Positions 1-64,000 of a stretch of 64,000 nt of DNA are shown here, piece after piece (within the stretch, counting starts at the first letter, position 1; every line of letters starts with the position of its first letter). The stretch lies in NCBI GenBank assembly GCA_946414395.1, contig CAMKOE010000001.1, forward strand, positions 186,001 to 250,000. The letters run 5' to 3'. The notes beneath the pieces were generated by a model. That model saw only the letters and a program-made list of their open reading frames with translations. It was not told the origin of the DNA and did not search any database. The position numbers and the translations under genes are program-made. The DNA comes from an uncultured Porphyromonadaceae bacterium. Lineage in GTDB: Bacteria; Bacteroidota; Bacteroidia; Bacteroidales; Muribaculaceae.

Positions 1-1
1 C

Positions 2-790
2 ACGGGCATCTGGGCATGGAAGATTCCTCAAGAAGACGGCAAGACGCGATATGTCAAGGTGGCCGGAGGCGTCAAGTTCAATGATGTGGACTTCGGCTAC
101 AACGAGGAGAAGCAAGTACTGTTTGACATCGACATCGACGCCATGCCCGACCAGAAAATCGCCTTTGTTGGCGGCACTGGAGCAGGAAAAACGACCATTA
201 CCAACCTGATTAACCGTTTCTATGACATCCAGGACGGTAAGGTGTTGCTCGACGGCATCAGTATCAACGACATCAGCAAGCGAGACCTGCGTCATGGCAT
301 GGGCATGGTGCTGCAGGAGACCCACCTGTTCACGGGCACCGTGCTTGACAACATCCGCTATGGCCGGCTCGATGCCACCGACCAGGAATGCATCGAAGCC
401 GCCAAACTCGTTAATGCCGACAGTTTCATCCGTCGCCTGAGTGACGGTTACCACACCGTACTCAATGCCGATGGTGGCAACCTGAGCCAAGGCGAACGCC
501 AGTTGCTGGCCATCGCCCGCGCCGCCGTTGCCGATCCACCCATCCTCATCCTTGACGAGGCCACCAGCAGCATCGACACCCGCACCGAGACCCTCGTGCA
601 GCGCGGCATGGACTCACTGATGAAAGGGCGCACCACATTTGTCATCGCCCATCGCCTCTCGACCGTGCGCAACAGCGACTGCATCATCGTTCTCGAGAAA
701 GGCCGCATCATCGAGCGCGACACCCACGACGAACTCCTTGCCCAGCGCGGCAAGTACTACCAACTCTACACCGGCGGCGAAATCGCGTAA
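2..790 (+). CDS. ABC exporter, ATP-binding C-terminal part (5' partial)
   Basis: The reading frame is open from the left edge of the window, so this is the 3' part of a larger gene; the GTG at 59 is only an internal codon. The visible piece is a complete nucleotide-binding domain of the MsbA/MdlB type: Walker A GGTGAGKTT (about 170-196), Q-loop region VLQETHLFTGTV, signature LSQGERQ, Walker B ILILDEATSS and the switch histidine in IAHRLSTVR. The short segment before it (WAWKIPQED) is the usual linker from the membrane domain. Family knowledge: such proteins are inner-membrane homo- or heterodimeric exporters of lipids, peptides or drugs. The substrate cannot be told from the ATPase part. It may pair with another half-transporter gene just upstream, outside the window. 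Confidence 0.93.
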   Translation, partial: TGIWAWKIPQEDGKTRYVKVAGGVKFNDVDFGYNEEKQVLFDIDIDAMPDQKIAFVGGTGAGKTTITNLINRFYDIQDGKVLLDGISINDISKRDLRHGMGMVLQETHLFTGTVLDNIRYGRLDATDQECIEAAKLVNADSFIRRLSDGYHTVLNADGGNLSQGERQLLAIARAAVADPPILILDEATSSIDTRTETLVQRGMDSLMKGRTTFVIAHRLSTVRNSDCIIVLEKGRIIERDTHDELLAQRGKYYQLYTGGEIA

Positions 791-814
791 AAACAACAAG
801 ACTTTTTTAAAGAG

Positions 815-853
815 ATGTCGCCCCAATAGGTGGATAAAGCCATTGGGGCGACC
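815..853 (+). terminator. hairpin after ABC exporter gene
   Basis: An 11-bp perfect inverted repeat (817-827 with 842-852, core GTCGCCCCAAT) encloses a 14-nt loop and lies 26 nt after the ABC gene stop. There is no long T-run after it, so it is either a weak intrinsic terminator or a 3' stabilising hairpin. Confidence 0.55.
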
Positions 854-1102
854 ATTGTATTATATGCCCGCTTGACATCCAAGATGTCTTATTCCACAAG
901 AATCTGTTGATATAGATGCTTTTTGATGTTATCAAAAACATTTATTTCGCTATTTCGCTGCCAGTAAATGAAAAAAACACTACCTTTGCAGATTGAATAA
1001 ACTTGGTGGCACCTCAGCAAATGACACCCATATCATTGCCCCTGGTGAGCACAAGTTTTGGAATCAGAACTTATTAACCGACTAGACATAAAACATTAAC
1101 AC
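854..1102. other. intergenic region before the flavodiiron gene
   Basis: With the hairpin above this makes a gene-free gap of about 312 bases. It holds a promoter -7 box near 981 and a leader of about 110 nt to the flavodiiron start codon. No coding potential is visible. The leader contains short complementary stretches (CTTGGTGG near 1001 against GTGAGCACAAG near 1044) that could form an imperfect stem; I cannot assign it to a known RNA family. Confidence 0.5.
981..988 (+). promoter_or_regulatory. Bacteroidota -7 box (TACCTTTG) for fprA
   Basis: Exact TAnnTTTG match. No clear TTTG -33 element at the right spacing; TTCG lies at 954-957. The predicted transcript start is near 992. Confidence 0.6.
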
Positions 1103-2290
1103 ATGGCAAAGAAATTGACTGACCGAGTGACTTGGGTCGGAAAGGTGGACTGGGAACTGAAGCGTTTCCATGGTGACGAATTGTCCACCCACCGTGGCTC
1201 GAGTTACAATTCCTACTTGATTCGTGACAAAAAGAACGTGCTCATCGACACTGCATGGCTCCCTTACAGTCGCGAGTTTGTGGCCAACCTCAAGCAGGAG
1301 ATTGACCTGAACAAGATTGACTATATCGTGATGTGCCACAACGAGATTGACCACAGCGGTGCTCTCGTGGACCTGATGCGCGAAATTCCCGACACACCCA
1401 TCTATTGCACAGCCAAGGGCGAAGCCATCATCCGTGGCCATTACCACCAGGACTGGAACTTCGTGAACGTCAAGACGGGTGACACTCTGGAACTGGGCGA
1501 TACTACGCTCACCTTTATCGAGGCTACGATGCTGCACTGGCCCGACACGATGTTCTGCTACCTGAGTGGCGAGGAAATCCTGTTCAGCAACGACGGCTTC
1601 GGCCAGCACTATGCCACCGAGTCGCTCTATGACGACCAGGTGTGCATGGACGAGGTGCTGCAGGAGGCCGAGAAATACTATGCCAACATCCTTGCGCCCT
1701 TCAGCCCGCTGGTGGCTCGCAAGGTGAAGGAAATCCTGGGCATGAACCTGCCCGTGAAGATGATTTGCCCCAGTCACGGCATCATCTGGCGCAACAATCC
1801 CGGCTTGATTATCGAGAAGTACCAGCAGTGGAGCGATGCCTACCAGCAGGACCAGGTGACCATCGTCTATGACACGATGTGGCAGAGCACCCGCCTGATG
1901 GCCCAAGCCATTGCCGATGGCATTCGCCAGCAGTCGCCCTCGACGACCGTTAAGATCTACAATGCGGCCCAGAACGACAAGAACGACATCCTCACCGAGG
2001 TCTTCCACTCGCGTGCTGTGCTCGTGGGTTCTCCCACCATCAACAATGGCTACAGTTATGCCATCGCCGGCATCCTGGAGATGTTGAAGGGCATGAAACT
2101 CAAGAAGAAAAAAGGTGCCGCCTTCGGTAGTTACGGCTGGAGCGGCGAGGGCATCAAACTCATCACCGAGCACCTCAAGGCCGCTGGCATCGAACCCGTG
2201 AACGACGGCATCCGCACCCTGTGGGTACCCGAGCAGGACGCTCTGGAGCAGTGCCGTGAATTCGGCCGCGAGTTTGCCAAGGCGCTCTAA
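1103..2290 (+). CDS. fprA: A-type flavodiiron protein (FprA family)
   Basis: This 395-residue protein has the standard flavodiiron layout: an N-terminal metallo-beta-lactamase-like domain (about 1-250) and a C-terminal flavodoxin domain (about 252-395, beginning VTIVYDTMWQST). The diiron ligands are visible at canonical positions: H79, E81 and D83 in HNEIDH, H145 in HWPD, D164 and H225 in PSHGIIW. Family members are cytoplasmic and reduce O2 to water or NO to N2O, using electrons from rubredoxin or another carrier; no rubredoxin domain is fused here. It is followed after 65 bp by an NfnAB-like pair on the same strand, so a common role in reductant flow and oxygen or NO defence is a reasonable inference. 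Which gas it prefers cannot be read from the sequence. Confidence 0.95.
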   Translation: MAKKLTDRVTWVGKVDWELKRFHGDELSTHRGSSYNSYLIRDKKNVLIDTAWLPYSREFVANLKQEIDLNKIDYIVMCHNEIDHSGALVDLMREIPDTPIYCTAKGEAIIRGHYHQDWNFVNVKTGDTLELGDTTLTFIEATMLHWPDTMFCYLSGEEILFSNDGFGQHYATESLYDDQVCMDEVLQEAEKYYANILAPFSPLVARKVKEILGMNLPVKMICPSHGIIWRNNPGLIIEKYQQWSDAYQQDQVTIVYDTMWQSTRLMAQAIADGIRQQSPSTTVKIYNAAQNDKNDILTEVFHSRAVLVGSPTINNGYSYAIAGILEMLKGMKLKKKKGAAFGSYGWSGEGIKLITEHLKAAGIEPVNDGIRTLWVPEQDALEQCREFGREFAKAL

Positions 2291-2355
2291 TCCTCCTCAA
2301 TAAACCGAAAGAATTTACAACTCAATAACCAATTTACTTTTTTAAAGAAAACGCA

Positions 2356-3138
2356 ATGAACAAAGTCGTTAGTAAAGAGCAGTTTTCTGCTAACGTGACT
2401 AAACTTGTCGTTGAGGCTCCCCTCATCGCCAAGTCGCGCCGCGCCGGTCACTTTGTGATCGTCCGCGCTGGCGAAAAAGGAGAACGTATCCCCTTGACAA
2501 TTGCCGACAGCGACCCCAAGGCTGGCACCATCACGCTGGTTATCCAGAGTGTGGGCGACAGCACGCGCAAGATTTGTGCCCTGGAGCCGGGTGAATGCCT
2601 GCATGACGTGGTGGGTCCCCTGGGCCAGGCCACTCACATCGAGAAGTATGGCACCGTGCTGTGTGCCGGTGGCGGTGTGGGTACCGCTCCCCTGTTGCCC
2701 ATCATCCGTGCCATGAAGGAGGCTGGCAACCGCGTCATCAGCGTGCTGGCAGGCCGCACCAAGGATCTGATCATTCTCGAGGACGAGGTGCGCGCATCCA
2801 GTGACGAGACCATTATCATGACCGATGACGGCAGTTATGGCAACAAGGGTGTTGTCACTGTCGGCATGGAGGAAGTGCTCAAGCGTGAGCATGTGGACTA
2901 TTGCGTGACCATCGGTCCCGCCATCATGATGAAGTTCTGTGCCCTGTTGACCAAGAAATATGAGGTGCCCACCGAGGCATCGCTCAACGCTATCATGGTT
3001 GACGGTACCGGCATGTGCGGCGCTTGCCGCGTGACCGTGGGTGGCAAGACACGCTTCGTTTGCGTCGAGGGCCCTGAGTTCAATGCCCACGAGATAGATT
3101 TTGACGAGTTGATGATGCGCTTGAAAGGTGCGCAATAA
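2356..3138 (+). CDS. nfnA: NfnA-like FAD/[2Fe-2S] subunit of transhydrogenase
   Basis: A 260-residue ferredoxin-NADP+ reductase-like protein of the DHOD electron-transfer/sulfide dehydrogenase beta type. The FAD region is RIPLTIAD (44-51), the nucleotide-binding loop is AGGGVGTAPLLP (104-115), and the C-terminal [2Fe-2S] site has D216, C221, C224 and C236 (DGTGMCGAC, then FVCVEGPEF). A cluster ligated by one Asp and three Cys is known from NfnA. The next gene, 22 bp downstream, is the matching large subunit, so this is the NAD(H)-binding small subunit of an NADH-dependent ferredoxin:NADP+ oxidoreductase, or of the closely related sulfide dehydrogenase SudAB. The cytoplasmic complex bifurcates electrons from NADPH to ferredoxin and NAD+, or runs in reverse. 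Sequence alone does not separate Nfn from Sud. Confidence 0.88.
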   Translation: MNKVVSKEQFSANVTKLVVEAPLIAKSRRAGHFVIVRAGEKGERIPLTIADSDPKAGTITLVIQSVGDSTRKICALEPGECLHDVVGPLGQATHIEKYGTVLCAGGGVGTAPLLPIIRAMKEAGNRVISVLAGRTKDLIILEDEVRASSDETIIMTDDGSYGNKGVVTVGMEEVLKREHVDYCVTIGPAIMMKFCALLTKKYEVPTEASLNAIMVDGTGMCGACRVTVGGKTRFVCVEGPEFNAHEIDFDELMMRLKGAQ

Positions 3139-3160
3139 TTAATATAGTTAACAGAAAGAA

Positions 3161-4621
3161 ATGGAACAGAATAATATGGATCCGCGTAATGAACAATGGC
3201 GCATCGACTTGCGTAACTCTAAGACTCCCAAGGAGCGCACCGCTATCCCCCGCGTGGAAATGCCGCAACTCGATCCCAAGTACCGTATCACCTGCAACGA
3301 AGAGGTAAACCAGGGCATCAGCGCCGAGCAGGCAGTTGTTGAGGCCAGCCGTTGCCTGGATTGCGCCAACCCCCAGTGTGTGACCGGTTGCCCCGTTAAC
3401 ATCAATATTCCCACCTTTATCAAGAACATCGAGCGTGGAGAGTTCGGCGAGGCCGCCGCAACACTGAAGATGACCAGTTCGCTGCCCGCCGTCTGTGGCC
3501 GCGTGTGCCCCCAGGAGAAGCAGTGCGAGTCGCGTTGCATCCACACCAAGATGAAACACCCGGCCGTAGCCATTGGTTACCTGGAGCGCTTTGCCGCCGA
3601 CTGGCAGCGCGACAACCTGCCTCAGGAGGTGCCCGCAATGGCTCCCGCCAATGGCATCAAGGTCGCTGTTATCGGTAGTGGTCCCTCGGGACTGTCGTTT
3701 GCCGGCGACATGGCCAAGAAGGGCTTCAGCGTGACCGTGTTTGAGGCACTGCACGAGATTGGCGGCGTGTTGAAATATGGTATTCCCGAGTTCCGTCTGC
3801 CCAACCACATCGTGGATTATGAGATCGAGGGCCTGAGAAAGATGGGTGTTGAGTTCGTCAAGGACTGCCTGGTGGGCAAGACCATCAGTTATGAGGACCT
3901 GCACGAGATGGGTTTCAAGGGCGTGTTTGTCGGCAGTGGTGCCGGTTTCCCGCGCTTCATGAACATCCCCGGTGAGAACCTCAACGGCATCATGTCGAGT
4001 AACGAGTACCTGACACGCATCAACCTGATGGAAGCCGGCCGCGGTGGCGATACTCCCGTGCTGCGCGGCAAGACCATCGCCGTCATCGGTGGCGGTAACA
4101 CCGCTATGGACTCGACCCGAACCGCCCTGCGCATGGGCACCGAGCGCGTTATCCTCATCTATCGCCGCAGCGAGGAGGAGATGCCCGCCCGTCGCGAGGA
4201 AATCGGCCACGCCAAGGAAGAGGGCGTCGAGTTCATGACCCTGCACAACCCCATCGAGTACATCGGTGACGACAAGGGTCGTGTGGTAGCCATGCGCGTG
4301 CAGAAGATGGAACTGGGTGAGCCCGACGCTTCGGGTCGCCGCAGCCCTGTGCCCGTCGAGGGTGCCATCGAGGAAATTCCCGTCGATCTGGTGATTGTAG
4401 CAGTGGGTGTGTCACCCAACCAACTCGTTCCCCGTTCGATTCCCGGACTGGACATCAGCAAGCGCAACACCATCGTTGTCAACGAGGAAACCATGCAGTC
4501 ATCGGTCGGCGACCTCTATGCCGGCGGTGACATCGTGCGTGGTGGCGCAACCGTTATCCTCGCCATGGGCGACGGCCGTCGTGCCGCCCTCAACATGGCC
4601 AAGGAACTGCTGGGCGAATAA
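3161..4621 (+). CDS. nfnB: NfnB-like / GltA-type NADPH oxidoreductase subunit
   Basis: This 486-residue protein is homologous to the glutamate synthase small subunit and is often annotated gltA. Its N-terminal domain carries two [4Fe-4S] motifs: C65, C68, C73, C77 (CLDCANPQCVTGC) and C112, C116, C122, C126. It then has an FAD-binding GxGxxG loop (IGSGPSGLS) and an NADPH-binding GGGNTAMD loop. No large glutamate synthase subunit is nearby, while an NfnA-type partner is directly upstream, which favours NfnB over true glutamate synthase. In the known complex this subunit holds the bifurcating FAD and the ferredoxin and NADP(H) sites. It is the last gene of the putative fprA-nfnA-nfnB unit and is followed by a strong terminator. 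Confidence 0.9.
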   Translation: MEQNNMDPRNEQWRIDLRNSKTPKERTAIPRVEMPQLDPKYRITCNEEVNQGISAEQAVVEASRCLDCANPQCVTGCPVNINIPTFIKNIERGEFGEAAATLKMTSSLPAVCGRVCPQEKQCESRCIHTKMKHPAVAIGYLERFAADWQRDNLPQEVPAMAPANGIKVAVIGSGPSGLSFAGDMAKKGFSVTVFEALHEIGGVLKYGIPEFRLPNHIVDYEIEGLRKMGVEFVKDCLVGKTISYEDLHEMGFKGVFVGSGAGFPRFMNIPGENLNGIMSSNEYLTRINLMEAGRGGDTPVLRGKTIAVIGGGNTAMDSTRTALRMGTERVILIYRRSEEEMPARREEIGHAKEEGVEFMTLHNPIEYIGDDKGRVVAMRVQKMELGEPDASGRRSPVPVEGAIEEIPVDLVIVAVGVSPNQLVPRSIPGLDISKRNTIVVNEETMQSSVGDLYAGGDIVRGGATVILAMGDGRRAALNMAKELLGE

Positions 4622-4644
4622 TTATCGCTCCTGCCGACTCATCA

Positions 4645-4686
4645 CTGTGGGTAATGATCCCGAATGGGATTGTTGCCCACAGTTTT
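4645..4686 (+). terminator. strong terminator after nfnB
   Basis: A 17-bp stem (4645-4661 with 4666-4682, including three G-T pairs) with a GAAT tetraloop, followed by TTTTG. It lies 24 nt after the nfnB stop. Confidence 0.85.
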
Positions 4687-4910
4687 GTATAGGCTCACGG
4701 CTTGGCGATGTAGGGACAACGTTTCAGCAACATGCCGGGATTGGGATGATAAGCATGACGGGGAAGTTGATAATTGTGCGTTGGCAGGTGGGTGACTGAT
4801 AACATTTCCATAATCTTATGTAGAATGATTTTTTAAGTGTAAGAGTACGGTGCTCTTAATCAAGGGGATAACTGTAAATCTATATAACTCTTGCCTGAAA
4901 TAATCTGCCG

Positions 4911-4941
4911 CAAAAGTACATCTTTTTTCAATTCCAGCAAA
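4911..4941 (-). promoter_or_regulatory. orphan minus-strand promoter
   Basis: Read on the minus strand: TTTG (4938-4941), 19-nt spacer, TACTTTTG (4911-4918). Both elements match the Bacteroidota sigma-ABfr consensus. No recognised gene lies downstream before the convergent nfnB. Confidence 0.5.
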
Positions 4942-4960
4942 AAATAAGCCGAAAAACAAT

Positions 4961-4968
4961 TACCTTTG
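4961..4968 (+). promoter_or_regulatory. -7 box (TACCTTTG) immediately before lipoprotein gene
   Basis: Exact consensus. Only 6 nt separate it from the ATG at 4975, so transcription would start at or a few bases before the start codon. Confidence 0.65.
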
Positions 4969-4974
4969 CAGTGA

Positions 4975-7134
4975 ATGAACGATAATAGAACGCGAAGCAT
5001 TGCTGTGATGCTTGCGGCAATTGCCGTGAGCGTGTTTTTGTGTGCCTGTGGAGGGCGCAAGGAGATGAGCAACCGCGTCATTGTCCAGAACGAAGTGTTC
5101 ACCTTGACCAGCGACAGCATCATCGAGGACACCGTGTTTGCCTGTGTGCTGCCATCAGGCAATATCAAGTCCAACATCACTACATCCCGACTTGACAGCC
5201 TGTATTCCCACATTGATTCGGGTCGAGTGCGCTTTGTAAAGGACAGGCCCTTGAGAATCCGGGACAAACGCCCCGTGAACATACCCGAATACAAGAGCGA
5301 GCAGCCCTTGGTTGATGCTCTATATAATATGTCTGTTGACAATATCGCCGACGCTGTTGACAAAACCGGGCGCTTCATTCCGTCGCAGAAGAACTACAGT
5401 CGTCTGTATTGCTCAATCTACTTGTCTCTAGCGGCACTCAAGCCCCACCAGTCAATGGCGACCCTGCGTTCAATCGTTGACCCAGACAGCATCATCATGC
5501 AGCGTGAAGGGCAATGGCCCGTGGTGAGTGACCACATCGGTTGGGTCACTGCCGCATGGGAAGTCTATAAGGTGACTGGAGACCGCCAGTGGCTGTCCTA
5601 TTGCCGGCGGGTGGTTGAGAAGACACTGAGTATCAACCGACAGGTACTGCTTGACCACGAGTTGAATCTTATTCATGGCGCTGGTTACACCTCGTCAAGG
5701 CCCATCGGGGTGCGCCGGATGACGTGGATGGGTTACAATGACCTGTTTGCCTGCATGTCACTGGGCAACAATATCTTGACAGGCAACGCCTATGCTATTC
5801 TCGCCGACATGTGCGACGAATTGGGCATCAAGAATGATTACCAGAAGGATGCCCAGCGCATCAAGGATGCCATCAACCAGCACTTGTGGAACGAGGACAA
5901 GGGATTTTACAGTTCTTTCCTCTATGGTATGGCCTATCACAGGCAATCACCGTTGACCGATAACACATCGCAGGCCATGTGTGTGTTATGGGGCATTGCC
6001 GATGACAATAGGGCCGAAAACCTCATTGCCCACACTCCAGTGTCGGACATGGGGGTGAATGTATCCTATCCCACATCCAACCCTATTGAGCCATTCTTTG
6101 TCAACTCCTCATGGGCGACTACCCAGGCCTTGTGGAATATCGCAGCCGCATGGGTCGGTAACGAGAACGCCTTGAGGCGTGGCTTGGGAGCCCTCTATCG
6201 CGCCCAGGCCCTGTACCAGTCCCATGGTATCCACATGCAGGGTGTTGAGACCGATCACCTGGGAACCAGCGCGTCGGACGCCGCAATGGTCCTGCGTGTA
6301 TTGATGGGCATGAACTTCAAGTCCGAGGGTATAGAGTTCACCCCGATGGTACCCAACTGCATGCCTGGCAAAAAGACACTCAAGGGGGTGAATTACCGTA
6401 ATGCGGTACTCGACATCACCATCACGGGGACAGGTAATGAGGTTCTCTCGATTACCGATAATGGGTACACACTGGAAAGCCCCTTTATTCCCCGGAATAT
6501 CAATGGACGACATCACATCGTAATCGAGTTAGAACCGACCGAGCGCACCTCGCAGCACGTGACCATCCACCATGGTGAGGCCGTCTTGCCCCCCACCCCA
6601 TCTGTCACGTGGTCGGGCGACAGCGGTTATATTGTGGACTTCATTCCAGGCACGCCCTACCGCTTATCGGTCAATGGCCACTTGAGTTCACTCAATGATT
6701 CGGCATTTGCTTTGCCCAAGTCCGAAAACTTTGCCGAGTTCACGGTGGAAATTGCTGGAAAGTATGGCAACGGATTCATTTCCAAGCCATTGTTCTATTT
6801 TGGTCTAACACCGCAAGTGGCTTTCTTTCCCGAGAATACGGGTAGCGACAGCACCAGCATCACGGTAAGCGTGGCCGAGGGCGGTGATTACCTTCTGGAT
6901 GTGGGGTACCACGCCACGGGCACGCTCGACGTGCGCCGCGTGAGCGCCAACAGCCACCCGATGGGCACCATCGTCATGGCCAGTACCGTATCAACCCAGG
7001 ATGACCTGTCCTACAGCAATATGTTACATATCAAATTGCTGAAAGGCAAGAATATCATCAGATTTGACCAGATCAGGCTTCCTAAGTCATTTACAACTTG
7101 TGAGCCCATCCACATGAGACTCATCAAGTACTAG
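4975..7134 (+). CDS. six-hairpin glycosidase-like lipoprotein
   Basis: A 719-residue predicted lipoprotein: the N-terminus has a hydrophobic stretch ending in the lipobox LCAC followed by GG. Residues about 120-470 look like an (alpha/alpha)6 six-hairpin glycosidase barrel, with regular helices rich in W, Y and A and segments such as SDHIGWVTAAWEVY, RRMTWMGYNDLF, HLWNEDKGFYSS and FVNSSWATTQALWNIAAAW. The C-terminal 200 residues look beta-rich, as in accessory domains of GH78/GH63-like enzymes. The exact GH family and sugar substrate are not recognisable to me. The ATG at 4975 is almost leaderless relative to its -7 box; an in-frame ATG at 5008 would leave a shorter signal peptide. It stands alone between a terminator-bounded operon and an exported protease gene. 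Confidence 0.75.
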   Translation: MNDNRTRSIAVMLAAIAVSVFLCACGGRKEMSNRVIVQNEVFTLTSDSIIEDTVFACVLPSGNIKSNITTSRLDSLYSHIDSGRVRFVKDRPLRIRDKRPVNIPEYKSEQPLVDALYNMSVDNIADAVDKTGRFIPSQKNYSRLYCSIYLSLAALKPHQSMATLRSIVDPDSIIMQREGQWPVVSDHIGWVTAAWEVYKVTGDRQWLSYCRRVVEKTLSINRQVLLDHELNLIHGAGYTSSRPIGVRRMTWMGYNDLFACMSLGNNILTGNAYAILADMCDELGIKNDYQKDAQRIKDAINQHLWNEDKGFYSSFLYGMAYHRQSPLTDNTSQAMCVLWGIADDNRAENLIAHTPVSDMGVNVSYPTSNPIEPFFVNSSWATTQALWNIAAAWVGNENALRRGLGALYRAQALYQSHGIHMQGVETDHLGTSASDAAMVLRVLMGMNFKSEGIEFTPMVPNCMPGKKTLKGVNYRNAVLDITITGTGNEVLSITDNGYTLESPFIPRNINGRHHIVIELEPTERTSQHVTIHHGEAVLPPTPSVTWSGDSGYIVDFIPGTPYRLSVNGHLSSLNDSAFALPKSENFAEFTVEIAGKYGNGFISKPLFYFGLTPQVAFFPENTGSDSTSITVSVAEGGDYLLDVGYHATGTLDVRRVSANSHPMGTIVMASTVSTQDDLSYSNMLHIKLLKGKNIIRFDQIRLPKSFTTCEPIHMRLIKY

Positions 7135-7215
7135 GGGCGCCCGATGGACAACTATCGGATTATTAACAACCAAGCAATCATAACTAGAAATCCCAAACTT
7201 TTAAAAAAGAATCGT

Positions 7216-10200
7216 ATGAAAACCAAATTCGTCTTGATCGCAGCAATGGCTGCTGCACTGACCAGTCAGGCCGACGAGGGGCGCCTGTTGCGCTTCCCTG
7301 GCACCAATGGCAGTGAAATCGCATTCAGTTATGCAGGCGACATCTACACTGTTCCCATCAGTGGAGGCACAGCCCGCAAACTCACTTCACACAAGGGCTA
7401 TGAGGCATTTGCACGCTTCTCGCCTGATGGACAGACTATCGCATTTACCGGCCAGTATGACGGCAACACCGAGGTGTACGTCATGCCTGCTGCCGGCGGT
7501 GAACCGCGCCGCATTACATTCACGGCCAGCAATCCCCGCGACGACTGGGGCGACCGCATGGGTCCCAACAACATCACCATGACCTGGACTCCCGATGGCC
7601 GCGGCGTCATCTACCGCAATCGCATCAGCGACAGTTTTGACGGCAAACTGTGGTGTGCCCCCATCGATGGCAGTATGCCCGGCCAGTTGCCGTTGCCCGA
7701 GGGTGGCTTCTGCAGTTACAATGCCGATGGCACCAAGTTGGCCTATAACCGTGTCTTCCGTGAGTTCCGCACGTGGAAGTACTACAAGGGTGGTATGGCC
7801 GACGACATCTGGATCTATGACACCCAGGCCAAGACGGTGACCAACATCACCAACAACATCGCTCAGGACATCGACCCGATGTGGATTGGCGACGAGATCT
7901 ACTTTATGAGCGACCGCGACAACCGCATGAACATCTTTGTGTATAACACCAAGAGCGGCACGACCCAAAAGGTCACCAACTTCACCGACTATGACGTGAA
8001 GTTTGCCAGTTGCGGCGGCGGCAAGATCGTGTTTGAGAATGGTGGTTACCTCTATGTGCTCGACCCGGTGACCAAGCGCAGCGAGAAAGTCACGGTCTAT
8101 CTCAACAGCGAGAACAACTTTGCCCGCGAGGAACAGCGCAAGGTGAAAGACAACCTCAATGGCGGCAGTCTCGCGCCCGACGGCAGCCGTCTGGCCATCA
8201 GTGCACGCGGCGAGGTCTTTGACGTGCCTGCCAAGCATGGCGTTACCCGCAACATCACCCATACACCGGGCGTTCACGAGCGCAACGCCTCGTGGAGTCC
8301 CGATGGCAAGAACATTGCCTACATCAGCGACCAGACTGGCGAGACCGAGTTGTGGATGCGCCCCGTCGGCAGTGACAAGGCCGTTCAGTTAACCCGTGAT
8401 AATGACACATACATCCGTGACTTTGAGTGGAGCCCCGACGGCAGCCAAATTGTCTATACCGACCGCAAGAACCGCATGATCCTGCTCAACGTCAAGACAT
8501 TGGCCAAGCAAACCCTCATGCAGGACGAGATGGGCGAAATTCCCACTCCCTCGTTCTCGCCCGACGGCAAGTGGCTCACCTACTATCGCCAGGGCCGCAA
8601 CGAGTACAGTATCGTTTATCTCTACAATATTGCCCAGCGCAAGGAGTACCCGGTTACCGACCGCTGGTATGACAGCAATTCCCCCGTGTTCAGCACCGAT
8701 GGCAAGTATCTGATTTTCGCCTCGGCCCGCGATTTCAATCCCATCTACAGCAGCATCGAGTGGAACTTTGCCTACCGTGACATGGAAGGCATCTACCTGG
8801 TGATGCTCTCCAAGGACACCCCCTCGCCCTTCCTCCCCCAGGATGACAAGGTGATGGCTGGTGGCGAGCAGTCCAAGGATGCTTCCAAGGATGCCCCTAA
8901 GGACAAGAAGGGTAAAGGCAAGGGCAAGGCCCAGGCCGATGCCAATGCTATCAGCATCGATATCGACGGCATTGCCGACCGTATCGTCAAGGTACCCATC
9001 GGTACGGGTAGTTACGGCAACTTTGTGTGCGACGGTTCCCACCTGTGGTACAGCGGCCGCGGCAGTGTGCGTGTGTTTGACTTCGCCGAGCAGAAGGACG
9101 AACTCGTTGCCGAACGTGCCTTCATGATACCCTCGGCCGACAAGAAGATGGCCGCCTTTGTCAAGGGAGAGGACATCTACATCGCACCACTGGCGCCCCG
9201 CAAAGCCGAACTTAGCGACAAGGTAAACCTCGATGACATGATTGCCACGGTCAACTATGACCAGGAGTGGAAGCAGATCTTCAACGAGGCCTGGCGTGCC
9301 TATCGTGACGGCTTCTACCTCGAGAATATGCACGGCGTTGACTGGCAGGCGATGCACGACAAGTATTCGGCCCTGCTGCCCTATGTCAAGAACCGTCTTG
9401 ACTTGACCTACGTCATTGGTGGCATGATTGGTGAGTTGGCCGTCGGACACGCCTATGTTGACGGTGGTGACCACATCAAGGCCGATGAGCATAACATCGG
9501 TATGCTTGGAGCCGAATTGCAGCAGATTGCCGAAGGATACAAAATCACTAAGATCCTGCGCGGTGCTCCCGATCGCGAGTCACTGCGTTCGCCCCTGCTG
9601 GAGCCCGGCATGAATGTCAAGGTGGGTGATGTCATCACTGCAGTGGATGGTGTGAGCACCGCTGGTGTGGCTAACATCTATACCCTGCTGCGCGACAAGG
9701 CTGATGTCATGACCGAACTGACCCTGGGCGATGGCCGCAAGGTGGTGGTCAAGCCCATCCAGGACGAGTATCCCCTGTACCACAACGAGTGGGTACAGCA
9801 CAACATCGACTACGTGAGCGAGAAGACCGGTGGCCGTGTGGGCTATGTCTATATTCCCGATATGGGTCCCGAGGGCCTGCGTGAGTTCTCGCGCTACTTC
9901 TTTGCGCAGACCGACAAGGAGGCCCTCATCATTGACGACCGTGGCAACGGCGGCGGCAACATCTCTCCAATGGTCATCGAGCGCCTGCTGCGTCAGCCTT
10001 ACCGACTGACCATGTACCGTGGCAGCAATTACAACGGTACCACGCCCGAGCGCACACTCGTCGGCCCCAAGGTGCTGCTTGTGAACAAGTACAGTGCCAG
10101 TGACGGTGACCTGTTCCCATGGTCTTTCAAGGAGAACAAGATTGGCCCCGTGATCGGTACCCGCTCGTGGGGTGGCATCGTGGGCATCAGCGGCTCGCTG

Positions 10201-10449
10201 CCCTACATGGACGGTACCGACATCCGTGTGCCCTTCTTCACCAACTATGACACCCGCGGCAACTGGATCGTTGAGAACCATGGTGTGGATCCCGACATCC
10301 TCATCGACAATGACCCTGTACTCGAGTACCAGGGTATCGACCAGCAACTTGACAAAGCCATCGAGGTCATCCTTGAGCAACTCAAGGACCGCAAGCCCAT
10401 GCCCGGCACGCCTGCACCCCGTACCCTCAAGGACCTGGGCGTGAACTAA
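7216..10449 (+). CDS. tricorn-type S41 protease, exported
   Basis: From the ATG at 7216 this is 1077 residues, close to archaeal tricorn (1071). An upstream in-frame ATG at 7144 would add 24 residues before what looks like a signal peptide (MKTKFVLIAAMAAAL, cleavage near SQA), so 7216 is preferred. Repeated SPDG-type blades (FSPDGQTIAF, WSPDGKNIAY, FSPDGKWLTY) form the N-terminal beta-propellers. A low-complexity Lys/Ala linker (about 556-575) precedes the core domain, followed by a PDZ-like segment and the S41 catalytic part. H745 (GHAYV), S962-D963 (SASDGD) and E1020 (VENHG) sit within a few residues of tricorn H746, S965-D966 and E1023. It probably degrades oligopeptides in the periplasm. 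Tricorn's S745 is replaced by Gly. Confidence 0.9.
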   Translation: MKTKFVLIAAMAAALTSQADEGRLLRFPGTNGSEIAFSYAGDIYTVPISGGTARKLTSHKGYEAFARFSPDGQTIAFTGQYDGNTEVYVMPAAGGEPRRITFTASNPRDDWGDRMGPNNITMTWTPDGRGVIYRNRISDSFDGKLWCAPIDGSMPGQLPLPEGGFCSYNADGTKLAYNRVFREFRTWKYYKGGMADDIWIYDTQAKTVTNITNNIAQDIDPMWIGDEIYFMSDRDNRMNIFVYNTKSGTTQKVTNFTDYDVKFASCGGGKIVFENGGYLYVLDPVTKRSEKVTVYLNSENNFAREEQRKVKDNLNGGSLAPDGSRLAISARGEVFDVPAKHGVTRNITHTPGVHERNASWSPDGKNIAYISDQTGETELWMRPVGSDKAVQLTRDNDTYIRDFEWSPDGSQIVYTDRKNRMILLNVKTLAKQTLMQDEMGEIPTPSFSPDGKWLTYYRQGRNEYSIVYLYNIAQRKEYPVTDRWYDSNSPVFSTDGKYLIFASARDFNPIYSSIEWNFAYRDMEGIYLVMLSKDTPSPFLPQDDKVMAGGEQSKDASKDAPKDKKGKGKGKAQADANAISIDIDGIADRIVKVPIGTGSYGNFVCDGSHLWYSGRGSVRVFDFAEQKDELVAERAFMIPSADKKMAAFVKGEDIYIAPLAPRKAELSDKVNLDDMIATVNYDQEWKQIFNEAWRAYRDGFYLENMHGVDWQAMHDKYSALLPYVKNRLDLTYVIGGMIGELAVGHAYVDGGDHIKADEHNIGMLGAELQQIAEGYKITKILRGAPDRESLRSPLLEPGMNVKVGDVITAVDGVSTAGVANIYTLLRDKADVMTELTLGDGRKVVVKPIQDEYPLYHNEWVQHNIDYVSEKTGGRVGYVYIPDMGPEGLREFSRYFFAQTDKEALIIDDRGNGGGNISPMVIERLLRQPYRLTMYRGSNYNGTTPERTLVGPKVLLVNKYSASDGDLFPWSFKENKIGPVIGTRSWGGIVGISGSLPYMDGTDIRVPFFTNYDTRGNWIVENHGVDPDILIDNDPVLEYQGIDQQLDKAIEVILEQLKDRKPMPGTPAPRTLKDLGVN

Positions 10450-10485
10450 CCATCACCAGAACCGAGGCTTTAGGCCCGTATTATC

Positions 10486-10530
10486 AATTGGCATTCGCAC
10501 TCCTGTTTATCTCGAGTGCGGATGCCAATT
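10486..10530 (+). terminator. hairpin after tricorn gene
   Basis: A 17-bp stem with one G-T pair (10486-10502 with 10514-10530) and an 11-nt loop. The stretch after it is only moderately T-rich. Confidence 0.65.
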
Positions 10531-10637
10531 CTAATTCCTGATTGTCCATCCGTGTCAGATCCTCAATTATAGCGGCAAAAATGGTTAATGTATTTAAAAT
10601 GTGACACTGCGGTTATTGCTGGAAAAGAAATTTGCAG

Positions 10638-10645
10638 TATCTTCG
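10638..10645 (+). promoter_or_regulatory. -7-like box (TATCTTCG) for dxr
   Basis: One mismatch from TAnnTTTG. It ends 9 nt before the ATG at 10655, which rules out starts upstream of it, such as 10601. Confidence 0.45.
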
Positions 10646-10654
10646 CAGTTTGTA

Positions 10655-11845
10655 ATGGAAACAATGACACAACTCAACAAGCGCAATATCGCTGTGCTGG
10701 GCAGCACTGGCTCGATTGGCCGGCAGACACTTGATATCATCGCCGAATATCCTGGCCGCTTTCATGCCTGGCTGCTCGTTGCACGCAGTAGTGCCGACCT
10801 GCTGATTCAGCAAGCCCGTCAGTACCGTCCCCACATGGTCATCATCGCCGATGAGCAGTACTATGACTATGTGAGAGAGGCGTTGAGCGATACCGATATT
10901 GAAGTAGCAACAGGCAGCAGTGCCATTGCCGAGGCCGTAACCATGCCCGAGGTCGATACCGTGGTGACCGCCATGGTGGGCTACAGCGGGCTTGAATCGA
11001 CAATCGCCGCTATCAAGGCTGGCAAGCGCATCGCCCTGGCCAATAAGGAGACGCTGGTCGTTGCGGGCGAACTCATCAACCGCCTGCTGGAGCAGTCGCC
11101 GGGTAGCGTTCTCTATCCTGTTGACAGTGAGCATGGAGCCTTTTACCAGTGTCTGGTCGGTGAGCGCATGCAAGATGTGGAACGGTTGCTGCTGACGGCA
11201 TCGGGAGGTCCCTTCCGCACCATGCCTCAAGAGCGGCTCAATACCGTAACGGCTGCCGATGCCTTGAAGCATCCCAACTGGTCGATGGGCGCTAAAATCA
11301 CTATCGACTCGGCCACGATGATGAACAAGGGTTTTGAGATGATCGAGGCCCGCTGGCTCTTTGGCATCGAGCCGCAGGACATTGAAATCGTGGTGCATCC
11401 CCAGTCAATCATTCACTCGATGGTGGCATTCAAGGACGGGTCGGTCAAGGCCCAACTGGGACTGCCCGACATGCATCTGCCCATCCGATATGCCCTGGGC
11501 CTGCCCGAGGGACGCCTGGCGAGTGACTGCCGCAAGATGACCATCGAGGACATGGCGTGCTTGACGATGGAGAGACCCGATTATGACAAATTCCCGCTGC
11601 TGCGCACTGCGTATGCCGCCGCACACACGGGCGGAACCGCCCCCTGTGTGATGAACGCCGCTAACGAGATTGCCGTGGCCGCCTTCCTGCAAGACAGAAT
11701 CAAGTTTACTGACATCTATAGCATTATTGACCAGACGATGGAAAATGCCGCTCACATCGAGCAACCCGGCTATGAAGACTATGTGGCAAGCAATGCCGCC
11801 GCGCGCGAGTATGCAACCCGTCTAGCCGACAAGATTTCCCGTTAA
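10655..11845 (+). CDS. dxr: 1-deoxy-D-xylulose 5-phosphate reductoisomerase
   Basis: Converts DXP to 2-C-methyl-D-erythritol 4-phosphate with NADPH, the committed step of the MEP isoprenoid pathway; cytoplasmic. At 396 residues from 10655 it matches the family length (about 398 in E. coli). Visible motifs are the NADPH loop GSTGSIG, LANKETLV, the metal-binding PVDSEHGAF, TASGGPFR, the flexible-loop region HPNWSMG, IDSATMMNKG and HPQSIIHSMV. The frame is open up to 10601, but that start lies before the predicted promoter; 10655 (METMTQLN) or 10664 (MTQLNKRN) are the realistic choices. rseP follows after 35 bp and an RlmI-like gene after that, so the three are probably one operon. Synteny of dxr with rseP is common across bacteria. 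Confidence 0.97.
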   Translation: METMTQLNKRNIAVLGSTGSIGRQTLDIIAEYPGRFHAWLLVARSSADLLIQQARQYRPHMVIIADEQYYDYVREALSDTDIEVATGSSAIAEAVTMPEVDTVVTAMVGYSGLESTIAAIKAGKRIALANKETLVVAGELINRLLEQSPGSVLYPVDSEHGAFYQCLVGERMQDVERLLLTASGGPFRTMPQERLNTVTAADALKHPNWSMGAKITIDSATMMNKGFEMIEARWLFGIEPQDIEIVVHPQSIIHSMVAFKDGSVKAQLGLPDMHLPIRYALGLPEGRLASDCRKMTIEDMACLTMERPDYDKFPLLRTAYAAAHTGGTAPCVMNAANEIAVAAFLQDRIKFTDIYSIIDQTMENAAHIEQPGYEDYVASNAAAREYATRLADKISR

Positions 11846-11880
11846 GAAAAAAATCAATTTATAATAACTTATCAACATTA

Positions 11881-13320
11881 ATGGACTTTTCATTCCTGAC
11901 GACCTCATCCTTCTGGATTAAAACCGCCGAACTGATACTGGCACTGAGCATTCTGGTAGCATTTCACGAGTTCGGCCATTACTCGTTCGCACGCTTGTTT
12001 GGCGTGTGGGTAGAGAAATTCTATATGTTCTTCAATTACAAGTTCACCCTTGTCAAGTGGAAACCAGGCAAATATGTCAAGTGGTTCTCGACAGGCAAGG
12101 AGATGGCAGTCATGGAGGAGAGTGACCCTAACGAGAACAAGGACTCATGGCGCGCCACCGAGTATGGCATAGGCTGGATACCACTGGGCGGTTACTGCTC
12201 TATTGCCGGTATGATCGATGAGTCGATGAATACCGAGGCCATGAAACAGCCTGCCAAGCCGTGGGAATTCCGCAGCAAGGCCGCATGGAAGCGCCTGCTC
12301 ATCATGCTGGGCGGTGTGCTGTTCAACTTCCTGCTGGCCATTATCATCTACTCGGGCATCGTCTATAGCCAGGGTGAGCAATACATCAAGTTTGTTGACG
12401 CGACCGAGGGAATGAACTATAGCGAGGTGGCCCACAAGGCGGGCTTCCAGGATGGTGACATTCCCTTGATGGCCGATGGACAGGCGCTACTGACGATGAG
12501 TCCCGAGGACATGCAGGCGATACTCACAGCCAAGCAGGTCACTGTGCTGCGCAACCACAAGGATACAGTCCCCATCAACCTGCCCAAGGATTTCATCTTC
12601 CAGGCCAATGATGAGGCCCAGGACGGTGGCAAGCCCTTCATGGACTACCGCTGGCCAGTGGTCGTCTCGCAGACGCTGCTCAACCAGGGTGCTGAGAAGG
12701 CTGGCTTGAAAGAGGGTGACCGCATGGTGGCTGTCGCAGGTGTTCCCACCCCCGACTATATCCTGTTCACCGAGGAGTTGGCCAAGCACAAGAATCAGGA
12801 CATCTCGCTGGAAATCATGCGCGATGGCAAGGTCATGACAACCAGTGGGGTTCATGTCGACGGCGATGGTCTCATCGGCATCCTGCTCACCGAGCCCATC
12901 AAGATATTCAAGCCCACTATCATCCATTACAACCTGTTGCAATCGATTCCACGCGGCATCGAGATGGGCTGGGACAAGATGGTGAACTACGTCAAGCAAC
13001 TCAAACTCATCTTCACCCCTCAGGGTGCTAAGAGCGTAGGCAGTTTTGGCGCTATCGGCAGTATTTTCCCGCCCACGTGGGACTGGGTAAACTTCTGGAA
13101 CATCACCGCATTTATCTCCATCATCCTGGCAGTGATGAACGTGCTCCCCATCCCCATTCTGGATGGCGGTCACGTGCTGTTCCTTCTCTATGAGATGATT
13201 ACCGGACGCCAGCCCAGCGAGAAATTCCAAGAAGTCTCAATGAAAATCGGTATGGCCTTCATCATCGCATTGATGGCACTGGCTATCGGTAACGACATCT
13301 TCAGGTTTATCATTAAATAG
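11881..13320 (+). CDS. rseP: site-2 intramembrane metalloprotease RseP
   Basis: A 479-residue M50-family zinc metalloprotease of the inner membrane. The first membrane segment carries HEFGH (H29, E30, H33); the C-terminal membrane segment carries the second zinc motif in LPIPILDGGH. Between them are a further membrane helix (LLIMLGGVLFNFLLAIII) and periplasmic PDZ-like domains, of which EKAGLKEGDRMVAV is the clearest. It cleaves membrane-anchored regulators such as anti-sigma factors after a site-1 cut, and may clear remnant signal peptides. The loop between the first and second membrane segments is longer than in E. coli, which may explain the extra 30 residues. It lies 35 bp after dxr and 10 bp before the methyltransferase gene. 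Confidence 0.95.
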   Translation: MDFSFLTTSSFWIKTAELILALSILVAFHEFGHYSFARLFGVWVEKFYMFFNYKFTLVKWKPGKYVKWFSTGKEMAVMEESDPNENKDSWRATEYGIGWIPLGGYCSIAGMIDESMNTEAMKQPAKPWEFRSKAAWKRLLIMLGGVLFNFLLAIIIYSGIVYSQGEQYIKFVDATEGMNYSEVAHKAGFQDGDIPLMADGQALLTMSPEDMQAILTAKQVTVLRNHKDTVPINLPKDFIFQANDEAQDGGKPFMDYRWPVVVSQTLLNQGAEKAGLKEGDRMVAVAGVPTPDYILFTEELAKHKNQDISLEIMRDGKVMTTSGVHVDGDGLIGILLTEPIKIFKPTIIHYNLLQSIPRGIEMGWDKMVNYVKQLKLIFTPQGAKSVGSFGAIGSIFPPTWDWVNFWNITAFISIILAVMNVLPIPILDGGHVLFLLYEMITGRQPSEKFQEVSMKIGMAFIIALMALAIGNDIFRFIIK

Positions 13321-13330
13321 ACTTTTCACA

Positions 13331-14512
13331 ATGATTTACAAGAAAGTAACGCTCAAGCGCGGCAAGGAAGAATCGCTCCAGAGATTCCATCCCTGGGTAT
13401 TCTCGGGCGCTATCGCCACAGCCGACGATACCATCGAGGAAGGTGACCTGGTGACAGTATATGCCCATGACGGCACACTCATCGGCAACGGGCACAGCCA
13501 GATAGGCAGTATCGCCGTGAGGATGCTCACATTTGACGACACGACCATCGACGAGGCCTTCTATGAGCAACGGCTCAGGGAAGCCTACCAGATGAGACAA
13601 GCCCTGGGACTGCAGCGCGAGGACAATAACGCCTTTCGACTCGTTCATGGCGAAGGCGACTTCCTGCCTGGACTGGTCGTGGACATCTACGGCCCCACTG
13701 CCGTCATGCAGGCCCACTCGCCGGGTATGCACTTTGCCCGCAACGCTATTGCCAATGCCTTGACTCGCCTGCCTGGTGTCAACAACGTCTATTATAAGAG
13801 CGAGACCACCCTACCCTATAAGGCCCACCTGGATCCCGTCAACGATTACATCGTCGGCAAGATGGAAACTGACGAAGCCCTGGAAAACGGGCTCCGATTC
13901 CATGTGGACTGGCTCAAGGGGCAAAAGACGGGCTTCTTTGTTGACCAGCGCGAGAACCGCAGCCTGCTCGAGCATTACAGCAAGGGACGCAAGGTGCTCA
14001 ACATGTTCTGCTACACGGGGGGATTTTCGGTATATGCCCTCAGAGGCGGCGCCCAGATGGTTCACTCGGTGGACAGTTCGGCCAAGGCCGTGCGCTTGAC
14101 GGATGATAATGTAGCGCTCAATTTCCCGCCCGAGGATGGACGGCACAAGTCATTTGCCGAGGACGCCTTCAAGTTTCTCGATAACATGGAGGAAAATGCC
14201 TATGACCTGATTATCCTTGACCCGCCCGCGTTTGCCAAGCACAAGAGTGCCCTGCGCAATGCATTGGTGGGATATCGCCGCCTGAACGCCAAAGCGCTGG
14301 AGAAAATCGCGCCGGGAAGCATCCTGTTCACGTTCTCCTGCTCCCAGGCTGTCAACAAGGAACAATTCCGGCTGGCGGTATTCAGCGCAGCGGCACAGGC
14401 CAAGCGCAAGGTGCGCATCCTGCATCAACTCACCCAACCGGCAGATCATCCCATCAACATCTACCATCCAGAGGGTGAATACCTGAAGGGGCTGGTGCTG
14501 TATGTGGAATGA
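13331..14512 (+). CDS. rlmI: RlmI-like class I rRNA methyltransferase
   Basis: A 393-residue protein with the RlmI/YccW layout: an N-terminal PUA-like domain (about 1-75, HPWVFSGAIATA), a central domain, and a Rossmann methyltransferase domain from about 195 with FVDQREN, the SAM loop NMFCYTGGFS and the catalytic-region motif LDPPAFAKHKSAL. In E. coli the homologue makes m5C1962 in 23S rRNA (396 residues). The exact target here is inferred from overall similarity; other members of COG1092 have related RNA targets. A cysteine suitable for m5C chemistry is present in TFSCSQAV. It is probably cotranscribed with dxr and rseP. Confidence 0.85.
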   Translation: MIYKKVTLKRGKEESLQRFHPWVFSGAIATADDTIEEGDLVTVYAHDGTLIGNGHSQIGSIAVRMLTFDDTTIDEAFYEQRLREAYQMRQALGLQREDNNAFRLVHGEGDFLPGLVVDIYGPTAVMQAHSPGMHFARNAIANALTRLPGVNNVYYKSETTLPYKAHLDPVNDYIVGKMETDEALENGLRFHVDWLKGQKTGFFVDQRENRSLLEHYSKGRKVLNMFCYTGGFSVYALRGGAQMVHSVDSSAKAVRLTDDNVALNFPPEDGRHKSFAEDAFKFLDNMEENAYDLIILDPPAFAKHKSALRNALVGYRRLNAKALEKIAPGSILFTFSCSQAVNKEQFRLAVFSAAAQAKRKVRILHQLTQPADHPINIYHPEGEYLKGLVLYVE

Positions 14513-14584
14513 TTTTCCACTGGGTCGCAAACAATCAACCAACAAGATTCAAATTATCAATTTAAACTAATAAATCTCAAGACA

Positions 14585-15025
14585 ATGAAGAAATTTATGA
14601 TGATGATTGCCGTTGTGGCACTGATGGCCACGACTGCATGCAACGAGAAGCCTGCCAAGAACGTCGAGGGCGCCAATGCCGAGACCGAGCAGGTTGATGG
14701 TCAGCAGAATGATACCACCAGCAAGCCTCGAGTGGGCGTCGAGAAGGCAGCACCCACCCAGGATGGCAAGGACCACACCGTGGCCGAGTTTGATACCAAG
14801 GAATACCAGATTAAACTCGAGAATCTTGCCGACGGCACCTACCGCCTTACCATGAACGGCAAGAACGGCAAGGCCAATCAAGTAGTAGAGACCAAGCAGT
14901 GTGTGCTGCAAGAAGGCAACTACCTGATGAAAACCGACGACGGGAAAATCTACATCATCAAGACTGACGGCAAGACTGGCGAACTCACTGTCATGGACAA
15001 GAGTGACATCAAGAAATACCAGTGA
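14585..15025 (+). CDS. small predicted lipoprotein of unknown function
   Basis: A 146-residue protein with an N-terminal hydrophobic segment and lipobox ATTAC (Cys near residue 19), a low-complexity polar stretch (about 20-60, rich in E, Q, N and T), then a compact beta-rich domain with repeating short strands (VAEFDTKEYQIKL, YRLTMNGKNG, YLMKTDDGKIYIIKTDG). I do not recognise a family. It lies 72 bp after the rlmI-like gene and 125 bp before the DPP III gene, both on the same strand; no clear promoter or terminator separates them. Confidence 0.75.
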   Translation: MKKFMMMIAVVALMATTACNEKPAKNVEGANAETEQVDGQQNDTTSKPRVGVEKAAPTQDGKDHTVAEFDTKEYQIKLENLADGTYRLTMNGKNGKANQVVETKQCVLQEGNYLMKTDDGKIYIIKTDGKTGELTVMDKSDIKKYQ

Positions 15026-15150
15026 TTGCTGAATTGTGAGAAACGGATTGAAAAAAAGTCCTTGCCGGCAGTATGGGCCCACGCCGGGTGCTCGGTGAAG
15101 ACAAATTCCCAGAACTGTAATATCCAATAACATATCTTAAACACGTTTTT

Positions 15151-17148
15151 ATGAAGAAATTGATTCTTGCCGTCGCAGTGACGGCTCTAGCAACAACCGC
15201 TATGGCACAAAACAACGACTTTGACTACACGGTTGACCGTTTTGCCGACATTGAGGTACTACGTTACCAGGTGCCCGGCTTTGAGGAACTCTCACTCCAG
15301 CAGAAGGAGTTAGTCTATTACCTCACCGAGGCTGCGCTCAATGGCCGTGACATCCTCTTTGACCAGAACTGTAAGTATAACTTGATGGTTCGCCAGACCC
15401 TTGAGGAAATTTACCGTAACTATCGTGGCAGCAAGACCGACAAGGACTATATCGCCTTTGAGAAGTACTTGAAACAGGTGTGGTTCGGCAACGGCATCCA
15501 TCACCACTACTCGATGGATAAATTCATTCCTGAATTCTCCAAAGACTTCTTTGACAAGCAGTTCGCTGCCCTTCCCGGTGCCAAAAAGCGTGCCGACGAG
15601 AAGAAAGTGCTTGACCGCGTCATCTTTGACCCCTCATTTATGGCCAAGCGCGTTAACCAGGCTGATGGCGAGGACCTGATCCTGACTTCGGCCTGCAACA
15701 TGTATGAGGGCGTGACCCAGAAGGAAGTAGAAGATTTCTACAACAACCTTAAGGACACGACCGACCTCACGCCCATCTCATGGGGCTTGAACTGCAAGGT
15801 CGTGAAGCGCAACGGCAAGATTGTCGAGGAGCCTTACAAGGTGGGCGGCCTCTACAGCAAAGCCATCGAGAAGATTGTTTATTGGCTCCAGAAGGCCGCT
15901 ACCGTTGCCGAGAATGAGGGCCAGCGCGCCTATATCAACGAGTTGATCAAATTCTACCAGACCGGTTCGTTGAAGACCTTTGACGACTACAGCATCATGT
16001 GGGCCGAGGAGACCCAGAGCGATGTGGACTTCATCAACGGCTTCATCGAGAGTTATGGTGACCCCCTGGGCATGACAGGTTCATGGGAAGGCATGGTCAA
16101 CTTCAAGGACAAAGCCGCTTCACGCCGCTCTAAACTCATCAGTGAGAATGCCCAGTACTTTGAGAGCAACTCACCTGTTGACAACCGCTTCAAGAAGAAA
16201 AATGTCAAGGGCGTGAGCGCCAAGGTCATCACCGCCGCTATCCTGGCAGGTGACAGTTATCCCTCAACCCCCATCGGCATCAACCTGCCCAACAGCAACT
16301 GGATCCGTGCAGCCCATGGTTCCAAGTCGGTATCAATCGACAATATCACTGATGCCTATAACAAGGTGGCTGCCGGTACCGGATTCAACGAGGAGTTTGC
16401 CTACAGCAATGTCGAGGTGGAACTCATGAAGAAGTATCTCGACCTGGCCGATGCCTTGCACACCGACCTCCACGAGTGCCTGGGTCACGCTTCGGGTCAA
16501 CTGCTTCCCGGTGTTGACCAGGACGCCCTCAAGGCCTATGGCTCATCTCTTGAGGAAGGCCGTGCCGACCTGTTCGCCCTGTATTATCTCGCTGATCCCA
16601 AACTCGTTGAACTGGGAATCTTCCCCAACATGGACACCTACAAGGCCGAGTACTACAAGTACATCATGAACGGCCTGATGACCCAGTTGACCCGCATCGT
16701 GCCGGGCAAGGACATCGAGGAAGCACACATGCGCAACCGCAAGTTTATCAGTGAGTGGTGCTACCAGCATGGCAAGAAGGACAACGTCATCGAGTATGTG
16801 AAGCGCGATGGCAAGACCTACGTCCGCATTAACGACTACGAGAAACTGCGTGGCCTGTTTGCCCAGTTGCTCGCCGAGGTTCAGCGCATCAAGAGTGAAG
16901 GTGACTACGAGGCTGGACGCCAGTTGGTCGAGACCTACGGTGTGAAGGTTGATCCCGCCATCCACAAGGAAGTGCTCGCCCGTTATGAGGGTCTGAATAT
17001 CGCTCCTTACAAGGGATTTGTCAACCCCATCTATACTCCGGTCTATGACAAGAACGGCAAGATTACCGACATCAAGATCTCTTACACCGAGAACTACATT
17101 GACCAGATGTTGCGCTACGGCCAGGACTATTCACCCCTGACCCGTTAA
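15151..17148 (+). CDS. dipeptidyl-peptidase III (M49), exported
   Basis: A 665-residue zinc dipeptidyl-peptidase III homologue with a cleavable signal peptide (MKKLILAVAVTALATTAMAQ). Catalytic motifs are HECLGH at 441-446 and EEGRAD at 468-473, the bacteroidal versions of HELLGH and EECRAD; H441, H446 and E469 would bind zinc and E442 acts as the general base. DPP III releases dipeptides from the N-terminus of oligopeptides. The signal peptide puts it in the periplasm, where with the exported tricorn-type protease (7216-10449) it could take part in peptide use. The M49 assignment is secure; the oligopeptide size range is inferred. Confidence 0.95.
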   Translation: MKKLILAVAVTALATTAMAQNNDFDYTVDRFADIEVLRYQVPGFEELSLQQKELVYYLTEAALNGRDILFDQNCKYNLMVRQTLEEIYRNYRGSKTDKDYIAFEKYLKQVWFGNGIHHHYSMDKFIPEFSKDFFDKQFAALPGAKKRADEKKVLDRVIFDPSFMAKRVNQADGEDLILTSACNMYEGVTQKEVEDFYNNLKDTTDLTPISWGLNCKVVKRNGKIVEEPYKVGGLYSKAIEKIVYWLQKAATVAENEGQRAYINELIKFYQTGSLKTFDDYSIMWAEETQSDVDFINGFIESYGDPLGMTGSWEGMVNFKDKAASRRSKLISENAQYFESNSPVDNRFKKKNVKGVSAKVITAAILAGDSYPSTPIGINLPNSNWIRAAHGSKSVSIDNITDAYNKVAAGTGFNEEFAYSNVEVELMKKYLDLADALHTDLHECLGHASGQLLPGVDQDALKAYGSSLEEGRADLFALYYLADPKLVELGIFPNMDTYKAEYYKYIMNGLMTQLTRIVPGKDIEEAHMRNRKFISEWCYQHGKKDNVIEYVKRDGKTYVRINDYEKLRGLFAQLLAEVQRIKSEGDYEAGRQLVETYGVKVDPAIHKEVLARYEGLNIAPYKGFVNPIYTPVYDKNGKITDIKISYTENYIDQMLRYGQDYSPLTR

Positions 17149-17176
17149 TCCAGGTTGAGGTAATAATACTTATTCA

Positions 17177-17215
17177 CGAGGAGGCTGCCAGTGAACCAGA
17201 ACGGCAGTCTCCTCG
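17177..17215 (+). terminator. hairpin after DPP III gene
   Basis: A 13-bp stem with one G-T pair (17177-17189 with 17203-17215), 13-nt loop, followed by TCTTGTGTG. It starts 28 nt after the stop codon. Confidence 0.65.
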
Positions 17216-17267
17216 TCTTGTGTGTCACATAATCTTGAAGCAGTGTCTTTCTTTGGATATTTTTCAT

Positions 17268-17275
17268 TACTTTTG
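17268..17275 (+). promoter_or_regulatory. -7 box (TACTTTTG) for GH20 gene
   Basis: Exact TAnnTTTG match, with transcription predicted to start near 17279. No TTTG at the ideal spacing. Confidence 0.55.
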
Positions 17276-17304
17276 CGACAACGTAATATCAAAATGTGAC
17301 AAGA

Positions 17305-18960
17305 ATGAAAAAACTGATTTTAAGCCTATTGATGTTGATAACGGTCATTACTGCCGTCGCGCAGGAACACAGGGCCGATTATCGCGTGGTGCCGCTGCCC
17401 GACAGAATCGACGGCATCAAAGACAAAGACTTCTTGCTGAAGAGCACCTGCCTGATTGATTACCCGGCAGGGAACCGCGACATGGAGCGTGTTGCCGTTA
17501 TGTTGAGCGGCTATATTGAAGACTTGACAAGCATGCACCTGAGCACCCGCCCAGTCAAGTCGTCAACAAATAATTCGGGATGCATCAGTCTGTCACTCGA
17601 CCCAAAGATGATCAACGATGAGGGTTACCGCATTACAGTGACCTCTAAAAACATCGAAATCGCCGGCAAGACACCCGCCGGGGTGTTCCACGGCATCCAG
17701 TCATTGCGCAAGTCATTGCCTGTCGGCCAAACCACGACAGTTATTATGCCTGCCGCACAGATTGTTTCCAATCCACGATTTGGTTATCGCGGTATGCACC
17801 TTGATTGTGTGCGCCACTTCTTTGACGCCGAGACGGTGAAGCGCTACCTCGACATTATGGCATTGCATGGCATGAACCGCCTTCACTGGCACTTGACCGA
17901 TGATCAAGGCTGGCGCATAGAGATCAAGAAATATCCCCGCCTTACCGAGGTGGGCGGATGGCGCAAAGGAACCGTCCTGGGTCACAATTCACCTGTCAAC
18001 GACGGCATCCGCTATGGCGGTTATTATACCCAGGATGAAATCCGTGACATCGTCCAATATGCCACCGACCGCTTCATCACTATAATTCCCGAGGTTGACA
18101 TGCCGGGCCACATGCTCGGCGCACTGGCAGCCTATCCCGAACTGGGATGCACAGGTGGTCCTTATGAAGTCTGGTGCCAGTGGGGTGTTGCCGACGACAT
18201 CTTGTGCGTCGGCCAGGACAAGACACTGCAGTTTGTCAAGGACGTACTTGACGAAGTGATGCAGTTGTTCCCTGGCGAGTATATCCACATTGGCGGAGAC
18301 GAGTCTCCACGAGTTCGCTGGCAGCAGTGCCCACGATGCCAGCAACGCATCAAGGACCTGGGCCTCACAGCCCATGGCAAGCAGAGCGTTGAGGCCTTGT
18401 TGCAGGGCTGGTTCACGACCCAGATGCAGCAATACCTGGCTGCGCACGGCCGACACATCATCGGTTGGGACGAATTGTTAGGCTGTGATGTGGACACGAC
18501 AGCCACCATCATGTCGTGGCGAGGCGCAGAGCCTGGTGCCGAGGGTGCTAAATTGGGACATGACGTCATTATGACACCTGTTGGGCCACTCTATTTTGAC
18601 TATTATCAGACCAAAGACACTTGGAACGAGCCCACGGCTTTCGGGGGATGCAACACGCTCAAGAAAGTCTATGACTTCGATCCCGTGGCAGCCGACCTGC
18701 CTGCAGGCATGCGGCATCACATCCTGGGCGCGCAGGCCAACGTGTGGACCGAATACATAACCTGTGAGCCGCAGATTCAATATCAGATTCTGCCCCGAAT
18801 GGCCGCCCTTGCCGAAGTGCAATGGATGGAGCCAGCAGCCAAGGATTATCAGGATTTCAAGGCCCGTCTGCCCCATCTGGTGGACATCTACAAGCACTAC
18901 GGTTGGACCTATCGCGCCAAGAGCCTTGCCGTGGAGGAAGAGGAACAAGAGCAGCCTTAA
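17305..18960 (+). CDS. beta-N-acetylhexosaminidase, GH20
   Basis: From the ATG at 17305 (a GTG at 17296 is also in frame) this is 551 residues with a signal peptide ending near VAQ. A GH20b-type N-terminal domain (about 25-150) precedes the TIM barrel, which starts at FGYRGMHLDCVRHF. Signature segments are LHWHLTDDQGWRIEIKKYP and the catalytic pair D332-E333 in HIGGDE; further substrate-contact motifs include IGWDELL and MSWRG. The enzyme removes terminal GlcNAc or GalNAc by substrate-assisted catalysis and is probably periplasmic or outer-membrane associated, acting on host or dietary glycans or on peptidoglycan fragments. No SusC/D pair is nearby, so it is not part of a visible polysaccharide utilisation locus. 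The C-terminus is Glu-rich (VEEEEQEQ). Confidence 0.95.
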   Translation: MKKLILSLLMLITVITAVAQEHRADYRVVPLPDRIDGIKDKDFLLKSTCLIDYPAGNRDMERVAVMLSGYIEDLTSMHLSTRPVKSSTNNSGCISLSLDPKMINDEGYRITVTSKNIEIAGKTPAGVFHGIQSLRKSLPVGQTTTVIMPAAQIVSNPRFGYRGMHLDCVRHFFDAETVKRYLDIMALHGMNRLHWHLTDDQGWRIEIKKYPRLTEVGGWRKGTVLGHNSPVNDGIRYGGYYTQDEIRDIVQYATDRFITIIPEVDMPGHMLGALAAYPELGCTGGPYEVWCQWGVADDILCVGQDKTLQFVKDVLDEVMQLFPGEYIHIGGDESPRVRWQQCPRCQQRIKDLGLTAHGKQSVEALLQGWFTTQMQQYLAAHGRHIIGWDELLGCDVDTTATIMSWRGAEPGAEGAKLGHDVIMTPVGPLYFDYYQTKDTWNEPTAFGGCNTLKKVYDFDPVAADLPAGMRHHILGAQANVWTEYITCEPQIQYQILPRMAALAEVQWMEPAAKDYQDFKARLPHLVDIYKHYGWTYRAKSLAVEEEEQEQP

Positions 18961-19105
18961 TCAGTCACAAAAGGAATGATATAGCAGTTGTAGCAGTTGG
19001 CCCTAAAAGTTCTTTATATTGCTAATTTCGCTAAGAGAATTTGTGATATACATATAGCACCGCAGGGTTCTGACCAAAGTCTAGATCATTGCCAGCACAA
19101 AACAG

Positions 19106-19158
19106 CAAGGGCGGGAAAACCGGCAATTGTCGTGGTTCTCCCGCCCTTGTTGTTTTTT
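19106..19158. terminator. bidirectional terminator between GH20 and nhaD
   Basis: A 16-bp stem with one mismatch (19106-19121 with 19134-19149, core CAAGGGCGGG), 12-nt loop. The plus strand continues TTGTTTTTT, and the minus strand also has a T-rich exit. It serves two convergent genes. Confidence 0.85.
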
Positions 19159-19182
19159 AGATAAAGCAGTAATCCCTTATTA

Positions 19183-20517
19183 TCATCCTGCCTGCAAGAA
19201 GAATGGACACAGGCTCTCAAGATAAATGATGATAATACCGGCCACATAACCGGCAAAGGCCAGCAGCGACACGCGCTTGAAGTACCAGAAGAACGGAATC
19301 TTCTCAATACCCATAGCCACCACACCAGCGGCCGAACCGATGATGAGCAACGAGCCACCGACTCCGGCACAGAAGGTCAACAGATGCCAGAACAGGCCGT
19401 CCTCGACAAAGGTCAGCAGATAAGGATCCACCGTTCCCGCAGGTGCCATATTCTCGAACATCTTGATGCAAGCCGATACCAGCGGCACATTGTCCACGAT
19501 TGAAGAGAGCACACCGATGATTGAGGTCATCAATACAGGCTGGTGAATCTCGGTATTCATGCTATCGGCAAGCGTGTTGAGCACACCGACCTCAGAGAGG
19601 GCCGACACGGCCATCAGGATGCCCAGGAAGAAAAGAATCGTGGGCATGTCGATAGTGTGCAGTGCCGAAGACACACGGCCACCCATCTTGGCATCGATCT
19701 TGAAGCGCTTAACCCAAATCTCGGTAATGCCCCAGATCACACCCAGCGACAACATAATGCCCATGAACGGGGGCAGACCCGTAATCGTCTTGAAAATCGG
19801 GACAAAGAGCAGACCCGAAACACCGATGATGAGCATCGCCTTGCTCAAGTGGGGGTGATGATCGTGCAGGTCTGGGTTCTTGTCGGCCATCCTGGTAATT
19901 TTCTGCATCTTTCCCTCCTTGATATAGAACTGGGCTATCAGCACGGGAACGACCATCGCGATGATGCTGGGAATGAGCAGATTGGTTATCAGTCCGACAG
20001 AGGACACCTTCTCGTCCATCCACAACATGATGGTGGTCACATCGCCAATAGGAGAAAAAGCGCCACCGGCATTTGCCGCAATGACGATGAGGCCGGCAAA
20101 GAGCCAGCGCTCCTTCTGGTCACTGAGCAAGCGGCGCAACATCATCACCATGATAATGGTGGTGGTCATGTTATCGAGCACTGCCGACATGACAAATGAG
20201 AGCGTGCACATGATCCACAAGAGATGGCGTTTACTCTTGGCATTAATATTCTCGGTTATGAAGGAGAAACCCCCATAGCGGTCAATAATTTCCACAATGG
20301 TCATTGCACCAATGAGGAAAACCACAATCTCGCAGGCATCTCCCAACTGGTTGACAATCGCCTCATGAATGTGAGGGTCGTCACCCATAATGGCATAGAT
20401 ACTCCACAAAATGCCACACGTGAGCAGGGCAAACGTGGCTTTGTTGATGTGGAGAGGATGTTCCATTGTGATCAGCACATAGCCAATCACAAAGATGATT
20501 ATCATTGCTGAAACCAT
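19183..20517 (-). CDS. nhaD: NhaD-family Na+/H+ antiporter
   Basis: A polytopic inner-membrane protein of 444 residues from the preferred start at 20517 (MVSAMIIIFVIGYVLI); the frame extends to 20577, but those extra 20 residues are polar and unlike the family. Typical NhaD features are the N-terminal EHPLHINKA segment, about 12 hydrophobic segments, VLDNMTTTIIMVMMLRRLL and AGGAFSPIGDVTTIMLW, and VDNVPLVSACIKMF near the C-terminus. The ArsB/NhaD superfamily exchanges cytoplasmic Na+ (or Li+) for protons. In this cell it would work alongside the Na+-pumping decarboxylase encoded at 34-38 kb. The DUF4293 gene lies directly upstream on the same strand, so the two may be cotranscribed. Confidence 0.92.
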   Translation of the reverse strand: MVSAMIIIFVIGYVLITMEHPLHINKATFALLTCGILWSIYAIMGDDPHIHEAIVNQLGDACEIVVFLIGAMTIVEIIDRYGGFSFITENINAKSKRHLLWIMCTLSFVMSAVLDNMTTTIIMVMMLRRLLSDQKERWLFAGLIVIAANAGGAFSPIGDVTTIMLWMDEKVSSVGLITNLLIPSIIAMVVPVLIAQFYIKEGKMQKITRMADKNPDLHDHHPHLSKAMLIIGVSGLLFVPIFKTITGLPPFMGIMLSLGVIWGITEIWVKRFKIDAKMGGRVSSALHTIDMPTILFFLGILMAVSALSEVGVLNTLADSMNTEIHQPVLMTSIIGVLSSIVDNVPLVSACIKMFENMAPAGTVDPYLLTFVEDGLFWHLLTFCAGVGGSLLIIGSAAGVVAMGIEKIPFFWYFKRVSLLAFAGYVAGIIIIYLESLCPFFLQAG

Positions 20518-20593
20518 CGTATCGCAGTAATTGTTGTTTTGATCTAGAAGTGAGTTAATTAATAGTATTATGTGCAATCGTGAAGGCTGGTAA

Positions 20594-21043
20594 TCACCTC
20601 AACCGATCTGCATCACGCAGTTTCTTCTTGTCACTTGACATGGCCTTGTGGGCAAGCATCAGGAAAATGATAGCCAGCACCGGCAGGGCAAGGTACCACT
20701 GCCAAGTGAGTGTCACGCCCTCACGGCCACCGACGACAAATGCCTGGATGCCGATGGCAACCATCATGGCCAGGCCTAGAATGATGTCCACAAAGCAGAC
20801 CGTCATCTGGCGCTGCAGGTTCTTGTAAAGGAAGATGTCGATAAAGGCCAGCAGTGAAATCAGCACAATGAGCATGAGCATGAGGGGGTCGATGTGGGTG
20901 GCGCCCACCTTGCCCGTCTCGAGCGCGCCATAGACGAATTCACGCCCTCCCAGTTCAAACGACAGAGCGGGGAAGAATGCAAACACGGCCATCAGAATCA
21001 CTGCTATCAGCAAGTAAACAGATTGGATGCGTTGAATAACCAT
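20594..21043 (-). CDS. DUF4293 membrane protein
   Basis: A 149-residue protein with four predicted membrane segments and the N-terminal MxIQRIQSVYLL signature of the Bacteroidota-restricted DUF4293 family. The function of the family is unknown. A charged tail (SSDKKKLRDADRLR) ends the protein. It is read away from the TPR-dnaG unit and towards nhaD, with a promoter box 40 nt upstream of the start. Confidence 0.85.
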   Translation of the reverse strand: MVIQRIQSVYLLIAVILMAVFAFFPALSFELGGREFVYGALETGKVGATHIDPLMLMLIVLISLLAFIDIFLYKNLQRQMTVCFVDIILGLAMMVAIGIQAFVVGGREGVTLTWQWYLALPVLAIIFLMLAHKAMSSDKKKLRDADRLR

Positions 21044-21082
21044 AATAAAATATCAATGTTTAGGGTTGAGATTAATTTTCGG

Positions 21083-21090
21083 CAAAATTA
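21083..21090 (-). promoter_or_regulatory. -7 box (TAATTTTG) for DUF4293-nhaD
   Basis: Exact consensus on the minus strand, 39 nt before the ATG at 21043. Confidence 0.55.
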
Positions 21091-21129
21091 CGGAAATTTT
21101 TCAATAATCAATATAATTAGCAAAGTTTT

Positions 21130-21161
21130 TTCGTGTATAACGGCAATTATTGTTATTTTTG
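21130..21161 (+). promoter_or_regulatory. promoter for TPR-dnaG operon
   Basis: TTCG (21130-21133), 20-nt spacer, TATTTTTG (21154-21161). The -33 element has one mismatch from TTTG. It is divergent from the DUF4293 promoter. Confidence 0.6.
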
Positions 21162-21205
21162 CATACTCTTTGCTGTAGTAAGCAATATTAAATATTGAAA
21201 CCGGA

Positions 21206-23425
21206 ATGACAATACAAGAGATCGAGAATATCCATCAGCAAGCAGCACAATTCATCAACCAGGCCGAGATCAGCGAGGCTTTTCGCCAGATATCCCGACT
21301 GGTTAAGGAAGTGGGCCGTGGTGACATGGTCAATGAACTGGAACAACTGGAGATGTCCTACACCTTCATGCTCAAGTATCTAGAACAAGGCGTATTGGAC
21401 CCACAGCGTGCCGATATTCTTTCTAACATCCGACAATCGCTATACACCCTCAATGACCAGAGTTACATCGGACTGATGGAGCCGATTAGCCCCGAAGTGT
21501 TCTATACACGCCGGCGGGAATTGAATTCTGATACGTTGATGGGCATCATCGAGGATTACCGCAATGCCTTGCAGGAGTTGTCGCTGGCCCAGTCATTGCC
21601 CGATGAGCGGAATGACAGTCATGCCATTTTGTCACGGCTGCGTCATGCCGAGGAACTCGAGACCAAACTTTTTAACAGGATCTGGTCCACCTTCCCGTTA
21701 TCATCTGATGACGCGAGCAACCTGAAACTGTGCATCAATGGGGACGTGCTGCCAGTACACACCCGTTGCCTGCTGGTTGCCGCCCTGTTCCTCGGGTTGA
21801 TGAAATTCTATGATGAGAACAAACTCCTCATACTGCTTGAAGCCTACCAATTGAGCGACGAACCTCAAGTGCAACTGCGTGCCTTGATCTGCGCGATGCT
21901 CACGTTGCTGGCCCACAAGAAACGCACTAACGCTTCCCGGGCCATCCAGAACCGCTTGTCGGCCATGCAAGACATCGCCGACTTTAATCATGACGTGTGG
22001 AGCATCCAGGCCCAACTGGCCCGCTCACGCAACACCGAGAACGTGAAACAACGCGTGCGCAACGACCTCATCCCCAACATCATGAAGATGCGCCCCGACA
22101 TCATTGACAAACTCAAGGACAAGGATTCACAAATCATCGACTTGAGCGACATCGAAGCCAATCCCGAGTGGCAAGACTGGCTGGACCAGAATGGTATCAC
22201 ACGCCGCATCGAGGAATTCAATGCCATGCAAGTCGAGGGTAGCGACGTGTTTATCGCAACTTTCTCCCACCTGAAAACTTTCCCCTTCTTCAAGACCCTG
22301 GGGAACTGGTTCCTGCCCTTCTATGCCGCTCATTCATCGGTCGTTGAGAACTTGGGAGCCGGCAAGATGGCCCTTGCCGAAGTAGTCGAGCACGCGCCCT
22401 ACCTGTGCAATAGTGACAAGTATTCCTTCTGCCTCTCGCTGGGAGCCCTGCCCGAATCGCAGCGCACGATGATGTCGGCCCAACTGGAGGAGCAGAATGC
22501 CGCGCTCAAGGAGAGCCAGCAGGGTGAACTGCCCGATGAACGCAAGCGCCGTGTCAAGATCATCAATGCGTTTGTTCAAGACCTCTACAGGTTTTTCAAA
22601 CTGTTTTCCCGCCGCCGTGAGTTCATCAGCGTGATGGATAATCCCCACCTTGACATGACCGAATGCTTACCGCTGATAAAGGTAACCCGTGACCCCCATA
22701 TCCTGGAATTGCTGGGAACCCTCTATTTCAAGAACGCCTTCTACGATGACGCCATCAAGTGTTTCACGTGGCTCGTGGGAATGGATGAAGGCACCGATGA
22801 TCATATCTACCAGAAGATCGGCTTTGCCTATCAGAACGCAGGCAAGACCGAGCAGGCATTGAACTACTACAAGCGCTACGAACTGCTCCATGAAGAAGAC
22901 GTCTGGAACATGCGCCACATCGCCGCTTGTTACAGGGCATTAGGCCAATTGGACGAGGCCCTGGAGTATTACCGCCGAGTTGAGGTCCTGACACCCAATA
23001 ATGTGTCATTGACGCTCACCATCGGTCACGTCCTGATGGAACAGAACCGTACCAGCGAGGCCATCCAGCAGTATTTCAAGGCCGACCTGATGGAAAACAG
23101 CAAGCACCGGGCATGGCGCCCCATTGCATGGTGCTCTTTCATGCTGGGTGACTATGACCGGGCCATTGACTATTATGACCGCATATCCAGGGACGACACC
23201 CCCACCCCGCAGGACTTACTCAACCGTGGCCATGTGCTGTTGTGCCAAGGCAAGACCGAGGAAGCCATCAGGGTCTATCGCCAGTCACTTGAAGGCATGG
23301 GCAATGACACCAAGAAGTTCCGTGCGGCCTTCAAGGGCGATTCCATTGAATTGAGATTACATGGCATATCGGCTGTGGACCAGGCGATTATTCCTGATGC
23401 TGTTTGCAGTAGAATAACACAGTAA
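21206..23425 (+). CDS. tetratricopeptide-repeat protein
   Basis: A 739-residue protein without signal peptide or membrane segment, hence probably cytoplasmic. The N-terminal 500 residues are helical and not assigned to a family by eye. Residues about 510-710 contain tandem TPR units, for example LGTLYFKNAFYDDAIKCF, IGFAYQNAGKTEQALNYY, IAACYRALGQLDEALEYY, WCSFMLGDYDRAIDYY and GHVLLCQGKTEEAIRVY. TPRs form protein-binding superhelices. It is the first gene of a two-gene unit with dnaG (4 bp gap), so its expression is tied to primase. A link to replication is only inference from position. Confidence 0.85.
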   Translation: MTIQEIENIHQQAAQFINQAEISEAFRQISRLVKEVGRGDMVNELEQLEMSYTFMLKYLEQGVLDPQRADILSNIRQSLYTLNDQSYIGLMEPISPEVFYTRRRELNSDTLMGIIEDYRNALQELSLAQSLPDERNDSHAILSRLRHAEELETKLFNRIWSTFPLSSDDASNLKLCINGDVLPVHTRCLLVAALFLGLMKFYDENKLLILLEAYQLSDEPQVQLRALICAMLTLLAHKKRTNASRAIQNRLSAMQDIADFNHDVWSIQAQLARSRNTENVKQRVRNDLIPNIMKMRPDIIDKLKDKDSQIIDLSDIEANPEWQDWLDQNGITRRIEEFNAMQVEGSDVFIATFSHLKTFPFFKTLGNWFLPFYAAHSSVVENLGAGKMALAEVVEHAPYLCNSDKYSFCLSLGALPESQRTMMSAQLEEQNAALKESQQGELPDERKRRVKIINAFVQDLYRFFKLFSRRREFISVMDNPHLDMTECLPLIKVTRDPHILELLGTLYFKNAFYDDAIKCFTWLVGMDEGTDDHIYQKIGFAYQNAGKTEQALNYYKRYELLHEEDVWNMRHIAACYRALGQLDEALEYYRRVEVLTPNNVSLTLTIGHVLMEQNRTSEAIQQYFKADLMENSKHRAWRPIAWCSFMLGDYDRAIDYYDRISRDDTPTPQDLLNRGHVLLCQGKTEEAIRVYRQSLEGMGNDTKKFRAAFKGDSIELRLHGISAVDQAIIPDAVCSRITQ

Positions 23426-23429
23426 CGCG

Positions 23430-25664
23430 ATGATAGATCACAATACAGTACAACAGATACTTGACACCGCCGATATTGTTGACGTGGTGAGCGACTTTGT
23501 GGCGCTCAAGCGCCGCGGTGCCAACTGGATAGGCCTGTGCCCATTCCACAATGACCGCAGGCCGTCATTCTACGTCTCCAGGGCAAAGGGCATCTGCAAA
23601 TGTTTTGCTTGTGGCGAAGGCGGCAGCGCCGTCAACTTCATCATGAAGCATGAGCAACTCAGTTACCCCGAGGCGTTGCGTTATCTGGCTCGTAAGTATA
23701 ACATAGAAATCCAGGAGAAAGAACTCACCGACGAGGAGAAACAGGCTCAGACAGAGCGTGAAGCGATGCTCATGCTCAATGAGTGGGCATGTGATTACTT
23801 TGAGAAGCAATTGCATGAGACCCAGGCTGGTCAGGAAATAGGTCTTTCCTATTTCAGGGAACGTGGATTTAACGACGCGACTATCAAGGAGTTCAGGCTG
23901 GGATATTCAAGTGAAGGTTACGATGATTTCTATCAGGCGGCAATCAAGCAGGGATTTAATCCCAAGTTGCTGTTCGACGTCGGCTTGTGCTTACCCGACA
24001 ACCATGGCGGACACGACCGCTTCCGTGGCCGTGTGATGTTCCCCATCATGAATATCGCTGGCAAGGTCATCGCATTCGGCGGCCGAACGCTCAAGAAAGA
24101 CAAGGACGTGGCAAAGTATGTCAATTCACCCGAATCGGCAATCTACTCCAAGCGGGATGTGATATACGGCCTCTACCAGGCCAAGCGGGAAATCAGCAAG
24201 CAGGACAAATGCTTCATTGTCGAGGGCTATGCCGATGTCATCTCCATGCATCAGGCTGGTTTCAAGAATGTTATTGCCTCATCAGGCACCGCCCTAACCG
24301 AGGGTCACATCCATGCCATCCGCCGCTTCACCACCCATGTGACCGAGATGTTTGACGGTGATGCCGCCGGTATCAAGGCCGCCATTCGTGGCGTTGACAT
24401 GCTGCTCAAGGAAGGGATCAGCATCAAGGTCCTGCCCTTGCCCCCCGAGGACGACCCCGACACCTTTGTGCGCTCTCACAGCCATACTGAAGTTGAAGAA
24501 TACATCAAGCAGAACGAGACCGACTTTATCAACTTCAAGTCGGATGTGGTGCTCAAGGATGCCCAGAACGATCCCATCAAGCGGTCGGCTGCCATTACCG
24601 ACGTGGTCAAGTCCATCGCCATCATCCCCGACGAGATTGCACGCATGGTCTATGCCAAGGAGTGCAGTAACATGTTCGGCATGGACGAACAGACCATCTT
24701 GCGCGAAATCAAGCGCCACCGCAATAAATTCATCGAACAATGGCACAAGGAGCGCCAGCAACAGGAAGCCAGGGAGCAGAGAGCCCAGGCTCAAGCCCAA
24801 TCAGAAAACGGCAACGCGGCTCATCAGTCCGAAGTGCCACCACTCTCCATCACCGACATTCCCGCGATGGAGGTCAGCCCTGCAACGGGCACGCAACACC
24901 AAGCAGCCTCCGGCAGCGACATTGATGTCCAGGAGCGCGAGGTCATCAGGCTGATTGTCAATTACGGCATGTGCTACCTCGCCGATACTCCCCTCAATGA
25001 CGGCACATTCAAGCCGACAACCGTGCTCGAGCACATCAGTAATGAACTCGCACTGGACCAGATGGAATTCAGCGTTCCGTTGTACAAGCGCACATTTGAA
25101 ATCGCCAAGCGGTATATCGAGCCCTATTACCAGGATCTTGAATCGTTCAATAAGGAACTGGAGAAACGCACTCGGCAATATATTGCCGATGAGATGGCGC
25201 AGGCTGACGAGAATGAACTGGACGGATATGACAGCACGGCCCTGATACATGCTCAGGAACGCCGCGAGAAGGCCATCACCTCACGTGCCCACCTGCGAGC
25301 CAACAAAGAACTGATGGATTACAGCAGTGGCTATCTCGTGAAGGTGCTGTGCTCGATTGATGACGATGAAGTGCGGCAACTGGCTTGCGATCTAGCCACC
25401 GACAATATGCCTCAATTGAGCAAGATACACACTCAATTTGCTGTCATTGTCGAGGAGAAGGACAAATTGATCAACCTGGTGCCCGAGCGGTTGTACAACT
25501 GGAAGAATGCCCTGCTTGTCATCAAGATCAATGAAGTCAAATCACAGATTTCGACCGCTACTCCCGACCAACTGCCCGAACTCATGGAACACCTGCAGGG
25601 CCTCTATGGCTTGAGGCACCAATTGGCGGCGATTATCGGCGACAGGGTGGTCAATCCCAAATGA
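23430..25664 (+). CDS. dnaG: DNA primase
   Basis: Synthesises RNA primers at the replication fork. The 744-residue protein is longer than E. coli DnaG (581), with the extra length in the linker and C-terminal helicase-interaction region, as is usual in Bacteroidota. The N-terminal CHC2 zinc site is CPFHNDRRPS with CFACGEGG (ligands C, H, C, C), followed by the RNA polymerase domain with the TOPRIM segments FIVEGYADVISM and MFDGDAAGIKA. A Gln/Ala-rich linker (about 435-490) separates this from the C-terminal domain. The start at 23430 follows the TPR gene stop by 4 bp, indicating translational coupling or at least cotranscription. Confidence 0.97.
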   Translation: MIDHNTVQQILDTADIVDVVSDFVALKRRGANWIGLCPFHNDRRPSFYVSRAKGICKCFACGEGGSAVNFIMKHEQLSYPEALRYLARKYNIEIQEKELTDEEKQAQTEREAMLMLNEWACDYFEKQLHETQAGQEIGLSYFRERGFNDATIKEFRLGYSSEGYDDFYQAAIKQGFNPKLLFDVGLCLPDNHGGHDRFRGRVMFPIMNIAGKVIAFGGRTLKKDKDVAKYVNSPESAIYSKRDVIYGLYQAKREISKQDKCFIVEGYADVISMHQAGFKNVIASSGTALTEGHIHAIRRFTTHVTEMFDGDAAGIKAAIRGVDMLLKEGISIKVLPLPPEDDPDTFVRSHSHTEVEEYIKQNETDFINFKSDVVLKDAQNDPIKRSAAITDVVKSIAIIPDEIARMVYAKECSNMFGMDEQTILREIKRHRNKFIEQWHKERQQQEAREQRAQAQAQSENGNAAHQSEVPPLSITDIPAMEVSPATGTQHQAASGSDIDVQEREVIRLIVNYGMCYLADTPLNDGTFKPTTVLEHISNELALDQMEFSVPLYKRTFEIAKRYIEPYYQDLESFNKELEKRTRQYIADEMAQADENELDGYDSTALIHAQERREKAITSRAHLRANKELMDYSSGYLVKVLCSIDDDEVRQLACDLATDNMPQLSKIHTQFAVIVEEKDKLINLVPERLYNWKNALLVIKINEVKSQISTATPDQLPELMEHLQGLYGLRHQLAAIIGDRVVNPK

Positions 25665-25683
25665 GATTTTTCTTTTAAATAAA

Positions 25684-25718
25684 GTGGCAAATCAAGTAAT
25701 TATTACTAAATTTGCCAC
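25684..25718 (+). terminator. hairpin after dnaG
   Basis: A 9-bp stem (GTGGCAAAT 25684-25692 with 25710-25718) and 17-nt loop. It overlaps the next promoter box, so its terminator role is uncertain. Confidence 0.4.
25707..25714 (+). promoter_or_regulatory. -7 box (TAAATTTG) for LysM gene
   Basis: Exact consensus, embedded in the 3' arm of the hairpin after dnaG. The start codon lies 73 nt further on. Confidence 0.5.
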
Positions 25719-25787
25719 ATATTATGTGCTGTATAAGCAGATTTATTTAAACCATTACTTTAAGCAAGAATATTCATTCGTTTGATT

Positions 25788-27821
25788 ATGAAAGCAAAGA
25801 AAATATTCGCATTGGCTCTTGCTGCCATTGCTTCATTGACGTTACAGGCTCAAAACAACCTGCCCATTACCACGATTGGCGGCCATCAGTTCTATCACTA
25901 TGAAGTCGGCCCGAATGAGAGCATCTATGAAATTGCCGCCAAACTGGGAGTCACCAAGGATGATATCATCAAGAACAATCCTGATGCCGCCGACGGAATT
26001 TCCAGTGGAATGACGCTCTATTTCCCCGTCTCCAGCCAGGAACAAGCCGTTGCACAAACAACCCAGACAACATCACGGCAACAGGTGCATGTCGTGGAGC
26101 AGGGCGAGACCCTCTATGGTCTTGCAAAGCGTTATGGCGTCACCATCGACGACCTCATCGCCCTTAACCCCGATGCCGAGAATGGCCTGAAAATCGGCCA
26201 GAGACTGAAAATTCCCGCATCCACTGCTGCCACTATCGAGCAGACTAACCAGCAAGTGGCCAAAGCCTTCAACCACAACAGCCCTTCCACGACAACCGCC
26301 AGCACAGGAAAAGTCGAAACGGTCTATCATGAAATCAAGGCCGGTGAAGACATTTACACGGTTGCCAAGCAATACAATACCACTATCGAGAGCATCCTCA
26401 CGACCAACCCTGGCCTCAAGCCCGACGAGTACGCTGCCGGCACCACTGTGAAGGTCATCAGCAACTCTGCCCTGCCCTTTATCTATGAGCGCACTGGCCG
26501 CCGCAATTATAAATATGAAGTGAAGCGCGGTGAGACCTTTGCCTCGATAGCCGCCAACAACGGAATCACCGAGGCCGAACTGAAGGCCGCCAATCCCGAC
26601 ATGAAAAAGGCCAAGAAAGGCAAGGTCATCACGCTGCCCAAGCCCTTCCAGGAGCGCGTCACCGGCGAGATGTCAACCATCCCGGTTGATGAACTGCGAG
26701 CCTACTACGAGCCTCGCATCTTTGACCTGTATGACAACCTGGTGGGCAAGAGGCTGGAAAACGAGGTCAATATCGCCATGGTCCTGCCGTTCCAACTTCA
26801 CAAGAGCGCAGCGCCCAAGCAGGCCTATCTCTATACCGACTTTTATAAAGGTTTCCTGCTGGCACTGGATAGTGCAAGCCACATCACCGACAAGCACATT
26901 AATCTCAAGGTGTTTGACACCCAGCACAACTTGAATGTGACCGACAGTATCCTGTCCCTGCCCGAACTCAAGGCCATGAATATGATTATTGCCCCGAGCG
27001 AGCCGCAGCAACTCTCCAGGATAAACGCCTTTGGCAAGGCCAATGCCATTCCCGTCCTCAACTGTTTCACGACCAGGAATGAGGATTACCTCGACAATCC
27101 CTACGTCTATCAAGTCAACACACCCACCGACGAGATGATGCATGACGTGATGAGGTGGTTTGACCAGGAGTTCAAGGGCTATAACGTCATCTTCCTCACT
27201 GACGCAGGCGACAGTGACAAGGAAATGTTTGAGAAAATGCGCACCCACATTTCCGGCAAGAAGTACAGCGCATCGACCATCAACGTCGTCGGCGACTTGT
27301 CCTATGATGACATTTCCAACGTGATGAATCCTGGCAGCAAGTATGTGTTCATTCCCTCGACCGGTGACAGAGGGATGGTCAAGAAGTACATCAAGGCGCT
27401 CAAGGAAGTGAAGAAAGAACGATTTGACTGTGACCTGTCGCTCATAGCCTATCCCGAGTATGTTCTTTACTTGAAGGACTACCAGACCGACCTGCAGGAT
27501 ATTAACACCTACATGTTCACCAGGTTCTTCAACGCCAAGGGATTCCGCACCCGCGACCTTGAGGCAGCCTACAAAGCCAACTTTGAAGGCGAGCCGTTGC
27601 AGGCGACCCCCAACATGGCCATCTATGGCTTTGACACGGGCTTGTATCTGCTCAAGTCGCTGGGAGTTGACGGCCGCATCGACGAGGAGACACCCATGTA
27701 CAAGGGCATCCAGACGAGTTTCCGCTGGGAGCGCGGCGATAACTGGCGCGGCTACACCAATCAGGCCATCGAAATCGTTCACTTCTCGCCCGACCACCAA
27801 ATCACCGTCCTGACAAAATGA
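25788..27821 (+). CDS. four-LysM / periplasmic-binding-fold fusion protein
   Basis: A 677-residue exported protein; the signal peptide is MKAKKIFALALAAIASLTLQAQ, and the in-frame TTG at 25782 is disregarded. Four LysM-like modules occur at about 35-85 (YEVGPNESIYEIAAKLGV), 100-145 (HVVEQGETLYGLAKRYGV), 175-220 (HEIKAGEDIYTVAKQYNT) and 238-285 (YEVKRGETFASIAANNGI). After a short linker, residues about 320-677 resemble a type-1 periplasmic binding protein fold (VNIAMVLPFQLH, FYKGFLLALDSA, NVIFLTDAGDSDKEMF, YVFIPSTGDRGMV). LysM binds peptidoglycan, so this is likely a wall-anchored periplasmic protein. It overlaps the downstream PorT-like barrel gene by 4 bp (ATGA), pointing to a shared envelope function. 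Confidence 0.88.
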   Translation: MKAKKIFALALAAIASLTLQAQNNLPITTIGGHQFYHYEVGPNESIYEIAAKLGVTKDDIIKNNPDAADGISSGMTLYFPVSSQEQAVAQTTQTTSRQQVHVVEQGETLYGLAKRYGVTIDDLIALNPDAENGLKIGQRLKIPASTAATIEQTNQQVAKAFNHNSPSTTTASTGKVETVYHEIKAGEDIYTVAKQYNTTIESILTTNPGLKPDEYAAGTTVKVISNSALPFIYERTGRRNYKYEVKRGETFASIAANNGITEAELKAANPDMKKAKKGKVITLPKPFQERVTGEMSTIPVDELRAYYEPRIFDLYDNLVGKRLENEVNIAMVLPFQLHKSAAPKQAYLYTDFYKGFLLALDSASHITDKHINLKVFDTQHNLNVTDSILSLPELKAMNMIIAPSEPQQLSRINAFGKANAIPVLNCFTTRNEDYLDNPYVYQVNTPTDEMMHDVMRWFDQEFKGYNVIFLTDAGDSDKEMFEKMRTHISGKKYSASTINVVGDLSYDDISNVMNPGSKYVFIPSTGDRGMVKKYIKALKEVKKERFDCDLSLIAYPEYVLYLKDYQTDLQDINTYMFTRFFNAKGFRTRDLEAAYKANFEGEPLQATPNMAIYGFDTGLYLLKSLGVDGRIDEETPMYKGIQTSFRWERGDNWRGYTNQAIEIVHFSPDHQITVLTK

Positions 27822-28495
27822 GACGCGTTGCATTCTTCCTGACTGCAATAGCAGCCCTGCTGGCTACCGCTCAGACCCACTACGAAGGCCAGATATCAGT
27901 GGGCGCAAAGGGCGGAGTGTCGTTGTCGCGTGTCAACTTTAATCCCAGTGTGGAACAGATCATGCTGCCCGGCATGACTGCCGGTGTGATGTTCCGTTAT
28001 ATCGAGGAAAAAAACTTTGGGCTCATTGCCGAGTTAAACATGACCCAGCGGGGATGGAAGGAAAACTTCGAGGAATCAGACTACAATTATAGCCACCGGT
28101 TCACCTATCTGGAGTTGCCCATCATGACGCACATCTACTTTGGCAACCGGCGCGTGAAGGGGTTCTTCAACCTGGGACCCGAAATCAACGTCATGCTGGG
28201 TGACGGCATCAAGAGCAATTTTGCCTATCAGGATGCTGCCGACATGGAGTATTTTACCAATGACACCCGACACATCGAGCAAATGACGATGGACATAAAG
28301 AATCGTTTTGACTATGGCATCTGCGGCGGGGCCGGCATGGAAATCAACCTCAACAGTAAGCATTCGCTGCTGCTCGAGGGGCGGTTCTACTATGGCTTGA
28401 CCGACATCTTCCCTAACCACAAGACCGACATCTTTTCCAGTTCCAACTCGATGACCGTCACCGTCACGCTGGGCTACTTCTATCGTCTCAAGTAA
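27818..28495 (+). CDS. PorT-family outer-membrane beta-barrel protein
   Basis: A 225-residue protein with a signal peptide (cleavage near ATAQ) and alternating amphipathic strands typical of the outer-membrane beta-barrel family that includes Porphyromonas PorT: ISVGAKGGVSLSRVNF, GVMFRYIEEKNFGLIAEL, RFTYLELPIMTHIYFG, GFFNLGPEINVML and SMTVTVTLGYFYRLK at the end. The start codon overlaps the stop of the LysM fusion gene (ATGA). True PorT is a T9SS component, but this barrel family is broad, so a secretion role is not shown. A terminator follows. Confidence 0.82.
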   Translation: MRRVAFFLTAIAALLATAQTHYEGQISVGAKGGVSLSRVNFNPSVEQIMLPGMTAGVMFRYIEEKNFGLIAELNMTQRGWKENFEESDYNYSHRFTYLELPIMTHIYFGNRRVKGFFNLGPEINVMLGDGIKSNFAYQDAADMEYFTNDTRHIEQMTMDIKNRFDYGICGGAGMEINLNSKHSLLLEGRFYYGLTDIFPNHKTDIFSSSNSMTVTVTLGYFYRLK

Positions 28496-28519
28496 ATCCA
28501 GAACTTCACAAAAATAACA

Positions 28520-28560
28520 CTAGTGGTGGGCCTCGGGATTTTCCGGCGGCCCACCACTAG
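28520..28560. terminator. bidirectional terminator, PorT-like / cupin
   Basis: A 13-bp perfect stem (CTAGTGGTGGGCC 28520-28532 with 28548-28560) and 15-nt loop. The minus-strand exit TGTTATTTTTG is T-rich. It lies between convergent genes. Confidence 0.8.
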
Positions 28561-28580
28561 CATTCTATACCGTGATGACA

Positions 28581-29036
28581 TTACCAGTTCAATGCGTCGG
28601 CAAGGATATTGCCATCGGTCATGGGACTGTCGGCCTCGGTAAAGGCATTGGCCTTGTACTGGATGCAGAGCATGACCATGTCCTCGGCGCCCGTGTTCTT
28701 GAGTGCGCGCTTGCCCTCGGGAGCCACGCGGATGACGCTGCCCTCGGTCACAGGGATCATATCACCATCCACCTGATACACGCCTTCACCCTTGAGGATA
28801 AAATAGAGTTCCTCGTGGGTCTTGTGGGTGTGCAGGAAACCGCTGTCCTGACCTGGAACGAGGGTCTGGAAACTAAACTCACTACCTGTCGCACCTACGG
28901 CCTGGCCAACGAAAACCTTTCCCTTGATGACCATGTCGGGGCCCATGGGCAACTCGTGCTCGATGATCTCGTTCATGCGGCCAACGTTCACTGCTGTGTA
29001 ATTCTTTCCACTCTTGATTTGCTCGATTGTCTTCAT
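28581..29036 (-). CDS. cupin-domain protein
   Basis: A 151-residue single-domain cupin. The metal-binding motif is HTHKTHEELYFILKGEG (about 69-85), and the second cupin motif lies around PVTEGSVIRVAPEGKRALKN. The N-terminus (IKSGKNYTAVNVGRMNEI) is typical of a small cupin group in gut Bacteroidota. The substrate is unknown; it may be an enzyme or a small-molecule binding protein. It is transcribed divergently from an HxlR regulator whose start is 228 bp away, so it is a likely target of that regulator. Confidence 0.88.
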   Translation of the reverse strand: MKTIEQIKSGKNYTAVNVGRMNEIIEHELPMGPDMVIKGKVFVGQAVGATGSEFSFQTLVPGQDSGFLHTHKTHEELYFILKGEGVYQVDGDMIPVTEGSVIRVAPEGKRALKNTGAEDMVMLCIQYKANAFTEADSPMTDGNILADALNW

Positions 29037-29078
29037 TGTGTCTTTGTTTTTTTATTAAGTGATTATTCTTTGACGATG

Positions 29079-29110
29079 CAAAATTAGAATAGTAATTTAT
29101 AATATGCAAG
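29079..29110 (-). promoter_or_regulatory. promoter for cupin gene
   Basis: Minus strand: CTTG (29107-29110), 20-nt spacer, TAATTTTG (29079-29086), 42 nt before the ATG. Confidence 0.6.
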
Positions 29111-29224
29111 AACTATCATTTGAGTAAGTGGGTTACCAACAGGTAGGAAATATTGAGTTTAAAACACTTAACTTTTTGATATTAACCTATTTTAACAGCG
29201 AACATAATTTTTGTTTGATAACAC

Positions 29225-29256
29225 TTGGTTACTATTGGAAACTTTATATACCTTTG
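29225..29256 (+). promoter_or_regulatory. promoter for HxlR gene
   Basis: TTGG (29225-29228), 20-nt spacer, TACCTTTG (29249-29256). The ATG at 29265 follows after only 8 nt, giving a leaderless or nearly leaderless mRNA. Confidence 0.6.
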
Positions 29257-29264
29257 CAACCGTT

Positions 29265-29621
29265 ATGAAAGAATTAAAGACAGAATATCTGAACTGCCCC
29301 ATCAGGCACGTGATTGACCGTTTTGGCGACAAGTGGTCACTGCTGGTGTTGTTTGCCTTGTGGAGAAACGAGACGGGCGTGATGCGATTCAGCGACCTGC
29401 ATCGCTTCATGAGCGACTGCTCGCAGAAGATGCTCTCGCAGACCCTCAAACGATTGGAAAAGAATCATCTGGTTCATCGCAAGCAGTATCCCGAAATCCC
29501 ACCTCGCGTGGAATACTCCCTGACACCGCTAGGCAAATCCCTCATGCCCAACATCATTCCGCTGGTGAATTGGGGGCTGGAGCACTTCAACGAAGTCACC
29601 GACGGGAAAGTCATTGTTTGA
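29265..29621 (+). CDS. HxlR-family winged-helix regulator
   Basis: A 118-residue DNA-binding protein. The frame is open from 29211, but the promoter box at 29249 and the family N-terminus (MKELKTEYLNCPIRHVIDRF) fix the start at 29265. HxlR hallmarks are the N-terminal CPIRHVIDRFGDKWSLLVLF, with Cys11, the recognition-helix region SQKMLSQTLKRLEKNHLV, and the wing PPRVEYSLTPLGKSL. Some family members sense reactive electrophiles or quinones through this conserved Cys. The divergent cupin gene is the probable target. The 3' end overlaps the convergent membrane protein gene by 11 bp. Confidence 0.92.
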   Translation: MKELKTEYLNCPIRHVIDRFGDKWSLLVLFALWRNETGVMRFSDLHRFMSDCSQKMLSQTLKRLEKNHLVHRKQYPEIPPRVEYSLTPLGKSLMPNIIPLVNWGLEHFNEVTDGKVIV

Positions 29622-30015
29622 CAACAAATACTAAGATGAAGAGCGCTAGCAGCGCGCAATAAGCGATCAGTGAGGGTACTAATGGCAACAGTGCCCTTCC
29701 TGTCGATTGATATTTCCTGTAGATCCTAGCACTCAAGAACACCATTGCCACCAGCACAATTGAATAGAAATTAATTACGACTAGAATCACATACTCCCAA
29801 CCCTGAAAGAGCATTGAAATCCAGATGGAAGCAAATGCGACAAAAGGCGCGGCAACGACAGGCAGAATGCTGACTGCATTGGCTAGCGAGAGCCACTTGG
29901 GCAATTTCTTACCTTTATGCAACCACCTGTAAACCAAGTATGGACAAACAATCAGTACGGCCAGTATAAACAATCTGACCAAGAGGACTTCTATTGTGCT
30001 CAGTGATAAATCCAT
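29611..30015 (-). CDS. small membrane protein of unknown function
   Basis: A 134-residue protein with four hydrophobic segments (LLVRLFILAVLIVCPYLVY, AVSILPVVAAPFVAFASIWI, YVILVVINFYSIVLVAMVFL, LVPSLIAYCALLALFILVFV) and a basic loop HKGKKLPKW after the first. No family recognised. The ATG at 30015 is preferred over the in-frame TTG at 30021. It overlaps HxlR tail to tail by 11 bp. It lies 89 bp downstream of the Nim-like gene on the same strand and may belong to that transcript. Confidence 0.65.
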   Translation of the reverse strand: MDLSLSTIEVLLVRLFILAVLIVCPYLVYRWLHKGKKLPKWLSLANAVSILPVVAAPFVAFASIWISMLFQGWEYVILVVINFYSIVLVAMVFLSARIYRKYQSTGRALLPLVPSLIAYCALLALFILVFVVKQ

Positions 30016-30104
30016 AATCAAAAGAATCTTGTTGTACTATAACAATGAGTCAATGTGTAGTTGTTTTTTTACAACAGTCGCAATTATTTTTGTCAGGAGA
30101 ACAA

Positions 30105-30599
30105 TTATCTATGGGCGGCGACCATTTCGATGGCTTGCTTGCCGGTGATGTGCTCGATGTCAAGACGCAGCATGAGCACACGGGAAAAGTCCTTGTCGAT
30201 CTCGCGCTGCAGGCCCGCATGATCGTGCGGCGCATGGCGAAGTCCCAGCCGGCGCAGTGCCGCCAGCCGCTCGGCATCATCCTCAATGACGTGGATTAAG
30301 CCGAAGGCGACAACGCTCCTGAAGTGGGTCGTGAATGTCTCGGGATGAACTTCATCCTGGGCAATGACACAGAATGAGCAACGGGAATCGCTGCGGATGG
30401 CGTCTACCTTGTGACCCTGGATTGCCGAGTGGAAATAGAGGTGACCGTCGGCATAGACATGGCTCAAGGGTACCGTATAAGGGTATCCGCCGTCACCCAT
30501 AACGGCCAGCACGCCCGATGTGGCCTGCTGCAAGATGTCGATACACTCTTCACGGGATAACTGCTGCCTGGAGCGGCGCATGGGTCTGAAAGTATCCAT
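30105..30599 (-). CDS. Nim-like flavin-binding (PNPOx-fold) protein
   Basis: A 164-residue split-barrel protein of the pyridoxamine 5'-phosphate oxidase-like superfamily, nearest by eye to the NimA/5-nitroimidazole resistance group: MRRSRQQLSREECIDIL, then GVLAVMGDGGYPYTVPLSHVY, LYFHSAIQGHKVDAI and SFCVIAQDEV. Members bind FMN or a related cofactor and reduce small molecules. The preferred ATG at 30599 is 2 nt after the stop of the SMR exporter gene, so the two are cotranscribed and subject to the same leader attenuator. Most chromosomal Nim-like proteins are not proven resistance factors, so no resistance is claimed. Confidence 0.88.
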   Translation of the reverse strand: MDTFRPMRRSRQQLSREECIDILQQATSGVLAVMGDGGYPYTVPLSHVYADGHLYFHSAIQGHKVDAIRSDSRCSFCVIAQDEVHPETFTTHFRSVVAFGLIHVIEDDAERLAALRRLGLRHAPHDHAGLQREIDKDFSRVLMLRLDIEHITGKQAIEMVAAHR

Positions 30600-30601
30600 A
30601 T

Positions 30602-30925
30602 TTATGATAATAACTTGAGTCCGATGATTGAACAAATGAGCGTTGTAATGAAGAACAGACGCCAAAAAGTCGCAGGTTCATGAAAAAACACGATGCCAAC
30701 GATGACTGTGCCAACAGCGCCGATGCCAGTCCACACGGGATAGGCCGTGCCCAAGGGGAGCGTTTGTGTTGCACGTGCCAGCAATCCCATGCTCAGGAAG
30801 GTGAATGCCAGGAAACCGCCCATCCATGCCCACCATTCCAGTCCACTGACGGCGCGGGCCCGCCCCAAGCAATAAGTGAAACCGACTTCACACAATCCTG
30901 CAATTATCAAGATAAACCAGTTCAT
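30602..30925 (-). CDS. SMR-family exporter, SugE/Gdx-like
   Basis: A 107-residue, four-helix small multidrug resistance protein. The essential glutamate is E13 (IIAGLCEVGF). The segment LPLGTAYPVWTGIGAVGT and the end IIGLKLLS resemble SugE/Gdx guanidinium exporters more than EmrE. The family works as dual-topology dimers exchanging protons for guanidinium or other cations. The frame is open to 31072, but the preceding 49 residues would be encoded by a leader containing a terminator; the ATG at 30925 fits the family length. It is preceded by a candidate attenuator (30932-30996) and followed 2 nt later by the Nim-like gene. The substrate is inferred from subfamily resemblance only. Confidence 0.9.
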   Translation of the reverse strand: MNWFILIIAGLCEVGFTYCLGRARAVSGLEWWAWMGGFLAFTFLSMGLLARATQTLPLGTAYPVWTGIGAVGTVIVGIVFFHEPATFWRLFFITTLICSIIGLKLLS

Positions 30926-30931
30926 AGCATG

Positions 30932-30996
30932 AAAAAAAGTCTTGCGCCTACTTGAGGGCTGCAAGACTATCTCGGCGTCTCCTTCCTGAGGCGCAA
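30932..30996 (-). promoter_or_regulatory. candidate transcription attenuator/riboswitch before SMR gene
   Basis: Minus-strand leader. Terminator: GTCTTGC (30967-30961), bulged A, GCC (30959-30957), 8-nt loop, GGC (30948-30946), GCAAGAC (30945-30939), then seven T (30938-30932). The U-run ends 6 nt before the SMR ATG. The upstream segment TTGCGCCT (30996-30989) is perfectly complementary to AGGCGCAA (30949-30942) in the terminator's 3' half, giving a mutually exclusive stem; at least six of these pairs lie inside the predicted transcript. No leader peptide ORF with ATG is present. I could not match it to known guanidine riboswitch classes. Confidence 0.6.
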
Positions 30997-31004
30997 CAAA
31001 GTTA
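30997..31004 (-). promoter_or_regulatory. -7 box (TAACTTTG) before SMR leader
   Basis: Exact TAnnTTTG on the minus strand, placing the transcript start near 30993. No good -33 element is visible, so read-through from the acetyltransferase gene may also supply transcripts. Confidence 0.5.
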
Positions 31005-31031
31005 CACCAAATAATTATAAATGCGCCATAA

Positions 31032-31559
31032 TTAATCAATGTTCTTGATGAATTTGGCAGGATTTCCTCCAACGATCGTGTTGGGGGCTACATCCTTGGT
31101 AACAACCGCGCCAGCGGCTACAACGGCATTCTCGCCCACGGTCACTCCCGGCAGGATGGTGGCGCCGGCGCCAATCCACGCGTTGCGGCAGATGTGCACG
31201 GGTTTACAGATGAGCAACGGATGGTCATGCAGGTCATGGTTGTTGGAGATGAGTTGGGTGTTGGCGGCAATCATCACGTCATCATCGATAGTGATGCCAC
31301 CGCGCGACATCATCAGGCAACCGCCCATGATCATCACATTCTTGCCGATAGTCACCATGTTGGCACACACGAGGTTGAGCGGCGGCATAACACGGCTTCC
31401 CTCACCTATCTTGCCAACGAAAAGTTCCTTCACCAGGCGGTCATATTCCTCGGTGTAGGGCATCGTATGGTTGATCTCAAACACCAGTTTCACGTCACGC
31501 ATTCCCTGCTGGAAATCCTCGGGTGTGGACTTGCGAGGGTCAACAATAAATCCTTCCAT
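31032..31559 (-). CDS. hexapeptide-repeat O-acetyltransferase
   Basis: A 175-residue left-handed beta-helix acyltransferase of the maltose/galactoside acetyltransferase type. An N-terminal helical part (1-60) precedes imperfect hexapeptide repeats (NMVTIGKNVMIMGGCL, GGITIDDDVMIAAN), the catalytic-region histidine in ISNNHDLHDHP, then WIGAGATILPGVTVGENAVVAAGAVVTKDV and GNPAKFIKNI. It transfers acetyl from acetyl-CoA to a hydroxyl of a sugar or small acceptor. It follows the SDR gene after 33 bp on the same strand and probably shares its promoter. The acceptor is unknown. Confidence 0.9.
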   Translation of the reverse strand: MEGFIVDPRKSTPEDFQQGMRDVKLVFEINHTMPYTEEYDRLVKELFVGKIGEGSRVMPPLNLVCANMVTIGKNVMIMGGCLMMSRGGITIDDDVMIAANTQLISNNHDLHDHPLLICKPVHICRNAWIGAGATILPGVTVGENAVVAAGAVVTKDVAPNTIVGGNPAKFIKNID

Positions 31560-31592
31560 ATCAGTATGATTGTATGATTATTTTTTTGATTA

Positions 31593-32447
31593 TCAACTCA
31601 GTTGCACTTGATAGTGGCCGGTCTTGATGGCGGCAATCATGCCACCGTCAACGAGCAGATCGGTCCCGGTGATAAATGTTGCCTGATCACCGAGCAGGAA
31701 TGCAGCAGCACAAGCAATCTCGGCTGGGTTACCCACTCGCTGCATGGCCGATGCCTCGATCATCTTCTGGTAGCCCTCGCCAGCGGCATTGAACTCGTCG
31801 TAGGCCAGCGGAGTCACCACGATGCCCGGGCTGATGGTGTTGATGCGCGCACCTCGCTTGCCCCAATCCATGGCAGCCTTGCGGACGCGTAACTGGTTGG
31901 CGCGCTTGGACAGAACATAGGCCACGCCGCTGTTGGGCACTGCTTCAGCACTCAGGCAGGGCAATTCGGCCAGTTTGTCACTCTCGGTCACGGTGAGTGC
32001 CATTTCCACCTCTTGAGGCAGCGGCTGGGGCAACATGTAGCCTGTCATACTCGAGATCAGGATGCCGGCACCGCCACGTGCCATCACGTTGCCAAAGGCA
32101 TCGAGCGCATGAGCCGACCCGATGAGGTCCAGGTTGATGATGTGCTGGGGATTGGTCTGGTGGGGCGACGCTCCGGCCGTATTGATGAAATACATGACAG
32201 GTCCGAGTTCGGAAGCACGCCGCGCAAAGGCGTAAATGCTGTCCTTGTTGCTGGCATCGACCTTCATCGTCTCGACGGCATAACCGCTATATTCCAGTTT
32301 CTCGCGAGATGCATCCAGCGCCTTCTCACTGATGTCGCCCAAGAGAACAACCCGATTGGCAGCGATGCGCTCCACAATCGCCATTCCCATACTGCCTGCA
32401 CCGAGCAGAGCCACCACTTCACGCTTGTCGTTGTAATTGAAGATCAT
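31593..32447 (-). CDS. SDR-family oxidoreductase with atypical nucleotide loop
   Basis: A 284-residue NAD(P)-dependent short-chain dehydrogenase. The dinucleotide loop is GAGSMG (LLGAGSMGMAIVERI, about 16-21), unlike the classical TGxxxGIG, but the later motifs are SDR-like: INTAGA, an active-site region with YVLSK (Tyr and Lys spaced by three), NTISPGIVVTPL, and a C-terminal FITGTDLLVDGG typical of classical SDRs. The substrate is unknown. It heads a minus-strand unit with the acetyltransferase, and possibly the SMR exporter, downstream. Confidence 0.88.
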   Translation of the reverse strand: MIFNYNDKREVVALLGAGSMGMAIVERIAANRVVLLGDISEKALDASREKLEYSGYAVETMKVDASNKDSIYAFARRASELGPVMYFINTAGASPHQTNPQHIINLDLIGSAHALDAFGNVMARGGAGILISSMTGYMLPQPLPQEVEMALTVTESDKLAELPCLSAEAVPNSGVAYVLSKRANQLRVRKAAMDWGKRGARINTISPGIVVTPLAYDEFNAAGEGYQKMIEASAMQRVGNPAEIACAAAFLLGDQATFITGTDLLVDGGMIAAIKTGHYQVQLS

Positions 32448-32484
32448 GTTGTATTCAGTTTAGAGTCATAAAATTTTGATAGTG

Positions 32485-32515
32485 CAAAAATACGATTGAT
32501 GCGGCACATCTCAAT
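32485..32515 (-). promoter_or_regulatory. promoter for SDR-acetyltransferase unit
   Basis: Minus strand: ATTG (32512-32515), 19-nt spacer, TATTTTTG (32485-32492). Leader of about 33 nt. Confidence 0.6.
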
Positions 32516-32560
32516 TATCAGAAATGCCGTTAAATTATCACTTTTTTCCGAAAAAAGGGA

Positions 32561-33415
32561 TTAATGAGTCAGGATTTCCGGTCCGTCCTCGGTCATGACA
32601 AAGGTGTGCTCCCACTGGGCACTGGGTTTCAAATCGCCGGTGATGACCTCCCAGCCATAGGGGTCATCGGCATCGATAAAGACCTTCCAGGTGCCCATGT
32701 TGATCATGGGCTCGATGGTAAACACCATTCCCGGCACCAGTATCATGCCGCGCTTGTGCTGCGCAAAGTGGCACACCTCGGGGTCCTCATGGAACTTGAG
32801 CCCCACGCCATGACCTGTCAGATCCCGCACCACTCCGTAGCCGTGCTGGTGGGCATAGGGCTCGATTGCACGCCCGATGTCGTTCACGTCACACCAGGGA
32901 CGCGCCGCCTTGATGCCAACTTCCAGACACTCACGGGTCACACGCACCAATCGTTCCTTGTCAGGGGTAGTCTCGCCGATAATAAACATGCGCGATGCAT
33001 CGGCAAAAAAGCCGTCGAGGATGGTCGTGAAATCCACATTGATGATATCGCCCTCCTTGAGGACATTCTTGGCCTTGGGGATGCCATGGCACACGACTTC
33101 GTTAATGCTGGTGCACACACTCATCGGGAAACCGCCGTAGCCCAGGCAGGCCGGTATAGCGCCATGATCGGCACAATACTCGCGACAGATCTTGTCGATT
33201 TCCAGCGTTGACATTCCCGCATGGATTTCCTTCTCGATGGTATCCAGGACGCCCGTGTTGACGACACCCGCACGACGGATTCCCTCGATCTGCTCGGGGG
33301 TCTTGATCAGGTCACGCGAGGGCACGATTTTCCCCATGCGCTCAAGGTCCATGATGCGGCGGTCAAACTCGGTGGGTTCCCCTTTAGGTATATAATGTAA
33401 TCGATGTCTTGCCAT
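32561..33415 (-). CDS. map: type I methionine aminopeptidase
   Basis: Removes the initiator methionine from new proteins; cytoplasmic metalloenzyme. It is 284 residues, about 20 longer than E. coli MetAP at the N-terminus (MARHRLHYIPKGEPTEFDRR), as in many Bacteroidota. The metal ligands are visible in NVDFTTILDGFFADASR (two Asp), TGHGVG (His), FTIEPM (Glu) and QWEHTFVMT (Glu). A clear promoter lies upstream, and no partner gene is adjacent in the same operon; in many bacteria map is near infA or secY, which is not the case here. A second MetAP elsewhere in the genome is possible. Confidence 0.97.
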   Translation of the reverse strand: MARHRLHYIPKGEPTEFDRRIMDLERMGKIVPSRDLIKTPEQIEGIRRAGVVNTGVLDTIEKEIHAGMSTLEIDKICREYCADHGAIPACLGYGGFPMSVCTSINEVVCHGIPKAKNVLKEGDIINVDFTTILDGFFADASRMFIIGETTPDKERLVRVTRECLEVGIKAARPWCDVNDIGRAIEPYAHQHGYGVVRDLTGHGVGLKFHEDPEVCHFAQHKRGMILVPGMVFTIEPMINMGTWKVFIDADDPYGWEVITGDLKPSAQWEHTFVMTEDGPEILTH

Positions 33416-33440
33416 ATTGATTGATTTTGTACTGTGGATG

Positions 33441-33472
33441 CAAAGGTACTACTATTTCCGTAGCGGTGCAAA
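33441..33472 (-). promoter_or_regulatory. consensus promoter for map
   Basis: Minus strand: TTTG (33469-33472), 20-nt spacer, TACCTTTG (33441-33448). Both elements match the Bacteroidota consensus exactly; leader of about 22 nt. Confidence 0.85.
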
Positions 33473-33615
33473 TGTGTTTTGGCAAAATTCCTTCATCACC
33501 ACAAGTTGAAGGTACAGGATAATCAGGCGAACATCAATGTTAAAAAAATGTTATTTTACAGGGTGATGATTTATGTTTTCGGCACTTTGCAATATCATAT
33601 GAAATATATTTTTTG

Positions 33616-33623
33616 TACCTTTG
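33616..33623 (+). promoter_or_regulatory. -7 box (TACCTTTG) for mce-mmd operon
   Basis: Exact consensus, 59 nt before the mce ATG. TTTG at 33586-33589 is 26 nt upstream, longer than ideal. Confidence 0.6.
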
Positions 33624-33682
33624 TGCGTTATTTTGAAATTTTACTTAATTTTATTAAATAATTGCTTTAAAAACAGAAAGTT

Positions 33683-34102
33683 ATGAACATTTCGCACATC
33701 GAACACGTGGGAATCGCCGTCACCTCTCTTGAGGAGGCTATTCCTTTCTACGAGAAAATGCTGGGCTTCAAGTGCTTTGCAATTGAAGAAGTTGCCGACC
33801 AGAAGGTAAGAACCGCTTTCTTCCAGGTAGGCCAGACCAAGATTGAACTTCTCGAGGCAACCGCTCCCGAGAGCGCTATCGCCAAGTTCATCGAGAAGAA
33901 CGGTGGCCGTGGTGGCATCCAGCACGTTGCGTTTGCTGTTGAGGACGGCGTTCAGAACGCCTTGAACGAAGTGCAGGAGAAGGGTGGCCGCGTTATCGAC
34001 GCTCAACCCCGCAAGGGCGCTGAGGGCCTGAACATTGCCTTCCTGCATCCCAAGACCACTTGTGGCGCTTTGTTAGAACTCTGCGAGAATCCCAACAAGT
34101 AA
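33683..34102 (+). CDS. mce: methylmalonyl-CoA epimerase
   Basis: A 139-residue VOC-fold protein interconverting (R)- and (S)-methylmalonyl-CoA. Motifs: IEHVGIAVTSLEEAIPFY at the N-terminus with the metal-binding His, GIQHVAFAVEDGV in the second half, and TCGALLELCENPNK at the C-terminus with the Glu ligand. It is the first gene of a five-gene operon encoding the Na+-translocating methylmalonyl-CoA decarboxylase, so it supplies the correct epimer in the succinate-to-propionate route. mmdA starts 12 bp downstream. Confidence 0.96.
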   Translation: MNISHIEHVGIAVTSLEEAIPFYEKMLGFKCFAIEEVADQKVRTAFFQVGQTKIELLEATAPESAIAKFIEKNGGRGGIQHVAFAVEDGVQNALNEVQEKGGRVIDAQPRKGAEGLNIAFLHPKTTCGALLELCENPNK

Positions 34103-34114
34103 TATTCTATCGAC

Positions 34115-35728
34115 ATGGGAAAACAACTCGATAAAATCCAAGAACTGATTGAGCGTCGCGAGAAAGCGCGCCTGGGCGGTGGCGAGAAGGCTATTGCCAA
34201 GCAGCACGAGAAGGGCAAATTCACTGCCCGTGAGCGCATCAACATGCTCCTTGACGAGGGCAGCTTTGAGGAACTGGACATGTTTGTTCAGCACCGCTGC
34301 ACCAACTTCGGCATGGAGAAGAAGACCTATGACGGCGACGGTGTTGTTACCGGTTTCGGTACCGTCGGCGGTCGCCTGGTTTACGTCTTTGCACAGGACG
34401 CTACCGTTATCGGTGGTTCACTGGGCGAGACCATGGCACTGAAGATGTGTAAGGTGATGGACCTGGCCATGAAGCAGGGCGCACCTGTCATCGGCCTGAA
34501 TGACTCGGGTGGTGCCCGCATCCAGGAGAGCGTTAACGCCCTGGCTGGCTATGCCGAGATATTCCAGCGCAACATCAACGCATCTGGTGTTATCCCCCAG
34601 ATCAGCGCTATCCTGGGCCCCTGTGCCGGTGGTGCTGTTTACTCCCCTGCCCTGACCGACTTCATCATCATGGCCAAGGGCATCTCCTTCATGTTCCTGA
34701 CTGGTCCCAAGGTTGTTAAGACCGTGACTGGCGAGAACGTGACCCAGGAGCAACTGGGTGGTGCCAGCGTGCACGCCAGCAAGAGCGGTGTGGCACACTT
34801 TGCCGCCGAGACCGAGGAAGAGGCCATCGCCATCATCCGCCAGTTGTTGAGTTACATGCCCAGCAACAATATGGAAGAGACTCCCCGCGTGGAGTGCACC
34901 GACCCCATCGACCGCGTGGAGGATGCCCTGAACAACATCATCCCCGAGAGCGCCAACGACCCCTACGACATGTATCAGGTCATCAGCGCCATCGTCGATA
35001 ACGGCGAGTTCCTCGAGGTTCACAAGGACTTTGCCAAGAACATCATCGTCGGCTTCGCACGCTTCAACGGTCAGGCTGTGGGTGTTGTTGCCAACCAGCC
35101 CAACTGCATGGCAGGTGTGCTCGACGTGAACGCTTCCAAGAAGGGCGGCCGCTTCGTCCGCTTCTGCGACGCCTTCAATATCCCCTTGGTAACCCTGGTT
35201 GACGTGCCCGGCTTCCTGCCCGGTACCGGTCAAGAGTACAACGCCGTGATCATGAACGGCGCCAAGTTGCTGTATGCCTACGGTGAGGCTACCGTGCCCA
35301 AGGTGACTGTCACCCTGCGCAAGAGTTACGGTGGCTCGCACATCGTGATGAGTTGCAAGCAGTTGCGTGGTGACTTGAACTATGCATGGCCCAGTGCCGA
35401 GATCGCCGTTATGGGCGCTGCCGGTGCTGCCGAGATTCTGTATGCCAAGGACAGCAAGAACTTCAAGACCCAGGCCGAGGAGGCCAAGGCTGCCGGCGAC
35501 GAGAAGAAGGCCAAAGAACTGCTCGAGCAAGGCAAGAAGTTTATCCAGGAGAAGGAGGACGAGTACAACAACCTGTTCTGCACGCCCTACAATGCAGCCC
35601 GCTATGGCTACATCGACGACGTGATCGAGCCCAGGAACACCCGCTTCCGCGTGATTCGCGCCCTCGAGGTTCTGCGCACCAAGAAGTTGACCAACCCTGC
35701 CAAGAAGCACGGTAATATTCCCTTGTAA
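34115..35728 (+). CDS. mmdA: methylmalonyl-CoA decarboxylase carboxyltransferase (alpha)
   Basis: A 537-residue acyl-CoA carboxyltransferase with two crotonase-like halves. Motifs include FTARERINMLLDEGSFEE, GGSLGETMALKM, NDSGGARIQESV, GPCAGGAVYSPALTDF, and in the second half VDVPGFLPGTGQEYNAV with RKSYGGSHIVMSCK. It moves the carboxyl of methylmalonyl-CoA to biotin on the carrier subunit. It is about 20 residues longer than typical homologues because of a Lys/Glu/Ala-rich helical insertion (about 445-485) before FCTPYNAARYGYIDDVI. The other subunits follow immediately, which supports a decarboxylase rather than a biosynthetic propionyl-CoA carboxylase. Confidence 0.95.
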   Translation: MGKQLDKIQELIERREKARLGGGEKAIAKQHEKGKFTARERINMLLDEGSFEELDMFVQHRCTNFGMEKKTYDGDGVVTGFGTVGGRLVYVFAQDATVIGGSLGETMALKMCKVMDLAMKQGAPVIGLNDSGGARIQESVNALAGYAEIFQRNINASGVIPQISAILGPCAGGAVYSPALTDFIIMAKGISFMFLTGPKVVKTVTGENVTQEQLGGASVHASKSGVAHFAAETEEEAIAIIRQLLSYMPSNNMEETPRVECTDPIDRVEDALNNIIPESANDPYDMYQVISAIVDNGEFLEVHKDFAKNIIVGFARFNGQAVGVVANQPNCMAGVLDVNASKKGGRFVRFCDAFNIPLVTLVDVPGFLPGTGQEYNAVIMNGAKLLYAYGEATVPKVTVTLRKSYGGSHIVMSCKQLRGDLNYAWPSAEIAVMGAAGAAEILYAKDSKNFKTQAEEAKAAGDEKKAKELLEQGKKFIQEKEDEYNNLFCTPYNAARYGYIDDVIEPRNTRFRVIRALEVLRTKKLTNPAKKHGNIPL

Positions 35729-35731
35729 TCA

Positions 35732-36757
35732 ATGCAATCTGTTATGAGTAAAAGAGCATTGACACTGATGCTGCTGTGTGCCATCCTCGCACTGCCCACG
35801 CTGGCCCAGGGCCGCAAGAACGTGCGCATCAACGAGGTGATGGTTCAGCAGGACTCTACGGGCGGCAATGGCTGGATTGAGTTCTACAACTCGTCCTATG
35901 GCACCAATGCCGTCGAGAAGATGTTCATCACTACCCTGCCCCGTGATATTATCACGAACTACATCAAGGCAGTGACCGACACTTCGAACAAGAAACCCAA
36001 CCAGGTGCTGCTTGAGTTGTGTGCCGAACGCCCCTTGGATATCTACGAGATTCCCCGTGGCGACGAGCGCAACACAAAGATTGCACCTCGCACCCACTTT
36101 GTCATGGAAGCCGACGGCAACCCCAAGGCAGGCACATTCCACCTGCCCTTCGTGCTCAAGGCAGGCCAGGACAATTACATTGCCCTCTATGACGTGAATG
36201 GAGACCTGGTTGATGACGTAACGGTTCCCGCTTCGCTCCAGATCGGACAGACCTATGCCATCAAGGCCGAGGGCCGTCTGCCCCGAGTGCTTGACGACAA
36301 CATCCCTGCCGACTCGCTGTGGACGGTAAAGGACAACAGTTCGATCGAGACCGCCATCACCAAGGGTAACTTCAACGTCCGCGAAGTCAACGAGAACATC
36401 GAGGCCTTCCACGTCAAGGATCCTAACGGATTCTGGATTGCCATCCTGGCCATGTCGGTTGTGTTCGCGGCACTTGCCATCCTGTACATCTGCTTCAAGT
36501 TGTTCGGCATCGTCAGCAAGCGTTCCGGCAAGGAACCCGAGGCCGCAGCCGAGGCTCCCGTGGCTCATGCAGCCTCACCGGTAGCCGCTAGCGGTGACCT
36601 CGATGGCGAGAAAATGGCAGCCATCTGCTTCGCCCTGTATCAGCACTTGAACGCCCACGACCAGGAGAGTGGCGTGTTGACACTCACTCCCCGCGACGGT
36701 TCGGCATGGGCAGGCAAGAACAACCTGATGCGCACGTTACCCGTTATCAAGAAATAA
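35732..36757 (+). CDS. lamin-tail-like / OadG-type membrane protein
   Basis: A 341-residue protein (337 from the alternative ATG at 35744) with a signal peptide ending near TLAQG. Residues about 25-215 look like a lamin-tail (LTD)-type beta domain (VRINEVMVQ, NGWIEFYNSSYGTN, YIALYDVNGDLVDDVTVP). A single membrane helix follows (about 233-256, FWIAILAMSVVFAALAILYI), and the cytoplasmic tail has an Ala/Glu-rich linker, then EKMAAICFALYQHL as in OadG-type small subunits. OadG/MmdD subunits stabilise the decarboxylase complex in the membrane. The position between mmdA and the biotin carrier gene supports that role. The periplasmic domain's function is unknown. Confidence 0.8.
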   Translation: MQSVMSKRALTLMLLCAILALPTLAQGRKNVRINEVMVQQDSTGGNGWIEFYNSSYGTNAVEKMFITTLPRDIITNYIKAVTDTSNKKPNQVLLELCAERPLDIYEIPRGDERNTKIAPRTHFVMEADGNPKAGTFHLPFVLKAGQDNYIALYDVNGDLVDDVTVPASLQIGQTYAIKAEGRLPRVLDDNIPADSLWTVKDNSSIETAITKGNFNVREVNENIEAFHVKDPNGFWIAILAMSVVFAALAILYICFKLFGIVSKRSGKEPEAAAEAPVAHAASPVAASGDLDGEKMAAICFALYQHLNAHDQESGVLTLTPRDGSAWAGKNNLMRTLPVIKK

Positions 36758-36785
36758 TCACCAATTAAAATCATTCACTCAAAAA

Positions 36786-37220
36786 ATGAAGGAATATAAG
36801 TATAAAATCAATGGTAACGAGTATAATGTTGCCATCGAGAATATTGAGGGCAACATCGCCCACATCCAGTTGAACGGCGTGGCCTACGACGTTGAGTTGC
36901 CCGAGCAGCCCAAGGCCGCACCCGCTGTCAAGCGCGTTGCCGTGAGCGATGCTCCCGCTGCCGCACCCAAGCCCGCAGCCCGCAAAGCCGCTCCCGCTGC
37001 CGCTGGTGGCCACGCTATTGAGTCGCCGCTGCCTGGCGTGATCAAGGACATCTTTGTCAAGGTCGGCCAGCAGGTTAAGGCCGACGACGTCGTTTGCATC
37101 CTCGAAGCCATGAAGATGGGCAACGAGATTCATGCCGGCGTTGACGGTACTGTCAAGAGCATCGAGGTATCGAAGGAGGATTCGGTACTCGAGGGTAACA
37201 CTATCATGGTAATCGGATAA
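36786..37220 (+). CDS. mmdC: biotin carrier subunit of methylmalonyl-CoA decarboxylase
   Basis: A 144-residue biotinyl carrier. The N-terminal 45 residues form a small beta domain (YKYKINGNEYNVAIENIEG), then a flexible Ala/Pro/Lys linker (about 41-75), then the biotinyl domain with EAMKMGNEI, in which K110 is the biotinylation site. It shuttles the carboxyl group between MmdA and the membrane beta subunit. It sits in the operon 28 bp after the OadG-like gene and 13 bp before mmdB. Confidence 0.96.
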   Translation: MKEYKYKINGNEYNVAIENIEGNIAHIQLNGVAYDVELPEQPKAAPAVKRVAVSDAPAAAPKPAARKAAPAAAGGHAIESPLPGVIKDIFVKVGQQVKADDVVCILEAMKMGNEIHAGVDGTVKSIEVSKEDSVLEGNTIMVIG

Positions 37221-37233
37221 AACATAGTAGTGT

Positions 37234-38388
37234 ATGGTACTGCTTGACAATTTCCTGTTCACCAAGTTGCTGGACTTCTGGCACTTTACCGGATTCTACA
37301 ACTTTGACTACACTAACCTGATCATGATCTTGGTGGGCCTGTTCTTCATCTACTTGGCCATCAAGCATGATTTCGAGCCCATGCTGCTCGTGCCCATCGG
37401 CTTCGGTATCCTCATCGGTAATATTCCGTTCCAGCCGGGCAACGAGATTGGCATCTATGAGGAGGGATCGGTGCTCAACATCTTGTATCAAGGTGTGCGC
37501 AACGGATGGTACCCGCCTCTCATCTTCCTGGGCATCGGTGCGATGACCGACTTTGGAGCCTTGATTGCTAACCCCAAGTTGATGCTTGTGGGTGCAGCAG
37601 CCCAGTTCGGTATCTTCGGTGCCTACATGATTGCCCTCGCCCTGGGCTTCATGCCCGACCAGGCCGGTGCCATTGCCATCATCGGTGGCGCCGACGGTCC
37701 CACGGCCATCTTCCTGTCGTCTAAGTTGGCTCCCAACCTGATGGGTGCTATCGCCGTGAGTGCCTACAGTTACATGGCACTCGTGCCGGTGATTCAACCG
37801 CCCATCATGCGCCTGCTCACGACACAGAAGGAGCGCAAGATGCGCATGAAACCCGCTCGCAAGGTGAGCCAGAACGAGAAGATTCTCTTCCCGATCTTCG
37901 GCCTCATCCTGACCTGCTTTGTTGTCCCCTCGGCAATTCCTCTGCTGGGTATGCTGTTCTTCGGCAACTTGCTGCGTGAGAGCGGCGTGACCAAGCGTCT
38001 GGCCCACACTGCCAGCAATGCCATGACCGACATCGTGACCATCCTCCTGGGTATGACCGTGGGTGCCTCGACTCAGGCCTCGCAGTTCCTCACCAAGGAG
38101 ACCGTGTTCATTTTCTTCCTCGGTTTCTGCGCATTTGTCATCGCTACTTGCTCGGGCGTGCTGTTCGTGAAGATCTTCAACCTTATCTTGCCCAAGAGCA
38201 AGAAGTTGAACCCGCTGATCGGTAACGCTGGCGTATCGGCCGTTCCCATGGCTGCACGCATCAGCAACGACCAGGGCCTCAAGGCCGACCCCAGCAACTA
38301 CCTGCTCATGCACGCCATGGGTCCCAATGTGGCCGGTGTGATTGGCTCGGCAGTTGCCGCTGGTGTCCTCCTGGGCTTCCTCGGATAA
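37234..38388 (+). CDS. mmdB: Na+-translocating decarboxylase beta subunit
   Basis: A 384-residue polytopic inner-membrane protein of the OadB/MmdB/GcdB family. It decarboxylates carboxybiotin and couples this to Na+ export. Signature elements are IIGGADGPTAIFLSS (with the essential Asp), YSYMALVPVIQPPIMR, and near the C-terminus GNAGVSAVPMAARIS and ANVAGVIGSAVAAG-like glycines (PNVAGVIGSAVAAGVLLGFL). The product gradient can drive Na+-dependent uptake or ATP synthesis; NhaD in this window is another Na+ handler. Last gene of the operon, followed by a terminator. Confidence 0.96.
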   Translation: MVLLDNFLFTKLLDFWHFTGFYNFDYTNLIMILVGLFFIYLAIKHDFEPMLLVPIGFGILIGNIPFQPGNEIGIYEEGSVLNILYQGVRNGWYPPLIFLGIGAMTDFGALIANPKLMLVGAAAQFGIFGAYMIALALGFMPDQAGAIAIIGGADGPTAIFLSSKLAPNLMGAIAVSAYSYMALVPVIQPPIMRLLTTQKERKMRMKPARKVSQNEKILFPIFGLILTCFVVPSAIPLLGMLFFGNLLRESGVTKRLAHTASNAMTDIVTILLGMTVGASTQASQFLTKETVFIFFLGFCAFVIATCSGVLFVKIFNLILPKSKKLNPLIGNAGVSAVPMAARISNDQGLKADPSNYLLMHAMGPNVAGVIGSAVAAGVLLGFLG

Positions 38389-38415
38389 CGCACACGCGTT
38401 TCCCGATATCAATAT

Positions 38416-38456
38416 AATCAGGCGACCTCGCATTGAGGCCGCCTGATTGTGTTTTC
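38416..38456. terminator. terminator between mmdB and smpB
   Basis: A 9-bp stem (AATCAGGCG 38416-38424 with 38440-38448) extended by an inner 4-bp stem (CCTC/GAGG), followed by GTGTTTTC. Convergent genes flank it. Confidence 0.75.
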
Positions 38457-38475
38457 AACCTATCAGAATGAATGA

Positions 38476-38946
38476 TTACTGCTTGAACATGCGGTCGATG
38501 GCGCGCTTGTCCTCGCGTTCCTTGATACTCTGGCGCTTGTCAAACTGCTTCTTGCCCCGCGCTATGGCGATTACCAGTTTAGCAAGGCCGCGATCGTTGA
38601 TGAACAGACGCAGGGGCACGATCGAGAAACCCGGTTGCAGGTTATCCTTAGCGATGCGGCGTATTTCCTTGCGGTTGAGCAACAACTTGCGGTCACGATG
38701 GGTGGTGTGGTTGTTGTAGGAACCGTAACTGTACTCGGCAATATACATGTTTTTAACCCACACCTCGCCGTTAATGACCATGCAATAGGTATCGGTCAGT
38801 CCGCACTTGCCTTGACGGATGGACTTGATCTCGGTACCGGTCAAGACGATGCCCGCAGTGAACGTCTCGACAATCTCATAGTCAAACGTCGCACGACGGT
38901 TCTTGATATTGATGTTATTGCTATTAACTTTGTTATTGCTTGCCAT
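38476..38946 (-). CDS. smpB: SsrA-binding protein
   Basis: A 156-residue tmRNA-binding protein needed for trans-translation and ribosome rescue. Typical motifs: [34 protein letters not shown], here split as [10 protein letters not shown] and [11 protein letters not shown], then [19 protein letters not shown] and the basic C-terminal tail ([18 protein letters not shown]) that enters the ribosomal mRNA channel. It lies 18 bp downstream of a small membrane protein gene and is probably cotranscribed with it. No tmRNA gene was seen in the window. Confidence 0.97.
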
Positions 38947-38964
38947 AGTAAAAAAGCGTCTAGG

Positions 38965-39513
38965 TTAAATGATCAATAGACTCAAGATGCCCTTGAGCGC
39001 TAAGGGTAAGAGCAGGAGCAAGGCCGAAGAGATGACGACAAACTTGGCAACCTTGTCTTTTTTCACAAACAGGTGATCTGTACCACGATAGGCCATCCAG
39101 GGCATATACACCATCAAGAACAGCACCGGGGTGAAATCGCTGGGCAAGAGATTGCGCAGGATAATCAACAGCACCAGGAAGATGAGGTTGTAGAGGATAA
39201 AGTCATTCAAGCGCGCTGTCGCGCCCTCGGTCTTGACCAGTTCGGGATAGAATCCACCCAGCAGGTAGATAATGATGTAATAACTGATGAAGTAGGTGGA
39301 GAACATCACAATTCCAGTCATCAGCGATGTGCTGAAGGAAATTGTGCGGTCATAAATCATGGGCACAAAACATGACAAGGCCAACACACACAGCAAGGGC
39401 ACGTAGGCGTGTCTCATCACCTTGCCAACGGGGATATTGGACTCATTGATGACCTCCCAGCCATACCTGGGGGCGGTAATCACACAAAATATGTTATGCA
39501 GAATGCTCTTCAT
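38965..39513 (-). CDS. Yip1-like membrane protein
   Basis: A 182-residue protein from the ATG at 39513 (39516 is also possible) with about five hydrophobic segments. The start KSILHNIFCVITAPRYGWEVINE is typical of Bacteroidota Yip1-domain-like proteins. The function is unknown. It heads a two-gene unit with smpB, with a promoter box 24 nt before its start. Confidence 0.75.
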   Translation of the reverse strand: MKSILHNIFCVITAPRYGWEVINESNIPVGKVMRHAYVPLLCVLALSCFVPMIYDRTISFSTSLMTGIVMFSTYFISYYIIIYLLGGFYPELVKTEGATARLNDFILYNLIFLVLLIILRNLLPSDFTPVLFLMVYMPWMAYRGTDHLFVKKDKVAKFVVISSALLLLLPLALKGILSLLII

Positions 39514-39537
39514 CACCAGTTCTCAAAAATGCGGCTG

Positions 39538-39545
39538 CAAAGATA
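39538..39545 (-). promoter_or_regulatory. -7 box (TATCTTTG) for Yip1-like/smpB
   Basis: Exact consensus on the minus strand; no clear -33 at ideal spacing. Confidence 0.6.
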
Positions 39546-39650
39546 CACAATTATTTACAATTAAAAACTTATTTACAATCAAAAACTCTCATGGATCACT
39601 TAATAATTGCAAATTTTATGCCTGATTGATGAAAATAGCACAAAAATGTT

Positions 39651-39658
39651 TATCTTTG
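39651..39658 (+). promoter_or_regulatory. -7 box (TATCTTTG) for VFGSN gene
   Basis: Exact consensus, 29 nt before the ATG at 39688. ATTG at 39625-39628 is a possible -33. Confidence 0.6.
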
Positions 39659-39687
39659 TCCATCGAAACAAATGATACTCAAGAACT

Positions 39688-40107
39688 ATGGACAAGATGG
39701 ATGACAAAAAGACAGGCTCGATGGGATGTTTCACGCCCGAAATGATCAAAACTCTAGCGCCAAACGAGGTATTTGTGTTTGGCAGCAATTTGGGCGGTTT
39801 TCATGCTGGTGGCGCGGCCCGCGCGGCATTAGACCACTTCGGCGCCATCTGGGGGCAAGGTGTTGGCCTGCAAGGCCAGAGTTATGCCATACCAACCATG
39901 CATGGAGGCGTTGAAGCCATCAGGCCCTATGTTGACCAGTTCATCGGTTTTGCCCAGTCTCATCCTGATCTTTACTTCTACGTCACCCGCATCGGCTGCG
40001 GCATCGCTGGTTTTGCCGACGAAGAAATCGCGCCCTTATTCAGAGAAGCCCTGGCGGTTGACAATATTGCGCTGCCCAAGTCATTTCATGACATCTTGAC
40101 CAGATAA
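39688..40107 (+). CDS. conserved VFGSN-motif protein (A1S_2505-like)
   Basis: A 139-residue cytoplasmic protein with the strongly conserved pattern VFVFGSNLGGFHAGGAA, then FGAIWGQGVGLQGQSYAIPT, and near the end VTRIGCGIAGFADEEIAPLF. The same family occurs in many phages and bacteria and is labelled a phage non-structural protein family in some databases; its biochemical role is not established. The glycine-rich loops suggest nucleotide or ADP-ribose-type ligand binding, which is inference only. There are no phage genes around it. The nitroreductase gene follows after 41 bp. Confidence 0.7.
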   Translation: MDKMDDKKTGSMGCFTPEMIKTLAPNEVFVFGSNLGGFHAGGAARAALDHFGAIWGQGVGLQGQSYAIPTMHGGVEAIRPYVDQFIGFAQSHPDLYFYVTRIGCGIAGFADEEIAPLFREALAVDNIALPKSFHDILTR

Positions 40108-40148
40108 TCCTATTATTCACCATTATAATTTCAACAAACATGAGAGAG

Positions 40149-40790
40149 ATGAAGAAATCATTATTAGCAATCGCAGTTGCACTGATGGCCCTGGGTTCCT
40201 GCTCAACCCAAGGCAATGAGAGTCAAGAGGAAACTGCCGCCACTGCCACAAACAACGGCCAGGCAGCCATCGAGAACATCATGACACGTACCAGCATCCG
40301 TCAATACAAGGATCAGCCCGTCGAGCAGGAGAAAATCGACATCATGCTCAAGGCAGCGATGGCAGCGCCCACTGCCGTGAACCTGCAGCCCTGGCATTTC
40401 ATTGTCATCGATGACAAGAAGACAATCGATCTGCTCTCAGGCAAGCAACCCACCAATGCTCCGCTGCTGATCGCCGTGTGTGGTGATACCGACAAGACGA
40501 CGATGCCCGACGGCAAGGGCAAGTTGCCCGACTTCTGGATTCAAGACGTGTCGGCAGCGACCGAGAACCTGCTACTGGCAGCCCACGCTCAGGGACTGGG
40601 AGCCGTGTGGACCGGTGTATATCCCAACATGGAACGTACCGCCGAGGTTGCCAATGTGCTTAACTGCCCCAAGAACATCATCCCCCTGGCTGTCGTGCGC
40701 ATCGGTTATCCCGACGAGGCACCCGAGCCCAAGGACAAGTTCAAGGAGGAAAACATCAGTTACAATAAGTTTGGCGGCAAGAAGGAATAA
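40149..40790 (+). CDS. nitroreductase-family lipoprotein
   Basis: From the ATG at 40149 (40140 is in frame) this is 213 residues. A signal sequence ends in the lipobox LGSC, then an acidic/Ala-Thr linker leads into an FMN-dependent nitroreductase domain: IMTRTSIRQYKDQPVEQEKI, AAMAAPTAVNLQPWHFIV, and AAHAQGLGAVWTGVYP. Most nitroreductases are cytoplasmic; a membrane-anchored, probably periplasmic form is unusual, as the fold needs FMN and a reductant outside the cytoplasm. The flavin contacts (RTSIRQ, PTAVNLQPW) look intact. A strong terminator follows. Confidence 0.88.
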   Translation: MKKSLLAIAVALMALGSCSTQGNESQEETAATATNNGQAAIENIMTRTSIRQYKDQPVEQEKIDIMLKAAMAAPTAVNLQPWHFIVIDDKKTIDLLSGKQPTNAPLLIAVCGDTDKTTMPDGKGKLPDFWIQDVSAATENLLLAAHAQGLGAVWTGVYPNMERTAEVANVLNCPKNIIPLAVVRIGYPDEAPEPKDKFKEENISYNKFGGKKE

Positions 40791-40819
40791 TCCTGCCACA
40801 ACACAACATGTAATCTAAA

Positions 40820-40866
40820 ACTGGAGCGCCGGCCTCATGAGGGGCGGCGCTCCAGTCCTTTTCTTG
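40820..40866 (+). terminator. terminator after nitroreductase gene
   Basis: A 12-bp perfect stem (ACTGGAGCGCCG 40820-40831 with 40845-40856), 13-nt loop, followed by CCTTTTCTTG. Confidence 0.85.
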
Positions 40867-40877
40867 ACTCATATCCA

Positions 40878-42035
40878 TCAGAAGAGGAAAGTGTGGTACA
40901 TCTCTGGAGTGTTCATCGTCGAGGGAGAGAATGTTGCCTTGTATATCTCATAGAAGATATAATAGAAATTCAACAGGGCCATGACGGCAAGGGGTAGCCA
41001 CTTGCGCTCACGCCACAGGTAGTGCAGCGTGTAACACACCATGACCAGGAATGTTCCCCGTAACAGGTCTCCAGGACGCCTCATGTACAATGTGGTGTTG
41101 GCAAACAGATTGAGGAATCCGATGTGAATCAAGGCGAACCTATAGGAAGCGCTCAACAATGCGTCGCCCTGAAACGCCTTCTTCATGGAAGGATAGTACC
41201 AGATGAAGAAGAAGCAGGTGATGAACGGGAACACCCGTGCAGGACCAAACCAAGTTCCGAAGGTATAGACCACATTGTGGCTGGCAAACAGACGGTAGTA
41301 ATGCCCATAACCCAGGAGGCTGGCCAGGCTGCCCAGACTCTCAAAAACCCACTGAATCCACTGCGGGAATTGACCTAGCACACCACACGCCACAAGCAAG
41401 ACGCACGGCATCCACTGTTTCACCCACTTGAACGAGACCAGAGGGACGAAATAGAGAGGCAACAGGAATATCGACATCTTGTGGATCATGGTCAAGGCCA
41501 ATGTCAATAACAGGTAGATCCAGAACTTGCGACGAGTGGCCACCTCCACCATGATGATAAAAAGGCACTCGGCTACCGACTGGCGTATCGTGTTCATCCA
41601 CTGGATATAGTATGGACCAAGGAAGATGCACAATGCGATCCACGGCAAGAGCATCTTGTGATGGCGCAGCGCATAATAAAGCAGCACGATGTGCAATGCG
41701 GCCCAGAAGCCGAAATAGAAAGCAAAATGCAGGCCAGCCTTGGACATCAGGTGGGTGATGAGTGAGAAGCCGGGCTCAAAGTTCTCCCGTGAATAGATAC
41801 CAAGGGACTGCATGCAGATGTAGTAATTGTAATACATGTTGTAGTCCCAGGACACCAGCCACCTGACCGACGACACCAGCACATAGATGGCAATGGCAGT
41901 CATTATCTCCCACGAGTAGAAGGGCAGTTCTCTCCCACCCTGGGCCAGCAGCCGCTGTTCCCGATGATTGACATGCCATCCCAGCAAAGCCAGAATTATC
42001 GCCGAACCGGTATATACTGTAAGACTGAGAAGCAT
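40878..42035 (-). CDS. EpsG-family membrane protein
   Basis: A 385-residue polytopic membrane protein with about ten hydrophobic segments and the EpsG-family motif around WMNTIRQSVAECLFI (conserved N-x-I-R-Q), plus DYNMYYNYY early on. EpsG proteins are thought to polymerise exopolysaccharide or capsule repeat units. No glycosyltransferase, flippase or Wzz gene is nearby; instead it sits 18 bp after sprA on the same strand. Its substrate, and whether it modifies surface proteins or glycans, cannot be told. Confidence 0.85.
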   Translation of the reverse strand: MLLSLTVYTGSAIILALLGWHVNHREQRLLAQGGRELPFYSWEIMTAIAIYVLVSSVRWLVSWDYNMYYNYYICMQSLGIYSRENFEPGFSLITHLMSKAGLHFAFYFGFWAALHIVLLYYALRHHKMLLPWIALCIFLGPYYIQWMNTIRQSVAECLFIIMVEVATRRKFWIYLLLTLALTMIHKMSIFLLPLYFVPLVSFKWVKQWMPCVLLVACGVLGQFPQWIQWVFESLGSLASLLGYGHYYRLFASHNVVYTFGTWFGPARVFPFITCFFFIWYYPSMKKAFQGDALLSASYRFALIHIGFLNLFANTTLYMRRPGDLLRGTFLVMVCYTLHYLWRERKWLPLAVMALLNFYYIFYEIYKATFSPSTMNTPEMYHTFLF

Positions 42036-42053
42036 ATCAAGGCCTATAGAAGA

Positions 42054-45000
42054 TTACTTAACAAGCGACATTTTGATCTGGAGACCGTAATTAGTGCTGG
42101 TGGTGGGATAAGCATTAGGTGAAACGAGCGGTGTATTGCTATCGTAGTTAAAGAATGCACCCAACGAAATGCGCTTGCTGACCACATAATTGGCCATGAA
42201 GTCGATAGTCCACGTGCGCGCACCACTTGTTGCACGGGTTGTGTTGGTGTCAAAATTACGGATAAGGGCTGCGTTGCTCGCCATCTTCACATTGAGAGTA
42301 AACTCGAGGTCATTGTTGACATTCTGCTGCTTGGTCTTCAGTTTGAGCACCTGGTTGAAGTTAGCGATCTTGTAACTGCCGGTTACAGAGAAACCCTGGG
42401 ATGAAGACTCCACCAACTGTCCTGCCGAGGAGTTGAGCGACAACTTGCGCTTCTTCTCATACTGGACACCCAATTGCAGATCATTGAAAAGCGTCACGTC
42501 AACGCCAATGAGCGGAACAAAATTCTCTTCAAGCGTCACCGAGGGGATATTATAGGGCGACGTAGGAATAGCGCCAGGAATGTCACCCGACCTGAGTACG
42601 TCCTGAGTGAATCCCAACCCATCACCGATAGTTACCCAGTCACTGTAGGAACTATAGTTATCCACTTGATAACGGCACTCATAGTTGTGCTTGATGGTTA
42701 AGGCCTTAAATAACTTCTTGAAGAATGGCAACTGCGTCATGTCATAGGTGACACGCCAGTTGGGAAGTATCGACTTGATGCCCGGGAAGGGATTGAGACT
42801 GATCTTCTTGGGATCCTTGCCTGAATAGGCCGCCATGAATGCTGGAATCAAGACGTCACTGCTCGAACGGTTGATCTTGCCATTGTCGAGACTGTAGGTA
42901 TTGCCAGCCAGAGCGGTGCCACGCAGGAAGCCACGGTCGGGATAGGTGGTACCCATATAACGCTGCTGCAATCGCTCGGCAATAATGTCTATATTCTGCA
43001 AGAACTTGTCAAACGTCTCACTCTGATAATTGTTCTCGGCAGACTTGAATCCCTTGAATGCAGTGGCAAGAGCGATATGGGTCTTGATATACTTACCACC
43101 ATACATGATCTGAGGATCATTGAACATGAACTGAATCGCATTGGAGCGGCTATCGGTCCGGTTGCCCTTAAGGGTGATCTGGAGGCCGGGGATGGGTTCA
43201 AGTTTCATCTCGAGGTCCAACTGTTCGGTGCGGGAATAGAGCGCAGGAGTCGTCTGGGTCGTATCACCCATGAGCCAACCGCGATTACGCACCTTGTCAA
43301 TATAGGACATTCCGGCAAAACCGAATGCGAAATCAAGACCTGGCGCCATCACATCATAGTGAGTAGTCTGACCGAAGATGTCACCGATGTCGGGAATGAA
43401 CTGAGGCACAATCAGGGATGAAGTGTTCTTATACTTGACGTCGATGCTGCGCACACTCATGAGCACACGGCATGCATACTGGGCCGACTCGGTAAAGAAG
43501 TTCTTGCGCTCAGTCTTCTGCACCTCGGTGATGGTGAACTTGAGGTTCTCCTCACCCAGGGTTGTGATCTCGACATTATCTTTGTCCTTGATTTTATATT
43601 CCACCTTGAAGGGCTCGCCATCGGTCGTCGTTGCCGACACCTTGACATTCTTGATTCCCAACTTGTGGTTAATGACGATAGCCGAGTCGGGACTCAACTT
43701 GATAGTTCTGTTGAACTTCTTGGGCTTCTCTTTCTTGGCAGGTTGCTTGTTGCGCTTGTTGTTCTTGCTGGAGAAGCGCTCGTCCACCATCTTGAGATAG
43801 GGAACCTTGCTGTAGAACTTCTCAAGTCCGAACAGGGTGTGGAACGAACGGTTTGTCTCACTCTTGATGGTATTACCCGACGAGATATTATCGACGATAG
43901 CGCCGCGATCCCAGTTATAGGTTGCTTTGTACTCAGCATCGGCGTTAATCCAACTCAAGATGGGGATTTGAGGGAATGGCGCCTTATAATTCACCTTGAA
44001 CTCCTGATCGTAGGCCCAAGGAGTACCCAAGTCCTTGATTGAAGAAATCACCGAGTCTCTCCAGTTGCGATAGGCATCGGGATGGAGTTGACGGTTCACC
44101 TGGCCGATGGGCTCCATAATGTGTGCCTGAGTGTTGCTATTGAACGACATGGACAGCGACTTAGTCAAGTTCCACGTGAGGACAAACTGACGGTCCCACA
44201 AGAATCTCTTGCTGACCGATACGGGTATTTCAACTTCAATTCCCGTCTCGTTGCGCGTCAATTGCTCATGATAGTCGCGGGTGATATTGGAACCGAATGC
44301 AATGTTGTTGGGTAACCAGTGCAACTCCCACTCGCGGAAGAACTTCATGTCCTTGTTCTTTTCATTGATGAAACGGGAGAAGGGTTTGAACGGCTTGATG
44401 TAGGGAACCCAGTTATACTGGAAACTACCGCGATAGACATTGGTGTTGTCATATACGTTCTCGGGGTCGTTGAGGTGCCGCTTGTTGAACGAATAACTGA
44501 ACGAGAAGTTGGCGGGATCCCAAGGCATGGGATCCTTCATCGTCTTCACATCAAACTTGACGCCCGTGATGGCGAAGGCCTTCTCGGTGGACTGGGTCAC
44601 AGCATACTCCATGATGCTGTCCCGCTGCTCCTTAGTGTCGCAGACGTCAAGCGCCTCCTCAAGTCTGACGTCTTGATCCAGGGGGTTATACTTGGGAGTG
44701 GTTTTCTCGTTGGTATAGGAATAAACGACATCGGCATGCAACTTGGCCTTCTCGGGGATGAATCGGCCCAAATCGGTGTGAATGGCGAAATTATACCGCT
44801 GATAATTGTCCATACGGCGCATCGCCAGGCTCTGCTCAACCGAGCCAAATCCCTCGGTTTCCTTGTGATAAACCATGTTTACAGTAGCGATGTCACTCAT
44901 GTTGAGGGCCACCTGGGCATCAGCGCCCCAACCGCCCTCGCTATCAAAGTCGGTGACGCGCAACTCATCGACCCAAACAACGCAACTCTTGGTCGAGGGA

Positions 45001-48000
45001 GCATTGTTGCGCACGCCGATAAGGATCACGCGCACCTTGCTCAATGACGGGTTACCCATCACATAGACCTTGTTGTTGGGATGATCGTCATCCACGTCCT
45101 GAAAACGCTTTGAATAGCCCACCTCGGGGTCGCCAGCCATCTTGGCCGCGTTGCGATGCTTCTTGGCATTAATCAGCACGTCCAAGTCAATATCGAGCAT
45201 GTTCTCCTCGGGCCAAACCTTCAATCGGTCGCTGGAACTGTTAGTGCTATAGCGTCCAGGCGGGGTTACGCTCAAGGGAATCTCATATTCATAGTAGTTG
45301 TTCTTCACATCGGAACCGATGCGCACAAACAGTGACACGTCACCGTTGCGCAGGTTGGTCGAGTTGCCGATGGTGGCCTCGTTGTGGACAAACATCTGCA
45401 AGCGCTTGTAGGTTCGCAGGTCCAGATCGGTGTTGCGGTACACACCTCGAGCGTCTCCCGCATCAAGGTCATTGATGGAGAGTTGCATGGACTGTTCATT
45501 CAATTGGGTAATCTGAGACTGGCCGCTGTCGATGATACGGGAAACGCCCGGCGGCAACACATAGTTGACCGGCTCACGAGAAGCATTGGACTCAATATTT
45601 ACCTTGTTGATGCTGATGTTGCCGTGAGAAGGCATGTTCCCTCGCATGTTGAGATTATACTTGTAGTTGCGCCACTCGCCACGCACAAGTTCGAGCGAAG
45701 CGAAACGCAGGTGGGTGGTCTCCTTGAATCCAGTCATGAACATGCGCATGAATCGAATGGTCGAGAAGTCCTGGATGGTGCCCACCTTCTTATCATAGGA
45801 AGCCAGAGGTATCGTGAACTGGTACCAAGTTGCCATCTGCGTCTCACCATTGCGGGTACGGACACTGGCGACCTGCTTGTCGGTAATAAAGTTCATGCCC
45901 ACCTGCAGGGAGTCGGGGTGAATGGCTACACGGTACTGGAAGTAACGCTCATACTCGTTGAGGGTGTTATCCTGGTTGATATCTTCCACATCGGGCGTCG
46001 AACGCGAGGTCTGGTACTGTCCGTCGGATGCGTCGGTCGTTGACAACGAGTTTCCGTCAGTGCCGTTATAGTGTTTATAGCGGTCATTGATGGAATATCT
46101 GGCTTCATCATAGTAGTTATGGCGATAGAAAGCATAGTTATCGCCTGCAGGGTCATTAAACGGCGAGAACGGATCGGCCTGCATCTCGGCAATGGCAGAC
46201 TCGGAGAGGACCGTGCGCAACTGGTTCAGGAAGTTGGCATAACTCTCATGCTTCAACTCATCGGCGTCCGACAATCCATCCAGACCCACATCCTGTAACA
46301 CTCGCGATCCGCTAGTATTGTCAAAGGCGTAGGTCAATGAGGTCTGTGAAGAGACCTTACCCCAGACGGTATTGGTAATATAGGTGCTATCGCCATTGAC
46401 CGGCAAACCGTTCTCATAACTCTTGAGTCCATCCTTGAGGATATCCTCGCTCACCTCACCCAGGTTGAAGTACAGCGAACCGCCATCCCTGTTGTCGAGG
46501 TTTTCATCCATGAAAGGATCCAGCATCCAGAACTGGATATACTCGATATTGGATTGCTCAAAGTTGGTGTTATCGATCTTACGCATAATACCGCCCCAAC
46601 GCTTCTCGGGATTGAGCAAGTGTCCATCCTGATCGATGCTTGATGGGTCGGCGTCGAGGTTATACGGGCCACGCTCGCGGGGATAGAATGACAGGTTCAG
46701 GGTCTGGACTACCGACGACTCACCATAGTTGAGTTCACGACCGGGGAAAACCTCACTGAAGGCCACCTCACGGGCATAGGGGTAGGATAACGCGTCAAGG
46801 TCATTCTTGATGTAACCGGGAGCATAGGAGGAATTGCGCTGAGTGAAAAGGCGATCGACATAGTACCACGAAATCAGGGCTCGGTTCTTGCCATAATTGA
46901 TATCACCGGTCAAGGCAGCCTCGGGGAACAGGGCATCGGCAGCCGGGTCATAGGGCGTCGAGGCCAGTGACCACGAGTACGGGGAGCGGATGTCAAGACC
47001 CGTCTGTGTCGATTCAAAGTCGTCAATATAAGAACTACCGGAATTGGAACCCGTCTTGGCCTGATGAGGAATCAATTGGGCAAACTCGCCCTTGAAACTG
47101 ATGCTAGACGGCTGCACGGCATTCACGGTAGGAATCTTGTTCAAGAGGTTGGTGAGCCACATGAAGTTCTTGTTAAAATTCATGTTGACGCCCCAGATGG
47201 TGTTATTCACCAACTCGCTACCGATGGCAACCTTGTCACCGATGGCCTTCTCGCCATAGTGCATCACCGTACCACCGATGCGGAAATCCTTATTGAAATC
47301 ATAGGCCAGATCCAAACCCAACAAGGTCTTGCGCTGCATGCTGAAGGTTGACTGGTTCTCGAGCGATACATTGATGTTGGCTCCAGACTCAATGAGGCTA
47401 GTGTTGTTGATGGTGACTGTACCCATCATGTAGTCAACAGTATAGTCGCTACCCTCGGTGAGAGTCACGCCACCCGAGGTTACGACAACAGATCCGCGCG
47501 CTACATTGGTCGCATTGAGCCTGATCACGTTACCCGAACTGGATTGATACTCACCAGCAAGGACAAACTTGTTCTTGTCGCTGAATTGCTGGGCGACAAC
47601 CAGTGTTGAATCATACAACTCGGTATAGATATAATCCTTGGCAATCGCATCGTCATTGAATTTGGAACGCAGGTGTTCGCCGAAGGGTTCAATAACGGGG
47701 AAAATAATCTTACCGTTCTTGGAATCTACCGTATATCCTTCAATATAGTCAAAGCGGCCATCGATGTTGGTTTCCTGGTTGGCATCGAGACGGTCCAGGT
47801 TCATTACCTGCAACAGGGGGGTGTCCTTGATCCGCCCGGCGGGGATATAGGTCAACTCATTACCAGTCGTGTCACTCAGGTACTTGATGTTGAGTTTGAA
47901 ATTATTCTTCTGGATCGAATAGGCGCCCAGTGAATAGACGTTCTTCATGGCCAAGTCCCACATGGGGAAATAGGGGGAAGACGTTGTACCCTTCAGCATC

Positions 48001-49544
48001 TTGACATAGAGTGACTGGTCGGTTGATGTGATGTCGCCCGAGAACTCACCCACTTGATAGGTGCGGCCGCCATAGGTGTACTCATAGGCCACAGCCAGGA
48101 TTTCATCACTATTGAGCGCGGTCTTGAGCATGATGTAACCCAGGCTCTCATTCAAGTAGTAATCGGCCTGAGTCAGCAGGCGTGCGCTCTCAATTTTCTC
48201 ATAATCCTTACCGCCTTCAAAACCATACTGGTCTTTCAAGGGAGTGAGTTCGGTAGAAGCCTGGCTCATGTAGCGGGCGTTGGGGTACTCTTCCTTGATG
48301 GTGGAAAGCAGGTTATTGGAATTGTTGGACGGCATCGAGCCCTCGTTTCCAATCCAGTGATGGTTGCTGATGTTGCGTTCACTACCCTCGCCCACGTCCA
48401 TAAAGGCCATGATATTGCGCGCCTTATCATAGTTGTTACGCTTATTGGTCACCCACACCTCAATGCGCTTAATCTGGACACCCGACGAGACAAGAGGCAA
48501 TCGGGAGCACCATTCATCATAGTGGTCCCTGAAGAAGTGTGACAAGAAGTAGTTGCGGTTCTGGTCATACTTGTCGGCAGGAATGTAGAATTCGGTCGTC
48601 TGGGAACCGCCACGACTGCTCACCGACTGGGTCTGACTCTTCTGCTGCGACACGAGCGCGGTAGCGGTCAATTTGCCAAACTGCAATTTGGTTTTCACAC
48701 CAAACAATGCGGCACTACCACGAATCAGGGTTCCTCCCGTGGTCATGCTGACATTACCGGCCTCAAGGTTCTTGATAATCTCGTCCTCCTTGCCTTCATA
48801 AGCGAGTTTCAGGTTCTTGCTGTCGAAATCAAACGTGGCTGCCGTGTTATAAGACATGTTAAACCTCATCTTATCACCCACCGATGCCGTGATATCGGCC
48901 TTGATTTCCTGTTCAAAGTCAAAGTATGTCTTGCGACGCTGGGAAACCATCAAGGCGGGGTTATCGGTAGAATTGGACTTAACACCCATCTTGAGAATAA
49001 TTGAGCCGGTGGTTTTCAATTGCAGGCCGCCAGGGCCAAAGATGCTCTCGGCAGCCCCCAGGCCAAACTGCATGTCAAGGAAATTGAACGGGTCTTTGTC
49101 GATATTCTGGGCACTCTCGGCATTACGTTGGCGATAATACTCCATCATCGACCTCCTGAAGTCCATGTTACTGAACTCGTCGGAAGACATAATATAAGGT
49201 GTGACAATGTCGTGCTCACCTAATCGGGTGTGCACAACATAACATCCGGTCTCGGGGTCAAATTCGACCTCGGACGTGATATTTGACGGGGTTTTCAGGT
49301 CAGCGGCATACTCGCCCATGCCTTGAACATCATCATAAGTCTGAGGTATGGTCCGCTTCACGTCATAGTGGAGATCCAATTGAGGAGTCTGCTGTTGCTG
49401 AGCCGAAGGACGTGTGTCAGGCGGCGGTGGAGGCGGTGGCAAAGTACTGGTCACATATTGCGCCAGCATACTATCACTGCCGGCCCACAGTCCAATGAGT
49501 GTGCCGATGATTATCGAGAATATTATTTTTTTTCGAGTCAGCAT
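42054..49544 (-). CDS. sprA: T9SS outer-membrane translocon SprA/Sov
   Basis: A 2496-residue protein from the ATG at 49544 (the in-frame TTG at 49550 is ignored), similar in length to Sov of Porphyromonas (about 2499). The start has a signal-anchor-like hydrophobic segment (IIFSIIIGTLIGLWAGS), then a Pro-rich stretch and long arrays of beta-strands throughout. Recognisable family segments include the N-terminal DPFNFLDMQFGLG, SGVQIKRIEVWVTNKRNNY, YTVDSKNGKIIFPVIEPFG and DELRVTDFDSEGGWGA. SprA is the giant 36-strand barrel through which type IX substrates cross the outer membrane. It follows ruvA by 50 bp. No other T9SS component is certain in the window. Confidence 0.97.
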   Translation of the reverse strand: MLTRKKIIFSIIIGTLIGLWAGSDSMLAQYVTSTLPPPPPPPDTRPSAQQQQTPQLDLHYDVKRTIPQTYDDVQGMGEYAADLKTPSNITSEVEFDPETGCYVVHTRLGEHDIVTPYIMSSDEFSNMDFRRSMMEYYRQRNAESAQNIDKDPFNFLDMQFGLGAAESIFGPGGLQLKTTGSIILKMGVKSNSTDNPALMVSQRRKTYFDFEQEIKADITASVGDKMRFNMSYNTAATFDFDSKNLKLAYEGKEDEIIKNLEAGNVSMTTGGTLIRGSAALFGVKTKLQFGKLTATALVSQQKSQTQSVSSRGGSQTTEFYIPADKYDQNRNYFLSHFFRDHYDEWCSRLPLVSSGVQIKRIEVWVTNKRNNYDKARNIMAFMDVGEGSERNISNHHWIGNEGSMPSNNSNNLLSTIKEEYPNARYMSQASTELTPLKDQYGFEGGKDYEKIESARLLTQADYYLNESLGYIMLKTALNSDEILAVAYEYTYGGRTYQVGEFSGDITSTDQSLYVKMLKGTTSSPYFPMWDLAMKNVYSLGAYSIQKNNFKLNIKYLSDTTGNELTYIPAGRIKDTPLLQVMNLDRLDANQETNIDGRFDYIEGYTVDSKNGKIIFPVIEPFGEHLRSKFNDDAIAKDYIYTELYDSTLVVAQQFSDKNKFVLAGEYQSSSGNVIRLNATNVARGSVVVTSGGVTLTEGSDYTVDYMMGTVTINNTSLIESGANINVSLENQSTFSMQRKTLLGLDLAYDFNKDFRIGGTVMHYGEKAIGDKVAIGSELVNNTIWGVNMNFNKNFMWLTNLLNKIPTVNAVQPSSISFKGEFAQLIPHQAKTGSNSGSSYIDDFESTQTGLDIRSPYSWSLASTPYDPAADALFPEAALTGDINYGKNRALISWYYVDRLFTQRNSSYAPGYIKNDLDALSYPYAREVAFSEVFPGRELNYGESSVVQTLNLSFYPRERGPYNLDADPSSIDQDGHLLNPEKRWGGIMRKIDNTNFEQSNIEYIQFWMLDPFMDENLDNRDGGSLYFNLGEVSEDILKDGLKSYENGLPVNGDSTYITNTVWGKVSSQTSLTYAFDNTSGSRVLQDVGLDGLSDADELKHESYANFLNQLRTVLSESAIAEMQADPFSPFNDPAGDNYAFYRHNYYDEARYSINDRYKHYNGTDGNSLSTTDASDGQYQTSRSTPDVEDINQDNTLNEYERYFQYRVAIHPDSLQVGMNFITDKQVASVRTRNGETQMATWYQFTIPLASYDKKVGTIQDFSTIRFMRMFMTGFKETTHLRFASLELVRGEWRNYKYNLNMRGNMPSHGNISINKVNIESNASREPVNYVLPPGVSRIIDSGQSQITQLNEQSMQLSINDLDAGDARGVYRNTDLDLRTYKRLQMFVHNEATIGNSTNLRNGDVSLFVRIGSDVKNNYYEYEIPLSVTPPGRYSTNSSSDRLKVWPEENMLDIDLDVLINAKKHRNAAKMAGDPEVGYSKRFQDVDDDHPNNKVYVMGNPSLSKVRVILIGVRNNAPSTKSCVVWVDELRVTDFDSEGGWGADAQVALNMSDIATVNMVYHKETEGFGSVEQSLAMRRMDNYQRYNFAIHTDLGRFIPEKAKLHADVVYSYTNEKTTPKYNPLDQDVRLEEALDVCDTKEQRDSIMEYAVTQSTEKAFAITGVKFDVKTMKDPMPWDPANFSFSYSFNKRHLNDPENVYDNTNVYRGSFQYNWVPYIKPFKPFSRFINEKNKDMKFFREWELHWLPNNIAFGSNITRDYHEQLTRNETGIEVEIPVSVSKRFLWDRQFVLTWNLTKSLSMSFNSNTQAHIMEPIGQVNRQLHPDAYRNWRDSVISSIKDLGTPWAYDQEFKVNYKAPFPQIPILSWINADAEYKATYNWDRGAIVDNISSGNTIKSETNRSFHTLFGLEKFYSKVPYLKMVDERFSSKNNKRNKQPAKKEKPKKFNRTIKLSPDSAIVINHKLGIKNVKVSATTTDGEPFKVEYKIKDKDNVEITTLGEENLKFTITEVQKTERKNFFTESAQYACRVLMSVRSIDVKYKNTSSLIVPQFIPDIGDIFGQTTHYDVMAPGLDFAFGFAGMSYIDKVRNRGWLMGDTTQTTPALYSRTEQLDLEMKLEPIPGLQITLKGNRTDSRSNAIQFMFNDPQIMYGGKYIKTHIALATAFKGFKSAENNYQSETFDKFLQNIDIIAERLQQRYMGTTYPDRGFLRGTALAGNTYSLDNGKINRSSSDVLIPAFMAAYSGKDPKKISLNPFPGIKSILPNWRVTYDMTQLPFFKKLFKALTIKHNYECRYQVDNYSSYSDWVTIGDGLGFTQDVLRSGDIPGAIPTSPYNIPSVTLEENFVPLIGVDVTLFNDLQLGVQYEKKRKLSLNSSAGQLVESSSQGFSVTGSYKIANFNQVLKLKTKQQNVNNDLEFTLNVKMASNAALIRNFDTNTTRATSGARTWTIDFMANYVVSKRISLGAFFNYDSNTPLVSPNAYPTTSTNYGLQIKMSLVK

Positions 49545-49594
49545 TAACAATTTTTAATCAACCGTTGAACTGGCAACCACGTGCCATGGCAGGA

Positions 49595-50188
49595 TCACAT
49601 CATCTTGAGCGCTTGCTTGATGGCAGACTCGACAGTCAATGCCGGGTTACTGGAGAGCAATGACTTAAGTGCCTTCTGTGATGCCTGTTGGGTGAAGCCC
49701 AACATGATAAGGGCAGCAAGCGCCTCGTCATAGACCTCACTGGTGGCCGGTTCAGTTTCTTTTAATAACGTATCACTAGTCGGTTTTATTTTATCCTTCA
49801 GGTCAACTATTATGCGTTGAGCGGTTTTTCCGCCCACTCCCTTGACCGTTTTGAACATCGCCACATTGTTGTTGGTAATCGCCGCGGCAAACTCATCTAC
49901 CGACATCGAGGACAACACCATGCGCGCGATGTTGGGACCGACGCCCGAGACCGATATGAGCAAGAGGAAAGCCTCGCGCTCCCGCTTGGCGGCAAAACCA
50001 TATAAAATGTGGGCATCCTCACGTATTGCCTCATAGATATACAACAAGACTTCGTTACCCTGGCCCGCCTTGGAAATGGTGTCATAGGTTGATAACGAAA
50101 TATTCACCATGTAACCAATGCCGTGATTGTCAATGACGGCAAATGCCGGGTTAAGTTCTGCTAGGTTGCCTTTGATATAATCAATCAT
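49595..50188 (-). CDS. ruvA: Holliday junction DNA helicase subunit RuvA
   Basis: A 197-residue Holliday junction-binding protein that loads RuvB for branch migration. Domain I is MIDYIKGNLAELNPAFAVID; the two helix-hairpin-helix motifs are ISVSGVGPNIAR and VKGVGGKTAQRII; the C-terminal RuvB-interacting domain is EALAALIMLGFTQQASQKAL. It lies 6 bp after the upstream S8 protease gene and 50 bp before sprA, in a run of co-directional genes with little functional relation. No ruvB or ruvC in the window. Confidence 0.97.
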   Translation of the reverse strand: MIDYIKGNLAELNPAFAVIDNHGIGYMVNISLSTYDTISKAGQGNEVLLYIYEAIREDAHILYGFAAKREREAFLLLISVSGVGPNIARMVLSSMSVDEFAAAITNNNVAMFKTVKGVGGKTAQRIIVDLKDKIKPTSDTLLKETEPATSEVYDEALAALIMLGFTQQASQKALKSLLSSNPALTVESAIKQALKMM

Positions 50189-50194
50189 TATTGC

Positions 50195-52303
50195 TTATTT
50201 TAAGATCAGGTTAATAATATAGTTGATGTCCGAGAAAAGAATCTCGAGATCATGATTCACATCGGCACGCACCAGGGTCGAGGCATCGGCCGCGTCGTTA
50301 CCCCTGAGCAAGATGTCAACTATTGCCATGATATCGGCAATATTCACCTCACGGTCATTGTTGACATCACCGGGCAACAGACAGTGACCGATCACTGCAT
50401 CTACCGCCGCCCAGGCATCCAACTTGCCAAAACCCCACTTGGAATGATCGCCGCCGGTCACAAATGCGTCCTTGACCGAACTGGCCCTGAAGGCTTCACG
50501 GACATCAGACACGGTCAACGAGGGGTTCAATTGCAGCATCATCGCAATCACGCCCGTAACCACGGGGGCTGACATCGAAGTGCCATAGATCACACTATAG
50601 GGATACTCCACTCCCGAGACCGTCACGCCAGGGGGCATGTGCTGGTAATGAGATGAGTCATGATATCGGTTTGCCGAGGATATCACGGCAAACCCGGGCG
50701 CGCACAAGTCGGGCCGCTCTATACCACTCTCATCGGGGCCATAGGATGAAAAATAAGCGATATCATCGGGAGTACATCGATTATAGGTGTAAAGTTCGTT
50801 ATTGGAGTCATAATAGGACTTGCGGGAACAGTAGGCGCCGACCGATATCACGCTATCGGTAGTCGCAAGATCGCTTATTGAGCCTTGGGTACTGCCACCG
50901 ACCATGCCATCGATGCCGAAAGTGTCAAAATAATCGTCCTTGGTTGACCATCCGACGAGTTCAATCTCATCACTCGAGGTATATTGTAATCCCAGCAGAT
51001 AGTCACTGCTGATAGTCGCGTCAAAAATCCAGAACGAATGGAACCGGTCGCCAATGCGGTCGCCGGCTTGATTGAACTGAGGCTCCATAGCGCTGGCAAA
51101 CTGCACCTCACCCGTGAAGAACCTGGCGAAATCAGGTTCAACCTCGCTTGAAAGAGTGAAGACGCTGTCCTCGTCCTGCAGCCCTATCCATGGTGACGCG
51201 TAGCCGATTGAATTGTCCCCCCTGTTGATAGCGACCAATCGGGACCTGTGCACCGAGGCTCCGTCGCTCCACATGCTGACGTAGCCATTGTGCTGGGTGC
51301 CACTGGACTTCCCTCTCATGATAGTGGTCACCACATCCCCATCACCTGCGAGCCTGTGGTTGAAACGGACGGGAACGTTTCCGTCGTTGCCTGCAGAGAG
51401 GACACATATGCGCCCAGGGCCGGAGAGGGCTTCAAAAGTGCGGCACATGAATGATGTGCCATTGTTAGGCCCCTCATTAGTGCCGATACTCATGTTCACG
51501 ACACATGGCTTGTTGACCCGGTCGGCATAATCAAAAATGTATTTCAAGGCATTGGCCACATTGGCATCCGAGAGGCTGTCGCCGGGCATTCCACAAGCGA
51601 CCAGGTCGGCCTCGATAGCGACACCATACCAGCCGTTAGCACGATAACTGCCGGCAGCCGTTCCCAGCGTGTGGGTTCCGTGGGACGTCCCATTAAAATC
51701 GGTGGTTAGCATCGCTATCATGTCGGGCGACTCATAGCAACTGCCTGGTAAAGTATCACCGCCAACCACTGGTCTGGGGCCGGTCGTGTCGCAAGGCATA
51801 TACACGGCCTTGACACGGGTCTTGCCATCAATGCCACACAGGTTAACGTGATTGAAATCTATCCCAGTGTCGATAATGCCGACAATCACCCCACGGCCAG
51901 TTAGTGGAGCGACCATGCCTTGACCGTCATGAACCCTGTCAATACATGATAAACTCCTTGCACTGTCATTGTGCAGACTTAACGGTCTTGCAAACGAGAC
52001 TTCACGCACACCGGTCATCGACATTACCACGGTCATCGCACTGGCAGGAATCTGAACAGTGACGAAGTTATCAAATCGAGCGTTCACCTTTACGCCAGCC
52101 GTGCGTAGTGCAGACAAGTCCTCTTCACCATCGACACGGATAAAGGCTTGAAACATCTCACCAGACGATTGGGGAGCATGCTTCCCAGCGACAGCGTCAT
52201 GACGATGCAGGCGCAATTTGGATGTGGCGGTCAACGGAGTTGAAGCCCACACCAAAGCCATCCCCATGAGGGACAAAAGGAACGTCAAGACTTGCCGCGT
52301 CAT
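50195..52303 (-). CDS. secreted subtilisin-like (S8) protease with dockerin-like tail (copy B)
   Basis: A 702-residue subtilase with signal peptide (cleavage near VWASTPL). Residues about 48-115 resemble an I9-type propeptide (MFQAFIRVDGEEDLSALRTAGV). The catalytic triad is D145 (GIIDTGIDFNH), H208 (TSHGTHTLG) and S576 (GTSMSAPVV). The C-terminus has two dockerin-like calcium loops: DVNNDREVNIADIMAIVDIL, which is nearly canonical, and DVNHDLEILFSDINYI, which is degenerate. It is the second of two tandem paralogues (14 bp apart), followed by ruvA and sprA. It is probably exported to the surface or medium; whether through SprA is inference. Confidence 0.93.
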   Translation of the reverse strand: MTRQVLTFLLSLMGMALVWASTPLTATSKLRLHRHDAVAGKHAPQSSGEMFQAFIRVDGEEDLSALRTAGVKVNARFDNFVTVQIPASAMTVVMSMTGVREVSFARPLSLHNDSARSLSCIDRVHDGQGMVAPLTGRGVIVGIIDTGIDFNHVNLCGIDGKTRVKAVYMPCDTTGPRPVVGGDTLPGSCYESPDMIAMLTTDFNGTSHGTHTLGTAAGSYRANGWYGVAIEADLVACGMPGDSLSDANVANALKYIFDYADRVNKPCVVNMSIGTNEGPNNGTSFMCRTFEALSGPGRICVLSAGNDGNVPVRFNHRLAGDGDVVTTIMRGKSSGTQHNGYVSMWSDGASVHRSRLVAINRGDNSIGYASPWIGLQDEDSVFTLSSEVEPDFARFFTGEVQFASAMEPQFNQAGDRIGDRFHSFWIFDATISSDYLLGLQYTSSDEIELVGWSTKDDYFDTFGIDGMVGGSTQGSISDLATTDSVISVGAYCSRKSYYDSNNELYTYNRCTPDDIAYFSSYGPDESGIERPDLCAPGFAVISSANRYHDSSHYQHMPPGVTVSGVEYPYSVIYGTSMSAPVVTGVIAMMLQLNPSLTVSDVREAFRASSVKDAFVTGGDHSKWGFGKLDAWAAVDAVIGHCLLPGDVNNDREVNIADIMAIVDILLRGNDAADASTLVRADVNHDLEILFSDINYIINLILK

Positions 52304-52317
52304 CTCATCAGCAAGGA

Positions 52318-54339
52318 TTACATGCCCAGGATAGCATTAATGATCATATTGACATCCACGATGTTGACTTCGCCGTCACCATTGACATCAGGCCTGAGGT
52401 TGTCGCTTGATCCACCCGATCCCAGGATGATATTAATGAGGATGTTGATATCAAGGATGTTGATCTCGCCATCGCCATTGACATCACAACTCGTCTGGTC
52501 CATGTGGAGTATATAGCGCATTCCAGCCTTCACATCAAGTTTGCCGCTTCCCCATCGTGAGGGTTGAATCCTCGTGTGAGCGTCCTTGTAACTCGAATGC
52601 TTGAGCACGTTGCGGACATCACCAGCACTCAAGTTGGGATTGGCTTGCAGCCACAGGGCAATAGCACCCGCCACGACAGGAGCGGACATGGAAGTACCCA
52701 AATCAGGGCAATAGGGATATTCAACATTGTTGACAAATGCCGAAGGCTGCCAATAGGCGATATTTGGCGCAGTAACGTCATAGCGGTTTGCCGATGAAAC
52801 AATCACGCTGCCAGGAGCGCAGACATCGGGACGGGCAATCCCGTTCTCATCAGGCCCGTAAGAGGAATAATACGACAACTCGAGTGGTGTACTTAACGAC
52901 CTGAAATACTGAGAGCCGTCACGCAGCGTCACATACTGCTTTGAATTATAGGATCCCACCGAAATCACACTGTCGGTGGTCGCCAAATCATTGATAGACC
53001 CTAACGGAGAGCCGGCTTCGGCCCACGAGAAGCCATAATTGTTGAAATAGGCATATTGGGATGTCCATATCGCCAGCATAATTGCCGAAGGAGAGAAATA
53101 CTGGAAACCCAGGGAGTAGTCTCGGGACTTGGAGCGCATGTTGAGTTCACACAACGAACTGGGGTCTCCATTGTACTCGATAGAACCCTTAATGTTTACC
53201 GTGCCTGTGAAGTACTGAGCCAGATTGGCATCGGTCTCGCTCGAAATATCAGCATTAACGCCAGATGAAGTGGCACCAAAGGCGCGTGACCTGTACAGGA
53301 TCTGGCCCGTCTTGTTGTTGACCACAATCATCCTGGTATTGAATGACTTCTGCTCTTTACTCCATGCGTTTACATATCCCGAGTACTGCAGGCCGCCACC
53401 ATATCCACTCATCAGCGTCACAATGGTATCAGGGCTGTTGGTCAACGAGCGGTGCACACACACGGGGTTATTGCCGTCGTTACCGGCCGAAACGACAATC
53501 ACCTTGCCGGGGCCCGAAAGTTGTTGACACACTTGGGAAAGAAATGACGTGCCATTGTGGGCGCCCACATTGGAGCCAAGGCTGATGTTGATGACACAGG
53601 GTTTGCCCTTGCGGTTAGCGTAATCAACAATGTAACTGATACAGTTGGCGACACGAACGTCATTCAATTTATCCTCAGGAATGCCGCAGGCCACAATGTC
53701 GGCCTCAGGAGCCATGCCATACCAGGCGTTACCCTTGTAACTGCCGGCGGCAATACCGGTCGTCTGGGTGCCATGAGTTGTCAGGGGGTCATCGGTCGTG
53801 AGGGCGGCAATCTGTGACGGGGTCTCATATGCACTACCCGGCATGCGACGGTTTTTAACGACTGGCTGCGTGCCTGTGGTGTCAAATGGCATATAGACGG
53901 CCTTCACACGGGTGTTTCCGTTAGCATCCCAGAAGTTCACATGATTGAAATCAAAGCCGCAGTCAATCACTCCGATGATCACATCCTTGCCCGTGTAGGG
54001 CATGTCGAAGTTAATTCCTTCGGCCACATCGGCCACACGCGAGTAATAGCGTGCACTGTCGGAACAGGTTTCTAATTTTAACGCCCGTGAGACATAAAGC
54101 ACGCCTTCGATACTCAACAGGGATTGCGGAGTCACCGACGGCTTGATACGGGCAGTATAAAAACCATCATACTTCGCGGTAATCACAACGCCGGCAGCCT
54201 CAAGTTTGTAGTCCATGACACTGCTATTCACCTTGATGAACGCATCATAGTAACTGCTATTAGCGTTCTGGCCACTCAGGCCAAGACTTGAGCATATCAT
54301 CAGAAGAGATGCCGCAAAAAACATCAAGTATTTTTTCAT
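52318..54339 (-). CDS. secreted subtilisin-like (S8) protease with dockerin-like tail (copy A)
   Basis: A 673-residue paralogue of the next gene, with signal peptide (MKKYLMFFAASLLMICSSLG) and an I9-like propeptide (YYDAFIKVNSSVMDYKLEAAG). Triad: D126 (GVIDCGFDFNH), H189 (LTTHGTQTTG) and S550 (LGTSMSAPVVAG). The usual HGTH is HGTQ here. The tail has two good dockerin-like loops, DVNGDGEINILDINILINII and DVNGDGEVNIVDVNMIINAI, each with D-x-N-x-D-G spacing. First gene of the S8-S8-ruvA-sprA-epsG block, with a -7 box about 50 nt upstream of its start. It probably arose with copy B by tandem duplication. Confidence 0.93.
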   Translation of the reverse strand: MKKYLMFFAASLLMICSSLGLSGQNANSSYYDAFIKVNSSVMDYKLEAAGVVITAKYDGFYTARIKPSVTPQSLLSIEGVLYVSRALKLETCSDSARYYSRVADVAEGINFDMPYTGKDVIIGVIDCGFDFNHVNFWDANGNTRVKAVYMPFDTTGTQPVVKNRRMPGSAYETPSQIAALTTDDPLTTHGTQTTGIAAGSYKGNAWYGMAPEADIVACGIPEDKLNDVRVANCISYIVDYANRKGKPCVINISLGSNVGAHNGTSFLSQVCQQLSGPGKVIVVSAGNDGNNPVCVHRSLTNSPDTIVTLMSGYGGGLQYSGYVNAWSKEQKSFNTRMIVVNNKTGQILYRSRAFGATSSGVNADISSETDANLAQYFTGTVNIKGSIEYNGDPSSLCELNMRSKSRDYSLGFQYFSPSAIMLAIWTSQYAYFNNYGFSWAEAGSPLGSINDLATTDSVISVGSYNSKQYVTLRDGSQYFRSLSTPLELSYYSSYGPDENGIARPDVCAPGSVIVSSANRYDVTAPNIAYWQPSAFVNNVEYPYCPDLGTSMSAPVVAGAIALWLQANPNLSAGDVRNVLKHSSYKDAHTRIQPSRWGSGKLDVKAGMRYILHMDQTSCDVNGDGEINILDINILINIILGSGGSSDNLRPDVNGDGEVNIVDVNMIINAILGM

Positions 54340-54389
54340 ATCATCAACAAGATTTTAATGTTCAAATGCATGCATGAATTATAAGAGTA

Positions 54390-54397
54390 CAAAATTA
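54390..54397 (-). promoter_or_regulatory. -7 box (TAATTTTG) for S8-ruvA-sprA block
   Basis: Exact consensus on the minus strand, 50 nt before the ATG at 54339. No clear -33 element. Confidence 0.55.
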
Positions 54398-54538
54398 GTA
54401 AAAAAATTAAATCCTGACGGAATAATCCAACAAATAAACTAAAAATGTCACGTTACCGGGGCACCGATGTGTCGATAAGTGGTGATTTTTCAATAGGATG
54501 AATTGTAATAAAGCACCTTGATGAGCCGTTATTATAAT

Positions 54539-54991
54539 ATGGGACTTGAGATAGAACACAAATACCTCGTCAAGAATGACACCTATAAGCCAATGGCTTG
54601 TAAAAGGCAGGAAATCAAGCAGGGTTTCTTGTCTAGAAATCCCGAGAGAACCGTGAGGGTGAGGGTGCTGGATAACAAAGGATTCATCACCGTCAAGGGT
54701 AAAGGGCATGGAGCGGCACATCCCGAGTTTGAATATCAAATCCCGCTGGATGACGCATTGCAGATGATGACGCTGTGTGAGGCACCAATCATCGAGAAGA
54801 CCCGCCACATCGTCATGGACCACGGCAATCGCTGGGAAATTGATGAATTCAAGGGCGGTCTTGCCGGGCTTGTCATCGCCGAACTGGAAGTGCCCGACGA
54901 GGATTACGTTTTCCCCCTGCCCGCTTTCATCGGCCAGGAAGTGACAGGCGACCCTAGATACTATAATTCGCAATTAGGTGTTCACTGCTGA
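54539..54991 (+). CDS. CYTH-domain phosphatase-like protein
   Basis: A 150-residue single-domain CYTH protein. The start at 54539 (MGLEIEHKYLV) fits the family, in which the ExExK motif (EIEHK) lies right at the N-terminus; in-frame codons upstream add an unrelated seven residues. Other tunnel residues are in RTVRVRVLDNKGFITVKGKG and WEIDEFKGGLAGLVIAELEV. CYTH members hydrolyse triphosphates such as inorganic tripolyphosphate or thiamine triphosphate, or make cAMP; this short bacterial type is usually a tripolyphosphatase, though not proven here. A terminator follows. Confidence 0.92.
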   Translation: MGLEIEHKYLVKNDTYKPMACKRQEIKQGFLSRNPERTVRVRVLDNKGFITVKGKGHGAAHPEFEYQIPLDDALQMMTLCEAPIIEKTRHIVMDHGNRWEIDEFKGGLAGLVIAELEVPDEDYVFPLPAFIGQEVTGDPRYYNSQLGVHC

Positions 54992-55023
54992 TGCTTCCAC
55001 GGGGCTCACCTATAAAAAAAAGA

Positions 55024-55053
55024 CACAACGCGGTAGAATGCGTTGTTTTTTTT
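55024..55053 (+). terminator. terminator after CYTH gene
   Basis: A 7-bp stem (ACAACGC 55025-55031 with 55040-55046), 8-nt loop, followed by a run of seven to eight T. The T-run ends 1 nt before the next promoter box. Confidence 0.8.
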
Positions 55054-55054
55054 G

Positions 55055-55062
55055 TACTTTTG
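55055..55062 (+). promoter_or_regulatory. -7 box (TACTTTTG) for LptF/G gene
   Basis: Exact consensus directly after the terminator. It excludes the longer start at 55043. Confidence 0.6.
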
Positions 55063-55099
55063 CAGCCGAAATTCGGTTAAAGAAGACCCGACCGACGAT

Positions 55100-57046
55100 A
55101 TGTTGAAGATAAAGAGGCTATATACATTCATGTTGTCAAGGTTCCTGCCCAGGTTCCTGATGACTTTCTGCATCTGCCTCTTTATTGTAATGATGCAATT
55201 CCTGTGGCGCTATATTGACGAACTGGTCGGCAAGGGATTGAGCATCGAGGTCGTTGCCGAATTGTTCTTCTATGCCGCATTGTCAATGGTGCCGCTGGCA
55301 TTGCCGCTCAGCATCCTGCTGGCCGCACTGATGACCTTTGGAGACCTCGGTGAACACATCGAACTCACCGCGCTCAAGTCATCGGGCATCTCATTGACCA
55401 CTATCATGAAGCCCCTCGCCATTCTCATGGCGATAGTGGCAGTCGGAGCCTTTTTTTTCCAGAACAATGTCTTGCCCAAGTCCCAAGTCAAGATGTGGAC
55501 ACTGCTGTTCTCGATGAGGCAGACCTCGCCCACACTTGATATTCCCGAGGGCGCCGTCTATAGCCAGATACCTGGATACAACATCTATGTCAAGCGCAAA
55601 GACAAGGAGCGTGACATGTTGTATAACATGCTCATCTATGATGTATCGGTAAGTTCCATGTATCCTCGCATCGTTGCTGCCGACTCGGGCCGGTTGAGTA
55701 TGACCGAGGACAAGCGCCACCTGGTGCTCACCCTCTACAAGGGTTCGTGGTATGAGGAGATGAAGAGCGGTGGCGGCGTCAACGGCATGAGCGGCGACCT
55801 ATATCGCCGCGAGACATTCCATGACAAGGAAATCTTGATCCCCTATGACGCCAATTTCACGCGCATGGATGATGAGGCCATGAGATCGCAATATGTGGGA
55901 AAGAACATTACCGAATTACAACAGACGATTGACTCGGTGAGGATAAAGGTGGATTCGGCCGCCACGACAGTGTTGGCCAGGATGCGCACGCAACCCGTGT
56001 GTGGCGTACCGGCTCAGCGCACCATCTTCAAGGACGGCAAGCCTCATGAGGAGCCCGTCAAGGAAGTGACCCTCGACAAGCCCGTTGACGTCAACAAGAT
56101 CATCAAGGAATTGCCCCACCACGAACAGCAACAGATCATCAATCAGGCCTTGATGCGCACGACCACGGCGATGCAGGACATGCAATTCCAGGGCTATACC
56201 ATCAATGACAACAACTATGTCATCCGCCGTCACCAGATCGAGTTGATGAAGAAATTCACGCTCTCGCTGGCGTGTCTCATCTTTTTCTTCATCGGCGCGC
56301 CCCTTGGCGCCATTATCCGCAAGGGAGGCCTGGGAATGCCCATCGTCATCTCGGTCATCCTGTTCATTATTTACTACATCATCGACAACATGGGCTACAA
56401 GTTGGCCCGCGATGGCCGCTGGCCAGTGTGGCAAGGCATCTGGCTGAGTTCGGCAGTGTTGCTGCCGCTGGGAATCTTCCTGACCAAGAAGGCTGTTAAC
56501 GACTCGGCTGTATTCAACCCCGACGCATGGCTCAACTTCATTCGCCGCTTCACGGGCCTGCACCAGACCCGCAAACTCTCGAGCAAGGAAGTCATCATCA
56601 ATGAGGTTGTTCCCAGCGAGGGCATTGCGCTCATCAACGACTTGAAATCCCTGTGCCAGCAATTCATTGACCGTTATCCGCGACGTCAGCAATACCTGGA
56701 CTACTGGCAGCAAGGATTAGACAAGAATCTTATCAAGCAGATAGCGGACAAGGTTGACGCTGTGGTGGATTACCTTTCCAACTCACGCGATCAGATGGTT
56801 CTCAACAAGGCCATGGATTATCCTGTTATCCGCCAGTTGCTCACCTATCATCCCTGCAGCAACAAGACGGCCGGCAGCATCGTGGCAGCCCTCTTCCCTG
56901 TCGCTTTACCCTTATGGCTGATCGGAATGAGGCACCAGAAGAACCTGAAGCGCGATGTGCGCCTTGTCGTCAAGACCAGTGATCAACTGATCGCCATCTT
57001 CAACGGAGAGTACAACCGTGAGATGGAATACAGCGATGGCCAGTAA
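55100..57046 (+). CDS. LptF/LptG-family permease
   Basis: From the ATG at 55100 (MLKIKRLYTFMLSRFLPRFL) this is 648 residues. The first half has the YjgP/YjgQ layout: membrane segments near 15-40, 55-80 and 95-115, a periplasmic jellyroll-type domain (about 125-330), then three more membrane segments (KFTLSLACLIFFFIGAPLGAIIRKGG, MPIVISVILFIIYYII, WQGIWLSSAVLLPLGIFL). LptF/G form the membrane part of the ABC machine that extracts LPS from the inner membrane. The protein is much longer than the E. coli proteins (about 360) because of a C-terminal extension of about 170 residues with another hydrophobic stretch (AALFPVALPLWLIGM); such long forms are common in Bacteroidota. Confidence 0.93.
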   Translation: MLKIKRLYTFMLSRFLPRFLMTFCICLFIVMMQFLWRYIDELVGKGLSIEVVAELFFYAALSMVPLALPLSILLAALMTFGDLGEHIELTALKSSGISLTTIMKPLAILMAIVAVGAFFFQNNVLPKSQVKMWTLLFSMRQTSPTLDIPEGAVYSQIPGYNIYVKRKDKERDMLYNMLIYDVSVSSMYPRIVAADSGRLSMTEDKRHLVLTLYKGSWYEEMKSGGGVNGMSGDLYRRETFHDKEILIPYDANFTRMDDEAMRSQYVGKNITELQQTIDSVRIKVDSAATTVLARMRTQPVCGVPAQRTIFKDGKPHEEPVKEVTLDKPVDVNKIIKELPHHEQQQIINQALMRTTTAMQDMQFQGYTINDNNYVIRRHQIELMKKFTLSLACLIFFFIGAPLGAIIRKGGLGMPIVISVILFIIYYIIDNMGYKLARDGRWPVWQGIWLSSAVLLPLGIFLTKKAVNDSAVFNPDAWLNFIRRFTGLHQTRKLSSKEVIINEVVPSEGIALINDLKSLCQQFIDRYPRRQQYLDYWQQGLDKNLIKQIADKVDAVVDYLSNSRDQMVLNKAMDYPVIRQLLTYHPCSNKTAGSIVAALFPVALPLWLIGMRHQKNLKRDVRLVVKTSDQLIAIFNGEYNREMEYSDGQ

Positions 57047-57120
57047 CCACCACTTGCCACCGTTTTTTCCTTTATACCTGCAATTGATGACCCAACCAGG
57101 TCATTAGATATAAAAACATA

Positions 57121-57774
57121 ATGGATAGAACAATGCACGATTTTGAGGAAATAAGTGATTTCATCGAGCGAGAAATCATTCCCCGCTACGACAACTTTGA
57201 CGCCGGGCACGGTAGGGATCACGCACGGACAGTCATGTCACAGGCCCTGCAATTGTCACAGCATTACCCAGACGTGGACAAGTGCATGCTGCTCGTGGCT
57301 GCAGCCTATCATGACCTGGGGCTTGCCTTCGGTCGAGAACAGCATCACACCCACAGTGCCGCCATCATCAGGGAGGACATGCGGCTCAGACGATGGTTTG
57401 ACGAGGACGAAATCAACACCATTGCCCAGGCCGCTGAAGACCATCGCGCGTCTAGCGGTCATGAGCCCAGGAGCATCTATGGCCGCATTGTCGCCGAGGC
57501 CGACCGCATCATCGACAGCGACACGATTGTGCGCCGTGCTCTGCAATATGGCATGAAGCACAACCCCGGCCTAGACAAGGAGGACCAGTACCAACGCCTG
57601 AAGGAGCACATGCGCGAGAAATATGACTATGGCGGCTATCTGCGCCTGTGGGTACCCTATGGTGACAACGCCCGGCGACTGGAGGAATTCAGGCAGACAC
57701 TTGCCGATGAAGAGGCCTTCAGAAAGTTGTTTGACAAGATTTATGACTCAATTAATAATAGACTATCAAAATGA
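57121..57774 (+). CDS. HD-domain phosphohydrolase
   Basis: A 217-residue cytoplasmic protein with the HD metal site: H30 (GHGRDHARTV), the YHDLG pair (about 64-68), and further His/Asp residues (HTHSA, AEDHRASSG). HD proteins cleave nucleotides, cyclic nucleotides or other phosphoesters. The substrate is unknown. Start at 57121, with 57133 (MHDFEE) as an alternative. Its stop codon overlaps the start of the secreted nuclease gene (ATGA at 57771-57774), implying translational coupling. Confidence 0.9.
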   Translation: MDRTMHDFEEISDFIEREIIPRYDNFDAGHGRDHARTVMSQALQLSQHYPDVDKCMLLVAAAYHDLGLAFGREQHHTHSAAIIREDMRLRRWFDEDEINTIAQAAEDHRASSGHEPRSIYGRIVAEADRIIDSDTIVRRALQYGMKHNPGLDKEDQYQRLKEHMREKYDYGGYLRLWVPYGDNARRLEEFRQTLADEEAFRKLFDKIYDSINNRLSK

Positions 57775-59597
57775 TAAAAAGAAATATTGCATCACTATTC
57801 ACCTTGTTACTCTGCCTGTCGTCGTGGGGCAATATCCCCAGCGGGTACTACAACAACGCCATCGGCAAGAGCGACGAGGCCTTGATGACCGCGCTGGAAA
57901 GTATCATCCTGCCGCACACCGAACTTTCCTATGACTACCTGTGGTCAGCCTATGACGACACCGACATGGGCAGTGACGGCTATTACATCGACATGTATTC
58001 CACATGCAAGTACAACCGCAGTTCCTACCACGTGAGCACGGCCTCCTATGTGGGACAGGGTCTCAACCGCGAGCATTCATTCCCCAAGAGTTGGTTTGGC
58101 GGTGAGGAATATCCCATGTACACCGACTTGACCATGATCATCCCCACCGATGGTTTTGTGAACCAGCGCCGCAGCAACCACCCTTACGGTGTGTGTGCCG
58201 GTGGAACGACCTATGTCAACGAGGAGTTAAATGTCACCATGAAGGGGAAGTTGGGCAAGAGCACCTATAACGGTTATGCCGAGACAGTCTTTGAGCCTGA
58301 TGACGAATACAAAGGCGACTTTGCGCGCATCTACTTCTATATGGTGACCTGTTACAAGAGCAAGATTCAGTCATGGCCAGGCTGTGACCAACTGGACTAC
58401 GTCACCAACCACTACAAGGCCTTCTCCAACTGGTCGATGCAGATGCTCATGGAGTGGCACCGTGCCGACCCCGTCAGTCAGAAGGAAATTGACCGCAACA
58501 ATGCCGTTTATCTCCACCAGGGGAACCGCAACCCCTATGTTGACCACCCCGAGTTGGCCGAGCACATCTGGGGCACAAAGCAATCAACGGCGTGGACAGG
58601 ACATGGATCGGACGACGACCTAGTGAAAAAAGACCCTGTCATGCTTGAAGTTGACAAAGAAAGAATCACCGACACCTCTTTCTGCGCCAATTGGACCGAC
58701 GGCGGCGACGTGTCAAGTTACACCCTGCAGGTCAACCGCATCGCCGTTCCCAGCGACGAGACCGCAACGCTGCTCATGACCGAGAATTTCTCAAAAGTCG
58801 TTGCCTACAGTGACGGCTATAACGACATTGCCGGATCCCTGGACCAGTACACTGACAACGAGGGCTGGAGCGGCTACAAGGTTTACACTGCCGCTAACCA
58901 CGGCCTCAAGATAGGCACCGCCACCGCCATCGGTTACGTCATCAGCCCCAACCTGTCATTATCAAGCACTGTCACCGTTGTGTTAAATGCCAAGAACTGG
59001 ATTTCGTCCAGCGGCAAGAGTGATGCCAGCACCATCTCCGTGTCATGTGGCAACGTCAGTCAGACCGTCACACTGAATGACAATGCTACCGACCACACCG
59101 TGGTGCTTCATGGCTGTGAAGCCGACAACATAAAGATATCGATGACTGCTGCAGGAAAACGCTTCTATTTATATAATGTGAGCATCTACAACGGTGACCT
59201 GACGGCAAAATTCAATGCCCCGCGTCGCGTGATTGTCGAGGAAGGCGACTCCACCTGGCGCATGGTCAGCGGCATTACCGACACTTGCTATACCGTCAAG
59301 GGGCTTGCCGGCGGCATCTATGAGTATCTTGTTAAGGCCATCTATACCGACGGCAGCGAGAGTGTCTGGTCTAACATCCAGAACGTAACCCTCAAGGGTG
59401 GCACCGAGGAACTGTTGGTCGGTGACGTGAACCATGACGGCGAGGTCAACATCAGTGACGTCACCTCCATTATCGACTACCTGCTGGGCACGTCAAGCGA
59501 TAACTTTGACATGGAGGCTGCCGATGTGAACCATGACGGCGAAATTAACATCAGCGATGTGACCACCCTGGTCGACATGTTGCTGGGAAAGCGATAG
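57771..59597 (+). CDS. secreted endonuclease I with Fn3-like and dockerin-like domains
   Basis: A 608-residue exported nuclease with a short signal peptide (MIKRNIASLFTLLLCLSSWG). Residues about 25-280 form an EndA/NucM-type endonuclease I domain: GLNREHSFPKSWFGG (H102 catalytic region), FARIYFYMVTCY, EWHRADPVSQKEIDRNN, HQGNRNPYVDHPELA. An Fn3-like segment starts near 300 (ITDTSFCANWTDGGDVSSY), a beta-sandwich (about 335-480) follows, then a second Fn3-like segment, and the C-terminus has two canonical dockerin-like loops (DVNHDGEVNISD and DVNHDGEINISD). It probably degrades extracellular DNA or RNA for nutrition. It is coupled to the HD gene by a 4-bp overlap. Confidence 0.92.
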   Translation: MIKRNIASLFTLLLCLSSWGNIPSGYYNNAIGKSDEALMTALESIILPHTELSYDYLWSAYDDTDMGSDGYYIDMYSTCKYNRSSYHVSTASYVGQGLNREHSFPKSWFGGEEYPMYTDLTMIIPTDGFVNQRRSNHPYGVCAGGTTYVNEELNVTMKGKLGKSTYNGYAETVFEPDDEYKGDFARIYFYMVTCYKSKIQSWPGCDQLDYVTNHYKAFSNWSMQMLMEWHRADPVSQKEIDRNNAVYLHQGNRNPYVDHPELAEHIWGTKQSTAWTGHGSDDDLVKKDPVMLEVDKERITDTSFCANWTDGGDVSSYTLQVNRIAVPSDETATLLMTENFSKVVAYSDGYNDIAGSLDQYTDNEGWSGYKVYTAANHGLKIGTATAIGYVISPNLSLSSTVTVVLNAKNWISSSGKSDASTISVSCGNVSQTVTLNDNATDHTVVLHGCEADNIKISMTAAGKRFYLYNVSIYNGDLTAKFNAPRRVIVEEGDSTWRMVSGITDTCYTVKGLAGGIYEYLVKAIYTDGSESVWSNIQNVTLKGGTEELLVGDVNHDGEVNISDVTSIIDYLLGTSSDNFDMEAADVNHDGEINISDVTTLVDMLLGKR

Positions 59598-59632
59598 ACA
59601 TTGCCGCCGACATAGTGTGAACAAATCATCTT

Positions 59633-59661
59633 GCGAGGGTGCCTCTTCATGGCATCCTCGC
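59633..59661 (+). terminator. hairpin after endonuclease gene
   Basis: An 11-bp stem with one G-T pair (59633-59643 with 59651-59661) and 7-nt loop, followed by TGTTTACC. Probably terminates the HD-endonuclease transcript. Confidence 0.6.
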
Positions 59662-59756
59662 TGTTTACCGCCCCTCGTTAAAAACGGACTGGCACGATGT
59701 TTGCTAGAAAATAACCGATAAGATGATTTTATATTAATTACAGAGAAATATACCGA

Positions 59757-61946
59757 ATGATTCAGAATCAGCATAAACAACAGCAAACCTACTGGAGGCA
59801 AGACGTCCGCTTGCCCCGTGCAGGTGCCGATTTTCCTGACGAAGAGGATGAAGAGGACGATGAATTGCCGGGCAATAGCGGTAATGGGGACAGCGAGAAT
59901 CCGTCCTACCGCGACACACGACAGCGACGAAATGTCAGTCGAGGTGACAATTCGGCAACTCCAGTCATTGACAAATATGGCAAAGACATCACCCGCGAGG
60001 CTGCCGAGGGCAATCTCGACCCCGTCGTGGGCCGTGAGGTGGAAATCGAACGGCTGGCCCAGATCCTGAGCCGCCGCAAGAAGAACAACCCGGTGATGAT
60101 TGGCGAGCCCGGCGTGGGCAAGAGCGCTATCATCGAGGGCTTGGCCAAACGTATCGTTGAGCGCAAGGTGGCACGCACCCTGCTCGACAAACGCATCATC
60201 TCGCTCGACATGGCCGCCATCGTGGCCGGCACCAAGTACCGTGGACAGTTTGAGGAGCGTCTCAAGGCCGTAATCGACGAGGTGAGCAAGAACAAGAATG
60301 TCATCATGTTTATCGATGAGATTCATAACATCGTGGGCGCAGGCAATGCCAGCGGATCGATGGATGCCGCCAACCTGCTCAAGCCAGCACTGGCACGTGG
60401 CGAGTTCCAGTGCATCGGGGCCACAACCCTGGATGAGTACCGCAAGAGCATCGAGAAGGACGGAGCCCTGGAGCGCCGTTTCCAGAAGGTGCTTGTCGAG
60501 CCCACCACTCCCGAACAGACCCTTGAAATACTGCATAACATCAAGGAGATGTACGAGAAGCACCATGGCGTGAACTACACCGAGGAGGCCTTGAAGGCAT
60601 GTGTGACACTGACCGACCGCTACATCAGCGACCGATTCTTCCCCGACAAGGCCATCGACGCCATGGACGAGGCGGGATCGCGCGTCCACATCACCAAGGT
60701 GGACACCCCCAAGGAGATTGAGGAACTGGAACAGCGCATCGTCGAGGCGCAAGAGAACAAGTTCAAGGCCGTTCAAGCGCAGAACTTCGAGAGCGCCGCC
60801 AACTATCGCGACCAGCAGGAGAAACTCAAGGCAGAACTACAGGAGGCCAAGGAACGCTGGGAGGCCGAACTGGACAGCCGCCGCATGACCGTCAACGAGG
60901 GACACATCGCCGAAGTCGTCGCCATGATGACCGGTGTGCCCACCCAGCGCATCGCCCAGAGTGAAGGCATACGCCTGCTGGGCATGACCGACGAACTCAA
61001 GAAGAAGGTGATCGGCCAGGACGAGGCCATCGACAAGATCGCGCGCAGCATTCGCCGCAATCGCGCTGGCCTGCGCGACCCCAAGCGGCCCATCGGTTCG
61101 TTCATGTTCCTTGGACCGACCGGTGTCGGCAAGACGTTACTGGCCAAGAAACTTGCCGAATTCCTGTTTAACTCCGATGATGCGCTCATCAGGGTTGACA
61201 TGAGCGAATATATGGAGAAATTCAACGTGTCAAGACTCGTTGGCGCTCCTCCGGGCTATGTGGGATATGAGGAAGGCGGCCAGTTGACCGAGAAAGTGCG
61301 CCGGCACCCTTACAGCGTGGTACTGCTCGACGAGATCGAGAAGGCACACCCCGACGTGTTCAACATGATGCTGCAGGTGCTCGACGAGGGCAGTCTGACC
61401 GACGGCCTGGGCCGTAAAGTGGACTTCAAGAACACGATCATCATCATGACCTCGAATATCGGCACAAGGGAGTTGAAAGACTTTGGCGCTGGTGTGGGAT
61501 TCAATACCAATGAGTTGACCAAGGAGCGCAGCGACTCGGTCATCCGCAAGGCCCTGAACCGTCAATTCTCGCCCGAATTCCTGAACCGCGTGGATGACAT
61601 CGTGACGTTCGGCTCGCTCAACCACGACTCCATCCTCAAGATTGTTGACATCGAACTCGCGTCGTTCTACAAGCGCGTTGAGGAGAATGGCTTGAAACTG
61701 GAGATCACCGATGACGCCAAGAATCTGGTTGCCGACCGTGGATTTGACATCCAGTATGGCGCCCGACCCTTGAAACGTGCCATCCAGAGTGAAATCGAAG
61801 ACCCGCTGAGCGAAATGCTGCTGCGCGAGGAAGCCAAGCCCGGTGACACCATCGTCATCGACGTGACCGACGGCAAAATCACCACCAGCATCAAGGCAGG
61901 CCACATAGTCAAGGCTAATCAAGAGGCCGAGAAGGAAGTGCTATAG
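59757..61946 (+). CDS. clpC: ClpC-type AAA+ unfoldase lacking the N-domain
   Basis: A 729-residue Clp/Hsp100 ATPase. Two AAA+ domains are complete: Walker [10 protein letters not shown] (116-124) and GPTGVGKTL (453-461), Walker [11 protein letters not shown] and [12 protein letters not shown]. Between them is a short ClpC-type middle domain with a UVR-like helix ([17 protein letters not shown]), not the long ClpB M-domain. A VGF tripeptide at 580-582 sits at the ClpP-binding loop position, so it should dock to ClpP. The first 65 residues are an acidic, disordered-looking stretch (DEEDEEDDE) instead of the usual double Clp_N repeat of about 150 residues; only 159 bp separate the start from the upstream gene, so no hidden N-domain fits. 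Substrate choice may differ from standard ClpC. Confidence 0.93.
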
Positions 61947-61971
61947 AAGATGGCCCAAACCCTGCGGGGCT

Positions 61972-62035
61972 AACGCGAATTGCACGAATTTAAACGGATT
62001 AACGCGATTCTTTTAAAAATAATTCGTGAAATCAG
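61972..62035. repeat. short imperfect repeats after clpC
   Basis: AACGCGAAT (61972-61980) and AACGCGATT (62001-62009) repeat within an AT-rich stretch that also has CACGAATTT and AATTCGTGAA in inverted orientation. It resembles degenerate intergenic repeat remnants seen in Bacteroidota; there is no coding content. Confidence 0.35.
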
Positions 62036-62148
62036 CATTGAAAAAACTTCATGGGCCAACTGCTATACCATTCCCTAAATCATAGCATCATCCATTACGC
62101 ATCCCGATTGCTCATCAAGTTCAATCGGGATTCGCTTTTTTTTACCCA

Positions 62149-62853
62149 TCACTTGACGATTTTCACCACCATGATAGTGTCGGGCTTGACAGATGGGGAC
62201 TGGAATTTAAACCTGATGGTGTCGCCTGGCACCTTGTGGTTGCGATAATCAAATTGCTGGGAAAATCCTACCAAGCCTTGCCAAATGATGCTATCACGAT
62301 CAACTCCGATCATCTCGATGTCAATACTGCTGATGTCATGAGCCGCAATGGTAGTGTCCTGTTTTAACTGAACCGTGTAACTGTCATTCCACCACCCGTT
62401 ATTGCTCTCGTTCCAGTAATCATTATCCACGTTCTCAAATTCATTGCTGAACAGGTGCTTGCGGCACAACTGCGAGTAGTGAATGACATAAATCCTATCA
62501 AGAACAGTTGAGTCGGGTAAAATAACGCGAGGCGGGATCATCTCATAGGGGATTGTGTCGCTCACTGTGCGCAGCATGTAATCAGAGTACAAACGGCTGG
62601 TGAAGAAAATTGAGGTACAACCCATGATGACCGTCAGGAGATTGGCCGCGACAAGGAATAATGTGGTCCTGTACTGCCTGTTCACCAGCAGGTGGATGAT
62701 TGAGCCTATCAACAGCAAGGCCGACGCAAGCGCAAAGGGCGAAGCGAAAAGCAGGGCAAACACATTGGTGGCCTCATCAAGCAACAAGATGACAATGGCA
62801 ATAACCAACAACAGTAATTGCAGCACAATAAGGATCTTGACTGTATTCTTCAT
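62149..62853 (-). CDS. membrane protein of unknown function
   Basis: A 234-residue protein with three N-terminal hydrophobic segments (VKILIVLQLLLLVIAIVILL, ALLFASPFALASALLLIGSI, TTLFLVAANLLTVIMGCTSI) and a soluble C-terminal domain of about 135 residues rich in Asp, Asn and aromatic residues (DNDYWNESNNGWWNDSY), ending in a beta-strand pattern (DTIRFKFQSPSVKPDTIMVV). No family recognised. It follows the Omp85-type gene after 17 bp on the same strand and may be cotranscribed. Confidence 0.7.
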   Translation of the reverse strand: MKNTVKILIVLQLLLLVIAIVILLLDEATNVFALLFASPFALASALLLIGSIIHLLVNRQYRTTLFLVAANLLTVIMGCTSIFFTSRLYSDYMLRTVSDTIPYEMIPPRVILPDSTVLDRIYVIHYSQLCRKHLFSNEFENVDNDYWNESNNGWWNDSYTVQLKQDTTIAAHDISSIDIEMIGVDRDSIIWQGLVGFSQQFDYRNHKVPGDTIRFKFQSPSVKPDTIMVVKIVK

Positions 62854-62870
62854 AGTGAAGAGACAAGAAA

Positions 62871-64000
62871 CTAGAATGGATAACCGATAGCAAGATGGAA
62901 GTTCAACTTGTGATAGTTGAAATAGCCACTATGTTCCGTCTTATAGGGGGCATGGATGCCGATACCCAAATCGGCACGGACTACCAGCATTGACATGTCG
63001 AAGCGCAGTCCCACACCAGTTCCCACAGCCAGTTGGTCAAAGAAATTCTTCATCTTCAACTGACCACCAGGACGGTCTTTATCATCCTGAAGCAACCAGA
63101 TGTTGCCCGCATCCAGGAACACTGCTCCCTTGAAGTAGCCCAGAATCGGGAAGCGGTACTCGGTATTGGCCTCAAACTTGAAGGTACCCGTCTGGTCATA
63201 GTAACTGAAGCGGCCTCGGTCTTCAGGGACGAAACTGCCTGGACCCAACGTGCGCACCGAGAAGGCACGGACAGAATTGGAGCCGCCAACATAGAACTGC
63301 TCCCTATAGGGTACGTCATCGCGATTACCATAGGCATGGACCGCACCCATCATCACACGGGTGGCCAACTCACTCTTCAGTCCGAACTTGCGCGTCCACA
63401 CCAGTTGAGCCTGGGCTTTGACAAACTGTGAGAACGGGGTGCCAAAAAGTTCCTTTGTCCCCTTGGCCTTGAATATCGACCAGATGCCATAGAAGATGTT
63501 GCCGGCCTCGGCCGCGCTAGCCGTGAACGTGATGTGGTCACGGGGAGTGAGGTCGCGGTCATAGGTATAGGAATACTCGATTTTAGGGATGAACACATCC
63601 TCGAAACTCTTGGCCAACGCCATATTCTCTGCGGCTTTCGCCTTAAACTCGTCCGAACTGCTGATCAACTTATTGTAGGTGAGTTTGAAAGGCGTGAGCA
63701 CATGGGTCGAATAGCGGTTGGCATGCCACTCCCATGTGGCGGCGACGCTAAACTGGGCCATCTTGAAGTAGTTGGGACGGTTAAGCAGATCGGCACTGAC
63801 CATGAAGCGGGTCCAATTGGTATATCGGCGTGAGGGATAGAGGAACTTGGGGGCCAGCAAACGGGGAAAATCTAGTTTGGATTCGATACCGAACTCGTAA
63901 GAGTCCATGTCTCCACCATTACTGTTACCTCCGGTCTGCCACTCGTAGTCGCCATAGAGGTCCACCGAAAACCTCTCCCCTGCCCCAAAGGCATTCTTGT
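62871..64000 (-). CDS. Omp85/BamA-TamA-type outer-membrane protein (5' partial)
   Basis: The frame is open through the right edge of the window, so the visible 376 residues are the C-terminal part of a larger gene. It shows a transmembrane barrel with alternating strands (RFSVDLYGDYEW, ATWEWHANRYSTHVLTP), the conserved Omp85 motif GGSNSVRAFSVRTLGPGSF (the L6-loop [VI]RG[FY]-type signature, here VRAFSVR), and the end FHLAIGYPF with terminal Phe, typical of barrel proteins recognised by BAM. LRFDMSMLVVRADLGIGIHAPY is also characteristic. Because POTRA domains lie outside the window, BamA, TamA-like or another Omp85 translocase cannot be distinguished. Confidence 0.88.
   Translation of the reverse strand, partial: KNAFGAGERFSVDLYGDYEWQTGGNSNGGDMDSYEFGIESKLDFPRLLAPKFLYPSRRYTNWTRFMVSADLLNRPNYFKMAQFSVAATWEWHANRYSTHVLTPFKLTYNKLISSSDEFKAKAAENMALAKSFEDVFIPKIEYSYTYDRDLTPRDHITFTASAAEAGNIFYGIWSIFKAKGTKELFGTPFSQFVKAQAQLVWTRKFGLKSELATRVMMGAVHAYGNRDDVPYREQFYVGGSNSVRAFSVRTLGPGSFVPEDRGRFSYYDQTGTFKFEANTEYRFPILGYFKGAVFLDAGNIWLLQDDKDRPGGQLKMKNFFDQLAVGTGVGLRFDMSMLVVRADLGIGIHAPYKTEHSGYFNYHKLNFHLAIGYPF

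Follow-up and report, generated by a model that had tools for sequence, protein, structure and literature searches.

A conserved leader RNA before SMR exporter and Nim-like genes of Bacteroidales, a candidate for a new riboswitch class

Introduction

The window, i.e., the whole stretch of 64,000 nucleotides analysed here, comes from an uncultured Porphyromonadaceae bacterium and carries on its minus strand a gene for a SugE/Gdx-like SMR exporter followed by a Nim-like gene. The nim gene family is otherwise known for nitroimidazole resistance. Between a promoter-like box and the SMR start codon lies a short leader with a terminator, which a first-pass annotation, made from the letters alone, had read as a candidate riboswitch-type attenuator. 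The locus raises the question of what this leader is: a ligand-responsive RNA, the binding site of a protein, a DNA element next to the promoter or simply the end of the upstream transcription unit.

Results

Architecture and folding of the leader in the window

The following features were assigned.

30997..31004, minus strand: -7 box TAACTTTG of the TAnnTTTG type (sequence read; consensus from the accessible text of PMC7366714)
30989..30996, minus strand: P1 5' arm TTGCGCCT (sequence read; P1 covariation)
30975..30985, minus strand: conserved core, 5' side, GAAGGAGACGC (conservation among relatives)
30962..30974, minus strand: P2 hairpin CGAGATAGTCTTG (covariation)
30957..30967, minus strand: terminator 5' arm with a bulged A at 30960, overlapping P2 and the core (sequence read, folding)
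30954..30961, minus strand: conserved core, 3' side, CAGCCCTC (conservation among relatives)
30942..30949, minus strand: P1 3' arm AGGCGCAA, shared with the terminator (sequence read)
30939..30948, minus strand: terminator 3' arm (sequence read, folding)
30932..30938, minus strand: run of seven T (sequence read)
30602..30925, minus strand: SMR exporter gene, SugE/Gdx-like, 107 aa (PF00893, E 3.3e-20)
30105..30599, minus strand: Nim-like gene, 164 aa (PF12900, E 1.7e-24)

P1 of the window is formed by TTGCGCCT (30996-30989) and AGGCGCAA (30949-30942), which pair at 8 of 8 positions; this is the upstream 8-nt segment that the first-pass annotation had described as complementary to the 3' half of the terminator. 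The 10-bp terminator stem that it had reported was likewise present on the minus strand, where GTCTTGC-A-GCC (30967-30957) forms 10 pairs with GGCGCAAGAC (30948-30939), leaving one bulged A, and the seven T end (30932) six nt before the SMR start codon (30925). The -7 box was found as TAACTTTG at 31004-30997 (minus strand). A mini reading frame, AUG-CUA-UGA (30922-30930, minus strand), overlaps the SMR start codon and was also seen in several terminator-bearing close relatives. The near-invariant GAAGGAG of the window and its relatives resembles a Shine-Dalgarno sequence and is too distant from the start codon to act as one; such sequences are thought to be little used by Bacteroidales.

The hairpin with its T-run folded at -18.1 kcal/mol versus -7.1 kcal/mol for shuffled sequences (z -5.2; 0 of 200 as good), and the window's longer leader folded with z -3.0 versus shuffles (0 of 200 as good). 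A simple consensus terminator scan did not list this terminator, which we attribute to the bulged A. The aptamer stretch alone folded as P1-core-P2 at -17.1 kcal/mol, with no advantage over shuffled sequences (z -1.1; 28 of 200 as good). When downstream bases were added, the terminator fold won (-24.7 kcal/mol), using the same strands as the aptamer: its 5' arm takes the 3' arm of P2 and CAGCC, and its 3' arm takes the 3' arm of P1. Since the 8-nt complement is P1, aptamer and terminator are mutually exclusive in the window, and folding points to an expression platform of this kind in the window's subclade. Because the aptamer is also transcribed first, this is the plan of an ON riboswitch. 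A ligand would hold P1 and the core together and would keep the 3' arm of P2, the core and the 3' arm of P1 out of the terminator, so that RNA polymerase would go on into the SMR and Nim genes, whereas a ligand-free leader would fold into the more stable terminator. Control in the window's subclade would thus be in the ON direction.

Relatives of the leader in Bacteroidales

SMR matches were obtained in 28 of the 101 genomes searched, and in 13 of the 24 SMR loci whose upstream region was inspected the same block, GCCUUAG AAGGAG(A/U)CGCCG...GCAGCCCUCA..AGGC, was found directly after the -7 box. A covariance model, R1, was built from these 13 leaders. It found matches at genus level in 24 of 101 genomes (L054 was judged false), at family level in 55 of 297, at order level in 12 of 393 and at phylum level in 4 of 395, the last being the window's own genome and three weak matches in unrelated contexts (L087, L088, L089). 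A second model, R2, matched 2 of 149 genomes of the class, i.e., the own genome and the weak match L252. In these genome sets, occurrence of the motif outside Bacteroidales was not supported, as all phylum and class matches beyond the own genome were weak.

An exact-pattern scan of named genomes returned at least 119 stretches, of which at least 100 were judged real. Among the matches listed, 80 stretches were titled and 66 of these were real, all with Bacteroidota names except L133, a Lachnospiraceae MAG whose SMR resembles that of Bacteroidales L166. The motif set comprised at least 155 sites (at least 100 from the pattern scan and 55 from model searches, some genomes being in both), at least 127 of them distinct, and among the matches listed nearly all sites judged real were in Bacteroidales records. 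Left out were the weak model matches L054, L087, L088 and L089, 19 of the 119 pattern-scan loci and the single viral locus L209; the latter two groups were judged off-target from their flanks and from having no SMR, Nim or MATE match downstream. The off-targets L092, L099, L109, L126, L128, L151, L152, L167, L205 and L208 share one stretch, which is probably conserved coding sequence since it is nearly identical across Hymenobacter, Xanthomonadales and others. Plasmid and phage records gave no motif match.

The relatives have in common an RNA of about 50 nt, P1 - GAAGGAGwCGC - P2 hairpin - CAGCCCUC - P1, placed about at the transcription start. Among the matches listed, TAnnTTTG was found upstream at 117 of 127 distinct sites, and at 104 of these 117 it stood 13-14 nt from GGAG. 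Since the accessible text of PMC7366714 gives TAnnTTTG as the -7 element of promoters in Bacteroides, transcripts should begin at or just before P1.

Covariation and conservation

Among the matches listed, P2 was 11-13 nt long at 123 of 127 distinct sites and 31, 40, 40 and 55 nt at four. The long hairpins (L067, L068, L074, L077) contain inserts that resemble partial repeats of their own P2 and core. A leader peptide was not supported, as P2 occurs with 11, 12 or 13 nt and a frame running through it would be shifted; the first-pass annotation had seen none either. Pairs 1-3 of P2 were standard in 55, 56 and 56 of 56 distinct hairpins, and pairs 3 and 4 together in 98 of 112 cells, compared with at most 82 in 10,000 shuffles. 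P1 occurred in many variants (GCCU/AGGC, GCUU/AAGC, GUCU/AGAC, ACCU/AGGU, UCCU/AGGA, GUCC/GGAC and others). At least four P1 pairs were formed at 112 of 127 distinct sites (shuffled mean 87.5, at most 96 in 200 shuffles) and at least five at 46 (shuffled mean 32.2, maximum 45); only three pairs were found at 11 distinct sites and none at 5. At six or more pairs there was no excess (12 distinct sites versus a shuffled mean of 10.5, maximum 19), so that P1 is a short helix.

In a model-fitted alignment of 100 sites chosen from 126 usable distinct ones, which leans toward the model, 83.1% of cells were paired versus 73.0 shuffled, the covariation score was 0.378 versus 0.195 shuffled and at most 0.140 slid, and 124 cells were changed on both sides versus 58. 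The number of pairs with two-sided change was not above the shuffled one in this alignment (7 versus 6.3). RNAalifold added core pairs (AGG/CCU, G/C and C/G), which remain unproven because they hardly vary. The core bases were near-invariant also in the 34 of 100 alignment rows that came from model searches, the model itself favouring such bases; part of the core conservation follows from how the pattern scan and the model select sites. The first-pass annotation had proposed to look for conserved leaders with covarying stems upstream of SMR homologues. P1 and P2 covaried above shuffled controls, so this expectation held, and conserved covarying RNA structure, as looked for in a riboswitch, was found in the 5' leader.

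Expression platform among relatives

The terminator is common to the window, L037, L040, L042, L045 and L047 and to the named counterparts L173, L182, L098 and L114, with an interrupted T-run in L040/L182. The perfect 8-nt match is peculiar to the window; L037, L040, L042, L045 and L047 keep 5-6 pairs by eye. L124 carries GCAGCC...GGCUGC followed by T6, and L138 has a similar stem with the T-run a few bases further. This stem is possibly an independent terminator; the fold of L124 was not better than shuffles (70 of 200 as good). In most other motif members no terminator was seen. A general anti-aptamer hairpin found no support across the family, its mean energy being close to that of shuffles (-5.78 versus -5.74 kcal/mol, n=126), and neither did translation control by start-codon access, because the change had no consistent sign among 107 members (15 up and 12 down; in swaps 13-16 up and 5-7 down). 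With no terminator visible in most members and no general platform found, this mechanism can be followed in the window's subclade alone. The attenuator of the first-pass annotation therefore stood in part: the terminator with its competing 5' segment is real in the window. Beyond the window's subclade, however, it was seen in a single weaker case, and the conserved object is an aptamer-like core rather than the terminator, the competing segment being P1.

Genes downstream of the motif

The nearest solved structure to the SMR of the window was Gdx-Clo (6wk5, E 1.6e-19). Its Nim-like protein scored 234.6 bits against the NCBIfam equivalog NimIJ, under the curated cut-off of 270, and the Nim-like proteins of eight relatives (129.9-256.7 bits) were also under the NCBIfam equivalog cut-offs, so 'Nim-like' is the safe name. 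Among the matches listed, the first gene at the 127 distinct sites was SMR in 115, Nim-like in 4, MATE in 3 and unclear in 5 (3 with no gene recognised, 2 on contigs that were too short). At L114, a Nim-like-first site, much of the SMR is missing. Before merging, MATE came first at 14 of 179 sites, a number that includes off-targets and duplicates; these loci were hidden (14 to 3) because identical leaders were merged. The MATE protein was under the NCBIfam equivalog cut-offs of its models, yet its best E was 8e-57. Three unrelated gene classes with a common theme stand right behind the motif, as looked for in a riboswitch.

Among the 103 SMR-first sites with at least 700 downstream bases, a Nim-like gene came next in 61 and not in 42. 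In a sample of 198 genomes of the order, all four close Nim relatives (57-100% identity) adjoined the motif, and ten distant ones (31-38% identity) were not beside it. Among the SMR loci, 32 were examined (with L015 and L223 denoting one place): four had the motif, each together with Nim, and the other 28 had neither the motif nor a Nim match in the about 3.3 kb covered; many of their SMRs were 60-72% identical to that of the window. On a tree of 123 SMR proteins, whose resolution was poor (68 of its 120 inner branches were open), the motif label needed 7 changes versus 27.9 shuffled. E13, W16, S42, Y59 and W62 of Gdx-Clo are presumably the residues of the Gdx binding site. E13, S42, Y59 and W62 were kept in 92/92 motif SMRs, and position 16 was F in 92/92, as it was in 22 of the 25 SMRs that belong to this wider clade but lack the motif; W at this position was found in six more distant Bacteroidales SMRs. 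Upstream of the motif-less SMRs L014, L217, L221, L222, L226 and L230, repeats of the kind TTTTTGTCAAATGYAAAA or TTATCAAATGTAAA were seen, which look like a candidate transcription-factor operator. Near the two genes, the window also contains a 134-aa ORF (29611-30015, minus strand), hydrophobic by eye and with no Pfam or NCBIfam match, and a convergent HxlR-type regulator gene (29211-29621, plus strand).

Known RNAs and prior descriptions

The first-pass annotation had recognised no guanidine class in the leader, and the whole Rfam 15 library, guanidine classes included, gave no credible match there: the sole minus-strand overlap with E up to 10 was mir-4003 (15 bits versus a cut-off of 70). 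Over the whole window no match reached its gathering score, and at the motif in 11 other loci none was found. The models of guanidine-I, -II and -III (RF00442, RF01763, RF01068) were each run on 41 related genomes and matched none of them. About 440 bases upstream of one motif, a cobalamin riboswitch was found (L058:789-1060; 58.7 bits, above the family cut-off).

Searching upstream of sugE genes, Lenkeit et al. (2020) described GGAM-1 (guanidine-IV) to GGAM-6 (PMC7736828). In its accessible text, the lineages given exclude Bacteroidetes, metagenome-derived genomes being ignored for this purpose, the five other motifs are reported without guanidine binding, and MATE exporters are named with guanidine-IV too. 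The accessible texts of PMC9788692, PMC9574504, PMC8040213, PMC11109978, PMC8632094, PMC6429828 and PMC11089507 describe no such motif. The scope of this search was open-access main texts; in these main texts the motif was not described and no paper joined a riboswitch with nitroimidazole, efflux and Bacteroides.

Discussion

The leader of the window belongs to a real, conserved RNA family of Bacteroidales of about 50 nt, consisting of P1, a near-invariant irregular core and the P2 hairpin. Our preferred reading, to which we give a probability of roughly 0.6, is that this RNA serves as the aptamer in a new class of riboswitches, which would sense a small toxic compound dealt with by SMR/MATE exporters and a Nim-like enzyme. 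As a best guess, the ligand would be either a small, planar, guanidinium-like cation or a nitro-/amino-heterocycle. For the more specific proposal that a gut compound is sensed which is reduced by the Nim-like enzyme and exported by SMR/MATE pumps (e.g., a nitro-/amino-heterocycle or a substituted guanidinium), the odds appear about even.

A narrower case of the same explanation, a strict fifth guanidine class with guanidinium as ligand, is doubtful. The kinship of the SMR to Gdx-Clo with its four retained residues, the occurrence of MATE exporters with guanidine-IV (accessible text of PMC7736828) and the missing matches to guanidine-I, -II and -III in 41 relatives speak for it, whereas W16 is replaced by F in 92 of 92 motif SMRs, the motif is missing at 28 of 32 SMR loci examined, most of which are likewise of the F16 type, the motif tracks the Nim-like gene more closely than the SMR, and the other sugE-linked motifs of that study did not bind guanidine. 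The conserved RNA could instead be the site of a stress-sensing RNA-binding protein, an antiterminator or translational regulator. A conserved core with a hairpin would suit protein binding, and neither the hairpin nor the start-codon access test found a common expression platform; the three different gene classes downstream argue weakly in the other direction, and we regard this alternative as unlikely. A DNA element immediately following the promoter (operator or early pausing signal), for which the near-constant distance to the -7 box (13-14 nt at 104 of 117) would speak, is improbable, since P1 and P2 covary and P2 tolerates inserts, up to 55 nt in total, with its base still paired. That the leader merely ends transcription of the upstream acetyltransferase gene, as an unregulated intergenic terminator, is very improbable: the terminator is real and lies downstream of that same-strand gene's stop codon, but it follows a promoter-like box of its own, the core is kept where no T-run terminator is seen and the sequence upstream of the -7 box differs among relatives.

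If the aptamer reading is true, Bacteroidales, one of the major gut bacterial orders, would have a riboswitch class typical of them, and this class would join SMR pumps of the Gdx type, a MATE pump and Nim-like enzymes in one regulon. Its ligand would point to the natural substrate or job of Nim-like proteins and possibly to a natural inducer of relatives of nitroimidazole resistance genes. As the RNA is small, sits at about +1 and has a simple terminator in the window's subclade, it is directly testable in vitro.

Comparison with known systems

According to the accessible text of PMC7736828, GGAM-2 to GGAM-6 are, like the present motif, sugE-associated RNAs with no ligand assigned; the difference noted lies in their reported lineages (Actinobacteria, Beta-/Alphaproteobacteria, Methyloceanibacter, Selenomonas). 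Guanidine-I, -II and -III are also commonly found upstream of sugE-type exporters (same text), whereas their models match neither the window nor any of the 41 related genomes. The pair of ACGR-loop hairpins that makes up the guanidine-II motif is absent from the window leader. Guanidine-IV (GGAM-1) comes closest in context as described in PMC7736828, being a leader RNA before SMR (sugE) and MATE genes that acts by transcription termination, as would the leader in the window; its consensus differs, the new motif having no Rfam match at the leader, and a Nim-like gene is not named with it in the accessible text. In the window, one strand serves both P1 of the aptamer and the terminator, as in terminator-type ON riboswitches; outside the window's subclade the terminator has just one weaker counterpart.
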